64,000 nucleotides of DNA, from positions 1 through 64,000 of the forward strand of contig CAIYSL010000076.1 of the NCBI GenBank assembly GCA_903928915.1. The letters are read 5' to 3'. The position numbers and the translations under genes are program-made. Shown in pieces: positions 1 through 64,000 of this stretch. The DNA comes from an uncultured Syntrophobacterales bacterium (GTDB lineage Bacteria; Desulfobacterota; Syntrophia; Syntrophales; UBA5619). Position 1 is the first letter of the stretch; every line of letters starts with the position of its first letter. The notes beneath the pieces were generated by a model. The model saw only the letters and a list, made by a program, of their open reading frames with translations, was not told where the DNA came from and did not search any database.

Positions 1-995
1 GTCAACGCCCACCCCTTGCCGAAGGAGTCGAGCGCGAGCCCCAGGTAGGGGATGAAGGCCAGAATCAGGATGAAGGCCAGAAAGGCGATTGCCCCGGCCT
101 GCGCCAGCGGGGAGAGCTTCTTCCGCTCGATCACCGAGTAGGAGAGCGAACTGTAATCCTTGATCGACACGTACTTCTTGGCGATGATCAGAAACAGGAT
201 CGCCAGGATCACCATGATCGCGGAGATGACGATCCCCATCTTGAACAGCCGCCGGTCCACGAACTGGACGATGTTCAGGTAGGCCTGGGAGGCCAGGAGG
301 TCGGAGATCCCCACCACCAGCGGCGTGGCGAAATCGGCAAAGGTCCAGATGAAGACCAGAAGCGCCCCGGATACGTACCCGGGGGTGGTCAGCGGGAAGG
401 TGATGTCCCAGAACTTGCGGACCCCCCGGGAGCCGACGCTCTCGGCCGCCTCGTCGAGGGAGGGCGAGATTTTCCCCATGGCGTCGACGATCGAAAGGGT
501 CATCAGCGGAAAGAGGTGGAGCGTCTCCACCAGGAGCACCCCGTGGAGGCCGTACATGAAGTTGATGGGGTGCTGGAATCCGAAATAGTCCTGGAGGATG
601 ATGTTCACGGTCCCGGCGCGGCCCAGGATGAACACGAACCCCATGACGCCGACCAGGGGCGGCATGATCATCGGGATGATCGTCAGGTAGGAGAACAGCC
701 CCCGGCCCGGAAAGTCGTACCTGAGCAGCAAAAAGGCGATAGCGATCCCGATGATCGAGGTGGTCATCACCGTGGCCGCGCCCAGGATAAGGGAGTTGAG
801 CAGGGCCTTCAGGTAGAAGGTGTCGGTGAAGAAGTCCAGGAAGTTCGTCAGGGTGAACACGCCCTCCTCGGTGGTGAAGCTGTCGTAGAACAGCCGGATC
901 AGCGGATAGATCAGAAAGATGATGAAGAAGGCCCAGATGGCGGCATAGGCCAGCAGACCGCCGAGCTTCATCTCCGACCAGACGCCGGGTTTCAC
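1..995 (-). CDS. Iron(III)-type ABC transporter permease (partial, 3' end outside window)
   Basis: Inner-membrane permease of a binding-protein-dependent importer. The reading frame stays open from a GTG at 995 to the window edge, giving about 331 residues of the amino-terminal part. That GTG is preceded closely by a GGGAGGGAGGT ribosome-binding site. The translation is strongly hydrophobic, with a first membrane segment near residues 10-30 and several more after it, and resembles the fused FbpB/ThiP-type permeases, which are usually 500 to 700 residues. It follows the ATPase gene (74 nt gap) and the binding-protein gene on the same strand, so it completes the importer. The substrate is inferred from the binding-protein family (iron or a similar small ligand) and cannot be read from the permease itself. 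Confidence 0.85.
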   Translation of the reverse strand, partial: MKPGVWSEMKLGGLLAYAAIWAFFIIFLIYPLIRLFYDSFTTEEGVFTLTNFLDFFTDTFYLKALLNSLILGAATVMTTSIIGIAIAFLLLRYDFPGRGLFSYLTIIPMIMPPLVGVMGFVFILGRAGTVNIILQDYFGFQHPINFMYGLHGVLLVETLHLFPLMTLSIVDAMGKISPSLDEAAESVGSRGVRKFWDITFPLTTPGYVSGALLVFIWTFADFATPLVVGISDLLASQAYLNIVQFVDRRLFKMGIVISAIMVILAILFLIIAKKYVSIKDYSSLSYSVIERKKLSPLAQAGAIAFLAFILILAFIPYLGLALDSFGKGWAL

Positions 996-1069
996 ACCTC
1001 CCTCCCCCGTGCGGGGTGGGGGTGGCAGGGCAATGGCTCTTTCCATTTCCACTTCTGCGTCCTCTCTTT

Positions 1070-2149
1070 TCAGGCGGGAATTCCCAGGGTGATCGGGACG
1101 GGGAAGCAGACCTGCACCTGCTCGCCGATCGGGAATATCTGCTGGTTCCAGGGGTTCTGCACGTCGACCTTAAAGATCGTCTCCGCGTCCAGTTCGATGT
1201 CATACCGGATCGTGTTGCCGATGTATGAGGCAAAGCTGACCGTTCCGGTGATCAGGTTCATGTCCTCGGTCCGATCGGCGGAGTAGCAGAGGGTAGCCAC
1301 CTCGGGACGGACGGTGACCTTGCAGCCATCACCCGCCTTGAACCGGGCCTCGAAGACGCAGCTGATCAGTCCGAAGCGGGTCTGCACGGCCATCCAGCCT
1401 TTCCCCTCCTGGATCTCCTTCACCTCGCCCGCGATCAGGTTGTTGATCCCGATGAAATCGGCCACAAAGGGATTCTCCGGCCGCTGGTAGAGATCACGGG
1501 GGGAGCCGAGCTGCTGGAGCTTCCCATGGTCGAGGACGGCGATGCGGTCCGACAGCGTCAGGGCCTCCTCCTGGTCGTGGGTCACGTAGATCGCGGTGAT
1601 CGCCAGCTCCTTCTGGAGCTTCCGGATCTCGGCGCGCACCTGCTGACGGATCTTGGCGTCCAGGTTGGACAGGGGCTCGTCGAGGAGCAGGACGTCCGGG
1701 TTGAGGACCAGCGCGCGTGCCAGGGCCACGCGCTGCTGCTGGCCGCCCGAAAGCTGGCCGGGGTACCGCTTTTCGAGCCCGGTCAGGTTGACCAGCGACA
1801 GGGCGTGGTCCACCTTCGGGCCGATCTCGGCCGTGGCGGTCTTCTTGATCTTGAGCCCGTAGGCCACATTGTCGAAGATCGTCATGTGCGGCCAGAGGGC
1901 GTAGTTCTGGAACACCATCCCGATGTTCCGTTCGTAGGGGGGGATGGCCGACACCTCGCGCTCCCCGAAGAAGATCTGGCCGCAATCGGGTTTGTGAAAC
2001 CCGCCGATCAGGCGCAGGATCGTCGTCTTACCGCACCCCGAAGGCCCGAGCAGGGTGAAGAGCTCGCCGTCCTTGATGTCGAGGGACACGTGACTCACCG
2101 CCTCCAGGCTGCCGAACCGCTTGACCATGTCCTTGAGCTGGATGTTCAT
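1070..2149 (-). CDS. ABC transporter ATP-binding protein (FbpC/PotA-like)
   Basis: Cytoplasmic ATPase that powers the importer encoded around it. The 359 residues hold the complete nucleotide-binding domain: Walker A GPSGCGKTT near 35-43, Q-loop in VFQNYALWPH, signature LSGGQQQR near 133, Walker B DVLLLDEP near 153-160 and the H-loop THD near 190. The last 120 or so residues form a TOBE-type regulatory domain, as in iron, spermidine and sugar importers of this class. The length is normal for the family. The gene lies between the binding-protein gene (108 nt upstream) and the permease (74 nt downstream), all on the minus strand. The Shine-Dalgarno before the ATG is weak (GGGA), so translation may depend partly on the upstream gene. 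Confidence 0.95.
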   Translation of the reverse strand: MNIQLKDMVKRFGSLEAVSHVSLDIKDGELFTLLGPSGCGKTTILRLIGGFHKPDCGQIFFGEREVSAIPPYERNIGMVFQNYALWPHMTIFDNVAYGLKIKKTATAEIGPKVDHALSLVNLTGLEKRYPGQLSGGQQQRVALARALVLNPDVLLLDEPLSNLDAKIRQQVRAEIRKLQKELAITAIYVTHDQEEALTLSDRIAVLDHGKLQQLGSPRDLYQRPENPFVADFIGINNLIAGEVKEIQEGKGWMAVQTRFGLISCVFEARFKAGDGCKVTVRPEVATLCYSADRTEDMNLITGTVSFASYIGNTIRYDIELDAETIFKVDVQNPWNQQIFPIGEQVQVCFPVPITLGIPA

Positions 2150-2257
2150 AGAATAATCCCGATGTCTGTACGAATCCTGCGGCCCCTCTTCCTCCGGTCC
2201 TTCCCGCGCGGGTCCGGGGCCCTCCCGAACGGGAGCACCCCGGACCTCCGGCGGGCC

Positions 2258-3382
2258 TTACTTCTTGACGATGTCCTTGTGCTTCTCGGCGATCTCCTTG
2301 CGGAAGTAGGCGTTGACCTCTTCATTGCGCTTTTTCTCGCCGGCGATCTTGGGGTCGTAGACGTTCCCGACCGGGATGTCGTAGAAGGAGCGGATCCCGG
2401 CGGTGAACTGGACCGCCTTCTCCGCGTTGGAGCCGGGCGCGCCCTGGACCTTGTATTTCGGCGTGATCGGGTACAGGCCGCGGTCCATCAGGATCCGCTG
2501 TCCCTCTTCGCTCAGGATGAATTCGACGAAGGCGTGCGCCGCCTTGGGATGGGGGGCGCCCTTGAGGACGGCCATCGGCTCCGGGGTCACGTAGGCGTTC
2601 TTCGGATAGGCGAACATCAGCTCGTAGCCGCCCAGGACCTCGGCGAAGGCCATGTAGCTGGGGACCGCCACGCCGACGGCGAACTCACCCTTGGCCACGA
2701 CGCTCGGCACGTCGCGGGAACGGGCGGTGAAGATGCCCGTGTTGGCCGCCAGCTTCGTCAGCCACCCCCACCCCTTTTCCCAACCGTGCATGGCAAGGAT
2801 CACCTCGTAACTCGCGTGGCTGGAGCTCGACCGGTCGGGCGTGCACTGGGCGATGTGGCCTTTCAGTTTGGGGTTGAGCAGGTCTTCCCAGTCCTTGATC
2901 TCCACGCCGTAGCGCTTGGCCAGCTTCGGCTGGTAGATCAGGCCGTAGGGTTCGAGCGTCGTCCCAACCCAGAACCCCTTGGGGTCCTTCAACGGCAGCG
3001 GCACCGGTTTGCCGATCGCGGCCGGGATCTCATCCCACATGGCCTTGGGGACCTGCACCTTGTCCAGGAGGGCCTGGTCGGCCAGGAGGTCGAACAGTGT
3101 CCCCTCGCCGCCCCAGAAGACGTCCGCGCGGGGTTTCCCCTTCCACTCGACGATCTGACCGTAGGCGACGGGCGTTCCCTGCGGCATGGCGCTGGTCTTG
3201 AGGTCCACGTTGTACTTTTTTTTCACAAAGGCTGCGAAGGCCTTCAGGGCCGGATCGTGGACGTCTTTCGACACCGGGGTGATGAGATAGAACTCGTTCT
3301 CGATCGCCTGGGCGAACCCGATCCCGGTCAGGGTAACGAGGCCCATGACCGCCAGGGCTATGACCGCTGCAAACCGTTTCAT
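2258..3382 (-). CDS. Iron-type extracellular solute-binding protein
   Basis: Periplasmic receptor of the ABC importer. The 374-residue protein begins with a typical signal peptide (MKRF, a hydrophobic stretch to about residue 22, then AQA as a likely cleavage site). The rest matches the layout of family 1 / iron(III)-type binding proteins, with a conserved carboxy-terminal helix region (AFVEFILSEEGQRIL). The start is supported by a strong AAGGAGGTG eight bases upstream. It is the first gene of the three-gene transporter operon, which suits the high expression binding proteins need. Ferric iron is the commonest ligand of this family, but phosphonate, thiamine and sugar-phosphate binders also exist, so the substrate stays open. 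Confidence 0.93.
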   Translation of the reverse strand: MKRFAAVIALAVMGLVTLTGIGFAQAIENEFYLITPVSKDVHDPALKAFAAFVKKKYNVDLKTSAMPQGTPVAYGQIVEWKGKPRADVFWGGEGTLFDLLADQALLDKVQVPKAMWDEIPAAIGKPVPLPLKDPKGFWVGTTLEPYGLIYQPKLAKRYGVEIKDWEDLLNPKLKGHIAQCTPDRSSSSHASYEVILAMHGWEKGWGWLTKLAANTGIFTARSRDVPSVVAKGEFAVGVAVPSYMAFAEVLGGYELMFAYPKNAYVTPEPMAVLKGAPHPKAAHAFVEFILSEEGQRILMDRGLYPITPKYKVQGAPGSNAEKAVQFTAGIRSFYDIPVGNVYDPKIAGEKKRNEEVNAYFRKEIAEKHKDIVKK

Positions 3383-3656
3383 GAGACACCTCCTTAAATG
3401 GGTTAGTATCCGCGTCAGTGAACGTCACTTCCCCTTGCGGGCGCGAGGGGCCTGCGAGTGGTTGAGGGATTTCCGCTGTTGTTGCGCGGGGTGGAACCGG
3501 GAGCGAACGTGCTTGTCGAAAAAGCGAAACGGATCGGCCGGGAGCGAAGGGATGATCAACAGGGCAACAACGTCGTCATTGCACCGCTTGACACGTTTCA
3601 TTCACCACCTCGACCGCATATGACAGGATGAGTGTGCCGCTGTTTTTTACCAGTGC

Positions 3657-3686
3657 ACCATAGCCACAATGCCCGGGGAATGTCAA
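3657..3686 (-). promoter_or_regulatory. Sigma70-type promoter for the iron-type importer operon
   Basis: Read on the minus strand: -35 TTGACA at 3686-3681, 18-bp spacer, -10 TATGGT at 3662-3657. It would give a long untranslated leader before the binding-protein start at 3382. Confidence 0.55.
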
Positions 3687-3709
3687 GTCAAACCCGCCTG
3701 TTAATTACC

Positions 3710-3739
3710 TGGACAGGGCCCGGGGGGGTGGGGTATACT
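3710..3739 (+). promoter_or_regulatory. Sigma70-type promoter for the PAS-GGDEF gene
   Basis: -35 TGGACA at 3710-3715, 18-bp spacer, -10 TATACT at 3734-3739. Start of transcription would be near 3746, leaving a leader of about 36 nt with GGAG before the ATG at 3782. Confidence 0.6.
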
Positions 3740-3781
3740 GTGACGAATGAACCTCCCGTATCTACGGAGCTTTGAACCGGC

Positions 3782-5029
3782 ATGACGCATGAAAGGAAAC
3801 CCGTGAGGGACATCCGCAGGTATCGGCTGTTGTACGAACACAGCCGGGACATGCTGCTGTTCATCCGCGCCCGGGACGGGAGGATCCTGGATGCAAGCCC
3901 CTCTGCCGTCGCAGCGTACCAGTACTCGCGCGCCGAGCTGTGCTCCCTGACGATCCATGCCCTGCGGGCGCCCGACACGCGTGCCGATGTGGAGGCGCGG
4001 CTGGCGACGGCCCAGGCCGCGGGCGTTCTGTTCGAAACGCGCCACTGCCGCAAAGACGGTACCGTGTTCCCCGTCGAGGTCAGCGCGCAGAGTGCGAACT
4101 TCGGGCGTCAAGAGGTTATCTTGAGCATCGGCCGCGACATCACGGACCGCAAACGGGTCGAGCGGCTGCTCGCAAAGGAGCGGGAAGAGCTGCGGGTGAT
4201 CCTGGACGCCGCGCCGGTCATGATCTTCTACAAGGACAGGGACAATCGGATCATCCGCGTCAACAGGGCGCGCGCCGAGGCGTCGGGGCTGGCGAAGGAA
4301 GGCATGGAGGGAAAGACCGTTGGCGAACTGTTCCCCGACCGTGCGGCCGAGTATTGGAAGAACGACCGGGAGGTCATCAGCTCCGGCGAGCCGAAACGGA
4401 GCATCGTCGAGATGATCGAGACCCCCGGGGGGCCGCGGTGGGTCCGGACGGACAAGATCCCCTATCGCGACGAAGCGGGGACGGTGAGCGGGGTCATCGG
4501 GTTTTCCGTCGACATCACCGAGCTCAAACAGATGGAAGCGGAGCTCCGGGAGACGGCCCTGCGGGATCCCCTCACGGGCCTGTTCAACCGCCGCGGGTTC
4601 ATCGCCCTGGCGGAGCAGCAGATCAAGACGGCCAACCGGACCGGGAAGCCGCTGCTGGTCATCTACGCCGACGTGGATGATATGAAGCTGATCAACGACA
4701 CCCGGGGTCATGAAGAAGGGGACCGGGCCCTGATCGATGCCGCCCGGGTCCTCACCCAGACGTTCCGGGAATCGGACCTGATCGCCCGCATCGGCGGAGA
4801 TGAATTCGCGGTCCTGTCGATCGGCATCACCGACAGGAACCGCGAAACCTATGCGCGGCGCCTCCGGGAGACGATCGCTTCGTTCAACGCCGATCAGCCC
4901 CGACCGTACAGACTCGCCCTGAGCTGGGGCACGGCCGTGTATGACCCCCGCACCCCCCAGTCGCTGGACAAGCTGCTGTCGCGGGCGGACCGGATGATGT
5001 ACCGGCAGAAGCGGGGGAAGGCGCGGTAG
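3782..5029 (+). CDS. Diguanylate cyclase with two PAS domains
   Basis: Soluble signalling enzyme expected to make cyclic di-GMP from two GTP. The 415 residues contain a PAS domain (about 10-130), a second PAS domain (about 135-250) and a carboxy-terminal GGDEF domain. The active-site motif is an intact GGDEF near residue 338. Five residues before it lies RESD, a full RxxD product-inhibition site, so the enzyme should be active and feedback-limited. No membrane segment or signal peptide is visible, so the stimulus is probably cytosolic (redox, gas or small ligand through PAS); no cofactor-binding residue can be assigned by eye. The ATG is preceded by GGAG. It converges with glpC, only 12 nt separating the two stops. 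Confidence 0.93.
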   Translation: MTHERKPVRDIRRYRLLYEHSRDMLLFIRARDGRILDASPSAVAAYQYSRAELCSLTIHALRAPDTRADVEARLATAQAAGVLFETRHCRKDGTVFPVEVSAQSANFGRQEVILSIGRDITDRKRVERLLAKEREELRVILDAAPVMIFYKDRDNRIIRVNRARAEASGLAKEGMEGKTVGELFPDRAAEYWKNDREVISSGEPKRSIVEMIETPGGPRWVRTDKIPYRDEAGTVSGVIGFSVDITELKQMEAELRETALRDPLTGLFNRRGFIALAEQQIKTANRTGKPLLVIYADVDDMKLINDTRGHEEGDRALIDAARVLTQTFRESDLIARIGGDEFAVLSIGITDRNRETYARRLRETIASFNADQPRPYRLALSWGTAVYDPRTPQSLDKLLSRADRMMYRQKRGKAR

Positions 5030-5041
5030 GGCCCGACGCGC

Positions 5042-6268
5042 TCACCCCTCGGCCAGGGCGTCGCGCAGGAGCTGGACCGGGTGGAGGACCTCCCGGCCGG
5101 TCAGCGCCCGAAGCTGCATCCGGCACCCCTCGCAGTCGGTGACGATCGTGTCGGGGTCGAGCCGGCCGACCTCCTTCTTCAGCCCCTTGCCGATCTCCTC
5201 GCTGATCGGGTACTTCTCCTTCCTGAACCCGTACAGCCCGCCCAGGCCGCAGCACTCCGTATCCAGCATCGCGACCTCGACACCCGGGACCAGCCGGAGC
5301 AGCTCCAGGGCGGGCAGACCGATGTTGAGCGCCCTGAGGTGGCAGGGGGTGAAATAGGCGACCTTCCGGGGGAGCGGCTTGAACCGCACCGCCGCGTCGT
5401 TCTCTTCCTGCCGGCGCACCAGGAATTCGCAGATATCGAACAGCCGCACCGCCAGCTCCTGGGCCCCCGGCAGGTTCAAGAGGGGGCCGTACTCGTGGCG
5501 GAGCATCATGCCGCAGCTCGTCGACGAGAAGACGAGGTCGGTCCCCTCGCGGACAGTCGGCAGGAGCAGGGAGAGGTTCCGCTGCCCCATCTCCCGGGCG
5601 CCCCGGAGGTCCCCGACGCCGAGGCGGGGGATCCCGCAGCAGCGCTGGGGCGGGACGGTGACCGTGAACCCGGCTGCCTCGAGGAGCGCCACGGCGGCCT
5701 TGCCCACGTCGACCTCGTTGGTGTTGGTGAAGCAGCCGTGGAAGTAGGCGATCCGCGGCCGGCCGGCGCTCTCGGGCGCCTGCCGGTCGGCGAACCACTT
5801 CCGGAACGTGGGGTACTCGTAGGGAGGAAGCATCCGCCGCCGGTCGATCGCCAGGGTGCGGTCGAGGAGCCACCTGACCGTACGGTTCTGCAGAAGTGGG
5901 TTGACGAAACGGGAGTACCGGGCCGCCAGCTCGCCGAACAGGTCGCTCCGGACGAGGAGCCAGTCCCGGAGGCCCCTGCCCCGTTCATCCAGGAATTTCG
6001 CCTTTGCCAGGAGGTTCAGCTCGGAGATGGGTACGCCGGCCGGACAGGCGGTGTCGCAGAGGCGGCAGGCCGTGCAGAGTTCGATCCAGTCGTCCACGGA
6101 GGCCTCGGCGGCGGAACGGAACCGCTGCGCCCCCGGACCGGCCTGCTTCGGCCCGGGAAAGCGGGGGGTCACGCGGGCCACCGGGCAGACGGCCATGCAG
6201 GTGGCGCACCGGACGCAGAGATCCGGCAGCGTGCGCGCAGGGTTGCGGGGTTCGGTCGCGGGCGTCAT
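5042..6268 (-). CDS. glpC: Anaerobic glycerol-3-phosphate dehydrogenase subunit C
   Basis: Membrane-anchoring, electron-transferring subunit of the anaerobic glycerol-3-phosphate dehydrogenase. It passes electrons from GlpAB to the quinone pool. The 408 residues carry two ferredoxin-type 4Fe-4S motifs near the amino terminus (CVRCATCMAVCP and CTACRLCDTACP) and two CCG cysteine-rich domains (CCGIPRLG and CCGLGGLYG), the layout of GlpC and heterodisulfide-reductase-D-like proteins. The frame is open far upstream, but the real start is the ATG at 6268: it overlaps the glpB stop by four bases (ATGA), and the conserved protein begins there. Last gene of the glpABC operon; its length matches E. coli GlpC (396). 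Confidence 0.95.
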   Translation of the reverse strand: MTPATEPRNPARTLPDLCVRCATCMAVCPVARVTPRFPGPKQAGPGAQRFRSAAEASVDDWIELCTACRLCDTACPAGVPISELNLLAKAKFLDERGRGLRDWLLVRSDLFGELAARYSRFVNPLLQNRTVRWLLDRTLAIDRRRMLPPYEYPTFRKWFADRQAPESAGRPRIAYFHGCFTNTNEVDVGKAAVALLEAAGFTVTVPPQRCCGIPRLGVGDLRGAREMGQRNLSLLLPTVREGTDLVFSSTSCGMMLRHEYGPLLNLPGAQELAVRLFDICEFLVRRQEENDAAVRFKPLPRKVAYFTPCHLRALNIGLPALELLRLVPGVEVAMLDTECCGLGGLYGFRKEKYPISEEIGKGLKKEVGRLDPDTIVTDCEGCRMQLRALTGREVLHPVQLLRDALAEG

Positions 6269-7491
6269 GCCTTCAGCGCCTCCTGCGCGGCCCGATACCC
6301 CGTGGCGATCGCGATCCCCTCGCGGGAGTGTTCCTCGATCGACTGATGGTTGGCTAGGATCGACCCCGCCACCCGGACGTTGGTCAAGAGCGGAGCCCCC
6401 CCCTCGCCCGACGGCCGGAGGGACCGGTCGGTCGCGATCCCCGCCGCGTGGATCGGGTGCGCCTCGGGCTGGAAGAACCGTTCCCGAAACCAGTCGCCGC
6501 GGCCGGCGGGCTGCGAGACGGGGAGGTGGAAGACCGGCTCGACGATCCGGTCCATCTCCGCCCAGAGGCCGCCGCCGAGGAATCGGCCGGTGGCCAGGAT
6601 GTACTGCTCCGCACGGTATTCGGTTTCCAGCGGCGGATTGCAGACCCTGATTCCCTCGCACCGTCCGCCCTTCACGGTGACGCCGGTGACGGGGTTCCCC
6701 ATCAGAAAGGTTGCCCCCTTCGCGATCAGCCGCTCCCGGAAGCGGTTGAAAATCCTGAGGCCGGGGATCGACGGGGGGAGCATCGGGATCTCGAACACCC
6801 GGGCGCCGATCACCCCTTCCAGGTCCTCCAGGACCGCCGCGGGATCGCACAGCCCGAGGATGGCGGGCAGGCCGATCCGTTTCTCCCCGGCCTTCTGCCC
6901 CCGGATCGCTTCGCCCAGGCTTTTCCGGAAGGGCTCCTCGTCCATCAGCCGGGCGAGGGCCAGCGCGGTCAACCCCTCCAGGCCGTATCGCGGAAGCGAG
7001 ATGTTCACCCCGCGGCACTTGAGATGGAGGGAGACCGTGTCGCCCTGGAAGTCTTTGAACCCCCGAAAACCGACGACCAGCGTCTCTTCCGCCACGAGCC
7101 CTGCGCCGGCCCGCATTGTGATCGGCAGCAGATAGGTGGGGCGGAGCGTCCCGGTTCCGGTGGGGACGAGGCTGTTGGTCAGGCCTGCGGCGACGAAGCG
7201 GTAGGGGGAGGGGAACAGCTCCTGAAAGGCGACGAGCGCCTCGGCGATCCCTTCCCAGCCAGTCCGGGCGTAGGGGTGGCCGGGGTGCGTCCCGATCCAG
7301 TCCGAGACCCCCGCATCCAGGTTTACCCCGGGCGGGACCTCACCCAGGACGTCGATCGAGTTTCCGAACAGGGCCAGCGATCCGATGCCCCGGCCGACGA
7401 CGAGGACCCGCGCCCCCGCCTCAGCGGCCGTCCGGGCGGCGGTGAGTCCCGCGAGTCCCGTCCCGATGACGATCAGGTCCCAGCGCTTCAT
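6265..7491 (-). CDS. glpB: Anaerobic glycerol-3-phosphate dehydrogenase subunit B
   Basis: Flavoprotein subunit that, with GlpA, oxidises sn-glycerol-3-phosphate to dihydroxyacetone phosphate. The 408-residue protein opens with a dinucleotide-binding strand-loop-helix, VIGTGLAGLTAARTAAEAG, within the first 25 residues, and has a second flavoprotein motif (ILATGRFLGGG) further on, as in E. coli GlpB (419). The start was set at the ATG overlapping the glpA stop by four bases; the longer open frame upstream is only a shadow of glpA. Both junctions of this operon are ATGA overlaps, so the three subunits are probably made by translational coupling. Confidence 0.95.
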   Translation of the reverse strand: MKRWDLIVIGTGLAGLTAARTAAEAGARVLVVGRGIGSLALFGNSIDVLGEVPPGVNLDAGVSDWIGTHPGHPYARTGWEGIAEALVAFQELFPSPYRFVAAGLTNSLVPTGTGTLRPTYLLPITMRAGAGLVAEETLVVGFRGFKDFQGDTVSLHLKCRGVNISLPRYGLEGLTALALARLMDEEPFRKSLGEAIRGQKAGEKRIGLPAILGLCDPAAVLEDLEGVIGARVFEIPMLPPSIPGLRIFNRFRERLIAKGATFLMGNPVTGVTVKGGRCEGIRVCNPPLETEYRAEQYILATGRFLGGGLWAEMDRIVEPVFHLPVSQPAGRGDWFRERFFQPEAHPIHAAGIATDRSLRPSGEGGAPLLTNVRVAGSILANHQSIEEHSREGIAIATGYRAAQEALKA

Positions 7492-9059
7492 TCCCCGCCT
7501 CCTGCGGACCCGTCGTTGCCCGCGGCGTTGAGGTTGAACAGCCCCTTGTAGATCGACTCGATCAGCTCCTCCTCTTTGAGCGAAATCCCCCAGAGGACCG
7601 GGCGGATCCCCTTCCACCGCTCCTCGAGAAAGGCCCGCAGGATGCGGTTGGAGTCGCCGCGCCCCTCGGCCTTGCGCATCTCGTTGAGCAGTCCCAGCAG
7701 CCGATACACGCAGAACCCCCCCTGGCAGGTTCCCTTGGCCAGGCGGGTGCGGTGGAGGATGTCCTGGAGCTCCCGCACCTTTCCCTCCCGGAGGATCGCG
7801 TCCACCGCCTCGCGCGGGACGAGCTCGCAGTCGCAGAGGATCTCCCCGCGGGAGGCGGGGGTCTGCCGGCGGAGCCACAGGAGTCGGTCCTGCAGCGCAT
7901 GGCCCAGCCCCGCGCCGGGGAGACGCTGGGCCTGGGTGAGGCAGGGGACACGGAGCCCCATCCGCGCGCAGATGAAATCCGTGGTCCGTTCGGCCATCAG
8001 CCGGTAGGTCATCAGCTTTCCGCCGGTGATCGTGACCAGCCCCTTCACCCCGTCGCGGCCCTCGTGATCGATCAGGGCGAACCCGCGGCTGATGCCCCGG
8101 TCGTCGTCGGTTTCTCCCACCTGCACGAGGGGGCGGACGCCCGCGTAGGCGCGGGTGAACCGCTCGCCCCGGAGGGAGGGGATCAGCCGGGAAAGTTCGT
8201 CGACCAACAGCGAGACCTCGTCGGGCGTGACCTCGTACTGCTCCAGGTCGTCGGAACGCGACGAGGTGGTGCCGAGGATCGAGACGGTGTCGTTCGGGAC
8301 GATGATGTCGCCGCTCGCCGGGGGGCGGCACCGGTTGATGACCCGCTCGGTCAGCCGGGTGTTGGTGATCAGCATCGACCCCTTCGACAGGGCGATCCCG
8401 ATCTTGAGGCCGGCCAGGGCGAGGATCTGGTTCGCCCAGGCGCCGGTGGCGTTGACGACCCAGGGGGCCGCGATGGTGAACTCCTGGCCCGTCAGCCGGT
8501 CCCGGAGGGTCGCCCCGGTGACCCGGCTGCCCTCCCTGAGCAGACCGGTGGCCTCGGTGTGAAGGAAGAAGCGCGCCCCGCGGGACTCGGCGTCCCGGGC
8601 GTTTTCCACGACGAGGGTGAAGGGATCGATCGCCCCGTCGGGGACCTGGACCGCGCCGATGGTGTCGGGGGTGAGCCGCGGCTCCAGCGAGAGCGTCTCG
8701 CGCGGGGAGAGGGGAATGGTTTCGATGCCCGCGACTTCGCAGGCGCGGATGAAGGTGGCGCGGTATTCGGCGCCGTCTTCGGGGAGCGACACGAACAGGC
8801 CGCCGGTGTCTTCGATGCAGTGGGGGGCGATGCGCCTGAGGATCCGGTTTTCGCTGATGCACTCCCGGGCGGCTTCGGGGTCGTTGACGGCATAGCGGCC
8901 GCCGCTGTGGAGGAGACCCTGGTTTCTGCCGGAGGCCCCGGAGGTGAAATCGCCGCGTTCCACCAGGATGGAGGGGATGCCGCGCAGGGCGAGGTCGCGT
9001 GCGATGCCGGCCCCGGTCGCGCCGCCGCCGATGATGAGCACATCCGTTTGCAGATCCAT
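7488..9059 (-). CDS. glpA: Anaerobic glycerol-3-phosphate dehydrogenase subunit A
   Basis: Catalytic FAD subunit of the anaerobic glycerol-3-phosphate dehydrogenase. The 523 residues start with an FAD-binding motif (IIGGGATGAGIARDLALRG) and the GRNQGLLHSGGRYA segment typical of the GlpA/GlpD family. The carboxy-terminal 120 residues hold a BFD-like [2Fe-2S] domain with the cysteine pairs CDC and CQGGFC, which separates GlpA from the aerobic GlpD. First gene of glpABC. A TTGACA hexamer about 95 bp upstream probably belongs to its promoter. No glycerol kinase or facilitator gene is nearby, so the enzyme may serve lipid-derived glycerol-3-phosphate or NADH-independent redox cycling; that is inference. 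Confidence 0.96.
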   Translation of the reverse strand: MDLQTDVLIIGGGATGAGIARDLALRGIPSILVERGDFTSGASGRNQGLLHSGGRYAVNDPEAARECISENRILRRIAPHCIEDTGGLFVSLPEDGAEYRATFIRACEVAGIETIPLSPRETLSLEPRLTPDTIGAVQVPDGAIDPFTLVVENARDAESRGARFFLHTEATGLLREGSRVTGATLRDRLTGQEFTIAAPWVVNATGAWANQILALAGLKIGIALSKGSMLITNTRLTERVINRCRPPASGDIIVPNDTVSILGTTSSRSDDLEQYEVTPDEVSLLVDELSRLIPSLRGERFTRAYAGVRPLVQVGETDDDRGISRGFALIDHEGRDGVKGLVTITGGKLMTYRLMAERTTDFICARMGLRVPCLTQAQRLPGAGLGHALQDRLLWLRRQTPASRGEILCDCELVPREAVDAILREGKVRELQDILHRTRLAKGTCQGGFCVYRLLGLLNEMRKAEGRGDSNRILRAFLEERWKGIRPVLWGISLKEEELIESIYKGLFNLNAAGNDGSAGGGE

Positions 9060-9127
9060 GACTCGCCGCCGTGGGGAAGGAAGGCCGACGATCCGGAAAC
9101 ATCCGGTATTATCAGGCCTTTGCGGGT

Positions 9128-9156
9128 TTGCTACCAGGATATCCGCGGATTGTCAA
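9128..9156 (-). promoter_or_regulatory. Possible promoter of glpABC
   Basis: Minus-strand TTGACA at 9156-9151, 17-bp spacer and a weak -10 (TAGCAA, 9133-9128). The -35 is perfect but the -10 poor, so an activator may be needed if this is real. Confidence 0.4.
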
Positions 9157-9235
9157 GGCAAATGCGCATGTTCGGCGGGCCTCGGCCGGTCAGCGGGCGG
9201 CTGCCCCGTGGGGACCTCCCGCCGGTCCGGCAGGC

Positions 9236-9263
9236 TTGCGCAGGGGCGGCGATGTGGTACAAT
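9236..9263 (+). promoter_or_regulatory. Promoter of the small coiled-coil gene
   Basis: -35 TTGCGC at 9236-9241, 16-bp spacer, -10 TACAAT at 9258-9263, with transcription predicted from about 9270. Confidence 0.5.
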
Positions 9264-9304
9264 CCGGCTCCGGACAGGCTGTCTGTCTCCGCGGGATGGG
9301 AATC

Positions 9305-9685
9305 ATGATCAACAGGAAGAAGACGACGCAGGATGTACTCCAGGAGGAGCTGCTCCGCGAACGGGCGGCGGTGCTCGCCCGCGCCGGGGAGAAGCTCGAC
9401 GCGGCGATGGAGAAGCTCGGGAAGATCGACGCGGAGATCACCGCATCGCTGGGGCTCTTGGGAGGCGGGGGCGAGAGGACCGCAGTGTCCGCCGCAAAGG
9501 CCCGCCGCACGCTTCTCGACGAGATCAACGAAAAGATCCGCGCCTACAACCGCCAGCGTGAGCAGGTCAAGACCCGCACCTACTATCTGATCGTGACCCG
9601 CGAAGCCCTCGGGCTCGTCCACCATCACCGCCTCGCCGAGCTGTACCGGCTGCCGCCCCGGAAGCAGTGCCTGCCGGAGCCGTGA
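9305..9685 (+). CDS. Hypothetical small coiled-coil protein
   Basis: I do not recognise a named family. The 126-residue protein is soluble and rich in charged residues, with no signal peptide. Residues 5-45 form a strongly helical, coiled-coil-like stretch with regular Leu/Ala spacing. A basic second half (KIRAYNRQREQVKTRTYY) could bind nucleic acid, but no domain can be named. An ATG nine bases upstream (9296) is an alternative start; the downstream one is preferred because GGGATGGGA then acts as its ribosome-binding site. The gene is monocistronic, between divergent glpABC and the fumarase genes, with its own promoter-like element. Confidence 0.65.
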   Translation: MINRKKTTQDVLQEELLRERAAVLARAGEKLDAAMEKLGKIDAEITASLGLLGGGGERTAVSAAKARRTLLDEINEKIRAYNRQREQVKTRTYYLIVTREALGLVHHHRLAELYRLPPRKQCLPEP

Positions 9686-9739
9686 CGGCATACCGGCGAA
9701 TCCGGGCGTCAGCTCGACGAAAGCCGGGGGGACGGCGCA

Positions 9740-9865
9740 TGACTGCTTCAGCGGCTTTACGGGAGAGTAAATGTGTGGTAGGGAAACCCCCAGCAGGTGA
9801 TGACCTGCGCAGACGCAATCCCCCCGCCCGGGGGAGGTAATTCCCGAACTAGGGAGGCAACGATC
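9740..9865 (+). promoter_or_regulatory. Structured leader upstream of the fumarase genes
   Basis: Just before the fumarase start lie three successive hairpins: GCAGGT-GATG-ACCTGC (9793-9808 region), TCCCCC-CGCCC-GGGGGA, and TTCCC-gaacta-GGGA, the last next to the GGGAGG ribosome-binding site. Such stacked hairpins around a translation start are typical of regulatory leaders, but no known riboswitch class fits well. A short resemblance to the c-di-GMP-I core (AGGGAAACC, hairpin, GACGCAA) is noted and judged too weak to name. Confidence 0.3.
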
Positions 9866-10771
9866 GTGACCTGTATCGATGACAAGCGGATAGCCGATCC
9901 CGCCTTCGGCGAGGCCCTGTTCAACCTCGTCCGGAAGACCTCCTGTGAACTGCCCGCGGACGTGGAGACGGCCCTCAAGGGCGCCCACGACGCAGAAGCG
10001 CCGGGTTCGACGGCGCAGATGGTCCTCGCCGCGTTCCTGGAGAACATGGGGCTGGCCCGGGAAAAACAGTATCCCCTCTGCCAGGATACGGGGATGCCGA
10101 TGTTCTTCTTCCACCACCCGCCGGGGCTCTCCCCCCGGGCGCTGCGGAAGGCCTGCGAGGAGGCGGTGGCCCGGGCCACCCGGGAGCAGTACCTCCGGCA
10201 CAACGCCGTCGATTCCGTTACCGGCAAGAACAGCGGCAACAACGTAGGTAAGGGATTCCCCGCGGTGTTCTGCCAGGAGTGGGACGACCCGGCGATCGGG
10301 GTGGCCCTGATGCTCAAGGGCGGGGGAAGCGAGAACGTGGGGAGCCAGTACAGCCTGCCCGACGACTCGCTCAACGCCGGCCGGGACCTGGAGGGGGTGC
10401 GCCGGGTGGTCCTGGACGCCGTCCGCAGGGCCGAGGGAAAGGGGTGTCCGCCGGGGATCCTCGGGATCTGCATCGGCGCCGACCGCGGCTCGGGGTACAT
10501 CGAGTCCAAGCACCAGCTCCTGCGCTCCCTGGGGGACACCAATCCCGATCCTGCCCTGGCCGAGCTCGAGGCGCGGATCCTCCGCGATGCCAACACCCTG
10601 GGGATCGGGCCGCTCGGACTCGGGGGGAAGACCACCCTGCTGGGGGTCAAGATCGGCGCCCTCCACCGCGTGCCGGCGAGCTTCTTCGTCACCATAACGT
10701 ACATGTGCTGGGAGCACCGGCGGCGGGAGATCCGGATCGAACCCGACGGGAGCTACCGGTTTACCGTGTAA
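9866..10771 (+). CDS. Class I fumarate hydratase, alpha subunit
   Basis: Amino-terminal half of the oxygen-labile [4Fe-4S] hydratase that interconverts fumarate and malate, here as a separate subunit. The 301 residues include YPLCQDTGMPMFF with the first likely cluster cysteine, the GKNSGNNVGKG segment, GGGSENVGSQ and GCPPGILGICIG with another cysteine. The start was set at the GTG at 9866, preceded at eight bases by GGGAGG; the open frame extends upstream into the leader, but that part is unlike the family. The beta subunit follows after 11 nt. L(+)-tartrate dehydratase TtdAB has the same architecture and cannot be excluded. The split form is common in anaerobic bacteria and archaea. Confidence 0.9.
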   Translation: MTCIDDKRIADPAFGEALFNLVRKTSCELPADVETALKGAHDAEAPGSTAQMVLAAFLENMGLAREKQYPLCQDTGMPMFFFHHPPGLSPRALRKACEEAVARATREQYLRHNAVDSVTGKNSGNNVGKGFPAVFCQEWDDPAIGVALMLKGGGSENVGSQYSLPDDSLNAGRDLEGVRRVVLDAVRRAEGKGCPPGILGICIGADRGSGYIESKHQLLRSLGDTNPDPALAELEARILRDANTLGIGPLGLGGKTTLLGVKIGALHRVPASFFVTITYMCWEHRRREIRIEPDGSYRFTV

Positions 10772-10782
10772 GGAGACGCGCG

Positions 10783-11397
10783 ATGATCGAATTGACCGTG
10801 CCCATTTCGGAAGAGCAGATCCTGTCGCTCCACGCGGGAGACGCCGTGGCGATCTCCGGGATCGGGACGACGGGCCGCGACGCGGCCCACAAGTACTTAG
10901 TCGAGCGGCTGATCGAGGGGAAACGGCCGCTGGCGGCCGAGGACCAGCGCATCTACGACGAGCTGAAGAAGATCTACCAAGGCGGGGTGATCTACCACAG
11001 CGGCCCGATCCTCCGCAACGACGACGGCCGCTGGAGCATCGTCTCCTCGGGGCCTACGACGAGCATCCGCGACGAGATCTACGAGGACAAGGTGATCGCC
11101 CACTTCGGGCTCCGGGTGGTGATCGGCAAGGGGGGGATGGGGCCCCGGACGCTGGCCGCCTGCCGGGAGTACAAGGCGGTGTACGTCCATGGCATCGGCG
11201 GGGCCGGCGTCACCAACGCCCGGGCCATGGTCGAGGTGCTCGACGTGTTCAAGAAAGAGGAGTTCGGGCTGCCCGAGGCCTTCTGGAAGATCCGGTTCGA
11301 CCGGTTCCCGGGGATCGTCACGATGGACGCCCACGGCCGGAGCCTCCACGAGGAGCTGGACAAGAGCTTCGACGAACGGCTCGCCGCGCTGCTGTAG
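10783..11397 (+). CDS. Class I fumarate hydratase, beta subunit
   Basis: Carboxy-terminal-half subunit of the heterodimeric hydratase. The 204 residues show the family motifs ISGIGTTGRDAAHK near the start, GPILRNDDGRW, GPTTSIRDEI and VIGKGGMG, which make up the swivelling substrate-binding domain. The ATG has an AAGGAG seven bases upstream and lies 11 nt after the alpha-subunit stop, so the two are co-transcribed. The length is normal for the split form. The gene converges with the VOC-family gene, the stops being only five bases apart, and no clear terminator separates them. Confidence 0.92.
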   Translation: MIELTVPISEEQILSLHAGDAVAISGIGTTGRDAAHKYLVERLIEGKRPLAAEDQRIYDELKKIYQGGVIYHSGPILRNDDGRWSIVSSGPTTSIRDEIYEDKVIAHFGLRVVIGKGGMGPRTLAACREYKAVYVHGIGGAGVTNARAMVEVLDVFKKEEFGLPEAFWKIRFDRFPGIVTMDAHGRSLHEELDKSFDERLAALL

Positions 11398-11402
11398 TCT
11401 GT

Positions 11403-11768
11403 CTACTGCATCGAGTGCAGTCCGATGCGGTTCCCTTCCGTATCGGCGAAATGGCCGATGAAGCCGTACTGGCCGATCGCCGTCTTGGGCAGGAGGACCG
11501 TTCCCCCTTTTGCGACGACCGTCCCCAGGGTCCCCTCGATACTCTCCACGCTGAAGTAGATCATGATCCCCGTTTGCGACGGGGCGTAGCCGTCGGCCTT
11601 CATCAACGCCCCGGTGGAGCCGTAGACATTGTTCTCCATCGGGAAGAAGGCCATCTTGAACGGCCCCAGCTCTTCCGGGGTAAGCGATACGCCGAACACG
11701 CCTTCGTAGAACGACCTGGCGCGGCCCAGATCGACGACGGGAATCTCAAACCAATTGACCGGATTCAT
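11403..11768 (-). CDS. VOC (glyoxalase/bleomycin-resistance) superfamily protein
   Basis: Small 121-residue single-domain protein of the vicinal-oxygen-chelate fold. It begins with the typical NWFEIPVVDLGRARSFYEGVFG segment (metal ligand region and first beta-alpha-beta unit) and ends with GHFADTEGNRIGLHS, the second half of the fold with its conserved Asp-Glu-Gly-Asn. Members act as isomerases, dioxygenases or binding proteins; the substrate cannot be told from sequence. The start has a good GAAGGAGG seven bases before it. It is 330 bp downstream of the methyltransferase on the same strand, so it is probably expressed separately. Confidence 0.88.
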   Translation of the reverse strand: MNPVNWFEIPVVDLGRARSFYEGVFGVSLTPEELGPFKMAFFPMENNVYGSTGALMKADGYAPSQTGIMIYFSVESIEGTLGTVVAKGGTVLLPKTAIGQYGFIGHFADTEGNRIGLHSMQ

Positions 11769-12098
11769 TGTTGCCTCCTTCGCCCTGCGGAGCGGCGGTT
11801 TTCCACCACGGTACACCGGCCGCCGGCGTGGCTCAATGGGAATCGATAGGAGGCATTTCGATAGGAGAAACCTGACGGCGGGGCGGATGCGGGGTGTCCC
11901 GGCGGGTGACCGGGATGGGTTTCTAGAACACGAAGACCCAGAGGAACCGGGACGACTCTCCCAGCACAAGGGCGCCGCCGCGGGCGAAATCGAGATACCG
12001 CGTCGCCCTCCTGCCTGCCGCGTCCCCGACAACCGCTCTTACGCAAGAGGGCGGACGCATGCTGAGGAAATAGCCGGCCCTGCTCGACTGTCCGGTCG
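11769..12098. other. Intergenic stretch with one possible small ORF
   Basis: About 330 bp with no certain gene. The only candidate is the 59-codon frame coupled to the methyltransferase stop (separate entry). No clear promoter or terminator is visible for the downstream VOC gene. Confidence 0.4.
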
Positions 12099-12102
12099 TC
12101 AT
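11923..12102 (-). CDS. Possible small ORF coupled to the methyltransferase gene
   Basis: A 59-codon frame whose ATG overlaps the methyltransferase stop (ATGA), the junction type seen repeatedly in this genome. The translation is arginine-rich with a short hydrophobic end (FLWVFVF) and matches no family I know. High GC makes chance frames common, so it is kept only as a candidate. Confidence 0.2.
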   Translation of the reverse strand: MTTGQSSRAGYFLSMRPPSCVRAVVGDAAGRRATRYLDFARGGALVLGESSRFLWVFVF

Positions 12103-12911
12103 GACGCTCCCTTCATGCCGACGGCCTTGAAGAAGGTGTAGCAGAAGACCCCGTCGGGCTCCGCCGTTCGAGTGAGGTCGCGGATCCCCGCGTCGAACTG
12201 GTGCGGCTCGATCATGCCCGCCTCCAGCGCCGCTTCGCGGACGCCGGCGATCATGGCGGTGAAGGTCTTTCTGATGAACCCGTCGACGAGGTCGGGTCTG
12301 CTCGCATCCACGTACACCATCCGGGGGGAGACGCGGACCGAGCCATAGCCGGCCGCGCACAGCAGCGGATACAGTTCCCGCCCCGCGTTGGCGTTGCCGC
12401 CGGCCTGCCGTTGCAGGTTCACCTGACACTGGATCGCTCGGCGCGCCGCGTCGCTGTCCGGGTGGAAATAGGCCGAACCATGGTCCCCTTCGATCACGGT
12501 GATCGTGCCGCCCGGCCGGAGGACCTTCCCCAGCGCCAAGAGCGCTTCCACCGGCTGCGGGAGATGCTCCAGGACGAAACAGACGAACAGGTGGTCGAAG
12601 GAGTCCGGTGCGAAGGGGAGACGGAAGATATCCGCCTGCTGGAAACGTACGTTGGCCAGGCCGGCCTGGGCCGCGGTTCTCGCCGCTTCGGCGACCGAGG
12701 CAGCGGAGATATCGACGGAGGTGATCGCGGCCCGAGGGCTGTTCCTGGCGAGGGGAACGGTCTGAGCCCCCACGCCGCACCCTGCTTCCAGGACGCGGCT
12801 TCCCGGCGGATAGGCAGTGTCGGAGTGCAGCAGGTCGACCAGGGTGGAGGCCTGGTCCTGCAGCCGGATGTTCTCCCGCGGGTCGTACCCGTGGACGTAC
12901 CCTGTGGTCAT
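12099..12911 (-). CDS. SAM-dependent class I methyltransferase
   Basis: Cytosolic methyltransferase of the UbiE/Methyltransf_25 type, 270 residues. The SAM-binding motif I is VLEAGCGVGAQT near residues 40-51, motif II ends in the acidic VDIS, and motif post-II/III is the FDHLFVCFVLEHLPQP segment. The rest is a substrate-binding extension of unknown specificity. The ATG overlaps the stop of the upstream lipoprotein gene by four bases, so the two are translationally coupled and may act on the same exported or lipid substrate; that link is inference. Natural-product, quinone and small-acid methyltransferases all share this architecture. Confidence 0.9.
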   Translation of the reverse strand: MTTGYVHGYDPRENIRLQDQASTLVDLLHSDTAYPPGSRVLEAGCGVGAQTVPLARNSPRAAITSVDISAASVAEAARTAAQAGLANVRFQQADIFRLPFAPDSFDHLFVCFVLEHLPQPVEALLALGKVLRPGGTITVIEGDHGSAYFHPDSDAARRAIQCQVNLQRQAGGNANAGRELYPLLCAAGYGSVRVSPRMVYVDASRPDLVDGFIRKTFTAMIAGVREAALEAGMIEPHQFDAGIRDLTRTAEPDGVFCYTFFKAVGMKGAS

Positions 12912-14896
12912 CGTTCCCCTCGCTTCGTTGAATCGGCCCGGGCCCTGTCGAGTGCCCGGTAACGATACGCCCCTTTTGCCGGTGTCAATTCGGTTACCCG
13001 CTGCGCCTCCTGTTTGCCCGGGACGACCGTGTATCGCTCTGTCAGAGGTTCATAGCCCCGGGCCTGAATGACGAGTTCGTACACCCCGGCCGGTAATCCG
13101 AAGAAATTGAAGAATCCGTCGTAACAGAAATCGGTACGCGAAATGATGTAGTCATAGACATCGACATCCGCGGGATCGAGCGGATGGAGTATCCGCTCGA
13201 TCCCGGCACCCCGCACCGTTATCGATTGTATCGTGATTTTCTTATCCGCCGGCAGGTATCTCTCGGCCGGCATCCCAACGGGCCGATCTTCCGGCTTCAG
13301 CGCCGCGGTTACATATCCGGAAATCATTCCGTCAGGTGCAAACACAAAATTCAGCTCCGCTGTCGTATCGCCCGCCAGCGACACCGCGACGTTTTGCGGC
13401 CCGGCGGTGGCAACCGGTGCGGTGATACTTGCGGAATAGTCCCCCGGGGGGAACGGCCCGAGTATCCTGCCACTGTCGTTCGCACTTAAGTGAATCACGG
13501 TTTCTGCGCGCTTCTTGCCGACGGGGCGAAGCACGAGGCTGGGCCAGGGCCTCACCTGCGCGGATGGGTAGTTATACGAAAAGTTGAGTCGGAGGTACCC
13601 GCCGGGGCGATGAGTTGCTGCCCCGCGTTTCTTATTGAATTTATCGATGATGGTGTTGTACTGGGCCAGCACTTCCTTGCTGGAGACGATGCTCGCATGG
13701 TCTTCGTTGAACGTGTAGTTCATCTTCGCCTCGGCCTGAGCCCGCAGGTCCTGAATGCTGGCGAGGGTGATCGTACCGTCGTTGTTCGACTGAAAAGGGT
13801 TGCGCCCCCCGCGGTGGCCGGAAAACATGTAAAAACTGATCGTCTCGGGCATTCTCGCCCGGTACAGCGATGGAATGAATTCACCGTCCGGCTGCATATC
13901 GATCCAGCTCGGTATGACCGCGGGAGATTGTCTGACACCGTACTCGGCCATCCGGTCGCCGCCCCACGGCGTTGCCAGGGAGACGAACAGTTTTACGTAG
14001 GGGAAATGCCTGCCATAGTCCATGATGAAGGACCTGGCGACGAGCCCGCCCATGCTGTGCGCCGTGATGTACATCTCTTCGAATTTATATTTGATCTGAA
14101 GGTTGAATAATTTCCAGAACAACAGGTATGACATGCTCTTGATCCGGGCGCCGGAAGGATAGTAGAAGAGCCAGGGTTGAAAACGAGTCCTGTCGATATT
14201 GTCGACGAAAAACTTCCAGCCGGCAGGATTGCCGGTGGCGCCGTGTACGAAGAGGATGGGTATTTTCTCCGGATCGTATTCTTCGAGAAAGAAGATCGTC
14301 CCGCCGAACTCCCTGAAGAACGCAACCGGCTCCCAGAAACCCTTTCTGCCATTCTCGTCGGAAAAGCGGTCGTCACCCAGATCCGTTATGGCGCCGGCAA
14401 GCCTGCTGTGCAGCTTTTTCGGTTTGCCCGGGGAGAGGTTGAACCCCCGGGGGAGATCGATATCGCTCCCCTGTTCCGGGATGGCGAAATCAATCTGCAG
14501 GACAACGCCGCCGGCCACGACGGAAACCACTTTGGGGTCGCCGTACTGTCCGGCAGGTTCGCCTGCCTCGTAGATCAGGTTGCTGTTCTTGTCCCAGTAC
14601 GCACAGACGTAATAATCCCCCGGGGCAACCATGAGTTCATACTCGCCGGAATCGTGGAGAATCGTGAAATGGGCGATCTCCCGTTTGCCCTGCTTCAGCG
14701 AGTAGGCGGCGACAACGATGGGCCCTGTCCCCGGGGCCGGGGCGGAAACATGCCCGACTAGGATTGTGGACGTCAGGCTCTCGCTCACCTCGTTGCGCAA
14801 TGTTACCAGGGTGCAGCCCAGGGCAAGCAGGCACGCGAAAATAAGCAGGAGAAGAACCCGTGCACGTCGTGCACGGGTTCGTAGTTCAGTGCCCAT
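12908..14896 (-). CDS. Lipoprotein with alpha/beta-hydrolase (lipase-like) domain
   Basis: Probable membrane-anchored esterase or lipase, 662 residues. The amino terminus is a lipoprotein signal: arginine-rich n-region, hydrophobic stretch and lipobox LALGC with Cys28 as lipidation site. Residues 45-160 look like a beta-sandwich carrier domain. A hydrolase domain (about 200-420) contains ILFVHGATGNPAGW (oxyanion loop) and the nucleophile elbow AHSMGG near Ser279, the variant found in Bacillus LipA-type lipases; NEDHASIVSS near 398 is the likely catalytic histidine region. The carboxy-terminal 230 residues look like two further beta-sandwich (carboxypeptidase-regulatory-like) domains. The gene ends in a four-base overlap with the methyltransferase. 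The first 15 codons include a perfect 12-bp inverted repeat. Confidence 0.85.
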   Translation of the reverse strand: MGTELRTRARRARVLLLLIFACLLALGCTLVTLRNEVSESLTSTILVGHVSAPAPGTGPIVVAAYSLKQGKREIAHFTILHDSGEYELMVAPGDYYVCAYWDKNSNLIYEAGEPAGQYGDPKVVSVVAGGVVLQIDFAIPEQGSDIDLPRGFNLSPGKPKKLHSRLAGAITDLGDDRFSDENGRKGFWEPVAFFREFGGTIFFLEEYDPEKIPILFVHGATGNPAGWKFFVDNIDRTRFQPWLFYYPSGARIKSMSYLLFWKLFNLQIKYKFEEMYITAHSMGGLVARSFIMDYGRHFPYVKLFVSLATPWGGDRMAEYGVRQSPAVIPSWIDMQPDGEFIPSLYRARMPETISFYMFSGHRGGRNPFQSNNDGTITLASIQDLRAQAEAKMNYTFNEDHASIVSSKEVLAQYNTIIDKFNKKRGAATHRPGGYLRLNFSYNYPSAQVRPWPSLVLRPVGKKRAETVIHLSANDSGRILGPFPPGDYSASITAPVATAGPQNVAVSLAGDTTAELNFVFAPDGMISGYVTAALKPEDRPVGMPAERYLPADKKITIQSITVRGAGIERILHPLDPADVDVYDYIISRTDFCYDGFFNFFGLPAGVYELVIQARGYEPLTERYTVVPGKQEAQRVTELTPAKGAYRYRALDRARADSTKRGER
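14854..14880. repeat. Perfect 12-bp inverted repeat in the 5' end of the lipoprotein gene
   Basis: Arms GAACCCGTGCAC and GTGCACGGGTTC separated by GTC, 16 to 42 bases inside the coding region. On the minus strand the hairpin is followed by a pyrimidine-rich run (TTCTTCTCC). It may be an attenuator or the end of the upstream thiC transcript. Confidence 0.85.
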
Positions 14897-15041
14897 ACAG
14901 TAGTTCCTCGCCGGGTATGCGGGGAGGGGAGTCCCGCCAGTCCCCGCGGCAGATCCGGCGCCGCGGAAACGAACGGCGCTTGAGCTGCGGCCGGTTTCTA
15001 TCCGCGGCGCTCGGGCGGGCTCTGCGGCTCCCCGGACCGGG

Positions 15042-16337
15042 TCAGTCCGCGGCCGAGTCGGCCTTCCGGAACCGCTCGTAGGTCTTGATGGCGCAGAGAT
15101 CGCCGCACATGGTGCAGACGTCCTTGTCTTTGTCCTCGGTCAGGCAGCGGACCCGCCGCGCCTTCACCGGGTCGATGGAGAGCCTGAACATCGTCTCCCA
15201 GTCGAACCGTCGCCGCGCCCGGGACATCTCCTCATTGCGCTGCCATGCACCCCGGACCCCCTTCTCGATGTCCCCGATGTGGGCGGCGATGCAGGAGGCG
15301 ATCACCCCCTCGTAGACGTCCTGCGCCGTGGGGAGGCCCAGGTGCTCGGCCGGCGTCACGTAGCAGAGGAAATCGGCGCCGCTGGCGGCGGCGATCGCCC
15401 CGCCGATCGCCCCGACGATGTGGTCGTAGCCGGGGGCGATGTCGGTGGGCAAGGGCCCCAGGACGTAGTAGGGGGCGCCGTTGCAGATCCGCTTCTGGCC
15501 CTTCATGTCCGCGGCGATGCGGTTCAGCGGGACGTGGCCCGGCCCCTCCACCATCACCTGGACGCCGGCCTGGCGCGCCCGGTCGACGAGCTCGCCCAGG
15601 GCGATCAGCTCCGCGGTCTGGGCCCGGTCTTCGGCGTCGCAGATCGAGCCGGGCCGGAGCCCGTCGCCGAGCGAGAGGGTGACGTCGTACTTCCGGGAGA
15701 TCTCCAGGAGGCGGTCGTAGCGCTCCAAGAGCGGGTTTTCCCGCTGATGGAGCTGCATCCATTCGGCCATCAAGCTTCCGCCGCGCGAGACGATCCCCAT
15801 GATCCGGTCGGTCTTCCCGAGGACGGCCAGGGTTTGGGTCGAGATGCCGCAGTGGACGGTCATGAAGTCTACCCCCATCCGGGCCTCGTGCTCGATGTCC
15901 GCGAAGATCGCCTCCTCGGTGAGGTCCGCGCAGCTGCGGCGGTCGGCGAAGAGTTTGCAGACGGAACGGTAGATGGGCACCGTCCCGATCATCACCGCCG
16001 AGTGCTCGATCATCCCGGCAAGGATGGCATCGATGTCGCCTCCCGTGGAGAGGTCCATCACGGCGTCCGCCCCCGCATCGACGGCCACGCGCAGCTTGTC
16101 AAGCTCTTCCGGGAGGTTGGCGTGGTCCGCCGAGGTCCCGATGTTGGCGTTGATCTTGGTGCGGAGCCCCCGGCCGATTCCCCGGGCCGCGAAGGTGCGG
16201 GAGACGTTTTTCGGGATCACCACCGAGCCGTCCGCCACCCGGCAGCGGATTTCCTCCGGATCGATCCCCTCGTACGTCGCCGCCTGGACCATCTCGGGGG
16301 TGGTCACCCCGGTTCTTGCCGATTCGAGTTGTGTCAT
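15042..16337 (-). CDS. thiC: Phosphomethylpyrimidine synthase ThiC
   Basis: Radical-SAM enzyme that converts aminoimidazole ribotide to hydroxymethylpyrimidine phosphate in thiamine biosynthesis. The 431 residues contain the conserved core (RSCADLTEEAIF, VMVEGPGHVPLN, YYVLGPLPTDIAPGYDH), and the carboxy-terminal cluster motif CTMCGDLC gives the CX2CX4C ligands for the [4Fe-4S] cluster. This is the short form common in anaerobes, without the long amino-terminal extension of E. coli ThiC. The ATG at 16337 follows AAGGAGG; an upstream in-frame ATG at 16421 lies inside the riboswitch and is rejected. Expression should be repressed by thiamine pyrophosphate through the leader. Confidence 0.97.
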   Translation of the reverse strand: MTQLESARTGVTTPEMVQAATYEGIDPEEIRCRVADGSVVIPKNVSRTFAARGIGRGLRTKINANIGTSADHANLPEELDKLRVAVDAGADAVMDLSTGGDIDAILAGMIEHSAVMIGTVPIYRSVCKLFADRRSCADLTEEAIFADIEHEARMGVDFMTVHCGISTQTLAVLGKTDRIMGIVSRGGSLMAEWMQLHQRENPLLERYDRLLEISRKYDVTLSLGDGLRPGSICDAEDRAQTAELIALGELVDRARQAGVQVMVEGPGHVPLNRIAADMKGQKRICNGAPYYVLGPLPTDIAPGYDHIVGAIGGAIAAASGADFLCYVTPAEHLGLPTAQDVYEGVIASCIAAHIGDIEKGVRGAWQRNEEMSRARRRFDWETMFRLSIDPVKARRVRCLTEDKDKDVCTMCGDLCAIKTYERFRKADSAAD

Positions 16338-16363
16338 GATCGCTGCGCCTCCTTCCAAAGCAC

Positions 16364-16395
16364 AAAGCCGCCTCCCCTGACGGAAAGCGGCCTTT
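16364..16395 (-). terminator. Riboswitch expression-platform terminator of thiC
   Basis: On the minus strand, an A/G-rich arm ending GCCGC pairs with GCGGC, the hairpin being followed by TTTGTGCTTT, between the TPP aptamer and the thiC ribosome-binding site. This is the expected place for a ligand-controlled intrinsic terminator; the U-run is interrupted. Confidence 0.6.
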
Positions 16396-16410
16396 GCAGC
16401 GGGTTGTGTA

Positions 16411-16505
16411 CTCAGGCTCATTTCCCTACGCAGGCATTACCCTGATCAGGTCGGAAAGGGTTGCCGGAAATCCGGTATCTCAGTCCAACGGGACACCCCT
16501 AACGA
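16411..16505 (-). ncRNA. TPP riboswitch (THI element)
   Basis: The minus strand reads through the classic thi-box blocks in order: AGGGGTG near the 5' end, CTGAGATACC, then ACCTGATCAGGGTAATGCC and GCGTAGGGAAA. These form the pyrimidine- and pyrophosphate-binding arms of the thiamine pyrophosphate aptamer. It starts at the predicted transcription start and precedes a terminator-like hairpin and thiC, so TPP should switch off thiC by premature termination. Confidence 0.96.
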
Positions 16506-16513
16506 GCGTCTCC

Positions 16514-16543
16514 ATCTTAGTGCACGGGCTTCGCCGTTGTCAA
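16514..16543 (-). promoter_or_regulatory. Promoter of the thiC riboswitch transcript
   Basis: Minus-strand -35 TTGACA at 16543-16538, 18-bp spacer, -10 TAAGAT at 16519-16514. Transcription would begin near 16507, exactly at the 5' end of the TPP aptamer. Confidence 0.7.
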
Positions 16544-16769
16544 GACAATTGATGGGGACAGATAATCGCTGGGCGGCACCGAATCCGGCAGCGGGCGCAT
16601 TCCCGGCGGCTCGAGCGCGGAAAACGGGCGAATGTCCGCGCGAAGCGCTCCGCCGCAGGCCGCGGAGAGCTTCAATTAAAGGCGGTATTTGGGCCTGATG
16701 TATGGTATGAGGCGGTGGGGGTGGACGATCCCGGAGAATGCGATACGGCTGCGAGGGGCAACAGGCGTG

Positions 16770-18752
16770 ATGGATACCGGACGGGATGAAGCACCGGCAG
16801 TGAGGGAAGAGGGGGGGGACAGTTCGGCGAGCACCCGCCGTCTGATGCACCTCAACCTGCTGACGCTCGCCTTCTCGGGTCCGACCGCCCATCTGGAAGA
16901 GCCGTTCCTGGACGATTACTACCGCCATTCGCTCCGGCATCTGCGGGTCGTGATGCCGCTGGGCGCCTTCTTCTACGCCTTCTTCGCCGTGCTCGACTAC
17001 CTGATGATGCCGCACCACACCACGATCCCCTGGCTGATCCGGTTTGCCGTCGTCTGCCCCGCGATTCTTGCCGGGTGGGCCGTCATCTACCGGCCGGGGT
17101 TCAAAAGGCTGATGCAGCCGACCATCTCCGTTCTTGTCACCCTCACCGGTGCGGGCATCATCGGCATGATCGTCGTCGCCCCGCCGCCGGTGGGCTATTA
17201 CTACTACGCCGGTCTGATGCTGACGCTGCTGTTCTCCTACACCTTCATCCGGGCCCGCTTCCTCTGGGCGTCACTGGCCGGATGGATCGTCGTGCTCCTG
17301 TACGAAGCAGTCGCCCTCTGGTTGACCGACATCCCCGCTTCCGTCCTCGTGAGCAACAGCTTCTTCCTGATCAGCGTGAATCTTGCCGGGATGGGCAGCT
17401 GTTACGTGATCGAGTACTCGTCCCGCAGCGATTTTTTCCTTGTCCAGCTGCTGACGCGGGAACGGGAAAAGGTGAGTCTGGCAAATCAGCTGCTCGAGAG
17501 CAAGGTGGAAGAGCGGACGGCGGAGCTGTTACGGACGAACCGTCGGCTCGAGCAGGAAATCGCCGAGCGCAAGCAGGCCGAGGAGGAGCGTCTGCTGCTC
17601 CAGCAGCAGCTGAAGCAGGCCGAAAAGATGGAGGCGATCGGTAAACTCGCCGCAGGGGTGGCCCACGACCTCAACAACATCCTCACGGGGCTGGTCACCT
17701 ACCCGGAGCTTCTGCTGCTGGACCTGCCGGAGGGGAGCCCGTTGCGCGAACCGATCGCCGCCATCCAGCTTTCCGGCATCAAGGCCGCGGCGGTCGTGCA
17801 GGACCTGCTGAGCATGTCCCGGCAGGGGGTGACGGAGAAGCGCGTGGTGAACCTCAACGCCGTCGTCGCCGCTTCCCTCGCCTCCCCGGAGTTCCGGCAG
17901 CTGCAAAGCGATCATCCCCACGTCCGGATCGATGCGGATCCGCAGGAATCGCTCCTGAACAGCAAGGGATCTCCCGTCCACCTCTCGAAAGTGCTGATGA
18001 ACCTCCTGATCAACGCCTGCGAGGCCAACCTGACCGCCGGCAGCGTCCGGATCTCCACCCGCAACCGGTACGTCGACCGCCCGCTGGACGCCTACGAACG
18101 GATCGCGGAGGGGGAGTACGCCGTCCTGACCGTAAGCGACACCGGCGTGGGGATCGAGGCGGCCGATCTCAGAAACATCTTCGAACCCTTCTTCACCAAG
18201 AAGAAGCTCGGCAGGAGCGGGACCGGCCTGGGGATGACGATGATCCTGTCGACGGTGAAGGACCACGGAGGGTTCATCGACATCACGAGCGCCGAGGGGC
18301 GGGGAACGACCGTGGATCTCTATTTCCCCGCCACCCGAGAGCCTGTCCCGGAGACGGCGTCGCCCGGCACGCTGGAGGAATGCCTGGGCACCGAGAGCGT
18401 CCTGGTCGTCGACGACATCCCGGAACAGCGGGAGATCGCCTCGCTGATGCTCCGGAAACTGGGCTACCGGGTCCACGCCGTCGCCAGCGGCGAGGCGGCG
18501 GTCGATTACCTGCGGGACCACCGGGTCGATATCCTCGTCCTGGACATGGTCATGGAGCCGGGCATCGACGGGTGCGAAACCTACCGGCGCATCCGGGAGA
18601 TCCATCCCCGTCAGCGGGCGATCATCGCCAGCGGGTTTTCCGAATCGGACCGGGTCCGGGAAGCGCAGCGGCTGGGGGTGGGTCAGTACATCCAGAAGCC
18701 CTACACGCTGCAGAAGATCGCCCGGGCAGTCAGGTCCGAACTCGACCGGTAG
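16770..18752 (+). CDS. Membrane hybrid sensor histidine kinase
   Basis: Two-component sensor of 660 residues. The first 220 residues form a six-helix membrane domain of the MASE2/adenylate-cyclase-associated type (segments such as VVMPLGAFFYAFFAVLDY and YYYYAGLMLTLLFSYTF). A coiled coil follows (VEERTAELLRTNRRLEQEI). The HisKA box has the phospho-acceptor in GVAHDLNNIL near 294, then an ATPase domain with DTGVGIEAADL and GTGLGMTM. A carboxy-terminal receiver (about 540-655) carries its acceptor Asp in LVLDMVME. The ATG at 16770 (or the GTG just before it) follows GAGGGG; a more upstream ATG at 16689 is less likely. No separate regulator gene is adjacent, so phosphate probably goes to a remote partner. 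Confidence 0.92.
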   Translation: MDTGRDEAPAVREEGGDSSASTRRLMHLNLLTLAFSGPTAHLEEPFLDDYYRHSLRHLRVVMPLGAFFYAFFAVLDYLMMPHHTTIPWLIRFAVVCPAILAGWAVIYRPGFKRLMQPTISVLVTLTGAGIIGMIVVAPPPVGYYYYAGLMLTLLFSYTFIRARFLWASLAGWIVVLLYEAVALWLTDIPASVLVSNSFFLISVNLAGMGSCYVIEYSSRSDFFLVQLLTREREKVSLANQLLESKVEERTAELLRTNRRLEQEIAERKQAEEERLLLQQQLKQAEKMEAIGKLAAGVAHDLNNILTGLVTYPELLLLDLPEGSPLREPIAAIQLSGIKAAAVVQDLLSMSRQGVTEKRVVNLNAVVAASLASPEFRQLQSDHPHVRIDADPQESLLNSKGSPVHLSKVLMNLLINACEANLTAGSVRISTRNRYVDRPLDAYERIAEGEYAVLTVSDTGVGIEAADLRNIFEPFFTKKKLGRSGTGLGMTMILSTVKDHGGFIDITSAEGRGTTVDLYFPATREPVPETASPGTLEECLGTESVLVVDDIPEQREIASLMLRKLGYRVHAVASGEAAVDYLRDHRVDILVLDMVMEPGIDGCETYRRIREIHPRQRAIIASGFSESDRVREAQRLGVGQYIQKPYTLQKIARAVRSELDR

Positions 18753-18777
18753 CCGCTGCGGCACCCCTCCTGCACCC

Positions 18778-18799
18778 CTGTCCGGCTCCTGCCGGACAG
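18778..18799 (+). terminator. Stem-loop after the kinase gene
   Basis: Perfect 9-bp stem CTGTCCGGC / GCCGGACAG with a TCCT loop, 26 bases after the stop. There is no U-run, so it may stabilise the 3' end or assist Rho rather than terminate alone. Confidence 0.35.
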
Positions 18800-18871
18800 C
18801 CCACTCCCGTTCCCGGCCGACGGATGATTCCCGCGGGTTCTTCGCCGCACCGGGATGGCCCGGGAAGGGCT

Positions 18872-18891
18872 GCCCGGCGATGGCGCCGGGC
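18872..18891. repeat. Perfect 8-bp stem-loop in intergenic region
   Basis: Arms GCCCGGCG and CGCCGGGC around ATGG, followed on the plus strand by GGAAAAAA. Role unknown. Confidence 0.5.
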
Positions 18892-18959
18892 GGAAAAAAT
18901 GGCGCTTCCCCGCAGGGAAAAATGTTCCCCCTACCGCCGCCATCACCCCTCCTATTATC

Positions 18960-18992
18960 TTAACTATCTGATACTAAAAGATATAATTATCT
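18960..18992 (+). promoter_or_regulatory. Promoter with embedded palindrome for the second cyclase
   Basis: TTAACT (18960-18965), 16-bp spacer, TATAAT (18982-18987). The -10 lies inside the palindrome AGATA-TAAT-TATCT (18979-18992), and two further TATCT copies lie just upstream (18956-18960 and 18965-18969). This AT-rich island in a GC-rich genome looks like a promoter with repressor half-sites. Confidence 0.6.
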
Positions 18993-19038
18993 GGCATCGG
19001 GATTGCTTGAATTTCAGCCGGGAGAAAGGAGAGGATCC

Positions 19039-20124
19039 ATGCATCGGCTGTTGAAGCGCTTCTATCTGCGTACCGTCCAGGCCATGGAGATTTCTTATCG
19101 GCTTGCCCGGGGAATCGACTACAAGACACTCAGCGAGCACATCCTGTCGATCCATCAGCTGAAAGACATCGACAGCATCCTGTACAAATCGGCCCGCTGC
19201 TTGAAGGACATTCTCGATTATCGCCTCTTTGCCTTCGCCATGCGCGACGGCGAGGCCGTGGACATCTGGCTCGACCCGAAGCTCCGCTCCGACAACCCCG
19301 CCATCCTCGACGTGATCAAGTCCGACCTCTGCGTGGCCGGCGACAGTTACATCCTGCACCATTTCGACGATGAGGCGTCGGAGGCGCCGGGCAGCGGGTT
19401 TCAGCAGTTGGACAACCTGCGCAGTTACCGTGTGCTGGATGCCGGTTTCACGGCCCGGATGTACCTCCTGCCCAACCGGATCTTCATGCCCTACCACCAC
19501 GACATCATCGAGACGATCGTGAAGGTGGTGGGGACGTCGCTGGCCACCTTCATGAGCATAAAACGGCTCCAGGACGCCGCGCTGATCGATCCGCTCACCC
19601 TGTGCTACAACCGGCGTGCGCTCGACGAGCTGCTCGACCGGACCATCGCCGGCACCCGGAGATACGGGACCGACCTGGCGGCGATCATGTTCGACCTGGA
19701 CAACTTCAAGCGGGTCAACGACACGCACGGCCACCAGGTGGGCGATCACGTGCTCCAGGCCGTATCCCGGACGGTGCTCGCGGCGATCCGGAAAAGCGAC
19801 TACCTCATCCGCTACGGCGGGGAGGAGTTCCTCCTGATCATGCCGGAGACAAAGCTGGGGCGCGCCGTGGAGGTAGCCGATCGGCTCCGGAGGATCATCG
19901 AGATCACCGCCATCCAGTACGGAGGGGTCCGCATCCATGTCACCGCCAGTTTCGGCGTTGCCGACCTGAAAGGGGACTGCGACCGAAATCTCCTGCTCCA
20001 GGAGGCGGACCGGCGACTGTACGAAGCCAAGGTCCGGGGGCGGAACCGCACCTCGCCCGATGCGCAGCTCCTCCTGTTCGATACCGTCCCGATGCCGGAG
20101 CCCGCATACCAGTACCTCAACTGA
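19039..20124 (+). CDS. Diguanylate cyclase with GAF-like sensor region
   Basis: Predicted soluble cyclic di-GMP synthase of 361 residues. The first 185 residues look like a GAF-type sensor domain (ILSIHQLKDIDSILYKSARCLKDIL is a typical GAF entry helix). The carboxy-terminal half is a full GGDEF domain: active-site variant GGEEF near residue 259, with RKSD five residues before it as an intact inhibitory I-site. FDLDNFKRVND supplies the metal-binding Asp region. The start at 19039 follows AAGGAGAG; a TTG twelve codons upstream is also in frame but lacks a ribosome-binding site. It is the second active-looking cyclase in 16 kb, which hints at local c-di-GMP control of the nearby motility receptors. 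Confidence 0.94.
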   Translation: MHRLLKRFYLRTVQAMEISYRLARGIDYKTLSEHILSIHQLKDIDSILYKSARCLKDILDYRLFAFAMRDGEAVDIWLDPKLRSDNPAILDVIKSDLCVAGDSYILHHFDDEASEAPGSGFQQLDNLRSYRVLDAGFTARMYLLPNRIFMPYHHDIIETIVKVVGTSLATFMSIKRLQDAALIDPLTLCYNRRALDELLDRTIAGTRRYGTDLAAIMFDLDNFKRVNDTHGHQVGDHVLQAVSRTVLAAIRKSDYLIRYGGEEFLLIMPETKLGRAVEVADRLRRIIEITAIQYGGVRIHVTASFGVADLKGDCDRNLLLQEADRRLYEAKVRGRNRTSPDAQLLLFDTVPMPEPAYQYLN

Positions 20125-20297
20125 CTTCCGGGCGGGCTGTTCCGCCGAGCGCGGCGGCGGTTCCTGTCCGTCCCCGGCGGGGCAGACAAGCCGTCCGAAC
20201 CCCTGGGGAGCGGCCTCGGCAGGAATTGCCGCAGCTCCGGGGGGATTGCGCCCGCGGTGGTCGGCGGGAGGAGTCGGGTCCGTCCTCCGTCCAGCGG

Positions 20298-22115
20298 TTA
20301 CCCGCGGGTGAGGAGGCGCCCCGTGCCGTCGGGGAGCGTGCGCACCTCGGCAGCGCCATTTCGTCCGCCGACCAGCGCCAGGAGATTGGCGACATGCCTC
20401 TTCAGCGACTCGGCCTGGGCGTTGAGCTCTTCGGAAGCGGCCGCCGACCCCTCTGCCGTGGAGGCTGTCTGCTGCAATACCTTGTCCATTTCGGCGATCG
20501 CCGTATTCACCTGGAGGATCCCCTGGGCCTGCTGTTCCGATCCGGTGGCGATCTCATCGACGAACTGGCCCACCTTCACGGAGATCGTCGCATTTTCCTT
20601 GAAGGCCTCCTGGGTCGACTTCGTCAACTCAGTGCCGTTCTGGATGGCTTTGATCGTATCGTCGATCAGGTTGTTCGTGCTCCGCGCGGCTTCGGCCGCC
20701 CGCAGGGCCAGGTTGCGCACCTCGTCGGCCACGACGGCGAATCCGGCCCCCGCTTCGCCGGCACGCGCCGCCTCGACCGCCGCGTTGAGCGCCAGCAGGT
20801 TGGTCTGAAAGGCGATCTCGTCGATCGTCTTGATGATCTTGCCCGTCTCCCGGCTGGAGCGCGTGATCTCGTCGATCGCCGTCACCATCGTTCCCATGTG
20901 TCCCTCCACCTTGGTGACGATGTCGCTGACATCCGTCATCATCGCCTTGGCCTGGCCGGCGTTGTCCGCGTTCTGCTTGGTCATCGAAGACATTTCCTCC
21001 AGCGACGCTGACGTCTCCTCGAGGGTGGCCGCCTGCTCGGAGGTCCCCTCCGCCAGGCGCTGGCTCGAAACGGAGAGTTCATTCGCCGCTGCGGCGACCT
21101 GGTGCGACGCCTCCGCCAGGTCTTCCGCCACGGCCGCAATCGGCCGGGAGATGCTGCGCCCGATCAGGAAGGAGAGGGCCCCCGTGGCAAGGATGACCAG
21201 CACCAGAACGACGCTCATCCAGAGAATGCTCCCCCGGGCGGATGCCCGGATCTGCATCGCCTCCGTTTCTACCCCTGCTGTTTCACTCTTCCCCAGGGCG
21301 TCGATGCCCTCGACCAGGAGCGTGGCGCTGCTGAAAAAGGCCTTGGGGTCGGCCCCGAAGCCCCCCTTGTCGGCATTCTTGACGACGACATCGAACATCC
21401 CGGAAACGTCGCGCCAGGCCGCAGTCTGCTGGAGCGACCGGATCTGCCGCTCCACGTCCGGCGAAACGGTGAGTACCGGTGATTCGAGGCTCGCCGAGAC
21501 GCGCGACCTGAAGGAGACGATGAGGTTGAACTGCTCCTGGGTAAGCGGTTTGTCCGCCGCCAGGATGCCGCTCATGAACCCGCGCAGCTTCGCCATGTTC
21601 TCCTTGGCGTCTTCGAACAGCGAGACGTTGACGAACCGCTTGCCCAACCCCCGGGTCGTCTTCCCGCGGATGGCCAGGGTCTGGGCGCCGATTACTTCCG
21701 TGATCAGGGCGGTGTAGTTCGCGAAACTCTCACCCATGGGGATCTTTCGCTCCACGTCCGCCCGGAGAGTTTCCAGTCGCGCCAGGCTCTGTCGTTTCGC
21801 CTCCTTCGCGGTCGGTTCTATGCGCGCCTGGTCGACTGCCCGAACGAAAGGTTCCCGGGTCAGGTCGGTCTGTTTCCTCTGCCCCTGCAGTTCGCCAAGG
21901 CTCATCGCCCCGTTGATGAAGATGTTCGACTGCCCGCGCTCCTTCTGGAGCTGGGTGATCACCAGGGACGCTTCCTTTACCAGCTTTGCGTTCTGGTACA
22001 TGATCTGGGCCGTATCGACCTCCCCCCATTCGCTGCGGATCAGCGAGGCCGCGAAGAGTATTACCAGTAACATCGGCAGGATGGCCAGCAGGGCTATTTT
22101 CCGGGTGATCGTCAT
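20298..22115 (-). CDS. Methyl-accepting chemotaxis protein with NIT-type sensor
   Basis: Inner-membrane chemoreceptor of 605 residues. A first membrane helix lies at about 9-27, followed by a periplasmic domain to about 290 whose start ([16 protein letters not shown]) resembles the nitrate/nitrite-sensing NIT domain. The second helix is at about 295-320, then HAMP and a long signalling coiled coil. The hairpin tip is canonical ([20 protein letters not shown]), so CheA/CheW coupling should be intact. The ATG at 22115 follows GAGAGGAGA; the open frame beyond it is spurious. It lies 499 bp downstream of an orphan molybdate-type binding protein on the same strand, suggesting the two could sense the same anion. 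Its tip is nearly identical to that of the receptor at 46725. Confidence 0.93.
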
Positions 22116-22614
22116 CGTTCGGTCTCCTCTCGAGGGTATTCTCGGCCCGGCGGCCGGTCTGCGCCGCCTGCGGTCCGATCTTCGGAGAGAACGGCTGCAA
22201 CTTCCATGCCTGAGGCAAGTGACGAACGTGGCGCTGCCGGGTGTGCGGTTTGCAGGGTCCCCGCGTGCGGAACAGGCCTGCTGGCCTGCCGGAGACACGT
22301 CTCGGATTTAAGGCGAGCAGAGATAGGGAGGGATAAAGGCGTCCGCTCGCGCCGGATGACGTCCGGAACGTGCGGACGATATCCGATCCGGCCGGACGGA
22401 CCGGGCACGGGTCGCGAGGAGGCGCTCCCTCCTGTCTGCGCTGCCGGTAGGGACATAAGCGTGAAGGGACAATGGGCTCTAGCGCGCTGTCGAGTCGACC
22501 TGCGGGTGGTTTCAGGCTTTCTGCGCGAGGGACCGGGGCCGTGTGGGGGGGCTTGGCTTGCTGGCCGGAGAAAATGCGGCCCGCCGCCCTGGCAGGAGGC
22601 GGGCCACGAGAGGA
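22116..22614. other. Long intergenic region before the NIT-type chemoreceptor
   Basis: A 499-bp gap with no convincing gene. It holds the terminator of the binding-protein gene at its right end and presumably the receptor promoter. No clear sigma70, sigma54 or sigma28 element could be picked out by eye and no riboswitch was recognised. Confidence 0.5.
22570..22606 (-). terminator. Intrinsic terminator of the ModA-like gene
   Basis: Minus-strand stem GGCCCGCC / GGCGGGCC (8 bp, 12-nt loop) followed by GCATTTTC, starting ten bases after the stop codon. It separates the binding protein from the downstream chemoreceptor. Confidence 0.7.
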
Positions 22615-23505
22615 TTACTTCAGTTCCGGAGGGAGCGCGCCCGCGGTGATCGGCGGGACGATAGGGGGCTGACCGGTCGCCTCGAGGATCCTGCGTCCCT
22701 CCTCGGAGAGGAGGAACCGCACGAACTGGATCCCCGCTGCCGGTTCCGTGGCGGTGGCGGGAACGGTGGCGGCATTGCGGATTTCGCTGCTGATGTTGAC
22801 CGTCGCGGGAAAGCGCTGGATATCGATCGCGTTCTTCGCTTCCACCGCTGCGGAGTAGTAGACGACCCCTGCATCGGCCTTGCCGGTGACGACGTCCTGG
22901 ATCGTCTGGGGAACGGTGTGCACCTGGCCGGCATCCACGACGGCCCCGTCGATGATCTTCTGGGCGAGCTCGGGCTTGCCTTCGAGGCCGGCGACGTTCC
23001 GCACGAAGTCGATCGTCCGCCGGGTGCCCAGGTCCTTTTCGCCCGTCACCCGGGTAAAACGGACGCCCGGCCCGGCCAGGTCGGTGATCTTTCGGATCCC
23101 CCGCGGGTTTCCCTTGGCCGTGATCAGGACCATCTCGTTTGCCGAGAAGATGACGGACCAGGATGCGGCGGTAGCCTCAGCCCCGGCCACCTTCTTCGTC
23201 ATCAGCACCTTCTCGACGACCGCCGGCGACGACGGGGCGAACACGTCGCAGCGGTCCCCCTTCAGAATACGCTCCGCCAGTTCCTGCGAACGGCCGGAGG
23301 TGAGATTCACCGTCACGGAAGGGGTGCGGGCCTCGAAGGCGGCCTTGAGCGCCTTCATCGGACCGGCGAGGGAATCGGCGTGGAACACTTCGAGCTGGGC
23401 CGCCATAGCCATACCTCCTGAAACTGAAAAGATGAGTCCAAACGCAAGAGCAACCGTGACCAGGATGGACAACCGATGGTGTCTGTAGGCTCTTTTTGTG
23501 TCCAT
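22615..23505 (-). CDS. ModA-like periplasmic oxyanion-binding protein (no transporter genes adjacent)
   Basis: Periplasmic binding protein of 296 residues with a signal peptide (basic start, hydrophobic segment to about residue 37, AMAA cleavage region). The mature protein starts LEVFHADSLAGPMKAL, the first strand and ligand loop of molybdate/tungstate-type binding proteins, and keeps the hinge and second lobe (ADAGVVYYSAAVEA, FVRFLLSEEGRRILEATG). It is probably an oxyanion binder; molybdate, tungstate and sulfate cannot be told apart here. The ATG at 23505 follows GAGGAGG. Unusually, no permease or ATPase gene is adjacent; the next gene on the strand is a chemoreceptor, so it may be a chemotaxis co-receptor or serve a transporter elsewhere. 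Confidence 0.88.
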   Translation of the reverse strand: MDTKRAYRHHRLSILVTVALAFGLIFSVSGGMAMAAQLEVFHADSLAGPMKALKAAFEARTPSVTVNLTSGRSQELAERILKGDRCDVFAPSSPAVVEKVLMTKKVAGAEATAASWSVIFSANEMVLITAKGNPRGIRKITDLAGPGVRFTRVTGEKDLGTRRTIDFVRNVAGLEGKPELAQKIIDGAVVDAGQVHTVPQTIQDVVTGKADAGVVYYSAAVEAKNAIDIQRFPATVNISSEIRNAATVPATATEPAAGIQFVRFLLSEEGRRILEATGQPPIVPPITAGALPPELK

Positions 23506-23638
23506 ACATTCCTCCTCTTTCATGTTTTTCCCGACGGGTGGGTCTAGCATGTCTGTGACTGAAGGGCAAGCAGTATCAGGGGACCGGCCTGCCGGCATCG
23601 TCGGCGATCGACCGTCGCTCCCCCGGGCAGCGCCGGCC

Positions 23639-23667
23639 TTGACAGCAGGGGCTCTCTTGCCATACAT
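23639..23667 (+). promoter_or_regulatory. Possible promoter of the RelA/SpoT-fold gene
   Basis: TTGACA at 23639-23644, 17-bp spacer, then ATACAT. The -35 is perfect and the -10 imperfect. Confidence 0.4.
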
Positions 23668-23750
23668 ACAGGCAGGACAACAGCCGCCTCCGCGTCCACC
23701 TCGCGTTCGGGACCGCGGGGGCGGAAAACCGTCACGGGCCCGGAGTTATC

Positions 23751-24962
23751 ATGATCAAGATCAACGGGATGGTTCACCGGGAGGCGCTCGACGACATCAT
23801 CCGCAGGTGGATGTACGATGAGGCGTGTCCGGCGGACGCCGATCTGATCACCCGGCTGGTGCACTTCAACCACGTCTACATGTCGCGCTGGCTCGCACAG
23901 TTCAGCGGCCGCATCTTCCGGGAGCTGCACGGGGAAGAACTCTCGCTCCGTCCCGTGCGGATCAAGGGTGAGCTCAAGGATGTCCTGGTTTCCGATCCTC
24001 GCTACCGCAACGAACGGATCGACGAGCTGATCGGCGATTACCACCGCAATCCCGGCCGCTACTACCGCGAGACCCCCTTTCACGGAATGCTCTACTTCCG
24101 CCGGCGCAACGGCGGGGAGGAGTGCGTCGGCTCTTCCCGGATCAAACGGGTGCGCCGCCTGGCGGAGAAGTCGGCCCGCCGGATCATCGACCGGCTGTTC
24201 GTGATGATCAAGGAACACGCCGACACCCTCGCGGATGAGCGGGCCCTGCGGCTCGGGATACCCCGGGTTCAGCTCCTGACCACGCCCGAGGACATGATGG
24301 AGGAGTTTCTCGCGGCGGAGAACCGCCTCCTGGATGACCTGAAGAACAAACGATCGATCGCCGGGCTCGGCGATGAGTTGGCGATCAACGACGTGGCAGG
24401 GGTCAAGGTGACCCTCGAGGCGGAGCAGCAGGGGAAGCTGACGGCTCTGCTCGGGCGTCTGCCCGATTGCGAGATCGTCGAGATGGAGCGCCACTCCGGC
24501 AGGTACAACGCGACGAACCTGATCGTCCGGTACCGTCCGCCCCGGGAAGCGATCCTCGCCCCCCCCTTGGGAAGGGGGTTTCTCGACGCCATGCAGGGAA
24601 GGGGGTTTTCGCCGGACGATGCAAACCGCGCCTTCTGTGAATTTGTCCGGTCCGGGGAGGAGGACGTCCTGGTGGAGATCATCCTTTCAACCTATCAGGA
24701 GATGCTGGAGAGCGAGATCGGCTGCTGCATCCACGAGGACAGGATCATCGAACAGCGCCTCCGGCAACAGTATCGCGGGCCGCTGGCAAGGAACATCCAA
24801 TGTCTGCTCGAATACCTGTTTACCTTTCCCTCCTCGCCTTCCTCCTGCCAGTGCGAATTGGGCGAACTGCCGATCAAACTTTGGAACCGCTACCTTCCCG
24901 ATTATTTCGACGAGGTCCTCAAGCAGCTCTTCCACATCCCCACGTTTACCGACCTGGATTAG
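23751..24962 (+). CDS. Divergent RelA/SpoT-fold nucleotidyltransferase-like protein
   Basis: Soluble 403-residue protein without a clear named family. Three segments line up in order and spacing with the synthetase domain of RelA/SpoT enzymes: INDVAGVKVTLE near 212 (compare the Asp-x-x-Gly-Val-Arg strand), RHSGRYNATNLIVRY near 245 (compare the Gly-Tyr-x-Ser-x-His loop) and VEIILSTYQEMLESEIG near 307 (compare Val-Glu-Ile-Gln-x-Arg-Thr). The strand Asp and Glu are kept, but the GTP-stacking Tyr-x-Ser-His motif and the EIQIRT motif are altered. So it may be an inactive regulator or use another nucleotide. The first 170 residues are unfamiliar and helical. It stands alone between divergent and convergent neighbours. 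The gene call is sure; the fold assignment is tentative. Confidence 0.85.
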   Translation: MIKINGMVHREALDDIIRRWMYDEACPADADLITRLVHFNHVYMSRWLAQFSGRIFRELHGEELSLRPVRIKGELKDVLVSDPRYRNERIDELIGDYHRNPGRYYRETPFHGMLYFRRRNGGEECVGSSRIKRVRRLAEKSARRIIDRLFVMIKEHADTLADERALRLGIPRVQLLTTPEDMMEEFLAAENRLLDDLKNKRSIAGLGDELAINDVAGVKVTLEAEQQGKLTALLGRLPDCEIVEMERHSGRYNATNLIVRYRPPREAILAPPLGRGFLDAMQGRGFSPDDANRAFCEFVRSGEEDVLVEIILSTYQEMLESEIGCCIHEDRIIEQRLRQQYRGPLARNIQCLLEYLFTFPSSPSSCQCELGELPIKLWNRYLPDYFDEVLKQLFHIPTFTDLD

Positions 24963-25001
24963 TCCCGCCTTCGCGGCCCATCCCGGGTCCTTCGGCGAGG
25001 G

Positions 25002-25862
25002 CTACCCGCGGCCCTGTTGCGCCGCCTCGACCTGCTGCTTTTCCTGGGTCATCCGGAATCCTTCGTCAAGGAGCCACTCCGCTTCCCGCGACCGGATGCG
25101 CGGGTTTTTCGCCCCCATCACGACCGCGATCAGCCGGGTGTCCCCGCGCTTTGCCGTGGCCACGATGTGGTACCCCGCCTGGTGGACCCAGCCGGTTTTC
25201 AGGCCGTCCGCGTTGGGGTAGCGGCTCAGGAGGGTATTGCGGTTGTGCTGGGTGATCCGCCGGTAGGTGTAGTACTGCTGGGAGTGGATGTCCAGCGATT
25301 CGGGAAAGTGCCGCAGATAGGCGCGGGCCAGGGTCAGGATGTCCCGGGCCGTCGTGAACTGGCCCTTGGCGGGAAGCCCGTTGGGGTTCTTGAAGTTGCT
25401 GTTGACCATCCCCAATTCGCGCGCCTTCCGGTTCATCCGCTCGACGAATTTTTCGGTGCCTCCGCCGATGTATTCGGCAACGGCCACGGAGGCGTCGTTA
25501 GCCGATACGACAGCCATTCCCTTGAGGAGCTCTTCGAGGGGGAGCGTGCTGCCGGCCTGGAGGAACATCTTCGATCCGCCGGTCTTCCCTGCCTTGCGGC
25601 TGATCCGGACCGCGTCCTGGGGACGGACCTCGCCTTGCCGGATCGCCTCATCGGCGATGTACAGCGACAGGACCTTGGTGATGGAGGCCGGCTGGATGGC
25701 GGTATCCGCGTTATGACTGAAGAGGACCCGGTCGGTCGTCATGTCCAGAAGGATCGCCGAACGGCAGGTGAGTACGGGGCCCGTGGACGCGGAAAGGTTT
25801 GCAGCGAAAAGCAGGACCGTCAGGATTGCCGCCAGGACCAGGGTGCGCTTGGCGATCGTCAT
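25002..25862 (-). CDS. D-alanyl-D-alanine carboxypeptidase (peptidase S11, DacA-type)
   Basis: Periplasmic penicillin-binding peptidase that trims or cross-links peptidoglycan stem peptides. The 286 residues open with a signal peptide (hydrophobic 8-24, then SAS). All three active-site motifs are present: SITK (nucleophile Ser and Lys) near 60, SAND near 117 (the SxN motif) and KTG near 220. It is a catalytic-domain-only form, about 100 residues shorter than E. coli DacA, lacking the carboxy-terminal beta domain and membrane anchor, as in PBP7-like proteins. The ATG follows AAGGAGACGG. A palindrome separates it from the upstream Tim44-like gene. Confidence 0.94.
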   Translation of the reverse strand: MTIAKRTLVLAAILTVLLFAANLSASTGPVLTCRSAILLDMTTDRVLFSHNADTAIQPASITKVLSLYIADEAIRQGEVRPQDAVRISRKAGKTGGSKMFLQAGSTLPLEELLKGMAVVSANDASVAVAEYIGGGTEKFVERMNRKARELGMVNSNFKNPNGLPAKGQFTTARDILTLARAYLRHFPESLDIHSQQYYTYRRITQHNRNTLLSRYPNADGLKTGWVHQAGYHIVATAKRGDTRLIAVVMGAKNPRIRSREAEWLLDEGFRMTQEKQQVEAAQQGRG

Positions 25863-25874
25863 TTCCGTCTCCTT

Positions 25875-25924
25875 ATACTACGGCATACTACGGCGATGGC
25901 GTCCCGTTTTCGGGACGCCATCGC
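25875..25924 (-). repeat. 14-bp palindrome plus 10-bp tandem repeat between Tim44-like and DacA genes
   Basis: Arms GCGATGGCGTCCCG (25893-25906) and CGGGACGCCATCGC (25911-25924) with a four-base loop start three bases after the Tim44-like stop. Next to it the 10-mer ATACTACGGC is repeated directly (25875-25884 and 25885-25894). No U-run follows, so it is a REP-like or processing hairpin rather than a classical terminator. Confidence 0.8.
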
Positions 25925-25926
25925 GG

Positions 25927-26910
25927 TCACTCGGCCTGATTGATGGCTGCGAGCCTCCAGGGGTTGTCTCCCACCGGACGGGTGAATGTCCAGTATTCGT
26001 TGAACTTCACCGGCTCCGTCCGGCTGCCCGCCACGACCTGGTTCGTTTTCTCGTCGACGGTGGTGTCCAGCAGGTTTGCGTGAATCCGCACGGTGATGAA
26101 ATCCGCTCCCCCTTCCTGCCAGACCTCGGTGATACCGACCGAACGGACGGCGATGTTGTCCAACCGGTTGATCTGCCCCCTGCTCTTCAGCTGTTCTGCC
26201 TCGCGCTGGAGTTCTCCGAACATCTCGTCGGTGAGCAGGTTCCGTACACCGGACAGGTCGCGGTTCGCCCAGGCCCCTTGGATCTGGAAGAAGCGGTCCA
26301 TACACCCGTCGGTGAAGCGCTGCTCGTCGAACCGGGGATCCATCTGCCGGATGTGGCCGATACCCGCGGCCACGTCGTTTTCCTGCCCGTACGGTTCAGC
26401 GACCGGGGCCGACGGGACCGTCCTGCCGAGATCGGCCGGTGAGGTTTCCCGGTAGTAGCTGGTCCCGGACTGCGGCCCTTCGGCGGCGGCCCGCCGCCGT
26501 TTGATGAACCAGTAGATCCCATACAGGAGCGCGCCGATCAGGAGGATATCCATCAGCCCGATGCCGCCGCCGAAACCGCCCGCGCCGCCACCGGCGAACC
26601 CGAGGCTGCGGAACAGCATCGCGCCGAGCATCCCCCCGACGAGTCCGCCGGCCATGCTCCGGAGAAACCCGCCGCCCCCGAGGGGAGAGGGCGCAGGCGC
26701 GGCCGGGGTGTTGAACTGCCGCGAACCCTGGGAGGGGCTGGACGGCGCCGGCGCGGGCGTCGCGCGGGGTGCGCTGTAGGAACGGGAGCCCCTGCTTCCC
26801 ATGGACCTGCCGCCGCCGGCCCGGGCCCAGGCATCGATCTCCAGGACCGATACCAGAAAGAAAATCGTGAAAATGATCAGGCCGGATAGGGCCCACTTAT
26901 TCTTGAACAT
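25927..26910 (-). CDS. Tim44-like domain membrane protein
   Basis: 327-residue protein with an amino-terminal hydrophobic segment (residues 8-28), a Gly/Ser/Pro/Ala-rich linker (about 35-90), a glycine-rich stretch and second membrane segment near 125-145 (IGLMDILLIGALLYGIYWFI), then a soluble carboxy-terminal domain of about 160 residues. This last part (MDRFFQIQGAWANRDLSGVRNLLTDEMFGELQ) is the Tim44/MBA1-like fold common in bacterial proteins of unknown role. It ends NEYWTFTRPVGDNPWRLAAI, typical of that domain. The start at 26910 follows GAGGAGGG. Function is unknown; bacterial members are membrane-associated, with folding or transport roles only proposed. Confidence 0.88.
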   Translation of the reverse strand: MFKNKWALSGLIIFTIFFLVSVLEIDAWARAGGGRSMGSRGSRSYSAPRATPAPAPSSPSQGSRQFNTPAAPAPSPLGGGGFLRSMAGGLVGGMLGAMLFRSLGFAGGGAGGFGGGIGLMDILLIGALLYGIYWFIKRRRAAAEGPQSGTSYYRETSPADLGRTVPSAPVAEPYGQENDVAAGIGHIRQMDPRFDEQRFTDGCMDRFFQIQGAWANRDLSGVRNLLTDEMFGELQREAEQLKSRGQINRLDNIAVRSVGITEVWQEGGADFITVRIHANLLDTTVDEKTNQVVAGSRTEPVKFNEYWTFTRPVGDNPWRLAAINQAE

Positions 26911-26941
26911 AATTCCCTCCTCGAATGACAAAATTTGGCGA

Positions 26942-26971
26942 AGGATAGCGGTTCCGGCGACCCCTTGTCAA
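26942..26971 (-). promoter_or_regulatory. Promoter of the Tim44-like gene
   Basis: Minus-strand TTGACA (26971-26966), 18-bp spacer, TATCCT (26947-26942); transcription from about 26935, 25 nt before the ATG. Confidence 0.65.
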
Positions 26972-27026
26972 CATCTTTCTCGGGCAAGGGCCGGCCCGGG
27001 GATTTGCGCGCCCGGAGGATTAGTTC

Positions 27027-27055
27027 TTGACAAACGGCGGATTTTTTCCTAACGA
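27027..27055 (+). promoter_or_regulatory. Promoter of the soluble hybrid kinase
   Basis: TTGACA at 27027-27032, 17-bp spacer, TAACGA at 27050-27055. The perfect -35 lies at a TTG that also opens a longer frame, which argues for the later ATG start. Confidence 0.45.
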
Positions 27056-27137
27056 TTGGCCCCGTTCATACGCATGCGGGGCCGTCGGGGCGCACCCACC
27101 GTTGTCAGCTGCCCATATCTCCGCCCTACGGAGTGTT

Positions 27138-29261
27138 ATGGCTGAACCGTTCGAAACGGATTATGTCGGCAGGATGGCCGAGGTCGTGATGAAAGCGACC
27201 CGCGGCGACTATTCGGGCCGGATCGATTTCTGCGGCCGCAGCGATGAGCTCGACTCGCTTGCCGATGCCATCAACCGGCTGATCGGCGATGTGCGGGAGC
27301 GGGTGACGGAATGGCGGGGAAGGGAGAACGCCTTCCGCGAAATCTCGGGGAAATACAAGCGGTTTCAGTCCAGCATCCCCGGGATGGTTTACCTCTCCAC
27401 CGTCCGTTCGGACGGGAGCCATTCTTTCCCCTACGTGAATGATGCGTCGCGTCAGTTGTTCGATCTCGAACCGGAAGCCGTGGTGCGCGACGGGGCGCTT
27501 CTGACGGACCTCATCCATCCCGACGACCGGGAGCGCCATGCGGACGCGCTCAGACGGTCCGCCGCAACCCTGCACCCCCTGCGGGAGGAGCTGCGGTACA
27601 TCGTCAGGGGAGAGGTGCGCTGGTACGAGTGCATCGCCAGCCCGGAGCCGCAGCTCAACGGCGATATCCTCTGGGACGGGATCATGCTGGAGATCACCGA
27701 ACGCAAACGGGCGGAGGAGGCGCTCCGCGACAGCGAGGCGAAGTACCGCCGGCTCCACGAGACCATGACGGATGCCTTCGTGCGTATCGACATGACGGGC
27801 AACATCCAGGAGGCCAACCGCGCCTACCAGACCCTGCTGGGCTATTCCGAGGAAGAGCTCCTCCAGCGGACCTACGGAGACCTGACGCCCGAAAAGTGGC
27901 ACGCCCGGGAGGCAGGCATCATGGCGGAGCAGGTCCTGGTGAGGGGCCACTCTCAGGTGTATGAGAAGGAGTACCGCCGGAAGGACGGGTCGATTTTCCC
28001 CGTCGAGCTCAGGACCTTCCTGCTGCGCGACGATGCCGGGCAACCCGTCGGGATGTGGGCCATCGTGCGCGATATCACCGAGCGCAAGCGGGCGGAGGGT
28101 GAGCGGGAGAAGCTCGAATCACAGCTCATCCAGGCGCAGAAGATGGAATCGGTCGGCCGGCTGGCGGGGGGGGTGGCGCACGATTTCAACAATATGCTGA
28201 GCGTAATCCTCGGATATGCGGAGCTGATGAAGACGAAGCTGTCCGACGGCGACCCCTTCCTGAAGGATGTCCTGGCGATCGAAAAGGCCGCCACCCACTC
28301 CCGGGACATCACCCGGCAGCTCCTCGCCTTTTCCCGCAAACAGATCATCGCCCCCCAGATCATGGACTTGAACGACCTGGTCGTCTCTTCCCGCAACACC
28401 CTTGCCCGGCTGATCGGCGAGGATATCGACCTCAAGTTCTTCCCGGGGGAACCCCTCTGGCGGATCAATTTCGACCCCGCCCAGGTCGAACAGATCCTCG
28501 TCAACCTGGCCGTCAATGCCCGCGATGCCATGCCCGACGGGGGTAAATTGACGATCGAAACCCAGAACTGCAGCCTCGACGAGGCCTACTGTCTGAAGCA
28601 TCTCGGGTTCAAACCCGGGGAGTATGTCTTCCTCGGGGTGAGCGACGACGGGATGGGGATGAACCGGGAAGTCCAGGCCCATCTGTTCGAACCGTTCTTC
28701 ACCACCAAGGAGGTGGGCAAGGGGACGGGGCTGGGGCTTGCCACCGTGTACGGGATGGTCAAACAGAACGGCGGGTTCATCATCTGCTACAGCGAACCGG
28801 GGCACGGGACGACGTTCAAGATCTACATCCCCCGGGTCGCCGCGGCAGAGGAGCAGGCGGAGACGCCCCCGGAACTCCCGGTTGCCCACGGCAACGGGCG
28901 GATCCTCCTGGTCGAGGACGACGAGATGGTCCGCGAGATCACGCAGGACATCCTGGAGGAGATCGGCTACACGGTGCTGGCCGTCGATTCCCCGCAGAAG
29001 GCCCTCGCGCTGTGCGACGATGCCGCAAACGTCGTCGACCTCCTGCTCACCGACGTGGTGATGCCGGAGATGAGCGGCAAGGAGCTGGGGAAGCGGATCG
29101 CCGCCGCCCGGCCGGGGATCAAGGTGCTGTTCATGTCCGGGTACACGTCGAACGTCATCGCCCACCGCGGCGTCCTGGAGAAGGGGGTGCACTTCATCCA
29201 GAAGCCCTTCCGGATCACCGACCTCTCCCGGAAGATCCACGAATTGATCGGCGAGCGGTAG
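27138..29261 (+). CDS. Soluble PAS hybrid histidine kinase
   Basis: Cytosolic two-component sensor of 707 residues without membrane segments. It begins with a HAMP-like helix pair (MKATRGDYSGRIDFCGRSDE, about 12-32), then two PAS/PAC domains (about 75-190 and 200-320, each ending in an ITERKRAE-type linker). The phospho-acceptor His lies in GGVAHDFNNML near 343, followed by an ATPase domain (VNLAVNARDAM, GTGLGLATVYG) and a carboxy-terminal receiver whose acceptor Asp is in LLLTDVVMP near 634. ACGGAG precedes the ATG at 27138. The HDFNN-type H-box plus a terminal receiver is typical of deltaproteobacterial orphan hybrid kinases. The chemoreceptor gene converges 14 bp downstream. Confidence 0.93.
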   Translation: MAEPFETDYVGRMAEVVMKATRGDYSGRIDFCGRSDELDSLADAINRLIGDVRERVTEWRGRENAFREISGKYKRFQSSIPGMVYLSTVRSDGSHSFPYVNDASRQLFDLEPEAVVRDGALLTDLIHPDDRERHADALRRSAATLHPLREELRYIVRGEVRWYECIASPEPQLNGDILWDGIMLEITERKRAEEALRDSEAKYRRLHETMTDAFVRIDMTGNIQEANRAYQTLLGYSEEELLQRTYGDLTPEKWHAREAGIMAEQVLVRGHSQVYEKEYRRKDGSIFPVELRTFLLRDDAGQPVGMWAIVRDITERKRAEGEREKLESQLIQAQKMESVGRLAGGVAHDFNNMLSVILGYAELMKTKLSDGDPFLKDVLAIEKAATHSRDITRQLLAFSRKQIIAPQIMDLNDLVVSSRNTLARLIGEDIDLKFFPGEPLWRINFDPAQVEQILVNLAVNARDAMPDGGKLTIETQNCSLDEAYCLKHLGFKPGEYVFLGVSDDGMGMNREVQAHLFEPFFTTKEVGKGTGLGLATVYGMVKQNGGFIICYSEPGHGTTFKIYIPRVAAAEEQAETPPELPVAHGNGRILLVEDDEMVREITQDILEEIGYTVLAVDSPQKALALCDDAANVVDLLLTDVVMPEMSGKELGKRIAAARPGIKVLFMSGYTSNVIAHRGVLEKGVHFIQKPFRITDLSRKIHELIGER

Positions 29262-29275
29262 CCGGACACTTCCCG

Positions 29276-31255
29276 TCAGCGGGAAGCGGGAGACGGTTGG
29301 TCCCGGCGGGCGACGGCCGCGAGCCCGCCGGCGATGACCGCGCCGGTCCTGCCGATGAGGCCCCTGCCGTTACCGCTGCCAGCCTCGCTTCCCGTGCCCC
29401 CGATGAGCAGGGCGAGGTCATCCACATACCCTTTCATCTGTTCGGCTTGCGAGGTCAGCTCCTCCGAAGCGGAGGCCGACTCCTCGGCGTTGGAAGCGGT
29501 CTGTTGGACGAGCTTGTCCATCTCGACGACCGCCCGGTTGATCTGGGTGATCCCCTGGGCCCGTTCGCCCGATGCGGCGGCGATCTCCGCCACCAGCTCT
29601 CCCCCCTTGTGGGTACCGCCCGCCACCTGGGCGAATGCCTCGTTCGTCTTGGTTACCTGCGCGACACCTTCCTTCACCTTGTTGACGGTCACCTCGATGA
29701 GCCCGGCGGTGTTCTTTGCCGCATCGGTGGCGCGCAGGGCAAGGGTCCGCACCTCACCGGCCACGACCGCGAACCCGGCGCCCGCTTCCCCGGCCCGGGC
29801 CGCTTCCACCGCCGCATTCAGGGCGAGGAGGTTCGTCTGGAAGGCGATTTCGTCGATGGTCTTGACGATCTTGGAGGTATCTTCGCTGGCCCTGGATATC
29901 TCCCCCATCGAGGCGATCAGCACCGCCATCGACTCCTTGGCCAGGGCGGCTTCCTTGCCGGCCTGCTGCATCAGGCCATCGGCCAGCTTGGCGTTGTCGG
30001 CGTTCTGCCGGGTCATCGAGGCCATCTCCTCCAGGGAGGCGGAGGGTTCCTCGATGGCCGAGGCCTGTTCGCTTGCCGCATCCGCCAGGGCCTGGCTGGC
30101 AGTGGCGATCTGCTCGGACGCGGCCGCCACCTGGACGCTGCCCTCCACCAACCCCTTGATGGCCTGGCTGATCGGTTGGACGATCCCCCGGGAAATCATC
30201 AGGGCGACTATGATAAAGGCGATCATGGCAAGGGCGCCGATCGCGAGGATCCAGGCCTGGATCGCCCCCTTTGTCTCGTTTCCGAAGGCGTACACCGCCT
30301 GCTGCGCCTCGACGATCTGCTGCCCCGGCAGTGCGGTGCAGAGGAGGGCGACCTTCTCGCCGGAGGTTGCGCTGAGCGTCGAACAGCTGGTGACGTAATT
30401 CTTGCCGGCCAGCACCAGCGGCTGGTTCGCCGTCTTGCCGCTCTTGAGCACCGCATCGCGGGCCTTCGCGTCGATCTGGAGGGAGGTCTCGTTCCCCGTC
30501 TCGCCTTTGGCAAGGATGCCCGCATGGGCGATGGGGATCGTTTCGAGGTAGACGAGCGAGGCTGCCCCGGTTGCGTCATACAGCTTCCGGAGCGGGCCGC
30601 TGTGCCGGTTGAGCAGTTTCCCCGTGATGCAGACCCCCATGGGCTCCTGGAAGTCGTCGCGGAGGATCCCGGCCGCGGCGATGCTGATTCCGCCTTTTCC
30701 CGCCGCGTCGAGGGCGCCCATACCGATGTCTTTCAGGAGCTGTGGATCGTGCCGCGTGATGGAGACGAGATTTCCCTCGCCGGTCGCATCTTTGCTCTTC
30801 AGGCGGTCGCGTACCCGGCCGCCGAGCTCCCAGGACTGGTAATAGGCCTCTGTTTTTTTCGCGTCCGCCTCCTTGGGGACCGCTCCCTGCAGTCTCCCCT
30901 GCAGGTCGAATACCGCGATGAAATCCGCGCCCGACGATGCGGCTGCGGCCTGCAGCTTTGCCGCCAGGGGGGCGAGCTGCTGCGATTCGATGTTCTTCGC
31001 CAGCGCGGGATCGCCGGAAAGGTCGTTCACCGTGCGGTGCATCTCTTTCTTCAGGTCCTCGACGACTGTCCGGAGCATCTCGTTGTAGCTGTCGGCGACC
31101 TTGTAGGTCCGGCCGGACATGTATTCGGCCATCGCCTCGGACTGCCGGGAAAGGCTGCTGTTCATCCGCCAGGAGACCGTAAGCCCGATGATGGCGATCG
31201 TGGCAGCGACGGCGACGCAGAAGCTGATCAGGATCCGCTGTTTGATGGTCTTCAT
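29276..31255 (-). CDS. Methyl-accepting chemotaxis protein with large periplasmic sensor
   Basis: Chemoreceptor of 659 residues. It has membrane helices at about 10-30 and 335-355 enclosing a 300-residue periplasmic domain of double-Cache type ([14 protein letters not shown] and [18 protein letters not shown] are typical pieces). HAMP and the signalling coiled coil follow. The tip keeps [23 protein letters not shown], with Gly in place of the usual Asp and Thr in place of Asn/Lys before LA, small changes next to the CheA contact. The ATG follows AGGAGG. A PstS-like binding protein lies 100 bp upstream on the same strand with a hairpin between, so the two are probably co-transcribed at unequal levels. 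Confidence 0.94.
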
Positions 31256-31300
31256 GGGTGCTGCGCCTCCTGTGCCGAAAATCGAGGTCCCCTCGTGAAA

Positions 31301-31344
31301 CGGCGCGTTCCCGGAGACCCCTCGCGATCCCCCGGAACGCGCCG
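31301..31344 (-). terminator. Intercistronic hairpin between PstS-like gene and chemoreceptor
   Basis: Perfect 11-bp stem CGGCGCGTTCC / GGAACGCGCCG around a 22-nt loop, followed on the minus strand by TTTCACG. The short U-run suggests a leaky terminator that would lower receptor expression relative to the binding protein. Confidence 0.5.
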
Positions 31345-31355
31345 GGCAGATGTCC

Positions 31356-32147
31356 CTACAGCGTCAGGCCGCCGGCAGCCTTGATGGCGTCCTGCGCAGC
31401 GGAGGATTTGACGAATTCCAGAAATTTGGCGATATCCCCTGCCCTGCTCTTCTCCTTGAACACCAGGGCCAGCTCGCCCACGTGGGGATAGTCCGCCGCT
31501 GCGGGGCTCTTGCCCCCGATCGTCACAATAGCGACGTCGGACACCTTCGCATTCGGATAGGTGCCGTAGGCGATTGTTCCCGGGGTTTTCGCGGCGAGCT
31601 CGATCGTCCCGGGGTCGCTCAGGGTTTCCTTGGATTTTGCCGTCACCGTGATCGCCTTGTACCCGGGAAGGGTTTTCAAGAGCACATCGAGCGAGCTGTC
31701 GCCGTTTTCCCGGCGGATGCCCCGGATGTTGCCCTCCTTGCCGCCGACCTCTTTCCAGTTGGTGATCTTGCCGCTGTAGATGTCGCAGACCTGTTGCGCC
31801 GTAAGGTTCTTCACCCCGACCCCCTTGTGGGTCATGATCACGATCGGCAGCTTGGCGACCGGGAGGTAGGTCAGGCCGTAGGATTTCTCGTTTTCCTTGA
31901 TTCCCCTGGCCACGCGGCCGACCTTGGCCGTGTCGGTCCCCGCCGCCTTGATCGCCCCGCCCGAGCCGATGCTCTTGGGGACGCCCACCGTGACGCCGGG
32001 GTTGGCCTTGCTGAAGGCCTTCCCGAGGTTCTCGAGGATCTCGGCGCCGCTGCCGGTGCCGACGATCGAGATCTCCTCGGCGATCGCCGAGAGGGGAACA
32101 AGATTCAGCGCCGCGAATACTGCAAAGAACAACAGACCTTTCTTCAT
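31356..32147 (-). CDS. PstS-like periplasmic phosphate-type binding protein
   Basis: 263-residue periplasmic binding protein. The signal peptide covers about residues 1-23 (ending AIA). The mature protein starts [20 protein letters not shown], the first ligand loop of PstS-family proteins, and has the domain-crossing [13 protein letters not shown] segment and a carboxy-terminal [11 protein letters not shown] helix. PstS homologues of this short type bind phosphate or related oxyanions. The ATG has AGGAGG before it. No pst permease, ATPase or phoU is adjacent; the downstream gene is a chemoreceptor. Phosphate sensing for chemotaxis is therefore as plausible as transport. Confidence 0.88.
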
Positions 32148-32534
32148 GACTGCCTCCTGTGTGGATGTGGTTGGCTGCTCTTCCGGGCTGGCGCCGATTC
32201 GCTGTTCCGTGCGACCGGCGAAGTCGTTCCCCGGCTGTGGGCGAGGCGCCGCCCGGTATCATTTTCAACCACCCTTCAGCAGAAAAATGTGCCAAGGCGC
32301 GGCGTGTCGCGGCGACGCTTGTGCAATGAGCTGATTGGTAAGGGGAAATTTAATTTGCGGGGGTGCCCCGGGTCGCCGCGAATCAGGAGGGAAAAGGCCC
32401 TGTGGTGTCCGGTCGGACCGGACTGAGTCCGTTATGGGGGGACATTGTCCGGCCGCACCGGACTGATGATCTTGCGGGGGATTGCAGTTACCGCGCGCTG
32501 AGGATGCGCTGCGGTTTGACCGGGGGAGGAGCGG
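32148..32534. other. Intergenic region upstream of the PstS-like gene, with twin palindromes
   Basis: About 390 bp without a gene, upstream (minus strand) of the binding-protein/chemoreceptor pair and downstream of cysE. The notable content is a pair of near-identical palindromic boxes, listed separately. No convincing -10/-35 pair was found; a sigma54-like TGGCAC at about 32293 has the wrong spacing. Confidence 0.5.
32407..32466. repeat. Two palindromic boxes repeated at 40-bp spacing
   Basis: Box 1 (32407-32426) contains GTCCGGT-CGG-ACCGGAC followed by TGA. Box 2 (32447-32466) contains GTCCGG-CCGCA-CCGGAC followed by TGA. The start-to-start distance of 40 bp is about four helical turns, as for two dimers of a DNA-binding regulator on one face of the helix. 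Tandem hairpins at the end of the cysE transcript are the other reading. Confidence 0.7.
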
Positions 32535-33482
32535 TCAGGGTTTCTCCCCGAACACGAGCTCCTGGTGCTTCACGAACACCTGCGTGTCGGCTGGCACGGA
32601 GCGGGTGAGCCAGACGTTGCCGCCGATCACCGAGCGGGCGCCGATCACCGTCTCGCCCCCCAGGACGGTGGCGTTGGCATAGATGATCACGTCGTCCTCG
32701 ATCGTGGGATGGCGCTTCCTTCTCCGCAGCCCCTCGACCTCCTCCCGGCCGAGCGAGAGCGCCCCCAGGGTCACCCCCTGGTAGATTCGCACCCGGTCGC
32801 CGATCTCGGTCGTCTCGCCGATCACGACCCCGGTCCCGTGATCGATGAAGAAACTCTCCCCGATCCGGGCGCCGGGATGGATGTCGATCCCGGTCCGGCC
32901 GTGGGCGGTCTCCGCCATGATGCGGGGGATCAGCGGGACCCCCAGGCTGTGGAGCCGGTGGGCGATCCGGTACACGGTGACGGCATAGAGCCCCGGATAG
33001 CTGAAGATGATCTCGTCGTAACTTCCGGCAGCGGGGTCGCCTCCGTGGGCGGCCCGGATGTCCTTGGCCAGCGCCTCCCGCATCGCCGGCAGGCCGCGCA
33101 GGAATTCGACGGCGGCCGTCAGGCCCCGCTCGCCGCAGTTGGTGCAGGACTGGTCGTGGCGGAGGCAGTCGTGGCGGATCGCCAGGGTGGTCTGCTCGGA
33201 GAGCTCCTCGAACAGGGCGGTCGTCTCCTGCCCCAGGTAGTACTTCAGATTGACCGCGTCCAGGCACGTCTGGACGAAGTAGCCCGGGTACAGGATGTTG
33301 CCGATCCGCCGCAGGATGGCCAGGGCCGCCTCGCGGGAAGGGATCGGTTCGGCACTGACGTGGTCGAAGCACTCCGTGCTGCTGCACGTCGCGGCGAGGC
33401 TCTCGACGATGGCCGGGATCTCCGCGCGGGAATGTTCGGCCGCGGCGAGGTCGATCCGGCAGTGCTCCGGTTTTTCGGTCAT
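32535..33482 (-). CDS. cysE: Serine O-acetyltransferase
   Basis: Acetylates serine with acetyl-CoA, the first step of cysteine synthesis. The 315 residues have the amino-terminal helical domain of the long (plant/NifP-like) form (ILRRIGNILYPGYFVQTCL) and a carboxy-terminal left-handed hexapeptide beta-helix with the active-site segment GIDIHPGARIGESFFIDHGTG, plus VIGETTEIGDRVRIYQGVTLG and a closing ANATVLGG. A CxxC (CTNC) in the middle is not catalytic in known family members. Third gene of nifU-nifS-cysE, 21 nt after nifS. This order recalls the Azotobacter nif cluster, where a dedicated transacetylase feeds cysteine to NifS. Confidence 0.93.
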   Translation of the reverse strand: MTEKPEHCRIDLAAAEHSRAEIPAIVESLAATCSSTECFDHVSAEPIPSREAALAILRRIGNILYPGYFVQTCLDAVNLKYYLGQETTALFEELSEQTTLAIRHDCLRHDQSCTNCGERGLTAAVEFLRGLPAMREALAKDIRAAHGGDPAAGSYDEIIFSYPGLYAVTVYRIAHRLHSLGVPLIPRIMAETAHGRTGIDIHPGARIGESFFIDHGTGVVIGETTEIGDRVRIYQGVTLGALSLGREEVEGLRRRKRHPTIEDDVIIYANATVLGGETVIGARSVIGGNVWLTRSVPADTQVFVKHQELVFGEKP

Positions 33483-33503
33483 GGACTTCTCCGGCCCCGC
33501 CCC

Positions 33504-34685
33504 CTAGGCGCTCACGCAGGCCTGGCCGACGGATGTCCAGTAGGGGGACATGCTCCGCAGCCGCTCGATGATGGCCGGGAGCTTCTCGATCACGAAATCG
33601 ATCTCCTCCTGGGTGGTGGTGATGCTCAGGCTGAACCGGATCGATCCGTGGGCCATGGTGAAGGGGACCCCCATGGCACGCAGCACGTGGGATGGCTGCA
33701 GCGACCCGGAGGTGCAGGCCGACCCGGAGGAGGCGCAGATCCCGTATTCGTTCATGAGCAGCAGGATCCCCTCGCCCTCGACGAACTCGAAGCTGATGTT
33801 CGCCGTGTTGGGCAGGCGCTGCAGGGGATCCCCGTTGACGCGGCTCTGGGGGATGCGGGCCAGAAGCGCCGCCTCCAGCCGGTCGCGGAGCCCCTTCACC
33901 GTGGTGTTCTCTGCCGCCATGTTTTGCGCCGCAAGTGCGCAGGCCTTTCCGAGGCCGATGATGCCGGGGGTGTTCTCCGTTCCCCCCCGGCGCCCCTTCT
34001 CCTGGTGGCCGCCGATCAGGAAGGGGGAAAACTTGGTCCCCTTGCGGACGTACAGGACGCCGATCCCCTTGGGGGCATGGAGCTTGTGGCCGGAGAAGGA
34101 GAGCATGTCGATCGTGTTCTTCTGCATTGCGATCGGGATCTTGCCGGTCGCCTGCACCGCGTCGGTGTGGAAGGGGATGCCCCGTTCATGGGCCAGCGCC
34201 GCGGCCTTCTCCACCGGGAAGATGACCCCGGTTTCGTTGTTGGCCCACATCAGGCTGACCACCGCCGTGTCGGGGGTGAGGCTCGCCACGTACTGCTCCA
34301 TGTCCAGGATGCCGTCCTTGTCCACGGGTAGTTCCGTCACCCGGTACCCCTGGCCGGCGAGGTTCGCACAGAGCGACCGCACGGCGGGATGCTCCACCCG
34401 GCTGGTGACGATGTGGCGCCGCTCCGGGTGGGTCGTCAGGGCCGAACGGATGGCGGCGTTGTCGCTCTCGGTCCCGCAGCTCGTGAAGATGATCTCGTCG
34501 GGGGCCGCCCCGATCAGGGCGGCCGTCTGCTCGCGGGCCTCACGGATCTTCTTGGCCACCTGCCCGCCGAAGGAGTGCATGCTCGAAGGGTTCCCGTACA
34601 GCTCGTGGAAATAGGGGAGCATCGCCTCGACCACCTCGGAGGCCACCTGGGTCGTGGCGTTGTTGTCCAGGTAGACGGTCTTCAT
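33504..34685 (-). CDS. nifS: Cysteine desulfurase NifS
   Basis: Pyridoxal-phosphate enzyme that removes sulfur from cysteine as a persulfide for Fe-S cluster assembly. The 393 residues contain YLDNNATTQ at the start, the PLP-binding lysine in SFSGHKLHAPKGIG near 203, the GGHQEKGRRGGTENTPG loop and the active-site cysteine in SSGSACTSGSLQPSHVL near 325. This longer active-site loop is the group I (NifS/IscS) type. The ATG overlaps the nifU stop by four bases and follows GAGGAGGTG. Being coupled to nifU, it should load sulfur directly on that scaffold. Confidence 0.96.
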   Translation of the reverse strand: MKTVYLDNNATTQVASEVVEAMLPYFHELYGNPSSMHSFGGQVAKKIREAREQTAALIGAAPDEIIFTSCGTESDNAAIRSALTTHPERRHIVTSRVEHPAVRSLCANLAGQGYRVTELPVDKDGILDMEQYVASLTPDTAVVSLMWANNETGVIFPVEKAAALAHERGIPFHTDAVQATGKIPIAMQKNTIDMLSFSGHKLHAPKGIGVLYVRKGTKFSPFLIGGHQEKGRRGGTENTPGIIGLGKACALAAQNMAAENTTVKGLRDRLEAALLARIPQSRVNGDPLQRLPNTANISFEFVEGEGILLLMNEYGICASSGSACTSGSLQPSHVLRAMGVPFTMAHGSIRFSLSITTTQEEIDFVIEKLPAIIERLRSMSPYWTSVGQACVSA

Positions 34686-35506
34686 GGGGCCACCTCCTCG
34701 ATGATCAGGTCCGGTGAGACCAGATCGCGCAGCTTCGCCTCGACGAAATTCTTGAGGGTGATGTTCGAGGCCTTGCAGGAGGCGCAGGCGCCGTGCATCG
34801 CCACCAGGACGCGGTTGCCGACCACGTCGATCAGTTCGATATTGCCGCCGTCGTGCCGCAGGGAAGGCCGGACCTCCCGTTCGAGCGCCTCTTCGATCAT
34901 CTTGATCTTCTGGATCGTGGTCAGCTTCGGGCGGACGGCGGGCTTGGCCTCGGCCCGCACCCGTTCGATGATCGCCTGGATGTCGTCGTGGCATCTCCCG
35001 CAGCCGCCGCCCGCCTTGGTGTAGTTGGTTACCTCCTCGACGGCGGTGAGGTTGTTCTCCCGGATGGCCCGTTCGATCTCCCGGTCGGTGACGCCGAAAC
35101 ACTCGCAGACGATCTTTGCGCCGGGCTCGGTAGCGGCCGCCCCCTGGTAGTTCTCGATCGCCTTTTCGAGCGCCTCTTTCCCCATGACCGAGCAGTGCAT
35201 CTTCTCATCGGGCAGGCCGCCCAGGTACGCCGCGATATCCCGGTTGGTCACCTTAGCGGCCTCCTCGATCGTCATCCCCTTGATCATCTCGGTCAGCGCC
35301 GAAGAGGAGGCGATGGCGCTGGCGCACCCGAAGGTCTTGAATTTCGCCTCTTTGATCCGCTTGTTCTCGTCGAGCTTGAAAGAGAACTTGAGTGCATCCC
35401 CGCAGGCGATGGAACCGACCTCGGCAATCCCGTCGGGGTTTTCCACTTCGCCGACGTTCTGGGGGTTGAGAAAATGCTCTTTGACCTTGTCCGTGTATTC
35501 CCACAT
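34682..35506 (-). CDS. nifU: Fe-S cluster assembly scaffold NifU (three-domain)
   Basis: Scaffold on which Fe-S clusters are built. The 274 residues contain all three modules of full-length NifU: an IscU-like domain with scaffold cysteines in IACGDAL, FGCASAIA and MHCSVMG; a central BFD-like domain binding a permanent [2Fe-2S] cluster through CEC and CGRC near 135-175; and a carboxy-terminal Nfu domain with CASC near 243. First gene of a nifU-nifS-cysE operon with a near-consensus promoter and AAGGAG before the ATG. No nitrogenase gene is in the window, so this may be the general Fe-S system, as in epsilonproteobacteria and many anaerobes. Confidence 0.96.
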   Translation of the reverse strand: MWEYTDKVKEHFLNPQNVGEVENPDGIAEVGSIACGDALKFSFKLDENKRIKEAKFKTFGCASAIASSSALTEMIKGMTIEEAAKVTNRDIAAYLGGLPDEKMHCSVMGKEALEKAIENYQGAAATEPGAKIVCECFGVTDREIERAIRENNLTAVEEVTNYTKAGGGCGRCHDDIQAIIERVRAEAKPAVRPKLTTIQKIKMIEEALEREVRPSLRHDGGNIELIDVVGNRVLVAMHGACASCKASNITLKNFVEAKLRDLVSPDLIIEEVAP

Positions 35507-35577
35507 AGCGCGCTCCTTGCCTGTCCCTGATTGAAATCGCTAACCCCGGTACACCTTTACTGTCCTGCCTGTTGGGT

Positions 35578-35606
35578 ATATTAAGCCCCGGCGGCCCGAT
35601 TGTCAA
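35578..35606 (-). promoter_or_regulatory. Promoter of nifU-nifS-cysE
   Basis: Minus-strand TTGACA (35606-35601), 17-bp spacer, TAATAT (35583-35578). Transcription from about 35571 gives a 65-nt leader. No IscR-like site was recognised. Confidence 0.75.
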
Positions 35607-35667
35607 CGGATCGCTGGTCACCCGGGCCTCCTCAGGGCCGGCTGAAGACGATCCCATCACTTACCCG

Positions 35668-37251
35668 CTACCCGACTTTTTTCTCCCCTTCCGGCCAGTA
35701 CCGGTCCCGGAGTTTCTTCTTCTCGATCTTTCCCGACCCGGTTTTCGGCAGCGCTGATAAGAAATCGATCGATTTTGGCGACTTGTACCGGGCGATGCGC
35801 TCCTTGCAGAAGGCGATCAGCTCCTCCTCCGTCGCCTGTCGGCCGGGCTTGAGAACCACGATCGCCTTCACGGCCTCTCCCCATTTCTCGTCGGGGACGC
35901 CGACGACGGCGCATTCCATGACCGCGGAGTGCTGATAGAGGGTGTTTTCCACTTCGGTGGAATAGACATTCTCCCCGCCGGTCACGATCATGTCCTTGCG
36001 CCGATCCACGATCGTCACGTACCCTTCATCGTCGATGACGGCCATGTCACCGGTGGACAGCCAGCCCCCCTTGATCGCCCGCGCCGTTTCCTCGGGCAGC
36101 TGCCAGTACCCGGGGGTCACCGTATCGCCCCGGACGATGATTTCCCCGACCTCCCGCTCGTCCGGGGCGACCTCCCGCCCGTCCGCCGCCACCACCTTCA
36201 GCTCCACGGCGATGAACTCCCGGCCCGTCTTGGACTTGAAACGCAGCTGCTCCTCGGGCGGACGTTCGGCCAGGTGCCCCTTCAGGCGCGAGAGGGTGAG
36301 GTAGGGGCTCGTCTCAGTCATGCCGTAGGTCTGGATGTAGTCGCACCCGAAGGTCTCCACGATCCGACGGACCACCTCCGGGGCGATGGGTGCCCCGCCG
36401 CTCAGCAGCACCCGCAGACGCTGGTAATCATACTCCTTCACACCGGGATGGTTGATCAGCATGTTGAGCATCGTGGGGATCAGGTTGGTCAGGGTGACCT
36501 GTTCCGCCTCGACGGCGGCCAGGACCGCCGGCGGGTCGAACTCGCCCACTACCACGTGGGTTCCGCCGACCCAGGTTATGGCCCAGGTGGCCCAGGCGTC
36601 GGCCAGATGGAAGAGGGGGGCGGCGTGGAGCCAGACGTCCCGGTCCGTGAGCCCCAGCTCCGCGATCGTTCCCAGGGCGTGGACCGTCACGTTCCGATGG
36701 GTCAGGATCACCCCTTTGGGGCGGCCGGTGGTGCCGCTGGTGTAGTACAGCTGGGCGATCGCATCTTCCGTGATCGCGGCCTCTTCCACGGGGAGCGCCG
36801 GCCCCGCTACCAGCCCTTCATAGCGAACCTCGCGGCCCCCGGCGGGGAGTTCCCCCTCCTCGGCGCCGGTCCAGACGATCCGCTCCAGGCAGGGAAGGCT
36901 GGCGCGGACCGTGGCGACGGTTTCCCGAAACCGGGGATCGACGACCAGGAGCCGGGCGCCGGCATCGCCGAGGATCAGCGCGATCTCCCCGGCGGAGAGG
37001 CGGAAATTGAGGGGGACCGCCGCCGCGCCCCGGAGGGCGACGGCATAGTATACCTCCAGAAAGCTGTGGCAGTTGGGGTGGAGGATGGCGACCCGGTCGC
37101 CCTCCCGGATCCCCGCCTCCTGCAAGAAGCGGGTGAACCGGCTGATGCGGCGGTAAAACTCTTCGTAGGTCCAGCGCCTGCCGCCGCAGACGATCGCCTG
37201 TTTGCGGGGGAAGAGGTGATACGCCTTGCGCAGTGTATCGGCCAGAAGCAT
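35668..37251 (-). CDS. AMP-binding acyl-CoA synthetase/ligase
   Basis: Adenylate-forming enzyme that activates a carboxylic acid with ATP, usually to the CoA thioester. The 527 residues show the family motifs in order: phosphate loop YYTSGTTGRPKGVI near 167, the GGAPIAPE and YGMTETSP adenine-binding segments near 290-320, STGDMAVIDDEGYV near 408, the hinge RRKDMIVTGGENV near 425, and the catalytic lysine in PKTGSGKIEKK near 510. Medium- or long-chain fatty acids are likely substrates, but aryl acids are possible. GAGGTAG precedes the ATG. It is last in a run of minus-strand genes (MATE pump, CysRS paralogue, ligase) with gaps of about 90 and 130 nt that may form one unit. Confidence 0.94.
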   Translation of the reverse strand: MLLADTLRKAYHLFPRKQAIVCGGRRWTYEEFYRRISRFTRFLQEAGIREGDRVAILHPNCHSFLEVYYAVALRGAAAVPLNFRLSAGEIALILGDAGARLLVVDPRFRETVATVRASLPCLERIVWTGAEEGELPAGGREVRYEGLVAGPALPVEEAAITEDAIAQLYYTSGTTGRPKGVILTHRNVTVHALGTIAELGLTDRDVWLHAAPLFHLADAWATWAITWVGGTHVVVGEFDPPAVLAAVEAEQVTLTNLIPTMLNMLINHPGVKEYDYQRLRVLLSGGAPIAPEVVRRIVETFGCDYIQTYGMTETSPYLTLSRLKGHLAERPPEEQLRFKSKTGREFIAVELKVVAADGREVAPDEREVGEIIVRGDTVTPGYWQLPEETARAIKGGWLSTGDMAVIDDEGYVTIVDRRKDMIVTGGENVYSTEVENTLYQHSAVMECAVVGVPDEKWGEAVKAIVVLKPGRQATEEELIAFCKERIARYKSPKSIDFLSALPKTGSGKIEKKKLRDRYWPEGEKKVG

Positions 37252-37382
37252 CGCACTACCTCAGCGGGGAATTTGCGTCTCCATAGCACACCCGGGCGGA
37301 AGATGCCCGCCAATTCCTCGGGCCAACAACCGGGCCGCCGGCTGACGCCCGGGCTGGGGCGGCCGTCGCCCGCCAGCGTTCG

Positions 37383-38615
37383 TCACCGTGCGGGGGGATC
37401 GAAGAGCACCTGGAGAACCTCGTCGATTGCCCGCAGGGCCGCGATGACGCCGGCCGCCGCCCCGGGGGTCAGTCCGGCGGGGCTGAGGCCGGCCACCTCC
37501 CGGGCGATTTCGATGAACGCGAGGCCCACCTCCAGGTCCCGGTCCAGGTGGCGCTGGAAGGCCTCGCCGAGCCTCCGCGTCCGGTCATCGGCGGCCGGGG
37601 CCGTGCGTCCGGCCCGCAGAGCGATCTCGCGGATCCTGCTGCGGACCTGCCGAAGCTGTGCAGCGGCCGCCTGCATCGCGGGGTCCGTATAGTCGAGCTT
37701 TTCCCGGTAATGGCCGTTGATCAGAAAGAACCGGATCTCCGCAGGGCTGTACCCCCGGCTGCGGAGGTCGTCGGTGTACAGGATGTTTCCCCGGCTCTTG
37801 GACATCTTCTTGCCGGCGATGAACAGGTGGTGCCCGTGGAGCCAATACCGGGCCATGGGGTAGGGCATCAGCGACTCGAGGATAGCGATGGAGTAGTCGT
37901 GGTGCCGGTAGAGGTTGTCGATTCCGCCGCAGTAGAACGAGAGTGTCTCCCGGAAATGGCGGGCCACCATGCTCGGGTCCTGGATGTTCCAGGAGGGCCG
38001 TCCGCGCCCGATCGGGGTGTCCCAAAAGACGGTGTCCCCCTCGCGGTACCCGTGCCAGAGGACGAAGTCGCCCAGGTTCCACTGGATGCCGGGGTAGGTG
38101 TCGCGGTGGAAGCGCCTTTTGCGGGCCGGCCAGCGGCGCATGTCCAGCCCGTAGAGCTTGCCGAACCCGGGGAATTTCAGGGGATCGAAGTAGATGTTGC
38201 CCCGGTGGCGGTAGGCGACCCCCTTCTCCAGGAGGCGGCCGATCATCGTGGCGGCCTCGTCGACGCACTCCGACGCCCGGGGCAGATAATCGGGGGGCTT
38301 GATCCGGAGCAACCGCATCTCCCGGAGAAATCCTGCGAGGTTTTCGTCCGTGAGCTCCTGCACGGTGCTCTCGTCCTTCCGGGCCTCCTTGATAGCCTTG
38401 TCCTCGATGTCGGTGACGTTCATCCCCCGCACCACGCGCCAGCCCCGGTACTGCAGGTAGCGGACGAGGATGTCTTCGAACAGGAAGGTCCGGAAGTTTC
38501 CGATGTGGGCCCTCTGGTAGATCGACGGCCCGCAGGTGAACACGGTCACGACCCGTCCGTTGACGGGGGTGAACTCCTCCCGCTTTTTTCCGAGGGAATT
38601 GAACAGAGTCAGCAT
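37383..38615 (-). CDS. Cysteinyl-tRNA synthetase paralogue with altered zinc site
   Basis: Class I aminoacyl-tRNA synthetase-like protein of 410 residues, shorter than typical CysRS (460-480). The HIGH-type motif is HIGN at 37-40 and the KMSKS loop is intact near 270. Of the four zinc ligands that select cysteine in CysRS, Cys28 and the first His of the HH pair near 239 remain. The position of the second cysteine reads Asp (SWNIQDPSM instead of GWHIECS) and the glutamate position reads Ser (HHDYS instead of HHENE). The carboxy-terminal end stops after the helical DALR-like region with no anticodon-binding extension. It may ligate a different amino acid or make an aminoacyl-adenylate for a small molecule, as MshC does with cysteine. 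AAGGAG precedes the ATG. A MATE exporter gene is directly upstream. Confidence 0.88.
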   Translation of the reverse strand: MLTLFNSLGKKREEFTPVNGRVVTVFTCGPSIYQRAHIGNFRTFLFEDILVRYLQYRGWRVVRGMNVTDIEDKAIKEARKDESTVQELTDENLAGFLREMRLLRIKPPDYLPRASECVDEAATMIGRLLEKGVAYRHRGNIYFDPLKFPGFGKLYGLDMRRWPARKRRFHRDTYPGIQWNLGDFVLWHGYREGDTVFWDTPIGRGRPSWNIQDPSMVARHFRETLSFYCGGIDNLYRHHDYSIAILESLMPYPMARYWLHGHHLFIAGKKMSKSRGNILYTDDLRSRGYSPAEIRFFLINGHYREKLDYTDPAMQAAAAQLRQVRSRIREIALRAGRTAPAADDRTRRLGEAFQRHLDRDLEVGLAFIEIAREVAGLSPAGLTPGAAAGVIAALRAIDEVLQVLFDPPAR

Positions 38616-38702
38616 CCGCGTCGCTCCTTAACCGGCTGTTGAACAGCCTCCCCATGAGCCTTTCGATAGGCTCGTTGATCCGGTTCCGGCGGACAGGCCG
38701 CC

Positions 38703-40067
38703 TCATTCGATCTTCAGCTCCTTCCACCGGCCCCGGTGAAACCGCCGGGCCATCAGGAGCCCCTGGCAGACCATCGAGACGACCATCGCCGTCCAGACCC
38801 CTGCCGCGCCGAACCCCAGGGTGAGGGCGAGCAGCCAGGCCAGCGGGAGGCGGATCAGCCACATGGCGATGACGATCACCCACATGGTTCCGCGGGTGTC
38901 CCCCGCACCCTGGAGGCCGCCGGCCAAGGACAGGCTGAGCGCGATGAAGGGTTCGGTGAGCATGTTGTACCGGAGGTAGCGGGCCGTCTCGGCGAGGACC
39001 GCCGGGTCCTGCGCCACCAGGGCGGCGAAGTCCTCCGCCCGGATGAACACTACCACGGCCATGGCGGTCAAAATCACGATCCCCACCCCGGCGATCCGCC
39101 ACCCCATCCGTTCCGCCCGGGCGGGGTTTCCCGCCCCCAGGTTCTGGCCGATCAGGACCGATGCCGACATGTTGAGGGCAAAGGCCGGCAGGTAGATCAT
39201 CGCCTCGATCCTGATGCCGTTGGCGATGGCGGCCAGGGCGGTGATGCTCGTCTCGCCCAGCCGGCCGAGGATGTTGTACAGGGCGATCGTCCCGGCGTTC
39301 CAGGCGATCTGGAGCATCGCCGCGGGCCAGCCGAGACGGACGATCTGCCGGATCGTCTCCTGCCGGAGGCCCCAGGCCCGTCCGTACACGGTCCGCCACC
39401 GGGTACGGGCGAGGAGCAGGAGGTTGATCCCCATCCCGAGGGTCACCGAGGCGGCGGTCGCGACCGCGATCCCGGGGTATCCCAGGGGAGGGACCCCCCA
39501 GAGTCCGAACACCAGGATGAAATCTCCGGCAACGTTGACGGCCATCACGCAGAACATCGTCACGAGCGGCTTCTTCACGTCCCCGCTCGCGCGGAACAGG
39601 GCGTTCGAGATCAAGAGGAGGTAGTTCGCCCCCAGGGCAATCGCGAAGATCCGGAGGAACGTCTCGGCGATCTCCCGGATCTCCGGCGGAAATCCGGCCA
39701 GGGCGATGATCCGGTCGGGGAAGACCAGGCCGATCAGGCTAACCAGGACGGCGACCAGGCACCCGAACAGCAGCGACTGCCGGGCAACCTCCCGGGCCCT
39801 GCCGAAATCGCCGCTGCCGATCGCCCGCGAGACCAGGGCCACCGTCCCGGTGCTGATCGCGTTGGCGATGATGATGACGAAGAAGTACAAGAGGCTGACG
39901 AACCCGACCGCGGCCTGAACCTGGGGGCTGATGAACCCCGCCACGTACACATCGGCGAAGCCCACGAAGAAATCGAAGATCATGATCAGCAGCATGGGCC
40001 ACGACAGCTGCCAGATGTTGCGCCACAGACTCCCGGTGGTCAGGCTGGGGGCGGTATCCGCTTCCGT
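38703..40067 (-). CDS. MATE-family multidrug/metabolite exporter
   Basis: Inner-membrane cation-coupled exporter with twelve predicted helices in two six-helix halves, starting LTTGSLWRNIWQLSWPMLL; VGFVSLLYFFVIIIANAIS and ALNMSASVLIGQNLGAGNP are typical MATE segments. The first ATG in frame (40097) lies inside the -10 of the only visible promoter and has no ribosome-binding site. A perfect AAGGAGG lies downstream of it and points, five bases on, to an in-frame ACG (40067-40065), giving about 454 residues. The ACG start is proposed here; the conventional ATG would add ten residues. It precedes the CysRS paralogue, so the exported product may relate to that enzyme; this is inference. Confidence 0.85.
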   Translation of the reverse strand, partial: TEADTAPSLTTGSLWRNIWQLSWPMLLIMIFDFFVGFADVYVAGFISPQVQAAVGFVSLLYFFVIIIANAISTGTVALVSRAIGSGDFGRAREVARQSLLFGCLVAVLVSLIGLVFPDRIIALAGFPPEIREIAETFLRIFAIALGANYLLLISNALFRASGDVKKPLVTMFCVMAVNVAGDFILVFGLWGVPPLGYPGIAVATAASVTLGMGINLLLLARTRWRTVYGRAWGLRQETIRQIVRLGWPAAMLQIAWNAGTIALYNILGRLGETSITALAAIANGIRIEAMIYLPAFALNMSASVLIGQNLGAGNPARAERMGWRIAGVGIVILTAMAVVVFIRAEDFAALVAQDPAVLAETARYLRYNMLTEPFIALSLSLAGGLQGAGDTRGTMWVIVIAMWLIRLPLAWLLALTLGFGAAGVWTAMVVSMVCQGLLMARRFHRGRWKELKIE

Positions 40068-40092
40068 AGGGGCCTCCTTACAGGGATGCCCT

Positions 40093-40122
40093 AACATAGG
40101 GACGCCCGCGGGGGCTTGTCAA
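40093..40122 (-). promoter_or_regulatory. Promoter of the MATE gene
   Basis: Minus-strand TTGACA (40122-40117), 18-bp spacer, TATGTT (40098-40093). Its predicted transcription start (about 40086) is downstream of the first ATG of the frame. Confidence 0.55.
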
Positions 40123-40189
40123 GGCGGGAGGGGATTATGGATCATCGGGACAGCGGCCGGCGCGGCGCACCCCCCGCCCCGGCGCACCG

Positions 40190-40867
40190 CTACTGAATCT
40201 CGGAGGAGATCCGTTCGATCGCTTCCATGACGTTGTCGGCGGCGGTGATCGGGCGGCCGACCACGATAAAGTCCGTTTCCGTCCGCAGGGCCTCTTTGAC
40301 GGATGCGATCCTGACCTGGTCGTGGCGCTCGCGATACCAGGAGGGCCTGATGCCCGTGCAGATCTTCTTCAGGGGGTTGTCCCGGATGAAGCTCATATCC
40401 TTCACGGAGCCCATGATGTATTCGTAGCTGTTCATCAGGGCGATGTCCGAAAAGGCGCGCACGATCTCTTCGTAGGGCTTGTCGTAGATCCATTTGATCT
40501 CGAGGTCCGTGAACGAGGTCAGGGCGGTCACGCCGGCGATGTACTTGAGGAAGGCCGTATTTTTCGGGCGGTAGTTGGATGAGCAGTGGATCGTCACGAT
40601 ATTCGCCCCGGCTGCGACCAGCCGGCCGATGCTGTTTTCCATCGTCGACGGGATGTCATGCAGCTTCACGTCGACCATGACCCCCAGCTTGAAATCGTCC
40701 TTCAGGGAGGAGATGATTTTCGCCGCATCTCCGCTGTAGAGCATATCGTTGATCTTGACTCCCCAGATCATCCCTTTTTCGCAGGCCTTCGAGAGGGTGG
40801 CGAAAACCCCCTTCTCCGTCGCATACCCGAAGGTCACCCCATCCAATGCAACGATCATTTTGGTCAT
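40190..40867 (-). CDS. pyrF: Orotidine-5'-phosphate decarboxylase family protein
   Basis: TIM-barrel enzyme expected to decarboxylate OMP to UMP in pyrimidine synthesis, 225 residues. The catalytic Asp-Lys-Asp set is in VDVKLHDIPST near 66-76, IVALDGVT forms the first strand, and VVGRPITAADN near 205 is the phosphate-binding loop. The sequence between is more divergent than in most bacterial PyrF (WIYDKPYEEIVRAFSDIALMNSYEYIMG), so a related barrel decarboxylase with another substrate cannot be excluded. GAGGAGGACG precedes the ATG. Monocistronic, with a strong promoter, divergent from the hybrid kinase. Confidence 0.82.
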   Translation of the reverse strand: MTKMIVALDGVTFGYATEKGVFATLSKACEKGMIWGVKINDMLYSGDAAKIISSLKDDFKLGVMVDVKLHDIPSTMENSIGRLVAAGANIVTIHCSSNYRPKNTAFLKYIAGVTALTSFTDLEIKWIYDKPYEEIVRAFSDIALMNSYEYIMGSVKDMSFIRDNPLKKICTGIRPSWYRERHDQVRIASVKEALRTETDFIVVGRPITAADNVMEAIERISSEIQ

Positions 40868-40968
40868 GGTGACGTCCTCCTCTTCCGCAGGGTCGGTTCT
40901 TATCCTGTAATCGGCATTCCGGTCGGTTGACTAAAGCGCATCCGGGACAATTCCCCCGCCCGGTTCGC

Positions 40969-40997
40969 AGTATAGGAAGCCCGGGCAGCCCTGTCAA
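40969..40997 (-). promoter_or_regulatory. Promoter of pyrF
   Basis: Minus-strand TTGACA (40997-40992), 17-bp spacer, TATACT (40974-40969), close to the sigma70 consensus. Confidence 0.75.
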
Positions 40998-41074
40998 CGG
41001 GATTCGGCGGCGGTGATTCGGTGGGCGGCAGGGGTTCAGGCTGGCGGTCGCGCTGCCCCTGAGGCGCGAAGTTG

Positions 41075-41103
41075 TTGACAAACCCGCCATGTCATGGTGA
41101 AAT
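41075..41103 (+). promoter_or_regulatory. Promoter of the binding-domain hybrid kinase
   Basis: TTGACA at 41075-41080, 17-bp spacer, TGAAAT at 41098-41103. Confidence 0.55.
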
Positions 41104-41279
41104 CGTCATGCCCCGCGCCTGCCCAGGCCCGTTGGTTCTTGCAGGCCGTTGTCCCCGGCAGGGGGCGTCCCGGAAGGCCTTCCCGGCGGGGGCGATGTCT
41201 TGCCGGGAGCGGGAAGCGGCGGCCGGGGAGGGCTGCCGGTGCCCGCCGGGAGAATATCGGAACAGCGCAGGTGATAAGG

Positions 41280-44200
41280 ATGAGTCCCCTCGTGACCCGA
41301 ACGTATCGCGCAGTCCTCGCGTTTGTCTGTGTGCTTGTCCTGGTGGACCGCGCGGCGCAGGCAGAGCCGGTCCGCGCTGAGGGGACGCCGCAGGAGATCA
41401 GCGCCGGCGTCCTCCGGAACTTCCCTCCCGAATATATCACCGATGAGACGACGGGGGCCCCCGGGGGGTTTGCCGTCGAGCTGATGGATGTGGTGGCAAG
41501 GACGGCCGGATTGCGTGTCCGGTACGTCCCCTTCGATGACTGGTCTTCCCTGAACGAGGCGTTCCGGAAGGGGAAGATCGATGTCGTTCCGAGCATGGGC
41601 ATCGCCGAGGAGAGAAAGGAGGCCATGGACTTCACCTCCCCGACGGACGCGTTCCATATCCACATCTTCGTCCGGAGCACAACGGAGGACATCGGCCGCC
41701 TCGAGGACCTCCGGGGACGGAACGTTGCAGTGGTCGCCACCAATGTCGGCCAGACCCTGATGCAGAGATACGGCAGGGCGAACCCCGTCGTCTTCGACTC
41801 CCTCGACGCGGCTCTTCTGTCTCTGTTGTCGGCGAATACCGATGCCCTGATCTATCCAGAGCCCCCGGTCCTGCTGATCACCCGCAAGAGCGGCATCGAG
41901 GAGCGGATAAAACCGGTCGGGCCGCCGCTGATCGAAGTAAAACGGGCCATTGCCGTCGGCAAGGGAAAGGCGGACCTGCGCGCGAAACTGGACGCGGCGG
42001 TGCAGGCGGTCGTCGCGACCCCGCAGTACCGGGAGCTGTACGCCCGCTGGTACGGAACGCCGAAGCCCTACTGGGATGCCCGGCGCGTGACGATCGCCGC
42101 GGCTGGGGTGCTGGCGCTCGTGATCATCCTTTTTTCTGTCGGCCATTATGCATCCATGCGCCGACTGAACAGGGAGTTGAAGACGACCCTCGCCCGGCAA
42201 CAGGATGTCGAGGCGTCGCTCCGGGAAGGGGAAACGCGTTATCGCCATCTGGTCGAATCCGCTCATGACTGGATATGGGAGGTCGACCGGAATGCGGTCT
42301 ATACCTACGCCAGTCCGCACGTCAGGGAACTGCTCGGCTACGAGCCAGCGGAGGTGATCGGCAAGACCCCCTTCGACCTGATGCCCGCCGCTGAGGCGCA
42401 ACGGGTTAGAGCGATCTTCACGGAGATCGCGGCCGAGCGGAGGCCGTTTCGGAACCTGGACAACATCAACCTGCACAAGGACGGTTCTGCGGTCATCCTG
42501 GAAACCAACGGTATGCCGATCATCGATGCCGGCGGATCCCTGCGGGGCTATCGGGGCATGGTTCGCGACATCAGCGAGCGCAAACGGTACATGGACATGC
42601 TCCATGAGAGCGAGGAGCGGTACCGCCTCCTGGTGGAGCTGTCACCGGAGGCGGTCGTCGTCCACAGTGACGGCAGGATCGTCTACAGCAACCCGGCAGG
42701 GGCGAATCTCTTCGGCGCTCCCGATCCCGAGTTGCTGGTCGGAAAACCGGTCCGGGAGTTAGTCCATCCCGATAGTTGGGACCGCTTTGCCCACCGGGCA
42801 TGGCAGATCCTGGAACAGAAGGAGCATGTGGCACCGGCGGAACTCCTCTACCGGCGGCTCGACGGCCGGGTGTTCACCGGGGAATCGTGGGGCGTGCCGA
42901 TCACCTTTTCCGGGAAGCCCGCTTCCCTGGCCAGCATCCGTGACGTCACCGACCGCAAACAGGCTGAGGAGGAGCGTGTCCGGCTGGCCTCGGTCATCGA
43001 GCAGTCCGGCGAAATGGTGGTGATGACCGACAGGGGGGGGAGCATCGAGTACGTGAACCCGGCCTTCTCGCGCATCACCGGGTACGCGGCAGAGGATGTC
43101 GTCGGCAAGACCCCGGCGATACTGAACAGCGGGCGGCAGAGCGCGGAGTTCTACCAGGAGCTGTGGGATACCCTGAGCGGGGGGCGGACCTGGCGAGGCC
43201 AGTTCGTCAACAGGAAGAAGGACGGGACCCTCTTCGAGGAAGAGGCCACGATCTCTCCCGTGAAGAATGCAGCCGGGGAGGTCACCCATTACGTCGCGGT
43301 GAAGCGCGACGTCACCGAGCAGCTGAAGATCGAAAAGCAGCTCTCCCAGGCGCAGAAGATGGAGGCCATCGGCACGATGGCCGGAGGCATTGCCCACGAT
43401 TTCAACAATATCCTCGGCGCCATCTCCGGCTATACCGAGCTCTCCCTGGCAAAGACGCCGAGCGACAGCAGGGTCGCGTATTATCTGCAGCAGATCCAGA
43501 CGGCCAGCCAGCGGGCCATCAACCTGGTGAAACAGATCCTCGAATTCAGCCGCCAGACCGAGAATGAGCGGATACCCCTCAGCCTGACCCCGCTGGTCAA
43601 AGAGGCCGCCAGGATGCTGAGGGAAATCATACCCGCAACCATCGAGATACGGCTGAACCTGCGCGCCGAGGCAGATACGATCCTCGCCGACGCCACGCAG
43701 ATCTACCAGATCCTGATGAATCTCTGCACCAATGCCTACCAGGCGATGAAAGAGAAGGGGGGGGTTCTGGAGATCCTCCTGGAAGGGATCGCGGTCGGAG
43801 AAGACCCCGCCGACGAACTCCGGGGGCTGGACCCCGGCCGGTATGTGAGGATGACCATCCGGGATACCGGGGAGGGCATCGACCCGGTCATCGTCAAGCG
43901 GATATTCGATCCCTTCTTTACGACAAAGAAGGTTGGGGAGGGCACCGGTCTGGGGTTGTCCGTGGTGCACGGCATCGTCAGGAATTACGGCGGGAAGATC
44001 ACCGTGGAAAGCCGTCTCGGCGAAGGGAGCTCCTTCAGCGTTTACCTCCCCCGCATCCGGGACGCGCGGGAGGAATCACCGCGGGAGGCCCCGCGGCCGA
44101 ACGTGGGAGGCCAGGGACGCATCCTGCTGGTGGACGACGAGGCGATGCTGGCCAGCCTGACGAAGGAGATGCTCGAGGACCGGGGATACACCGTGGCGGC

Positions 44201-44528
44201 CCTGACCGACGGCGTCGCCGCCCTGGAAGCCTTCCGCGCCGATCCCGACCGGTTCGATCTGGTCATCACCGATCAGACCATGCCGGAGATGACGGGCCTC
44301 GAGTTCGCGGCGAGCATCACGGCGATCAGGCCGGAGATCCCGGTCATCCTCTGCACGGGATTCCTCGACTCCGCCATAGAAGAGCGAACGGCGAAGGCGG
44401 GCGTCCGGGCGGTGGCGGCCAAGCCGGTCCGGATGAGACGGCTGCTCGAGATGATCCAGGATCTGCTCGCTCCCCCCCGCACCGAAATCGTAAGGAGAGA
44501 CGAGGGCGCGCATACTGATCATCGATGA
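41280..44528 (+). CDS. Hybrid histidine kinase with periplasmic amino-acid-type binding domain and three PAS domains
   Basis: Large two-component sensor, about 1082 residues. From the ATG at 41280 there is a signal peptide (to about 28), a periplasmic SBP_bac_3-type ligand domain (about 40-260, with [17 protein letters not shown] and [19 protein letters not shown]), a membrane helix (about 270-292), three PAS/PAC domains (about 325-690), HisKA with the acceptor in [11 protein letters not shown] near 700, an ATPase domain ([12 protein letters not shown]) and a receiver with its Asp in LVITDQTMP near 993. Such BvgS-like sensors detect amino acids or other small solutes in the periplasm. Its 3' end overlaps the start of the sigma54 regulator, its likely partner. 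Confidence 0.93.
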
Positions 44529-45942
44529 CGACAGGATCTTCTCGGACATGCTCGCGGAGATCGTGACGGACATGGGGCATGAAGCCTCGCGGGCGTTCAC
44601 CCTGGGCGCGGGGCTGAAGGAGGCGAGCGCGGGCCGTTTCGCCGTTGTCCTGCTCGACGTGAATCTCCCCGACGGCAACGGCCTGACGAAGATACCCGCC
44701 TTGCGCGATGCATACCCGGCAGCGGAAGTAATAATCATCACCGCTTACGGGGACCGGAGCGGCGCCGAGCTGGCGCTGGACAGCGGCGCCTGGGATTACA
44801 TCCAGAAGACCGCTTCGATTTCCGAGATGAAACTCTCGCTGACACGGGCCATCCAATACGTGGAGGCGAATCAAGTCAAGAAACCCGAACCTCCCGACAT
44901 CGATTTGGGCGGCATGGTCGGCCGGAGCGGCAAGCTGAGCGTCTGTTTCGGCCGTCTCGCCCAGGCGGCCAGGAGCGATGCGAACGTGCTGCTCACGGGC
45001 GAAACGGGCACCGGCAAGGAGCTGTTCGCCCGGGCCGTGCACCGCAACAGCAGCCGCTCCGGCGGCCCCTTCATCACCGTCGATTGCGCATCGCTCGCCC
45101 CGACGCTCGTGGAAAGCCAGCTGTTCGGACACGAGAAGGGGGCCTTCACCGGGGCCGACCGGAAGACGGTGGGCATGATCGCCCAGGCCGACGGCGGCAT
45201 CCTGTTTCTCGACGAGGTGGGCGAACTTCCTCTCCCCGTCCAGAAGTCCTTCCTCCGGGTCCTGCAGGAGCGGCACTTCCGGCCCGTCGGCGGGCACGAG
45301 GAGCTGCAAAGCGACTTTCGGACGGTGGCCGCGACCAACCGGGACCTGGATGCCATGGCCCGCGCGGGCACGTTCAGGAGCGACCTGCTGTATCGGCTCC
45401 GCGCGCTGACGATCGAACTGCCGCCGCTCAGGGAGCATCCGGAGGACATCCCGGAGCTGGCGCTCTACTACACGGCGAAGATCTGCAACCGCTACGGCAT
45501 CGACATCAAGGGCATCGCCCCGGAATTCCTGGAGCTGATTGCGGCCTACCCCTGGCCCGGCAACGTGCGGGAGCTGATCAATGTGCTGGAATCCGCCGTG
45601 GCGGCGGCGTTCGACGAGCAGACGCTGTACCCCAAGCATCTTCCCACGAACGTCCGGCTCGATTTCACCGCCGGCAGCGCGGGCGAAAAGGGTCCGCCGC
45701 GCTCGCTTCCGCCGTTGAAGGAGGTCCGCGAAGCGGCGGTGAGGGAAGCGGAACACCGCTACCTGGTAAACCTGCTGGCGCTGGTGAAGGGGGATGCAGG
45801 GGAAGGGTGCCGCATCTCCGGCCTGTCCCGACCACAGTTGTGCGCCCAGATGCGGAAACACAGCCTGTCGCTGAAGGAAACAAGGCACCCTGCTGCGGCC
45901 TCCCCCGGCGCTTCCGACCGGCGCAGGAGGCCGCCACAGTGA
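44512..45942 (+). CDS. Sigma54-dependent response regulator (NtrC family), atypical start
   Basis: Activator of sigma54 RNA polymerase, about 476 residues. The receiver begins [10 protein letters not shown] and its acceptor Asp is in VVLLDVNLP near 55. The AAA+ domain has Walker A GETGTGKE near 162, GAFTGA (sigma54 contact) near 209, Walker B ILFLDEVGE and the arginine-finger region [10 protein letters not shown] short Fis-like helix-turn-helix closes the protein (ISGLSRPQLCAQMRKHSLSL). The first in-frame ATG (44548) would remove the acidic pocket of the receiver. Upstream in frame there is only ATA (44512) or CTG (44515), with GAGG six bases before the ATA, so a rare start codon is proposed. 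It overlaps the kinase gene and is followed by a sigma54-like promoter. Confidence 0.9.
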   Translation: MLIIDDDRIFSDMLAEIVTDMGHEASRAFTLGAGLKEASAGRFAVVLLDVNLPDGNGLTKIPALRDAYPAAEVIIITAYGDRSGAELALDSGAWDYIQKTASISEMKLSLTRAIQYVEANQVKKPEPPDIDLGGMVGRSGKLSVCFGRLAQAARSDANVLLTGETGTGKELFARAVHRNSSRSGGPFITVDCASLAPTLVESQLFGHEKGAFTGADRKTVGMIAQADGGILFLDEVGELPLPVQKSFLRVLQERHFRPVGGHEELQSDFRTVAATNRDLDAMARAGTFRSDLLYRLRALTIELPPLREHPEDIPELALYYTAKICNRYGIDIKGIAPEFLELIAAYPWPGNVRELINVLESAVAAAFDEQTLYPKHLPTNVRLDFTAGSAGEKGPPRSLPPLKEVREAAVREAEHRYLVNLLALVKGDAGEGCRISGLSRPQLCAQMRKHSLSLKETRHPAAASPGASDRRRRPPQ

Positions 45943-46129
45943 TCCCTCTGGTTTTGCCATACAGCGGATGGCTAAACCAGACAACACTGAACTGCTGATA
46001 GTCACGGCAGAAACGAGACCCTCTTCCCAATCGTCGGGCTTGCCGCACCAGACACGGCAGTTGGTTCCCGCAGCCGGCTAAAATAACTAACACTTCGATA
46101 TCACAGTAATAAATCCCAACTCCTCGGTT

Positions 46130-46145
46130 TGGCATGCCTCTTGTA
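46130..46145 (+). promoter_or_regulatory. Sigma54-like promoter upstream of the pseudo-receiver/chemoreceptor genes
   Basis: TGGCATGCCTCTTGTA matches the -24/-12 consensus (TGGCAC-N5-TTGCA) with correct spacing and two transitions, at the last base of the -24 element and at the C of GC. Transcription would start near 46156, 67 nt before the next gene. It lies directly downstream of a sigma54 activator gene. Confidence 0.6.
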
Positions 46146-46222
46146 ACACTCCGAAGCGAACGCTGACGATCGCTGACCCGGCGGCTGCCCGCCGGCGGTA
46201 CTGAAGATAGAGAAGGTGAATC

Positions 46223-46699
46223 ATGAACGTGGTCTGTTACGGCAATCCCCCGGATGAACTGTTTCTGGATGCCTGCCGGAAGATTCAGGAGGCCTGTCCG
46301 GGCTTGGGGCTGGAGGTATGCTGGTCGCCGGATCTCTTTACGGCGCGACTCAAGCGGCGCTGGAGGGGCATCGCCGCGGTCATGCTGTACATCGCCGAGC
46401 AGAGGGTATGCGCCGAGCTGCTTGCGGTGCGCCCCCTGCTGTGCGACCTGCCGATCGTCATTCTCCTGAACGACCAGGATCCGGAAATACTCAGATTCGC
46501 CCATGAACTGAGGCCGCGCGTGATCTCCTACACCTGGTGGCGCAGCCAGGACATCGGCTCTGTTCTGGCGCGGTATGTCGACAAGTACCGGCAAAAAGGG
46601 GGGCTGCGTACCGTTGCCGCGGGGATGCCGGCTGCGGTCATCAACGGTAATGGAGACCAGAGGGCTGCCGATTCGGAGCGGTCGGCGGTTCAACGATAA
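46223..46699 (+). CDS. Pseudo-receiver-like hypothetical protein
   Basis: 158-residue soluble protein of unassigned family. It opens like a receiver beta-strand (MNVVCYGNPPDELFLDAC), has a hydrophobic strand where the acceptor Asp would sit (GIAAVMLYIAEQ, no Asp), then LPIVILLNDQDPEILRFAHELRP in the place of the signalling Thr/Lys strands, and ends with a helix (GSVLARYVDKYRQK). The strand order fits a CheY-like fold without the phosphorylation site. The last 30 residues look unstructured. GAAGGTG precedes the ATG. It shares the sigma54-like promoter with the chemoreceptor that starts 25 nt downstream and may be an adaptor in that receptor's pathway. Confidence 0.7.
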   Translation: MNVVCYGNPPDELFLDACRKIQEACPGLGLEVCWSPDLFTARLKRRWRGIAAVMLYIAEQRVCAELLAVRPLLCDLPIVILLNDQDPEILRFAHELRPRVISYTWWRSQDIGSVLARYVDKYRQKGGLRTVAAGMPAAVINGNGDQRAADSERSAVQR

Positions 46700-46724
46700 T
46701 TCGCTGAGCGGAAGGAGAACGAGG

Positions 46725-48363
46725 GTGAACATATTCGGGAACAGAAAGATCAGCACGAAACTGACTTGTGGATTTGCGACCATGGTCGTCTTCATGGTCA
46801 TCATCGGAGTTACCGGGTTCCAGAGCGCCCGGACGATACAGGGGGCGCTCGTGGAGATCTTCACGGACAACATGCCGAGCATGGATTACCTGATCGAGGC
46901 GGACCGCGACCTGCAGCAGTTGCTCGTGGCGCGTCCGGGCGCTGATCTTCACCGAACCTGCCTCCGATGTCTTCAAGAAACAGCTGAAGGACTACGAACA
47001 GAACCTCAAGCCGTCCGACGACCGGTGGAATAAATACAAAGCGCTGCACAGAGCGCCCGTAGAGAAGCCCTTCATCGAGAAGTACGACCGGCTCCGGGGG
47101 GAGTGGCAGGCGCTGTCGCGGAAGGTCGTGGACCTGCGGCTGGCCAACACCGAGGAGGCCCGCAGGGAGGCGCTGGCGCTGACCCTCGGGGCGGCGGGGG
47201 GGAAATTCGAGGAGATGCGGGAACAGATCAACCAGCTGACCGACCTCAATCTGGCCGAGGCCAGGAAATCCCACGCGGATGCGTCCGCATCCTACCGGCG
47301 AACCAGCTATACCCTGATCGCCATCATCGGGCTGGGGCTGTTCGTCACCTTCTTCATGACCTGGCAGCTCACCATCGGCATCACCCGCCCCGTCAGCCGG
47401 GTCGTGGCTGGGTTGAAGGATGGGGCCGAGCAAGTGGTCTCGGCCGCTTCTCAGGTCGCTGCCACGAGCCAGCACCTGGCGGAAGGGACGACGGAGCAGG
47501 CGTCGACGCTGGAGGAGACCTCCTCGGCCCTGGAGGAGATGTCGGCGATGACCAAGCAGAACGCCGACCATGCCGGCCAGGCCAAGGCGATGATGGCGGA
47601 GGCCCACACGATCGTGGAGAAGGTTGACCGCCACATGCGGGACATGGCCGAGGCGGTGGGCGAGATCACCCGGTCGAGCGAGGAGACGGGCAAGATCATC
47701 AAAACGATCGATGAGATCGCCTTCCAGACGAACCTGCTGGCGCTCAACGCGGCGGTGGAGGCGGCCCGGGCCGGGGAGGCGGGGGCCGGGTTTGCCGTGG
47801 TGGCCGACGAGGTACGGAATCTCGCCATGCGGGCCTCCGAGGCTGCGAACAACACCAACAGCTTGATCGAAAATACGATCAAGGCGGTGCGCAAGGGGAA
47901 CGAACTGACGGGCGCCACCCAGGAGGCGTTCAAGGAGAATGCGGAGATTTCCCGGAAGATCGGCGAACTGGTCGACGAGATCGCCACGGCGTCGGAGGAG
48001 CAGTCGCGGGGGATTTCCCAGGTGAACAACGCGGTCGCGGAGATGGACAAGGTGACCCAGGCGACGGCGGCCAATGCGGAGGAGTCGGCAGCCGCGGCAG
48101 AGGAGCTCAACGCCCAGGCTGAGCAGATGCGGGTGTACGTGGAAGACCTGGTCAAGGTGGTCGAGGGTGGCAGGAGGAGGGGCGCTGCCGGTGCGGACGC
48201 CACTGCGGGCCGGGCGCTCCGCATCGCTTCGCGGACCGGGACAGCGCCGGCCTTGCCGCCGCCATCCGGCCGCAGGGGGCGGGCGGCGAGCGGCCGGACG
48301 ACGAAGTCACCCGACCCGGCTCGGGTGATCCCGATGAATGACGGGGACTTCAACGATTTCTGA
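46725..48363 (+). pseudogene. Methyl-accepting chemotaxis protein, frameshifted
   Basis: A GTG at 46725 behind GGAAGGAG opens a chemoreceptor with a membrane helix (FATMVVFMVIIGVTGF) and the beginning of a four-helix-bundle sensor ([12 protein letters not shown]). At 46932-46938 seven bases lie where two codons are expected, so translation runs into the wrong frame and stops at 47033. The family sequence resumes at once in the next frame ([16 protein letters not shown]), continues through a second membrane helix, HAMP and a fully conserved signalling tip ([23 protein letters not shown]), and ends DGDFNDF. Restoring the frame gives 545 residues. The undamaged coding character downstream points to a recent mutation or a sequencing error. 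A terminator follows the stop. Confidence 0.85.
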
Positions 48364-48396
48364 GCGCCGCGCGGCACTCTGGGGTCCCGGTTTGGT

Positions 48397-48445
48397 GAAG
48401 TGCAGAGGGGGCGATACCTTCGCTCTCTCTGCACTTCTTGCGTTT
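48397..48445 (+). terminator. Intrinsic terminator after the chemoreceptor
   Basis: Perfect 11-bp stem GAAGTGCAGAG / CTCTGCACTTC with a 19-nt loop, followed by TTGCGTTT, 34 bases after the stop. Confidence 0.75.
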
Positions 48446-48537
48446 CCCCTCTCTGTGGGCCCCTCGCCTCGCTGCCGGTTCTGTCCGGACCGCGACGTGC
48501 CCCGACCGACCGGCCCTGCGCGCGGATGGGGGGACCC

Positions 48538-49521
48538 TCACTCCGCGGCAATAGCCCCCGGCCAGAGGTGATAAAAACCGGCGGGTAGGGTGAGACTCTC
48601 GGGAAGCGACACGATCACCACCGGCGCCGGTTCATTCTCCCCTGCCGCACCCGTGGCGTTGTAGTAATGGTCATCGGCGTATTTCGTCCGCCGGTACACC
48701 ACCAGCCGGGCGTCTGCCGCGAGGCCTGCCAGTTTCTTCGCCTCCTGCACGGCATCGCTCAGGTAGCCGATCTTATCCACCAGCCCCCAGTGCAGCGCTT
48801 CATCCGCGGTCATCACCCGCGCCGTGGAGATTTCCCCGATCGCCTTGTCCGGCAGGGTGCGATGCTTCTGCACCAGGCGGATGAACCGTTCGCCGAAATC
48901 GTTCACCGCTTTCTGCATGATCCGCTGTTCTTCCGCAGTGCTGTCCCTAAACGGCGATCCCATATCCTTATTGCTGCCGAATTTTGTCACGTCCACGCCC
49001 AGCCCGATCTTATCCATCAGGGCGTGGACCTTGGGCCGCAGGAATATGACGCCGATCGATCCGGTTATGGTGGTTGGGTGGGCCATGATCAGGTCGGCGG
49101 GGAGAGACATATAGTAGGCGCCCGAGGCAGCCACGTCCAGCATCGAAACGACGATCTTCGCCCCTGTCCTGCTCCGGTAGGCGGAAATCTCATGGTACAG
49201 AATATCGCTCGCAACGATCGTTCCGCCCGGTGAATTTATCCGGAACAGGACCGCACGGATGTCGCCGTCCCGTTCCGCTTTTTTCAGCTGGGCCGTGATC
49301 TGCTGCACCATGCTGGGGGTCGAGCGCACGAGCCCCTTTTGCGGCGTGTCGGAGATCGTTCCCTGCACCGAAATCAGCAGGATCTTCTCTGCGCCGCCGC
49401 CTTCCAGCGTGTATTCTCCGAGGGGATCGGTTGCGTCGGTGAAAAGCCTGATCCGGGGCAGGGAGCAGGCAGTGACCAGGACTGCCAGGATGACGAACAC
49501 CAGTACGCGTGTTGTGCGCAT
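48538..49521 (-). CDS. sppA: SppA-like signal peptide peptidase (S49), lipoprotein
   Basis: Membrane-attached serine protease that degrades cleaved signal peptides, 327 residues. The amino terminus carries a lipoprotein signal with lipobox VTAC (Cys near 20) rather than a plain transmembrane anchor. The S49 core shows INSPGGTIVASD near 90, the nucleophile serine in AASGAYYMSLPAD near 129, TITGSIGVI near 147 and the general-base lysine in FGSNKDMGSPFR near 183. This is the short SppA36-type form, as in Bacillus, not the duplicated E. coli enzyme. The ATG at 49521 follows GGAGGTG; an upstream in-frame ATG is less likely. Monocistronic. Confidence 0.92.
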   Translation of the reverse strand: MRTTRVLVFVILAVLVTACSLPRIRLFTDATDPLGEYTLEGGGAEKILLISVQGTISDTPQKGLVRSTPSMVQQITAQLKKAERDGDIRAVLFRINSPGGTIVASDILYHEISAYRSRTGAKIVVSMLDVAASGAYYMSLPADLIMAHPTTITGSIGVIFLRPKVHALMDKIGLGVDVTKFGSNKDMGSPFRDSTAEEQRIMQKAVNDFGERFIRLVQKHRTLPDKAIGEISTARVMTADEALHWGLVDKIGYLSDAVQEAKKLAGLAADARLVVYRRTKYADDHYYNATGAAGENEPAPVVIVSLPESLTLPAGFYHLWPGAIAAE

Positions 49522-49543
49522 GCCGCACCTCCATGCTCGGGGC

Positions 49544-49549
49544 ATTATA
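49544..49549 (-). promoter_or_regulatory. -10 element of the sppA gene
   Basis: A perfect TATAAT on the minus strand 22 bases before the start codon; no good -35 is visible at the usual distance. Confidence 0.4.
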
Positions 49550-49650
49550 CCGCTGTTACGGGCCGCGATCCCCGGCCTGCCCCGGAAACGTTCCGGGGCC
49601 TATCCAGGTGCCGCTTCTTGCCAGCGGCGATCGTTGTGCCGCAGCCGGTA

Positions 49651-52600
49651 TCAGAGTGGAGCGTCCTGTCCCGGCTCCCCCCCGCTGGCTTCCCCTGCCC
49701 CGGCGGCCGGCGGGCAGGGCCGCTTCCGGAAGTAGGCGAAATACAGCAGCGGCACGGCAATCAGCGTGAGCGCCGTGGCGCCGACGGCGCCGAACATCAT
49801 GGCGATCGCCAGCCCCTGGAAGATCGGGTCGAAGAGCATCACGAACGACCCGACCACGACGGCGGCTGCGGTCAGGACGATCGGCCGGAACCGGACGGCG
49901 CCGGCCATGAGGAGGGCATTTTTCAGGTCCCCGCTGTCGCGCCACTCCAGCTCCACGAAATCCACCAGGAGGATCGAGTTGCGGACGATGATCCCCGCCA
50001 GCGCGATGAACCCGATCATCGAGGTGGCGGTGAAGAAGGCGCCGAAGAGCCAGTGGCCGGGGAGGATCCCCACCAGGGTCAGGGGGATGGGGGCCATGAT
50101 GATCAGGGGGGTGATGAAGTTCCTGAACCAGGCCACGATCAGGACGTAGATCAGGACCAGGACGGCGGCGAAGGCGATCCCCAGGTCCCGAAACACCTCG
50201 TAGGTGATGTGCCACTCCCCGTCCCACTTCAGGGAGTAGGTATCCTCCAGCCAGGGCTGGGCGGTGGAGTACTGCCGCAGGCCGTACCCCTCCGGGAGTC
50301 TCAGCGCGGCGATCTTCTCCTTCATCTTGAGGATGGCGTACACCGGGCTCTCCTCCGTCCCGGCCACGTCGCCCAGGACGTAGGTCACGTTCTTGAGGTT
50401 CTTGCGGTAGATCGTCTTCTCCTCGCTGCCGTCCCGGCGTACGACCAGTTCCGCAAGGGAGACCAGGGTGCCGGTCGGCGTGGGCAGGGCGATCGACTCC
50501 AGGTCGCCCACGCGGGCACGCTTTGCCAGCGGCATCCGGAGGAAGATCTCGACGGGCTCCTGTTCGTGCTCCAGATGGACCAGCCCGACCCCCATCCCGG
50601 CGAGGGCGATCCGGACGCTCTGCGCCACGGCGTCGGCGCCGATTCCGGCCCGGCCGGCCCGGTCCCGGTCGACGGCGAAGCTGATCTTGGGCTGATCTTC
50701 TTCCACGTACCAGTCCACGTCCACGACCCCGGCGGTGTCGGCGAACACCTTCTTCACCTCCCGGGCGATCTCGATCCGCCGTCCCGGCTCGGGGCCGTAG
50801 ACCTCCGCCACGAGGGTGCTGAGGACGGGCGGGCCGGGGGGGATTTCCGCCACCTTGACCCGGGCCCGGTACCGGTCGCCGATCTCCTTCAGGGCGGGGC
50901 GCAGCCGCTTGGCGATGGCATGGCTCTGCTGGGTCCGCTCTCCCTTGGCGACGAAGTTCACCTGGAGATCGGCGACGGTGCTGCCCGAGCGCAGAAAATA
51001 GTGGCGCACGAGGCCGTTGAAGTTGTACGGGGCCGCAGTCCCGACGTAGGTCTGGTAGTCGGTGATCTCGGGAACGCCCCGCAGGTATTCCCCCATCTTC
51101 CGCGCCAACGCCGCGGTCTCCTCCAGGGTCGTTCCCTCGGGCAGGTCGACGATCACCTGGAGCTCGCTCTTGTTGTCGAAGGGGAGCATCTTGACCGTCA
51201 CCTGCTTGAGGGGCAGCAGGGCAGCAGCGGCGGCGAGCAGCAGGACGACCCCCCCCAGGGCCAGCCACCGTTTGAGACCGCTGTCCAGCAGGGGGCCGAG
51301 GATCCTTTCGTACAGGCGAAACAGGGTCCCCCCCTCTGCGGAGGAGGCCGTCTTCTTCACGTTCTTCAGGACGATGAAGCTGAGCCAGGGGCTGACGATG
51401 AAGGCGACGAGGAGCGAAAAGATCATCGCGGCGGAGGCGCCAACCGGTATCGGCCGCATGTAGGGACCCATTAGGCCGGAGACGAAGGCCATCGGGAGGA
51501 GCGCGGCGATGACCGTGAAGGTGGCCAGGATCGTGGGGTTGCCCACCTCGTCGACGGCCAGCACCGCGGTGGTGGGGTCGCTGCCGTTCAGCTTGAAGTG
51601 GCGGTGGATGTTTTCCACCACCACGATGGCGTCGTCGACCAGGATGCCGATCGAGAAGATCAGGGCGAACAGGGTGACCCGGTTCAGGGTATAGCCGTAG
51701 AGGTAGTTGATCAGGAGCGTCAGGGCCAGGGTCACCGGGACGGCGACGGCCACCACGATCGCCTCCCGCCATCCCAGGGCGAGGGCGATCAGGAAGATGA
51801 CGGCGACGGTGGCCAGGAGCATGTGCTCCAGAAGCTCGTCCGATTTTTCCCGGGCCGTGTCGCCGTAATTGCGGGTCACCGTCACCCGCACGTCCGCGGG
51901 GATGAGTTTCCCCTTGAGCGCCTCCACCTTGGCCAGCGCCTCCTGCGCGACGAGGCTGGCGTTGGCCCCCTTCTTCTTGGCGACCGTGATCGTCACCGCC
52001 TCCTTCTGGCCGACGGCGGCGCCGGCGATCCCCTTGCGTGCGGCGGCCGGACCCAGCCCCATGAAGACATAGGAGCTGGGCTCCTCCGGGCCGTCGACGA
52101 TCGTAGCGACGTCCCGCAGGTAGACGGGGCGGCCGGCGGGCAGGCCGACGACGACGTTTCCCACCTCTCCGCCGTTCTTGAGGAAGGAGCCGGTCTCCAG
52201 GAGGTACTCCCGGTTGGCGGCGGAAAATGAGCCGGAGGGGAGCAGGAAGTTCGCCTGCCGCAGGGCGCCGGCGACCTGAAAGGCGGAGAGGCGGTACGCC
52301 TTGAGCCGGGCCGGGTCGAGGGTGACCCTGACCTGCCGTCTCTGGCCGCCGATCAGCGAGAACTCCGCCACCTCCCGGTCCTTCTTGATCTCGTCGCACA
52401 CCTCGGCCCCGATCCGCCGCAGTTCGTATCCCGAATACCTCTCGCTGTCGCTCCAGAGGGTCAGGGTGAGGATCGGTACGTCGTCGATGGAGCGCTGCTT
52501 AATCAGCGGCGGCGAGACCCCGGGCGGGATCCGGTCGTAATTGGCCGAGAGCTTGTTGTTCAGGTTGACGATGCTGTCCTCCATGCTCTGGCCCACGTAG

Positions 52601-52902
52601 AACCGGACGATCGTCAGGTTGAACCCGGGCCGGACGATCGAGTAGATGTATTCCACCCCCTTGATCTCCCAGAGGAGCTTCTCCATCGGCCGGGTCACCC
52701 GGGCCTCCACCTCCGCCGGCGAGGCCCCCGGATAGCTGACGAAGATGTCGATCATCGGCACCAGGATCTGCGGCTCCTCCTCGCGCGGGGTGACCAGGAC
52801 CGCCAGGATGCCGAGCAGGAGGGAGGCGATGACGATCAGCGGCGTCAGCTTCGATCTGATGAATGCCCGGGCGATGGTTCCCGAAATGCCGATACCCTTC
52901 AT
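49651..52902 (-). CDS. RND efflux transporter permease (AcrB/CusA superfamily)
   Basis: Proton-driven inner-membrane pump of a tripartite efflux system, 1083 residues. The first helix is at about 20-38, a large periplasmic loop follows, and the TM4 proton-relay motif [13 protein letters not shown] carries the Asp pair near 415. The second half repeats the fold with another periplasmic loop and a terminal helix bundle ([20 protein letters not shown]). The residues that mark heavy-metal exporters could not be confirmed by eye, so drugs, organic compounds or metals remain possible. GGAG precedes the ATG. It is last in an operon of DUF2892 protein, TolC-like channel, adaptor and pump. Confidence 0.95.
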
Positions 52903-52939
52903 GATGGTGTCTCCGGTGCGGGCGGGTGCGCACCCCTGC

Positions 52940-54106
52940 TTACTTCTTCCCGGTGGGTTCGATCACGCCGCCGTCCACGGCCCGCTCCACCCCCTGCACG
53001 ATGATCCGGTCCTGCGGTTTCAGGCCCGACAGGACCTCCCGGTCTCCGGCGAACTCCTGGCCGAGCCGCACCAGGCGGTAGGCGACGACCCCCTGGCCGT
53101 CTACGGCGTAGACGCCGGTCAGCTGTCCCTTGTCCACCACGGCAGCCTTCGGCACCAGGAGGATCGCCCGTTTCCCCCGGGCGATCCTCACCTTGGCGTA
53201 CAGGCCGCTCCGCAGGCCGGCCCCGCGTAGGGAGACCTTCACGGTGAAGGTGCGCGATTGCGGATCGACCGCCGGGAGGACCTCGGCGATCCTCCCGGGG
53301 ATCCGCCGGTCGAGCGATTCGATCGTTACCAGGACCGGGGTCCCCTTCCGGAGGATGGCGGCGAGTCCTTCATCGACGGCGATTTCCGCGTGGAATGCCT
53401 CGCCGTCTTCCACCGTCAGCAGGGGCACCCCGGGGAGGGCCATGCTCCCCACCTCGGTCCTCTTTTCCGTCACCACGCCGCGGACCGGGGAGATAACCCG
53501 GGTGAACCCATGGTAGACCTTTGCCTCGGAAAGGCCGGCGGCCGTCCTGTCGACAATCTCCTGCAGACGCTCCTCCTCCAGCTCGGCGAGTTTCCTGCGG
53601 GTCGCGAACTGGTCCATCTCCTGCCGGGTGAGGGCCTTCTCGTCGAACATCCGCCGGTAGCGCTGCTCGGTGACCGCGGTGAGCTCGCGGTTCTGCCCGG
53701 CGGCTTCCCGGGCCTTGATTGCCTCGCGGTGGCCGGCCTCGGCCGCCCTGACCTTCTGGGCCACGTCGCTGTCGTCGATCGTCAGCAGCAGCTGTCCCTG
53801 CTCGACGACGTCCCCCTCCTTCACGAGGAGCGAGGTGACCGTGCCCATCATGCGGCCGGCCACTGCGGTGGTCGCACTGGACTTGACCGTCCCGGCAGCC
53901 TCGAAGAATTCATCGACCGCGACGGGGGCGATCGTTGCCACCGATACCCCGCTGATCGCCGGGCGCTTCGGGGGTGCGGTGCCCGGTGCGATCCGTTCCC
54001 CACAGCCGGCGAGGAACAACCCCGTGACCAGAAAAAGCACCGCGACGGGGAACGGGTGCCGCCCCTGCCGTTTTCGGTGACCCTCGTGCAGCGCCGTTTC
54101 GTTCAT
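52940..54106 (-). CDS. RND periplasmic adaptor (membrane fusion protein), lipoprotein
   Basis: Links the inner-membrane pump to the outer-membrane channel. The 388 residues start with a lipoprotein signal (lipobox LAGC near 36) and show the membrane-fusion layout: barrel-sandwich lipoyl halves ([22 protein letters not shown] and [16 protein letters not shown]), a helical hairpin between ([20 protein letters not shown]) and a carboxy-terminal beta-barrel plus membrane-proximal domain ([14 protein letters not shown]-like; [15 protein letters not shown]). The ATG overlaps the TolC-like stop by four bases. The open frame upstream is a shadow. The pump gene follows after 37 nt. Confidence 0.95.
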
Positions 54107-55497
54107 TGCGCCCTCTCCTTCGGTTCCTCCAGCTGCAAGTCCGCCAGGATCGTGCCGCTTGCGTACCCGAGGTTGGCCAGTGCCAGCGTGTACTCGTTTT
54201 CCCTGGCGACGAGCGTTGCCCGGGCGTGGTCGAAGCTGAGCTGCGCGTCGAGCAGATCCACCAGCGGCGCGAGCGAGCCTTCGTACCTGAGCTTCACCAG
54301 GCGTCGGCCCTCTGCTGCGGTTTGCAGCGCCGCCCGTGCCAGTTCCCGGTTCTTTCTCGCCTCCTCCAGGGTCAACCATGCCTCGTCCACCTGGAAGGAG
54401 ACCAGCTTTTTCATCCCGGCCAGATGCTCTTCCACTTCCGCTACCTGGTGCATCGCCTTTGTCTTTTCATGCTTCCGTTTGGTCCCGTCGAAGATCTCCC
54501 AGCGCAGAAAGGCCATCACCTGCCAGCTGTCGCCTTCACCGCCCAGGGGCCTGTTGTGGTCGTTGAGCTGGTAGGTGCCGCCCACGCCCAGCAGGGGGAA
54601 AAAGCCCGCATCGGCCAGCTTGGTGTTGCTGACGGCGTTCTCCCGCCGGAGTTCCAGCGACTTGATGTCCCGCCGGAGCAGTGATTCCCGCCGGAGATCG
54701 TCGATCTCCCGGACCGGCAGGGCGGGCGCCTCCGCGGTGACATCGACCGCTGCCGCAGAGCCGGTCATCAGGCCGAGCGCCCGCTTGGCCACGGCGAGGT
54801 TCTTTTCGGCGCTGACGAGCCGCTGCCGGGCCTCGGCCACCGCGGTCCCGGCCCGGAGTGTATCGGAATACAGCCCGAGCCCCTCTGCGTGTCGCAGCTC
54901 CGCCAGCCGCTGATGCTCCCGGGCATCGGCGATCGCCCGCTCCGCCACCCGGACATACTCCGCTGCCGTCCCCACCCGCAGGTAGGATTGCACCACCTTG
55001 AAGGCGATCTCCTCGTTCTTCCGCAGGAGGGACTCCCGGGAGGCATCCGCTTCCCGTTTGGACATCTCCAGGCCGATAGCGGCCTTCCTGACGAACAGGG
55101 GCTGTTCGAACGAGAGGGCGGTCTGAAAATCGGAGATCGCCGCGGGGCGGTTGAGGGTGTCGGGTGAAAAATCCGGCAGCTCGATCCGTTCCTGGTTGAG
55201 TTTGGTCATGAAGGCGTAGGTCGGGTTGACGGTTCGCAGGTAGCGCTCTTCCAGCGATACCCGGGGCAGGAGATAGCTCCGGGCGATGCCCACGTCGGCC
55301 TGCCGCGCCGCGTGTGCGCTCCCCTGCGCCTTGAGTTCGTGGTTGCTCTGCAGGGCGGCCTGTACGGCTTCGGTGAGGGTGAGCCGCGTCTGCGCCGTCC
55401 CCAGTACGGCGTTGCCGAGGAGGAGCGCAAGGGTCAGCAGGCCGAGGGTGGTCGCCCCCGGTCGCGGTCCGTCGGTCTTCATGCCGGGCTGTTTCAT
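54103..55497 (-). CDS. TolC-family outer-membrane efflux protein
   Basis: Outer-membrane channel of the tripartite pump, 464 residues. A signal peptide (to about 36, ending TAQ) precedes two repeats of the OEP fold, each rich in long helices (LTLTEAVQAALQSNHELKAQ starts the first; RRDIKSLELRRENAVSNTKLADAGFFP starts the second) with short beta strands (YLLPRVSLEERYL, FFPLLGVGGTYQL). Length and duplication are normal for TolC. The start at 55497 follows AGGAGGC; a more upstream ATG (55515) is possible. It is coupled to the adaptor gene by a four-base overlap and lies 91 nt after the DUF2892 gene. Confidence 0.95.
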   Translation of the reverse strand: MKQPGMKTDGPRPGATTLGLLTLALLLGNAVLGTAQTRLTLTEAVQAALQSNHELKAQGSAHAARQADVGIARSYLLPRVSLEERYLRTVNPTYAFMTKLNQERIELPDFSPDTLNRPAAISDFQTALSFEQPLFVRKAAIGLEMSKREADASRESLLRKNEEIAFKVVQSYLRVGTAAEYVRVAERAIADAREHQRLAELRHAEGLGLYSDTLRAGTAVAEARQRLVSAEKNLAVAKRALGLMTGSAAAVDVTAEAPALPVREIDDLRRESLLRRDIKSLELRRENAVSNTKLADAGFFPLLGVGGTYQLNDHNRPLGGEGDSWQVMAFLRWEIFDGTKRKHEKTKAMHQVAEVEEHLAGMKKLVSFQVDEAWLTLEEARKNRELARAALQTAAEGRRLVKLRYEGSLAPLVDLLDAQLSFDHARATLVARENEYTLALANLGYASGTILADLQLEEPKERAQ

Positions 55498-55588
55498 AGA
55501 GCCTCCTGAGTGCACCGACCCGGGGGGCGGCTGTCCGGAAAAGGGACAAGCCCTGCCGCGGGCCGGGTCCGGACGCGACGCTCCCCTC

Positions 55589-55783
55589 TCAACAGCCGCC
55601 GGGCATGCCCAGCCGCTCCAGAATCTTGTCCATCAGGCACCAGCCGGTGAAAGCGGACTGCAGCAGGTTGGCCCCGGAGAACGCGGCGATCCACAACCAG
55701 GCGGGGCTGTGGATCTGGGCCAGCAGCAGGGAGATCAGGATGAAGCTGCCGACAATGGCGCGGATGGATCGTTCCCTGTTCAT
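55589..55783 (-). CDS. Small DUF2892-type membrane protein
   Basis: 64-residue inner-membrane protein with two hydrophobic helices (about 9-25 and 28-45). It starts MNRERSIRAIVG and ends CLMDKILERLGM, the hallmark termini of DUF2892/YgaP-transmembrane proteins. It is the first gene of the RND efflux operon, behind a good promoter and GGGAGGTG. DUF2892 proteins often sit beside rhodanese, thioredoxin or efflux genes; their function is unknown. Here it is probably co-expressed with the pump. Confidence 0.85.
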   Translation of the reverse strand: MNRERSIRAIVGSFILISLLLAQIHSPAWLWIAAFSGANLLQSAFTGWCLMDKILERLGMPGGC

Positions 55784-55803
55784 GTCTGCACCTCCCGGAA
55801 CAT

Positions 55804-55832
55804 ACCATACTCCTGCCCCGCAGGATTGTCCA
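55804..55832 (-). promoter_or_regulatory. Promoter of the DUF2892-TolC-adaptor-RND operon
   Basis: Minus-strand TGGACA (55832-55827), 17-bp spacer, TATGGT (55809-55804). The transcription start would be only about 14 nt before the ATG. Confidence 0.6.
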
Positions 55833-55889
55833 GCCTGCGGGACGTTCATACCCTTCTGCCGCACCGTCGTCAAACGCGGTCACCATCAC

Positions 55890-55918
55890 TGGATATTTCC
55901 CGCCCCTTCCTGTATAAT
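55890..55918 (+). promoter_or_regulatory. Promoter of the small membrane protein gene at 55990
   Basis: TGGATA at 55890-55895, 17-bp spacer, perfect -10 TATAAT at 55913-55918. It may also drive the GAF-GAPDH-regulator genes downstream. Confidence 0.6.
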
Positions 55919-55989
55919 CTGCGCACAGTCCGGGGCGGGAACGCCCGGGACCATTTCCCCTTTGTCGGAAGCGGAGCGAGGAGGAGACA

Positions 55990-56223
55990 GTGGGCGATAC
56001 GAATACCATGATGATCCTGGGGGGATTTCTGCTCACCCTGATCTGCCAGGATATCGTTGCCGTCCAGGCGATCAGGAAGAATACGCGGGAGGGGATCCTC
56101 TGCGCGATGATCCCCGGGTATATCCTGTACTACGTCGGCCGCGAGGGGGCGAGCCGGTATGCCAAGCCGCTCGTCGGCTGGCTGGTCGGCCTGGGGCTGA
56201 TCGTGATGGGCCTCATGCGGTGA
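55990..56223 (+). CDS. Hypothetical small membrane protein
   Basis: 77-residue protein starting at a GTG behind GGAGGAGACA. It has two likely membrane helices (about 8-26 and 57-75) joined by a short polar loop containing AIRKNTREGI and YYVGREGASRYAKP. No family is recognised. It may share a transcript with the GAF protein 110 nt downstream, and is divergent from the RND operon. Confidence 0.7.
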   Translation: MGDTNTMMILGGFLLTLICQDIVAVQAIRKNTREGILCAMIPGYILYYVGREGASRYAKPLVGWLVGLGLIVMGLMR

Positions 56224-56333
56224 CCGGAGGCGCAGCCCGCCCCCCTCCGGCCCGCGGGCAGGGTGAGGGCGGCCGCGACCGACACGGCCGGGCGGGTGCA
56301 GCGCCCGGGAAGGTGCAAACAGGAGGTGAGCCT

Positions 56334-56897
56334 ATGAGAGGGAAGGACATCGATTATTTTGCGGCCCTGTACGACGTGGCACGGGTGATCAACGCCTCCC
56401 TGGAGCCGTCCAAGGTCCTGGAGAAGATCGTGCAGAGCGTCGTCAAGGCGATGGGGGTCAAGGCGGGCAGCATCCGGCTGCTGGACTCCCGGGAGCGCCG
56501 GCTGGTGCTCGGCGCGGCAAGCGGCCTTTCCAAGGGGTACATCCGCAAGGGGCCGATTTCCATCGCCGAGAGCGGCCTCGACCGCAAGGTGCTCACGGGC
56601 AAGACGGTCTGGCTCGCAGACGCCCAGACGGCGAAGGCCTTTCAGTACGGCGCCATGGCCAAGACGGAGGGGATCAAATCCGTCCTCGTGGTGCCGCTGA
56701 TGCTGGAGAAGAAGGCGATCGGCGTGCTTCGGGTCTACGCCGGGCAGGTCCGCAGGTTCGGTGACGACGAACTCAAGTTCCTCAAGGCCGTGGCGAACCT
56801 CAGCGCGATCGCCCTGGACAACGCCCGCATGCACGAGACGCTCCGGACGCGGTGCGACCTGATGGCGGCCCACAAGTACCGCATCGACGACAACTGA
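56334..56897 (+). CDS. Stand-alone GAF-domain protein
   Basis: 187-residue soluble protein that is essentially one GAF domain (LYDVARVINASLEPSKVLEKIV entry helix near 10-32; GVKAGSIRLLDSRERRLVLGAASG near 45-70; SVLVVPLMLEKKAIGVLRVY near 123-143; ending with the dimer helix LKAVANLSAIALDNARMHETL). No catalytic domain is attached, so it is a binding or sensory module. The ATG follows AGGAGGTGAG. The GAPDH gene begins 12 nt after it and a sigma54 regulator overlaps GAPDH, which suggests a sensor role linked to central metabolism. Confidence 0.88.
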   Translation: MRGKDIDYFAALYDVARVINASLEPSKVLEKIVQSVVKAMGVKAGSIRLLDSRERRLVLGAASGLSKGYIRKGPISIAESGLDRKVLTGKTVWLADAQTAKAFQYGAMAKTEGIKSVLVVPLMLEKKAIGVLRVYAGQVRRFGDDELKFLKAVANLSAIALDNARMHETLRTRCDLMAAHKYRIDDN

Positions 56898-56909
56898 AAG
56901 GAGGTCCCC

Positions 56910-57923
56910 ATGGTACGCCTTGGCATCAACGGCTTCGGCCGGATCGGGCGGCAGGTCCTCAAGGCTGTCCTGGCCCGGTACCCCGAGTCCCTCCAGGTCG
57001 TGGCGGTGAACGACCTCTTCGATGTGGCGACGAACGCCCATCTGTTCAAGTTCGACACGAACTACGGCCGGTACAGCGGCCAGGTGGGCGTGAGGAAGGA
57101 CAACTTCATCATCGACGGCCGGCCGATCAAGAGCCTCTCCTTCCGGGATCCCGCCTCCATCCCCTGGGACGACGAGGGGGTCGACATCGTGATCGAGAGC
57201 ACGGGCCTCTTTCTGACCGGGCCGAAGGCCGCCGCCCATCTCCAGGCCGGCGCCAAGAAGGTGATCATCACCGCCCCCGCCAAGGAAGAGGACCTGACGG
57301 TCGTGATGGGGGTCAACCACACCGATTACCGGCCCCGGAAGCACCATATCGTCTCGAACGCCTCCTGCACCACGAACTGTCTCGCCCCGCCGGCCATGGT
57401 CGTCCACAACGCCTTCGGGATCGAGAAGGCGATGATGACGACGGTCCACTCCTACACCAACGACCAGCGGATCCTCGATTTGCCCCACAAAGACCTCCGC
57501 CGCGCCCGTGCGGCTGCGATGAACATCATCCCCACCACGACCGGCGCGGCCAAGGCCGTGGCCCTGGTCATCCCCGAACTCGCCGGCCGGTTCGACGGCT
57601 ACTCGCTGCGCGTGCCGACCCCGACGGTTTCCATCGTCGATTTCGTCGCCCAGCTCCGGAAGAAGACGACGACCGAGGAGCTCAGGAAGGTCCTCTGCGA
57701 CGCGGCGGCGAGAAAGCTCAAAGGGATCATGGCCTGCGAGGAGGAGCCCCTCGTGTCGATGGATTTCAAGGGGGACGCCCACTCCTCCGTCGTGGACGTG
57801 GAGTTCACCCAGGTCCTCAAGGACGACATGGCAAAGGTCGTCGCCTGGTACGACAACGAATGGGGCTACTCCTGCCGGGTGGCGGACTTGGCCCGGTACA
57901 TGGGGGAGAAGGGGCTTGGCTAA
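56910..57923 (+). CDS. gap: Glyceraldehyde-3-phosphate dehydrogenase, type I
   Basis: Glycolytic/gluconeogenic enzyme that oxidises glyceraldehyde-3-phosphate to 1,3-bisphosphoglycerate with NAD(P). The 337 residues contain the Rossmann motif [13 protein letters not shown] near 5-17, the active-site cysteine in [12 protein letters not shown] near 153, the partner histidine in TTVHSYT near 180, and the carboxy-terminal [12 protein letters not shown]. The coenzyme loop reads VAVNDLFD, with Asp in the usual NAD-selecting area. GAAAGGAGGT precedes the ATG. It is unusual in being embedded between a GAF protein and a sigma54 regulator rather than with pgk and tpi; its last eight bases overlap the regulator. 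Confidence 0.96.
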
Positions 57924-59265
57924 GGGAGACGGGAACAGGAAGATCCGGATCCTCGTCATCGACGACGACGCGGTGGCCTGCGAGTTTCTCCAGGAGGCGC
58001 TCCACAGGGCCGGCTACGAAGTGGATGCGTTCACCTCGGCGCTTGCGGCCCTCGCGGAAGACCTCGCCCGCTACGACCTGCTGTTGTCCGACATCCGGAT
58101 GCCGGACATGGACGGCCTGCAGTTTCTCCGGCAGGTGCACGAGCGCTGGCCGCACTTTCCCGTGATCCTGATGACGGCCTTCGGCTCGCTGGAGACGACG
58201 ATGGAGGCCCTGCGGCTGGGGGCTTGGGATTACATCAGCAAGCCCTTCTCCCCCGAGGCGATCCGCGCCATGGTCCAGAAGGTACTCGAGGTCCGCGACC
58301 TCCAGCAGCACTGGATCCAGGGGCAGCCGGAGGACGACAAGAAGGAGCCGCACTTCATCGGCTCCTCCGCGGTGATGGTCGACTTCTATAAGCAGATCGC
58401 CCGGGTGGCCGATGCCTCGGCGAGCGTCCTGATCAGCGGGGAGAGCGGAACCGGCAAGGAGCTGACGGCCCGTTCGCTCCACCGGCTGAGCGCCCGGCGC
58501 GGCAAGCCCTTTCTGGCGGTCAACTGCGGCGCCATCCCGGAAACCCTCCTCGAATCGGAGCTGTTCGGGTACGAACGGGGGGCCTTCACCGGGGCTGATC
58601 ATGCGCACATGGGTCTGCTCGAGGCGGCCCAGCACGGCACGATCTTCCTCGACGAGATCACCGAGATGTCGCCGGCGCTCCAGGGGAAGCTGCTCAGGTT
58701 CATGCAGAACGGCGAGGTGCGCAGGCTCGGAGGGCACGAGGCGCGGCACGTAGGGGTCCGGGTGGTTGCGGCGGCAAACCGGGATATCGACGCGGAGGCC
58801 CGGGCCGGACGGTTCCGCTCCGACCTCCTGTACCGGTTCGTCGTGCGCCTCCAGGTGCCGCCGCTGCGGGCGCACAAGGAGGACCTCCCGCAGCTCGTGG
58901 AATCGCTGCTGAAGAAACTGGGCTACCCCACGGTCCGGATCTCCGACGAGGCGATGGAATTGCTGATCTCCTCCGACTGGCCGGGGAATGTGCGCGAGCT
59001 GGAGAACGTCCTGCGCCAGACCCTGCTGCTGTCCCCGTTCACGGTGATCCTGCCCGAGAATCTCCCCGAGAAGCTGCGTCCCGTCCGCAGCGAGGAGACA
59101 CCGCTGCTGTCGCCGCTCGAAACGGCGGAACGGCAGCAGATCCTCCGGACCCTGGAGGGGACGGCCTGGAATCAAAGCCGGGCCGCCCAACGGCTGGGGA
59201 TCGACCGGAAGACCCTGCGGACCAAGATCCAGCGGTACGCCCTCATGCCGCCGCCGGGAAGGTGA
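57916..59265 (+). CDS. Sigma54-dependent response regulator (NtrC/AtoC-like)
   Basis: 449-residue activator. The receiver starts [15 protein letters not shown] and has its phospho-acceptor in [13 protein letters not shown] near 56. The AAA+ domain has Walker A GESGTGKE near 174, GAFTGA near 221, TIFLDEITE as Walker B and FRSDLLYR. The carboxy-terminal Fis-type helix-turn-helix is complete ([21 protein letters not shown]). The start is a TTG (57916) inside the end of the GAPDH gene, with GAAGGGG just before it, so its translation is coupled to GAPDH. The likely partner kinase is encoded convergently, the two 3' ends overlapping by 23 bp. Confidence 0.94.
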
Positions 59266-60742
59266 TGACGATCGTCGTCCCCTGACCCGGCCGGCTGTCG
59301 ATCGCGATTCTCCCGCCGTGCATCTTGAGGATGTCCTGGACGATGGCCAGCCCCAACCCCCGCATCCCCTCCTCCTGATGGGTGCTGAAGAAGGGTTCGC
59401 AGACCCGCTCCATCAGCTCCGGCGGGATCCCCTGGCCGGTATCCTGCACGGTGAGCGACACCTCGCGCCGGTCCGCATCGGCCCGGCCGGAGATCGTCAG
59501 CCGCCCCCCTGTCGGCATCGCCTCCATGGCATTCTGGATCAGGTTGAACAGGGCCGTCTGGACGCGGGAACGGTCGGCGTTGATCCTCGGCAGCTGGCCG
59601 TCGAGCTGGACGGTAAGCTCGATCCCCGCTTTCCGCGTGAGCGGCTCCACGAGGGGGAGGGTCTCGTTCAGCAGGTCCGGGACCAGGACGGCCTCGAAAT
59701 GGGGTTCCGGCGGCCGTGTCGCGCGCCGGACGTTCTGGATGACCGTGTTGAGGCGCTGGGTCTGCTGGATGATCAGCTCCAGCTTGCGGGTCTCATCGGG
59801 CGGCCGGTTCCCCTGCTCCTGGAGCAGCTTGGCCAGGCCGGCGATAGAGTGGAGCGGCGTCCCGAGGTCGTGCGCCAGCGTGGCGGTGAGGTACCCCAGG
59901 GCGGTGAGCTGCTGGAGCTGGCCGACCTGTTTCTGGAGCTCCACGACCCGGCGGGTCTCCTCCTGGACGCGGTCCTCGAGGTCCCGGGTCAATTCCCGGT
60001 TCCTGGCCAAGACCTGCTCGATCTCCCGGGCCATCGAATTGAAGTGCTCGGCCAGATGTCCCCATTCGTCCCGGCGGCTGATCGGGATCGGCGTTACGTA
60101 CTGCCCTGTCTGGAATTCGTCGATGGCGCGGACGATGACCCCCAGGGGCCTGCCGATCAGCCAGCGGTAGCTGACCGCGAGGACCGCCAGGATGATGGCG
60201 AGCAGCCCGATCGAGCTGATGACGAGCAGCCGCTGCGCCCGGGAGAGGATCTCGGCGTTGAGTCTGCTGAAGGTGATCACCCCCACCACGAACTGCGTCG
60301 CCTTGGTCTTTTCGGAGACGACGGGGTACAGCAGCCCCGCAGCGGGACCGTCGTCGATCTGCAGACGGATGAACTGGGGCTTGCGCGCTGCCGCCACGGA
60401 GCTGACCAGGCCGTCCGGCCATTCGTACCGGACCCGGCTGGCGCCGGCGATGTACTCGATGTAATCGATGTCGTAGTTGACGACGGTGAAGATGTCGATC
60501 CTGGCCAGCCGCACGTCGGTCTGGATCTGCTCCTTGAGGCTCGTGTCGAGGGCGGAGAGCCCGTGGCCGGTGGGGAACCGCTGGTAGTAGGTGCTGACCG
60601 TTTCGGCCACGCTGGAGAGGCGTTTCGCCTGCTGCTCCACGAGGAGCTGGTCGAGCGTCTGGATCTGCACCCATCCCCACACGGCCATGGTGACGGCCAG
60701 CCCCAGGATGGTGATGACGATCAGACGGGTACGGACGGTCAT
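59243..60742 (-). CDS. Membrane sensor histidine kinase (NtrB-like)
   Basis: 499-residue two-component sensor. Membrane helices lie at about 7-25 and 178-198 around a 150-residue periplasmic domain. A HAMP region (about 200-250, IDEFQTGQYVTPIPISRRDEW) and a coiled coil follow. The phospho-acceptor His is in TLAHDLGTPLHSI near 289 and the ATPase domain has NLIQNAMEAMP, DTGQGIPPEL and RGLGLAIVQDI. No receiver is attached, so it needs a separate regulator; the convergent NtrC-like gene is the obvious partner. A perfect TATAAT lies 52 bp before the start (60794-60799). The gene ends inside the regulator gene. Confidence 0.94.
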   Translation of the reverse strand: MTVRTRLIVITILGLAVTMAVWGWVQIQTLDQLLVEQQAKRLSSVAETVSTYYQRFPTGHGLSALDTSLKEQIQTDVRLARIDIFTVVNYDIDYIEYIAGASRVRYEWPDGLVSSVAAARKPQFIRLQIDDGPAAGLLYPVVSEKTKATQFVVGVITFSRLNAEILSRAQRLLVISSIGLLAIILAVLAVSYRWLIGRPLGVIVRAIDEFQTGQYVTPIPISRRDEWGHLAEHFNSMAREIEQVLARNRELTRDLEDRVQEETRRVVELQKQVGQLQQLTALGYLTATLAHDLGTPLHSIAGLAKLLQEQGNRPPDETRKLELIIQQTQRLNTVIQNVRRATRPPEPHFEAVLVPDLLNETLPLVEPLTRKAGIELTVQLDGQLPRINADRSRVQTALFNLIQNAMEAMPTGGRLTISGRADADRREVSLTVQDTGQGIPPELMERVCEPFFSTHQEEGMRGLGLAIVQDILKMHGGRIAIDSRPGQGTTIVITFPAAA

Positions 60743-60793
60743 GGAGCGCTCCCGTGCGGAGGATTACCGGCCAATCCCGGCCCGCGGCTGCGC

Positions 60794-60799
60794 ATTATA
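60794..60799 (-). promoter_or_regulatory. -10 element of the sensor kinase gene
   Basis: Perfect TATAAT on the minus strand; the -35 position (about GTGCAA) is poor. Confidence 0.35.
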
Positions 60800-60854
60800 C
60801 CTGCATCGCCGGATAATTGCACGCCTGCGGTGCATCCGCAAACCTGTGCGAATC

Positions 60855-60899
60855 CCGGAAAAGACAAGGGGTGCGGGGACGAATCCCCGCACCCCTGTC
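60855..60899 (-). terminator. Strong intrinsic terminator after the Lys/Glu-rich gene
   Basis: 13-bp perfect stem AGGGGTGCGGGGA / TCCCCGCACCCCT with a four-base loop, extended by GAC/GTC past a bulge, and followed on the minus strand by TGTCTTTTCC. It lies just downstream of the small exported protein's stop. Confidence 0.85.
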
Positions 60900-60919
60900 G
60901 AGCGATCAGAAAAAGAGCG

Positions 60920-61138
60920 TTACTTCTTGGGCTCTTCCTTCTTCTCTTCCTTCGCTTCCTTCTTCTCTTTCTTTTCCTTCTTGGCGGCCTTCTTCTCTTC
61001 CTTCTTCTCTTCCTTCATCTCTTTCTTCTCGGCCATCGGTGCGGGGGCCGGGGCGGCTTCCTTCTTCGGCTCGCCGGCGATTGCGGTCGTGCAGAACAGG
61101 AACACCAGTGCGATTGCCCATACGATCAAACGTTTCAT
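60920..61138 (-). CDS. Small exported Lys/Glu-rich low-complexity protein
   Basis: 72-residue protein with a clear signal peptide (MKRLIVWAIALVFLFCTTAIAG, cleavage after AIA near 21). The mature part is almost only Lys, Glu and Ala: EPKKEAAPAPAP, then repeats of KKE/EEKK to the end. It should be a highly charged, extended or single-alpha-helix periplasmic peptide. No family or enzyme function is recognised. A GAGGAGGAAAG ribosome-binding site and a strong terminator support it as a real, efficiently expressed gene. The repeat tract is prone to slippage, so its length may differ between strains. Confidence 0.8.
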   Translation of the reverse strand: MKRLIVWAIALVFLFCTTAIAGEPKKEAAPAPAPMAEKKEMKEEKKEEKKAAKKEKKEKKEAKEEKKEEPKK

Positions 61139-61249
61139 CTTCTTTCCTCCTCTTCTAGTTGTTTTGCTGGCCCCCGTCCGCTTCGCGGGGAGGCCGCCTC
61201 GCTATCCCCTGACGATGTCCGCCAGGGGCTCCAAACCTTTGTCCCGCGC

Positions 61250-61639
61250 CTATTTCGTGACCGGCGCCGCCTGGCCTGCGGCCTGCTTCGCGGTCCTCGG
61301 GGGGTCCTTCTTCGGCTTCTGGACGGCGGTCATCTTCGCCGGCGCCACGCGGATCAGGATGAGCCGGCCGTCCTTTTCGCGGTAGCTGACCTTGATCTGA
61401 TCACCCACGGCGATGTCGGCGAAGGGTTTCTCCAGGACGAACTCCATCGTCTCCGCCTCGCCTTTGAGTGTACGCTCGACCTTGAGGAGCGTAGCGGTCA
61501 CTTCGGTCACCTTGCCCGCTGTGCTCATCTCCGGCACCCGGGGGGGGGCAGGCGGGGCCTTCGCCTTCTCCGCCGCGAACGCCGCGGTGAAACCCAAAAG
61601 CAACAGCACGCTCACCGCTCCGATCAGAAAACGTTTCAT
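61250..61639 (-). CDS. Hypothetical exported protein with small beta-barrel-like domain
   Basis: 129 residues from the ATG at 61639. A signal peptide (MKRFLIGAVSVLLLLGF to AFAA, about 1-23) is followed by an Ala/Pro-rich linker and a domain of about 60 residues with alternating strands (GKVTEVTATLLKVERT, METMEFVLE-like, IAVGDQIKVSYREKDGRLIL). This resembles the small OB-fold/DUF1344-like periplasmic proteins. The tail is Lys/Pro/Ala-rich. In-frame ATGs four and six codons upstream (61651, 61657) are alternative starts; none has a perfect ribosome-binding site. A gene for another small exported protein follows on the same strand. Function unknown. Confidence 0.72.
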   Translation of the reverse strand: MKRFLIGAVSVLLLLGFTAAFAAEKAKAPPAPPRVPEMSTAGKVTEVTATLLKVERTLKGEAETMEFVLEKPFADIAVGDQIKVSYREKDGRLILIRVAPAKMTAVQKPKKDPPRTAKQAAGQAAPVTK

Positions 61640-61797
61640 CCCGTGTCCCATTGCCATCCCGCCGTATTCTGCCTGCGCATACTCCAGCAAGGCCCATGCC
61701 AGTGCGGAGGCGGTCCCGGTTATCGGCACAAGGGGGTAAAAGGAATGGCGGTATTGTCGTTCCACCTGCCCGGTGAGCCGGTCCCTGCGGACGGCTT

Positions 61798-61840
61798 GGT
61801 GGTGCAATATTCCCCAGGGTCTGGGGAATATTGCACCACC
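61798..61840. repeat. Perfect 20-bp inverted repeat
   Basis: Left arm 61798-61817 ends in GCAATATTCCCCAG; right arm 61821-61840 begins CTGGGGAATATTGC; the arms are exact complements over 20 bp with a GGT spacer. It lies 35 bp after the lipid-kinase stop and 160 bp before the small exported-protein start (minus strand), with no U-run on either side. It is too long and perfect for an ordinary operator. Confidence 0.95.
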
Positions 61841-61875
61841 GTTGCTCTCCGGGGAGGGGCAGGGGCGTCCGGTGA

Positions 61876-62823
61876 TCACCGGCGGGCAGGGGGGGCGTTC
61901 ATGATCATCTTGAGCGCGGCCGGGCAGATCGTGAACTCGGCGGGCAGGACGCCCGGCTGTTCGCCGTCTACGTCCAGGAGAACCCGCTGGTCGGAATCGG
62001 CAACCACCGTTCGACCCGTCTGGACCGATACCTGCCGGACACGCTCGATCCCCCCCAGGTACAGTTTGGGGAGGTGCCGGAAGACCGTGGGGACGCTCAT
62101 CGCGCCGATTACGGTGATGTGGAAGAGGCCGTCGTCGGTTACGGCGTCGGGGGCGACGAGCATCCCCCCGCCGTGGTAGCGCCCGTTGGCGACGGCGACG
62201 TTGAGGATCTCGACGGTCCGTTCATCCCCCCCATCCACGCGGATGCGGACCCGCTTCTTCCCGTATCTGCACAGGGTGATCAGGGTGCCCGCGATGAACG
62301 TGACGAAGGGGCCGCAGGCCTTGTTCGTCCGGTTCACCCGGTCCACGACCTCGCCTCCGAGCCCGAAGCTCGCAATATTATGGAAGTACCTGCTACATTG
62401 GCCGCCTGCGTGGCTGCGGTAGCGGATCCGTCCGAGGTCGATGGTGCGGATGTTGCCTTCCCGGAGGGTGGCCAGCGATGCCTCCAGTCCGGCCGGGATG
62501 GGGGTGGTCCGGCGGAAATCGCAGCCGGTCCCGTTGGGAAGAAATCCGAGCACGGCATCCGGCCTGAGGGGGCCCTGCGCGTCGAAAAATCCGTTGACCA
62601 CCTCGTTCAGCGTGCCGTCGCCGCCGACGCAGACGATCCGGTCGGCGCCCGCCCGCAGGTGCTCCCTGGTTATCCGGGTTGCGTCTTCCGGTCCGCCGGT
62701 CATGCAGGCTGCAAAGGGGCCGACGAACTCCGCGGCCCGGGCCTCGATTCGCGGCCACGCCTTGCCCGTCGACCCGTTGCCCGCATGCGGATTGACCACG
62801 AAGACCGTTCTTGGGGGACCCAA
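61876..62823 (-). CDS. Diacylglycerol-kinase-family lipid kinase
   Basis: Soluble or peripheral kinase of the DagK/YegS family, about 315 residues. It begins TVFVVNPHAGNG (nucleotide-binding strand), has the signature VGGDGTLNEVVNG near 62-74, LGFLPNGTGCDFRR near 95 (usually GTANDFAR, here with Cys-Asp), and a beta-rich carboxy-terminal half ending with VLLDVDGEQPGVLPAEF. Likely substrates are diacylglycerol or related lipids. The start is probably the TTG at 62823, five bases after GGGAGG; a GTG two codons earlier (62829) is possible. The much longer open frame upstream is spurious. A TATACT lies about 70 bp upstream. Confidence 0.9.
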   Translation of the reverse strand: MGPPRTVFVVNPHAGNGSTGKAWPRIEARAAEFVGPFAACMTGGPEDATRITREHLRAGADRIVCVGGDGTLNEVVNGFFDAQGPLRPDAVLGFLPNGTGCDFRRTTPIPAGLEASLATLREGNIRTIDLGRIRYRSHAGGQCSRYFHNIASFGLGGEVVDRVNRTNKACGPFVTFIAGTLITLCRYGKKRVRIRVDGGDERTVEILNVAVANGRYHGGGMLVAPDAVTDDGLFHITVIGAMSVPTVFRHLPKLYLGGIERVRQVSVQTGRTVVADSDQRVLLDVDGEQPGVLPAEFTICPAALKMIMNAPPARR

Positions 62824-62890
62824 CTCCACCTCCCACCCGTTGCCGCGCCGATTTTCCCGGGGAAGAACCCCGGCGATGAAAGCGGGCGGA

Positions 62891-62896
62891 AGTATA
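62891..62896 (-). promoter_or_regulatory. -10 element of the lipid kinase gene
   Basis: TATACT on the minus strand, 68 bp before the proposed TTG start; no clear -35. Confidence 0.35.
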
Positions 62897-62978
62897 CCAC
62901 AGATGCCCCCCCGCCGGTAGGTGAAAGGTCGCCAGACGGCGCCCTGCGGCCCGGATGGGCAATCCGCGTGCAAAGAGT

Positions 62979-63007
62979 TTGCTTTTCTTGCCCTTTTCTG
63001 GTATCCG
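62979..63007 (+). promoter_or_regulatory. Possible promoter of the DUF116 gene
   Basis: TTGCTT at 62979-62984, 17-bp spacer, TATCCG at 63002-63007, about 66 bp before the ATG. Confidence 0.35.
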
Positions 63008-63072
63008 TCTGCCCTGTGGACGGCGCGGCCGTTCCTCCTTCGCCCGGCTTTTCCCGCTCGACGGAAGGTTCG

Positions 63073-63645
63073 ATGAGAGACAACTGCGGCAGGCTCAAGT
63101 TCGTTTCCGCCTTCTTCTTCTTTCCCTTTCGTTCCTTCTTGGGGAGGCTGGGGATCCGCTACGATATCGCCCGGATCGCCAACGCTTACTACCGCGATGA
63201 GTTCAACCGGGCCCCGGCGGAGGCCAAGGCGGTGATCCTCCCCCATTGCCTGATCGGCGAAAAGTGCGCGGCGCGGTTCTCCAAGGAGGAAGGGGTCCTC
63301 TGCAAGGAGTGCACGCAGTGCCGGTGCGGCGAGATCCGCGCGCTCTGCCGGGAGCAAGGATGGCAATTCTACATCTCGCCGAGCGCGGGGTTCACGAAAC
63401 GGCTCGTCCAGCGCAAAGGGATCCGGGCCGCCGTCGGGGCCGCCTGCGCCTTCGAGATCGAAAAGGGGATCCGGGCGACGCCGATTACCCTCAAGGGGGT
63501 CCGTCTGAAACGGAGGAAGGTGATCCCCCAGGTGATCGTCACGGCGCGGTACGACTGCCTGGACAACGCAATCGACTGGGATCTGCTGAAGGGGGTCATC
63601 GTCGACGGGGCCGGGGGCGGGCGGAGCGGCGATCATGCAGGGTGA
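63073..63645 (+). CDS. DUF116-family cysteine-rich protein
   Basis: 190-residue protein of the DUF116 family, found mainly in anaerobes, function unknown. After an amphipathic start it shows VILPHCLIGEKCAARF, then LCKECTQCRCGEI: six cysteines in 40 residues, which suggest an Fe-S cluster or zinc site. A region typical of the family follows (AAVGAACAFEIEKG) and then VTARYDCLDNAIDW. GGAAGG precedes the ATG at 63073; the open frame upstream is a shadow of the divergent gene. Its last 11 bases overlap the flavoprotein gene, so the two are coupled, and a redox partnership is possible. Confidence 0.88.
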   Translation: MRDNCGRLKFVSAFFFFPFRSFLGRLGIRYDIARIANAYYRDEFNRAPAEAKAVILPHCLIGEKCAARFSKEEGVLCKECTQCRCGEIRALCREQGWQFYISPSAGFTKRLVQRKGIRAAVGAACAFEIEKGIRATPITLKGVRLKRRKVIPQVIVTARYDCLDNAIDWDLLKGVIVDGAGGGRSGDHAG

Positions 63646-64000
63646 GCGGCGACGGTCCTCTCCCGCGGTGCGCGACGTTTCCCGGGGCGATGCCCCCGAT
63701 CGCGTGGTCGTCGTCGGCGCCGGCGCCGGCGGGATGATGGCCGCGGGGCGCGCCGCCGAAGCGGGCTGCCGGGTCCTGCTGCTCGAAAAGACCGACGGAC
63801 CGGGGAAGAAACTCCTCATCAGCGGCAAGGGCCGCTGCAACCTGACGAACGCCCGGGACCTCGCAGGGTTCCTCGCCATGTTCGGGCCGAACGGCCGGTT
63901 CCTCCACGGGGTGTTCCGCCGGTTCTTCCGTGACGAGCTGCTCGCCCTATTCGACCGGTACGGCCTCCAGACCAAGGTGGAGCGGGGCGGCCGGGTCTTT
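63635..64000 (+). CDS. HI0933/BaiN-like FAD-dependent oxidoreductase (partial, runs off the window)
   Basis: The first 122 residues of a flavoprotein cut by the window end. A 25-residue polar extension precedes the FAD-binding motif VVVVGAGAGGMMAAGRAAEAG. Then come LLLEKTDGPGKKLLISGKGRCNLTN, the fingerprint of the HI0933/BaiN (YhiN) family, and FGPNGRFLHGVFRRF. Full-length members have about 400 residues. The true role of this family is unsettled; one member reduces bile-acid intermediates. The ATG lies inside the DUF116 gene, 11 bp of overlap. Confidence 0.92.
   Translation, partial: MQGERRRSSPAVRDVSRGDAPDRVVVVGAGAGGMMAAGRAAEAGCRVLLLEKTDGPGKKLLISGKGRCNLTNARDLAGFLAMFGPNGRFLHGVFRRFFRDELLALFDRYGLQTKVERGGRVF

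Follow-up and report, generated by a model that had tools for sequence, protein, structure and literature searches.

A divergent stand-alone protein with the RelA/SpoT synthetase fold in Syntrophales and other bacteria

The window, a stretch of 64,000 nucleotides from an uncultured Syntrophobacterales bacterium (contig CAIYSL010000076.1, positions 1 to 64,000), carries on its forward strand an ORF (23751-24962) that runs from an ATG to a TAG codon and encodes a protein of 403 residues. This ORF is a real gene, as a scan of one genome per species returned 60 matched loci encoding the protein. Upstream, in divergent orientation, lies a gene for an SBP_bac_11-family periplasmic binding protein (22615-23487, minus strand), and the minus strand also encodes, at 20298-22298, a chemoreceptor that combines an MCP signalling domain with a NIT domain for nitrate/nitrite sensing. 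Downstream, two convergent neighbours follow, a D-Ala-D-Ala carboxypeptidase gene at 25002-25862 and, at 25927-26931, a gene for a Tim44-domain protein. The genome also encodes a single long Rel (L001), in which the HD hydrolase motif HDTVED can be read.

Sequence-based annotation of the 403-residue protein returns little. No Pfam family matches it by hmmscan (E <= 10), and the Pfam scan reports none of the HD, TGS, and ACT domains, in agreement with the initial annotation, which had described a RelA/SpoT-like protein devoid of them. PF04607 gave no match: neither hmmscan nor a PF04607 search of the own genome recovered the protein, and the gathering cut-off of this model was not reached. Scans of NCBIfam, PHROGs, and PADLOC report nothing above noise, and an HMM search of the PDB sequences with the family profile returns no RelA/SpoT match. 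The latter search reports LINE-1 ORF1p (E 0.015, residues 70-157), a borderline hit that drops to E 0.72 with the profile of the N-terminal part alone and was set aside. The N-terminal sequence displays no apparent signal peptide. A literature search, which covered subscription journals only in part, found no description of the family.

The AlphaFold2 (AF2) model, computed with 54 relatives in the input (pLDDT 87, pTM 0.85), and the conservation among 47 family members, down to 31% identity, define the following features:

23751..24962, + strand: gene for the SYNTH-fold protein P0001 (ORF, 60 homologous loci, AF2 model)
23751..24113, + strand: N-terminal part, residues 1-121 (AF2 model, conservation)
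24114..24200, + strand: predicted ATP-donor strand and helix, residues 122-150 (47/47 invariance, published residues, profile alignment)
24201..24365, + strand: helical insertion, residues 151-205 (AF2 model, R-to-D distance)
24384..24407, + strand: predicted metal-binding strand 212-INDVAGVK-219 (conservation, published residues)
24492..24518, + strand: predicted acceptor loop H248-x-G250-x-Y252-x-A254-x-N256 (conservation, published motif roles)
24537..24659, + strand: second helical insertion, residues 263-303 (AF2 helices 265-301, Y252-E309 distance)
24672..24737, + strand: predicted catalytic strand and helix with E309, I311, S313, E322, G324, and H328 (conservation, offsets)
24738..24959, + strand: C-terminal helical region (conservation, AF2 model)

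The N-terminal part (residues 1-121) is modelled with helices (10-21, 29-60, and within 72-104) and two strands (64-71 and 109-119), and contains the near-invariant residues H9, R10, R19, W20, D29, K72, D77, Y97, P101, R106, and P109. Modelled alone, it has no convincing fold match, the best VIA-align hit being a histidine-kinase helical hairpin (Z 5.1) among only 46 chains; a new fold does not follow from this. Its net charge of +3 makes it weakly basic, the whole protein being at -7. The C-terminal helical region is marked by the invariant residues E329, R331, Q335, R336, N348, P374, L382, and P383. The core carries two insertions. The first one, which is not found in known SYNTH domains, stretches the distance between the donor Arg and the metal-binding Asp to mostly 83-84 residues, versus 26-29 in FaRel2 and SaRelP, while the second one, located between the acceptor Tyr and the catalytic Glu, brings the distance from Y252 to E309 to 56-58 residues, versus 20-25 in plasmid-borne SAS. 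The three segments on which the initial annotation had based its RelA/SpoT assignment are all present, namely 212-INDVAGVK-219, G250-R-Y252 (placed then near 245), and 308-VEII...MLESEIG-324. However, the claim that they also follow the spacing of the synthetase core does not hold, since ~55 extra residues precede Asp214 and ~40 separate Tyr252 from Glu309.

Structure comparison assigns the model to the RelA/SpoT synthetases. Foldseek analysis against the PDB reports only two matches with E < 0.001, both with B. subtilis SAS1/RelQ (5dec, E 5.9e-4, probability 1.00), with low TM-scores (0.19/0.39) because the protein carries insertions. The VIA-align list has 16 rows with Z >= 8, all of them RelA/SpoT synthetases, with a best Z of 9.8 (144-147 residues aligned, rmsd 3.4-3.8). 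Enzymes of this kind form an unbroken run of 20 rows at the top of the list, from Z 9.8 to 7.5, and are followed by DNA polymerase lambda/beta and MenT1 at Z 6-7.4. The alignment with CapRel (Z 7.5, 175 residues, residues 9-340 of the model) is longer than that with RelQ but has a lower Z, and the SaEAS structure scores Z 7.3. The viral structure library returns zero matches at E <= 0.001.

Profile comparison leads to the same assignment once the insertions are taken out. The whole family profile gives a weak hhalign hit (14.7%) with eight diverse plasmid-borne SAS, covering the stretch from the Asp strand to the Tyr loop. After removal of the two insertions, the hit with the same eight SAS rises to 91.5% probability (pairwise E 8.7e-7). 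Its score of 43.6 compares with 19.0 for the best of 60 column-shuffled controls, and one alignment path takes in the donor motif, D214, Y252, and E309; as the cuts were chosen from the structural model, this is a supporting test rather than a blind one. With and without the insertions, hhalign aligns Y252 to the Tyr of GYRSLH. The comparison with long RSH failed for the full profile, and did not rise above the shuffles after removal of the insertions. The RelA/SpoT SYNTH fold of the 403-residue protein is thus supported by the structure search, the insertion-free profile comparison, and the residue equivalences with published structures, all in accord with the fold proposed from the sequence at the outset.

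S. aureus RelP stacks R78 and R112 on the adenine of the donor, whose phosphates are contacted by K80, S84, K88, and R91; D107 and E174 hold the Mg2+ ion, and Y151 binds the acceptor (PMC5794853). The FaRel2 equivalents are R64, R95, K66, S70, K74, R77, D90, E145, and Y128 (PMC11782079). These positions can be traced in the family. The donor motif R130-x-K132-x3-R136-x3-K140-x2-R143 is invariant (47/47), and its offsets (0/2/6/10/13) are identical to those of SaRelP R78/K80/S84/K88/R91 and FaRel2 R64/K66/S70/K74/R77, although the Ser at offset 6 is replaced by Arg136. The metal ligand Asp214, equivalent to SaRelP D107 and FaRel2 D90, is found in all 47 members, as is K219, five residues downstream, which corresponds to SaRelP R112 and FaRel2 R95; G217, at three residues from the Asp, is kept in 46 of them. 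The acceptor-stacking Tyr252 is also invariant (47/47), and lies 38 residues after the Asp, the same distance as in FaRel2. The catalytic Glu309, the counterpart of SaRelP E174 and FaRel2 E145, is present in 46 of 47 sequences, the remaining one having an Asp, and the metal-binding Asp/Glu pair is therefore retained. G250, A254, E322, and G324 are invariant as well, and E322, G324, and H328, at +13, +15, and +19 from E309, match the E/G/H of long RSH from the same order (Glu at +13 in 16 of 17). Shuffling the conservation string reproduced the R-x-K-x7-K-x2-R motif in 3 of 200,000 trials and the full ordered motif set in none of 200,000; a local shuffle of residues 100-150 yielded the donor motif 26 times in 200,000. 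The "unfamiliar" amino-terminal domain of 170 residues proposed in the initial annotation thus loses residues 122-147, which form the ATP-donor strand and helix with R130, K132, R136, K140, and R143. By leaving the donor motif in this domain, that reading took the site as more degraded than it is.

The departures from the canonical enzymes are concentrated on the acceptor side and in the EIQIRT motif, so that the earlier description of altered catalytic motifs applies to these two elements and not to the donor and metal residues, which are essentially invariant. The DYIxxPK-like element present in all 25 RSH/SAS sequences compared is found in none of the 47 family members. In the acceptor loop, S-x-H is replaced by A-x-N (last position Asn in 43, Ser in 3, and His in 1 of 47); the Tyr-x-Ser-x-His loop, described earlier as not conserved, has therefore lost its Ser and His but kept its Tyr. 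Accordingly, the guanosine-specific G-loop signature DYIxxPK...GYxSxH is not matched by the 403-residue protein. EIQIRT is reduced to its Glu: Ile311 stands in for the Gln of ExQ, and the Arg, correctly noticed as not conserved, is Ser313 in the window protein, this syn4 position being Ser in 34 of 47 members and Arg in 0/47. The most distant member (L100:1492-2658) exhibits the acceptor loop Y-N-A-V-H, nearer to the canonical Y-x-S-x-H, and has the Asp at the position of the catalytic Glu.

Full-length relatives, from 75% down to 43% identity in the one-genome-per-species scan, are found in Syntrophales and elsewhere in the Desulfobacterota, in Myxococcota, and in Thiocapsa, a purple sulfur genus of the Chromatiaceae, and a distant subfamily (31-33% identity) was added from 297 genomes of the phylum. 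Cultured strains with a relative include Desulfatitalea alkaliphila (L037) and Thiocapsa roseopersicina (L055). In the taxonomic family, 20 of 21 genomes carry the gene, the lone exception being 79% complete, and all 9 of the good-quality genomes do; in the order, the count is 54 of 155, and nearly every carrier has one copy. The gene tree is in broad agreement with taxonomy and groups Thiocapsa and its gammaproteobacterial relatives in one clade, and the phage, plasmid, and viral-contig collections contain zero copies of the gene. Its neighbours are clade-specific and mostly metabolic: a fumarase C-terminal domain protein or the D-Ala-D-Ala carboxypeptidase in Syntrophales, GAPDH in Desulfatitalea, a radical SAM protein in Thiocapsa, and a PDZ-domain protein in the group labelled Myxococcota. 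No conserved partner gene or antitoxin was found in 58 close and 9 distant loci, so that the gene indeed stands alone. This distribution, together with differing neighbours and no conserved partner, identifies it as a vertically kept chromosomal resident, unlike the pattern of a toxin-antitoxin pair. In one Syntrophaceae clade, to which this arrangement is confined, the gene adjoins a divergently transcribed guanylate-kinase-domain protein, hence one of nucleotide metabolism (L017:4863-5384 and L059:5025-5765, with a similar stretch at L015:2-244).

We consider it likely that the protein is an active, chromosomal, stand-alone ATP-dependent 3'-pyrophosphokinase on the SYNTH fold, with a rebuilt acceptor pocket; its catalysis, acceptor, and role are what we infer beyond the computed fold, conserved residues, distribution, and absence of a partner. 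Its mode of action is probably like that of a small alarmone synthetase. By analogy with the structures named above, the cytosolic, stand-alone protein would hold ATP between R130 and K219, with the phosphates on R130, K132, K140, and R143, and Mg2+ would be held by Asp214 and Glu309. The acceptor base would stack on Tyr252 while Glu309 would activate the acceptor 3'-OH, to which the beta-gamma pyrophosphate of ATP would pass. As the family has no DYIxxPK loop and has Y-x-A-x-N for Y-x-S-x-H, the acceptor is probably bound otherwise than in RelA or RelQ, and the product is probably a related pyrophosphorylated compound. Since the gene is vertically kept on the chromosome beside a bifunctional Rel, its role would be regulatory or housekeeping rather than that of a toxin. 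The PF04607 miss, the PDB-sequence search without a RelA/SpoT match, the weak uncut hhalign hit, the comparison with long RSH that stays within the shuffles, the low TM-scores, the Ile in place of the ExQ Gln, and the Ser in place of the EIQIRT Arg all speak against this reading.

Among known systems, RelQ/SAS1 and RelP/SAS2 of B. subtilis and S. aureus are alike in their stand-alone SYNTH fold (VIA-align Z up to 9.8) without HD, TGS, or ACT, in the offsets of the donor R/K/K/R, in the metal Asp and Glu, and in the acceptor Tyr. The family protein is, in contrast, about twice as long, with its N-terminal part and two helical insertions, escapes PF04607, has Arg136 for Ser84 and an ExQxR reduced to its Glu, and lacks DYIxxPK and SxH. 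The toxSAS FaRel2 and CapRel, which are tRNA pyrophosphokinases, have in common with it the SYNTH fold, the donor offsets, and N-terminal helices ahead of the core; the family differs from them by its single-copy chromosomal gene without antitoxin partner and by the Ile replacing the ExQ Gln. The long Rel of the same genome has the donor R-x-K...K, the metal Asp, the catalytic Glu, and the E/G/H at +13/+15/+19 in common with the family, which differs in having no HD, TGS, or ACT domain and no DYIxxPK. Within the SYNTH superfamily, the family is best regarded as a new, divergent branch that belongs to none of the described subgroups tested.

Apk1 and Apk2 and the exported (p)ppApp synthetases bear on the acceptor. 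The adenosine 3'-pyrophosphokinases of the MuF toxin study have G-x-N in the acceptor loop, versus the SxH described as recognising guanosine, and YH replaces IR in their fourth motif (PMC12226406). Apk2 resembles the family in having Asn at the position of the His of guanosine enzymes (GxN and AxN being similar, not identical), and its EIQIRT Arg is not kept either. The family differs from these enzymes by the loss of the ExQ Gln, by a lower structural score (Z 7.3 with SaEAS), and by having neither a secretion-domain fusion, nor an immunity gene, nor an apparent signal peptide. The likeness of A-x-N to G-x-N makes an adenosine-type acceptor (ATP/ADP/AMP or an RNA 3'-adenosine) a reasonable guess and our leading one, held with reserve. 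However, conversion of GxN to SxH left the specificity of Apk2 unchanged (PMC12226406), and such swaps make A-x-N a weak predictor. A guanosine nucleotide appears somewhat unlikely as acceptor, and what remains goes to some other molecule.

Two of the alternatives amount to the active 3'-pyrophosphokinase with its acceptor fixed. A plain (p)ppGpp synthetase, which would bind GTP/GDP despite the altered loop and feed the stringent response in parallel to Rel, fits the retention of Tyr252 and of all donor and metal residues, and has RelP and RelQ as closest structures, and its ppGpp could be removed by the long Rel with its HDTVED motif. Yet DYIxxPK, found in all the RSH/SAS sequences compared, is absent throughout the family, and the guanosine-recognising SxH is AxN here, which makes this reading unlikely. 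An enzyme that pyrophosphorylates the 3' ends of RNA (tRNA CCA or similar), as a regulator or rescue factor and not as a toxin, is less likely still: the D-to-Y distance is that of the tRNA pyrophosphokinase FaRel2, the CapRel alignment exceeds that of RelQ in length, and AxN is adenosine-like, but one common loop length is weak evidence, CapRel scores below RelQ in Z, the N-terminal part is only weakly basic, and the whole protein has a negative net charge.

The initial annotation had left three options, an alarmone synthetase variant, a toxin, and an inactive regulator, of which the active variant is now favoured over the two others. A catalytically dead protein that uses the SYNTH fold to regulate or to sense nucleotides would fit the two large insertions and the missing Gln and Arg of ExQxR. 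Pseudoenzymes, however, usually lose metal, donor, acceptor, and catalytic residues, and here Asp214, the donor R/K/K/R, Tyr252, and, but for one Asp, Glu309 persist across deep divergence, so this option is improbable. Even less probable is a toxSAS toxin of a toxin-antitoxin or phage-defence pair, to which the fold and donor site common to FaRel2 and CapRel point: the gene is single-copy and near-universal in the taxonomic family, lacks a partner in all loci inspected, and has no copy on phages, plasmids, or viral contigs and no PADLOC match. Membership of another nucleotidyltransferase family (Pol beta-like or MenT-like) is hardly credible, as such chains, although present in the structural comparison, score lower than every RelA/SpoT chain with Z >= 8, and the protein has a RelA/SpoT-specific donor motif and profile match.

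Most descriptions of known adenosine- or RNA-specific SYNTH enzymes concern toxins or exported enzymes. A possible, still tentative, reading of the active 3'-pyrophosphokinase is that of a conserved non-toxin chromosomal family pyrophosphorylating a non-guanosine acceptor, either an adenosine nucleotide or an RNA 3' end, in normal signalling or housekeeping. If so, a partnerless, vertically inherited, single-copy family would extend alarmone-type chemistry to the core physiology of bacteria known largely from metagenomes, and syntrophic, sulfate-reducing, and purple sulfur bacteria would have a second alarmone-type pathway next to Rel, with whole branches missed by the annotation model PF04607.

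Some copies of the gene contain stops or frame shifts, or are split in two (L038, L019, and L045, and genomes G435, G022, G327, and G391); in some metagenome-assembled genomes, these broken copies may reflect gene decay or misassembly. Genome G020 possesses, instead of the usual single one, two full-length copies of differing divergence (C31:2908-4098, E 1.9e-174, and C89:24103-25281, E 1.8e-138).
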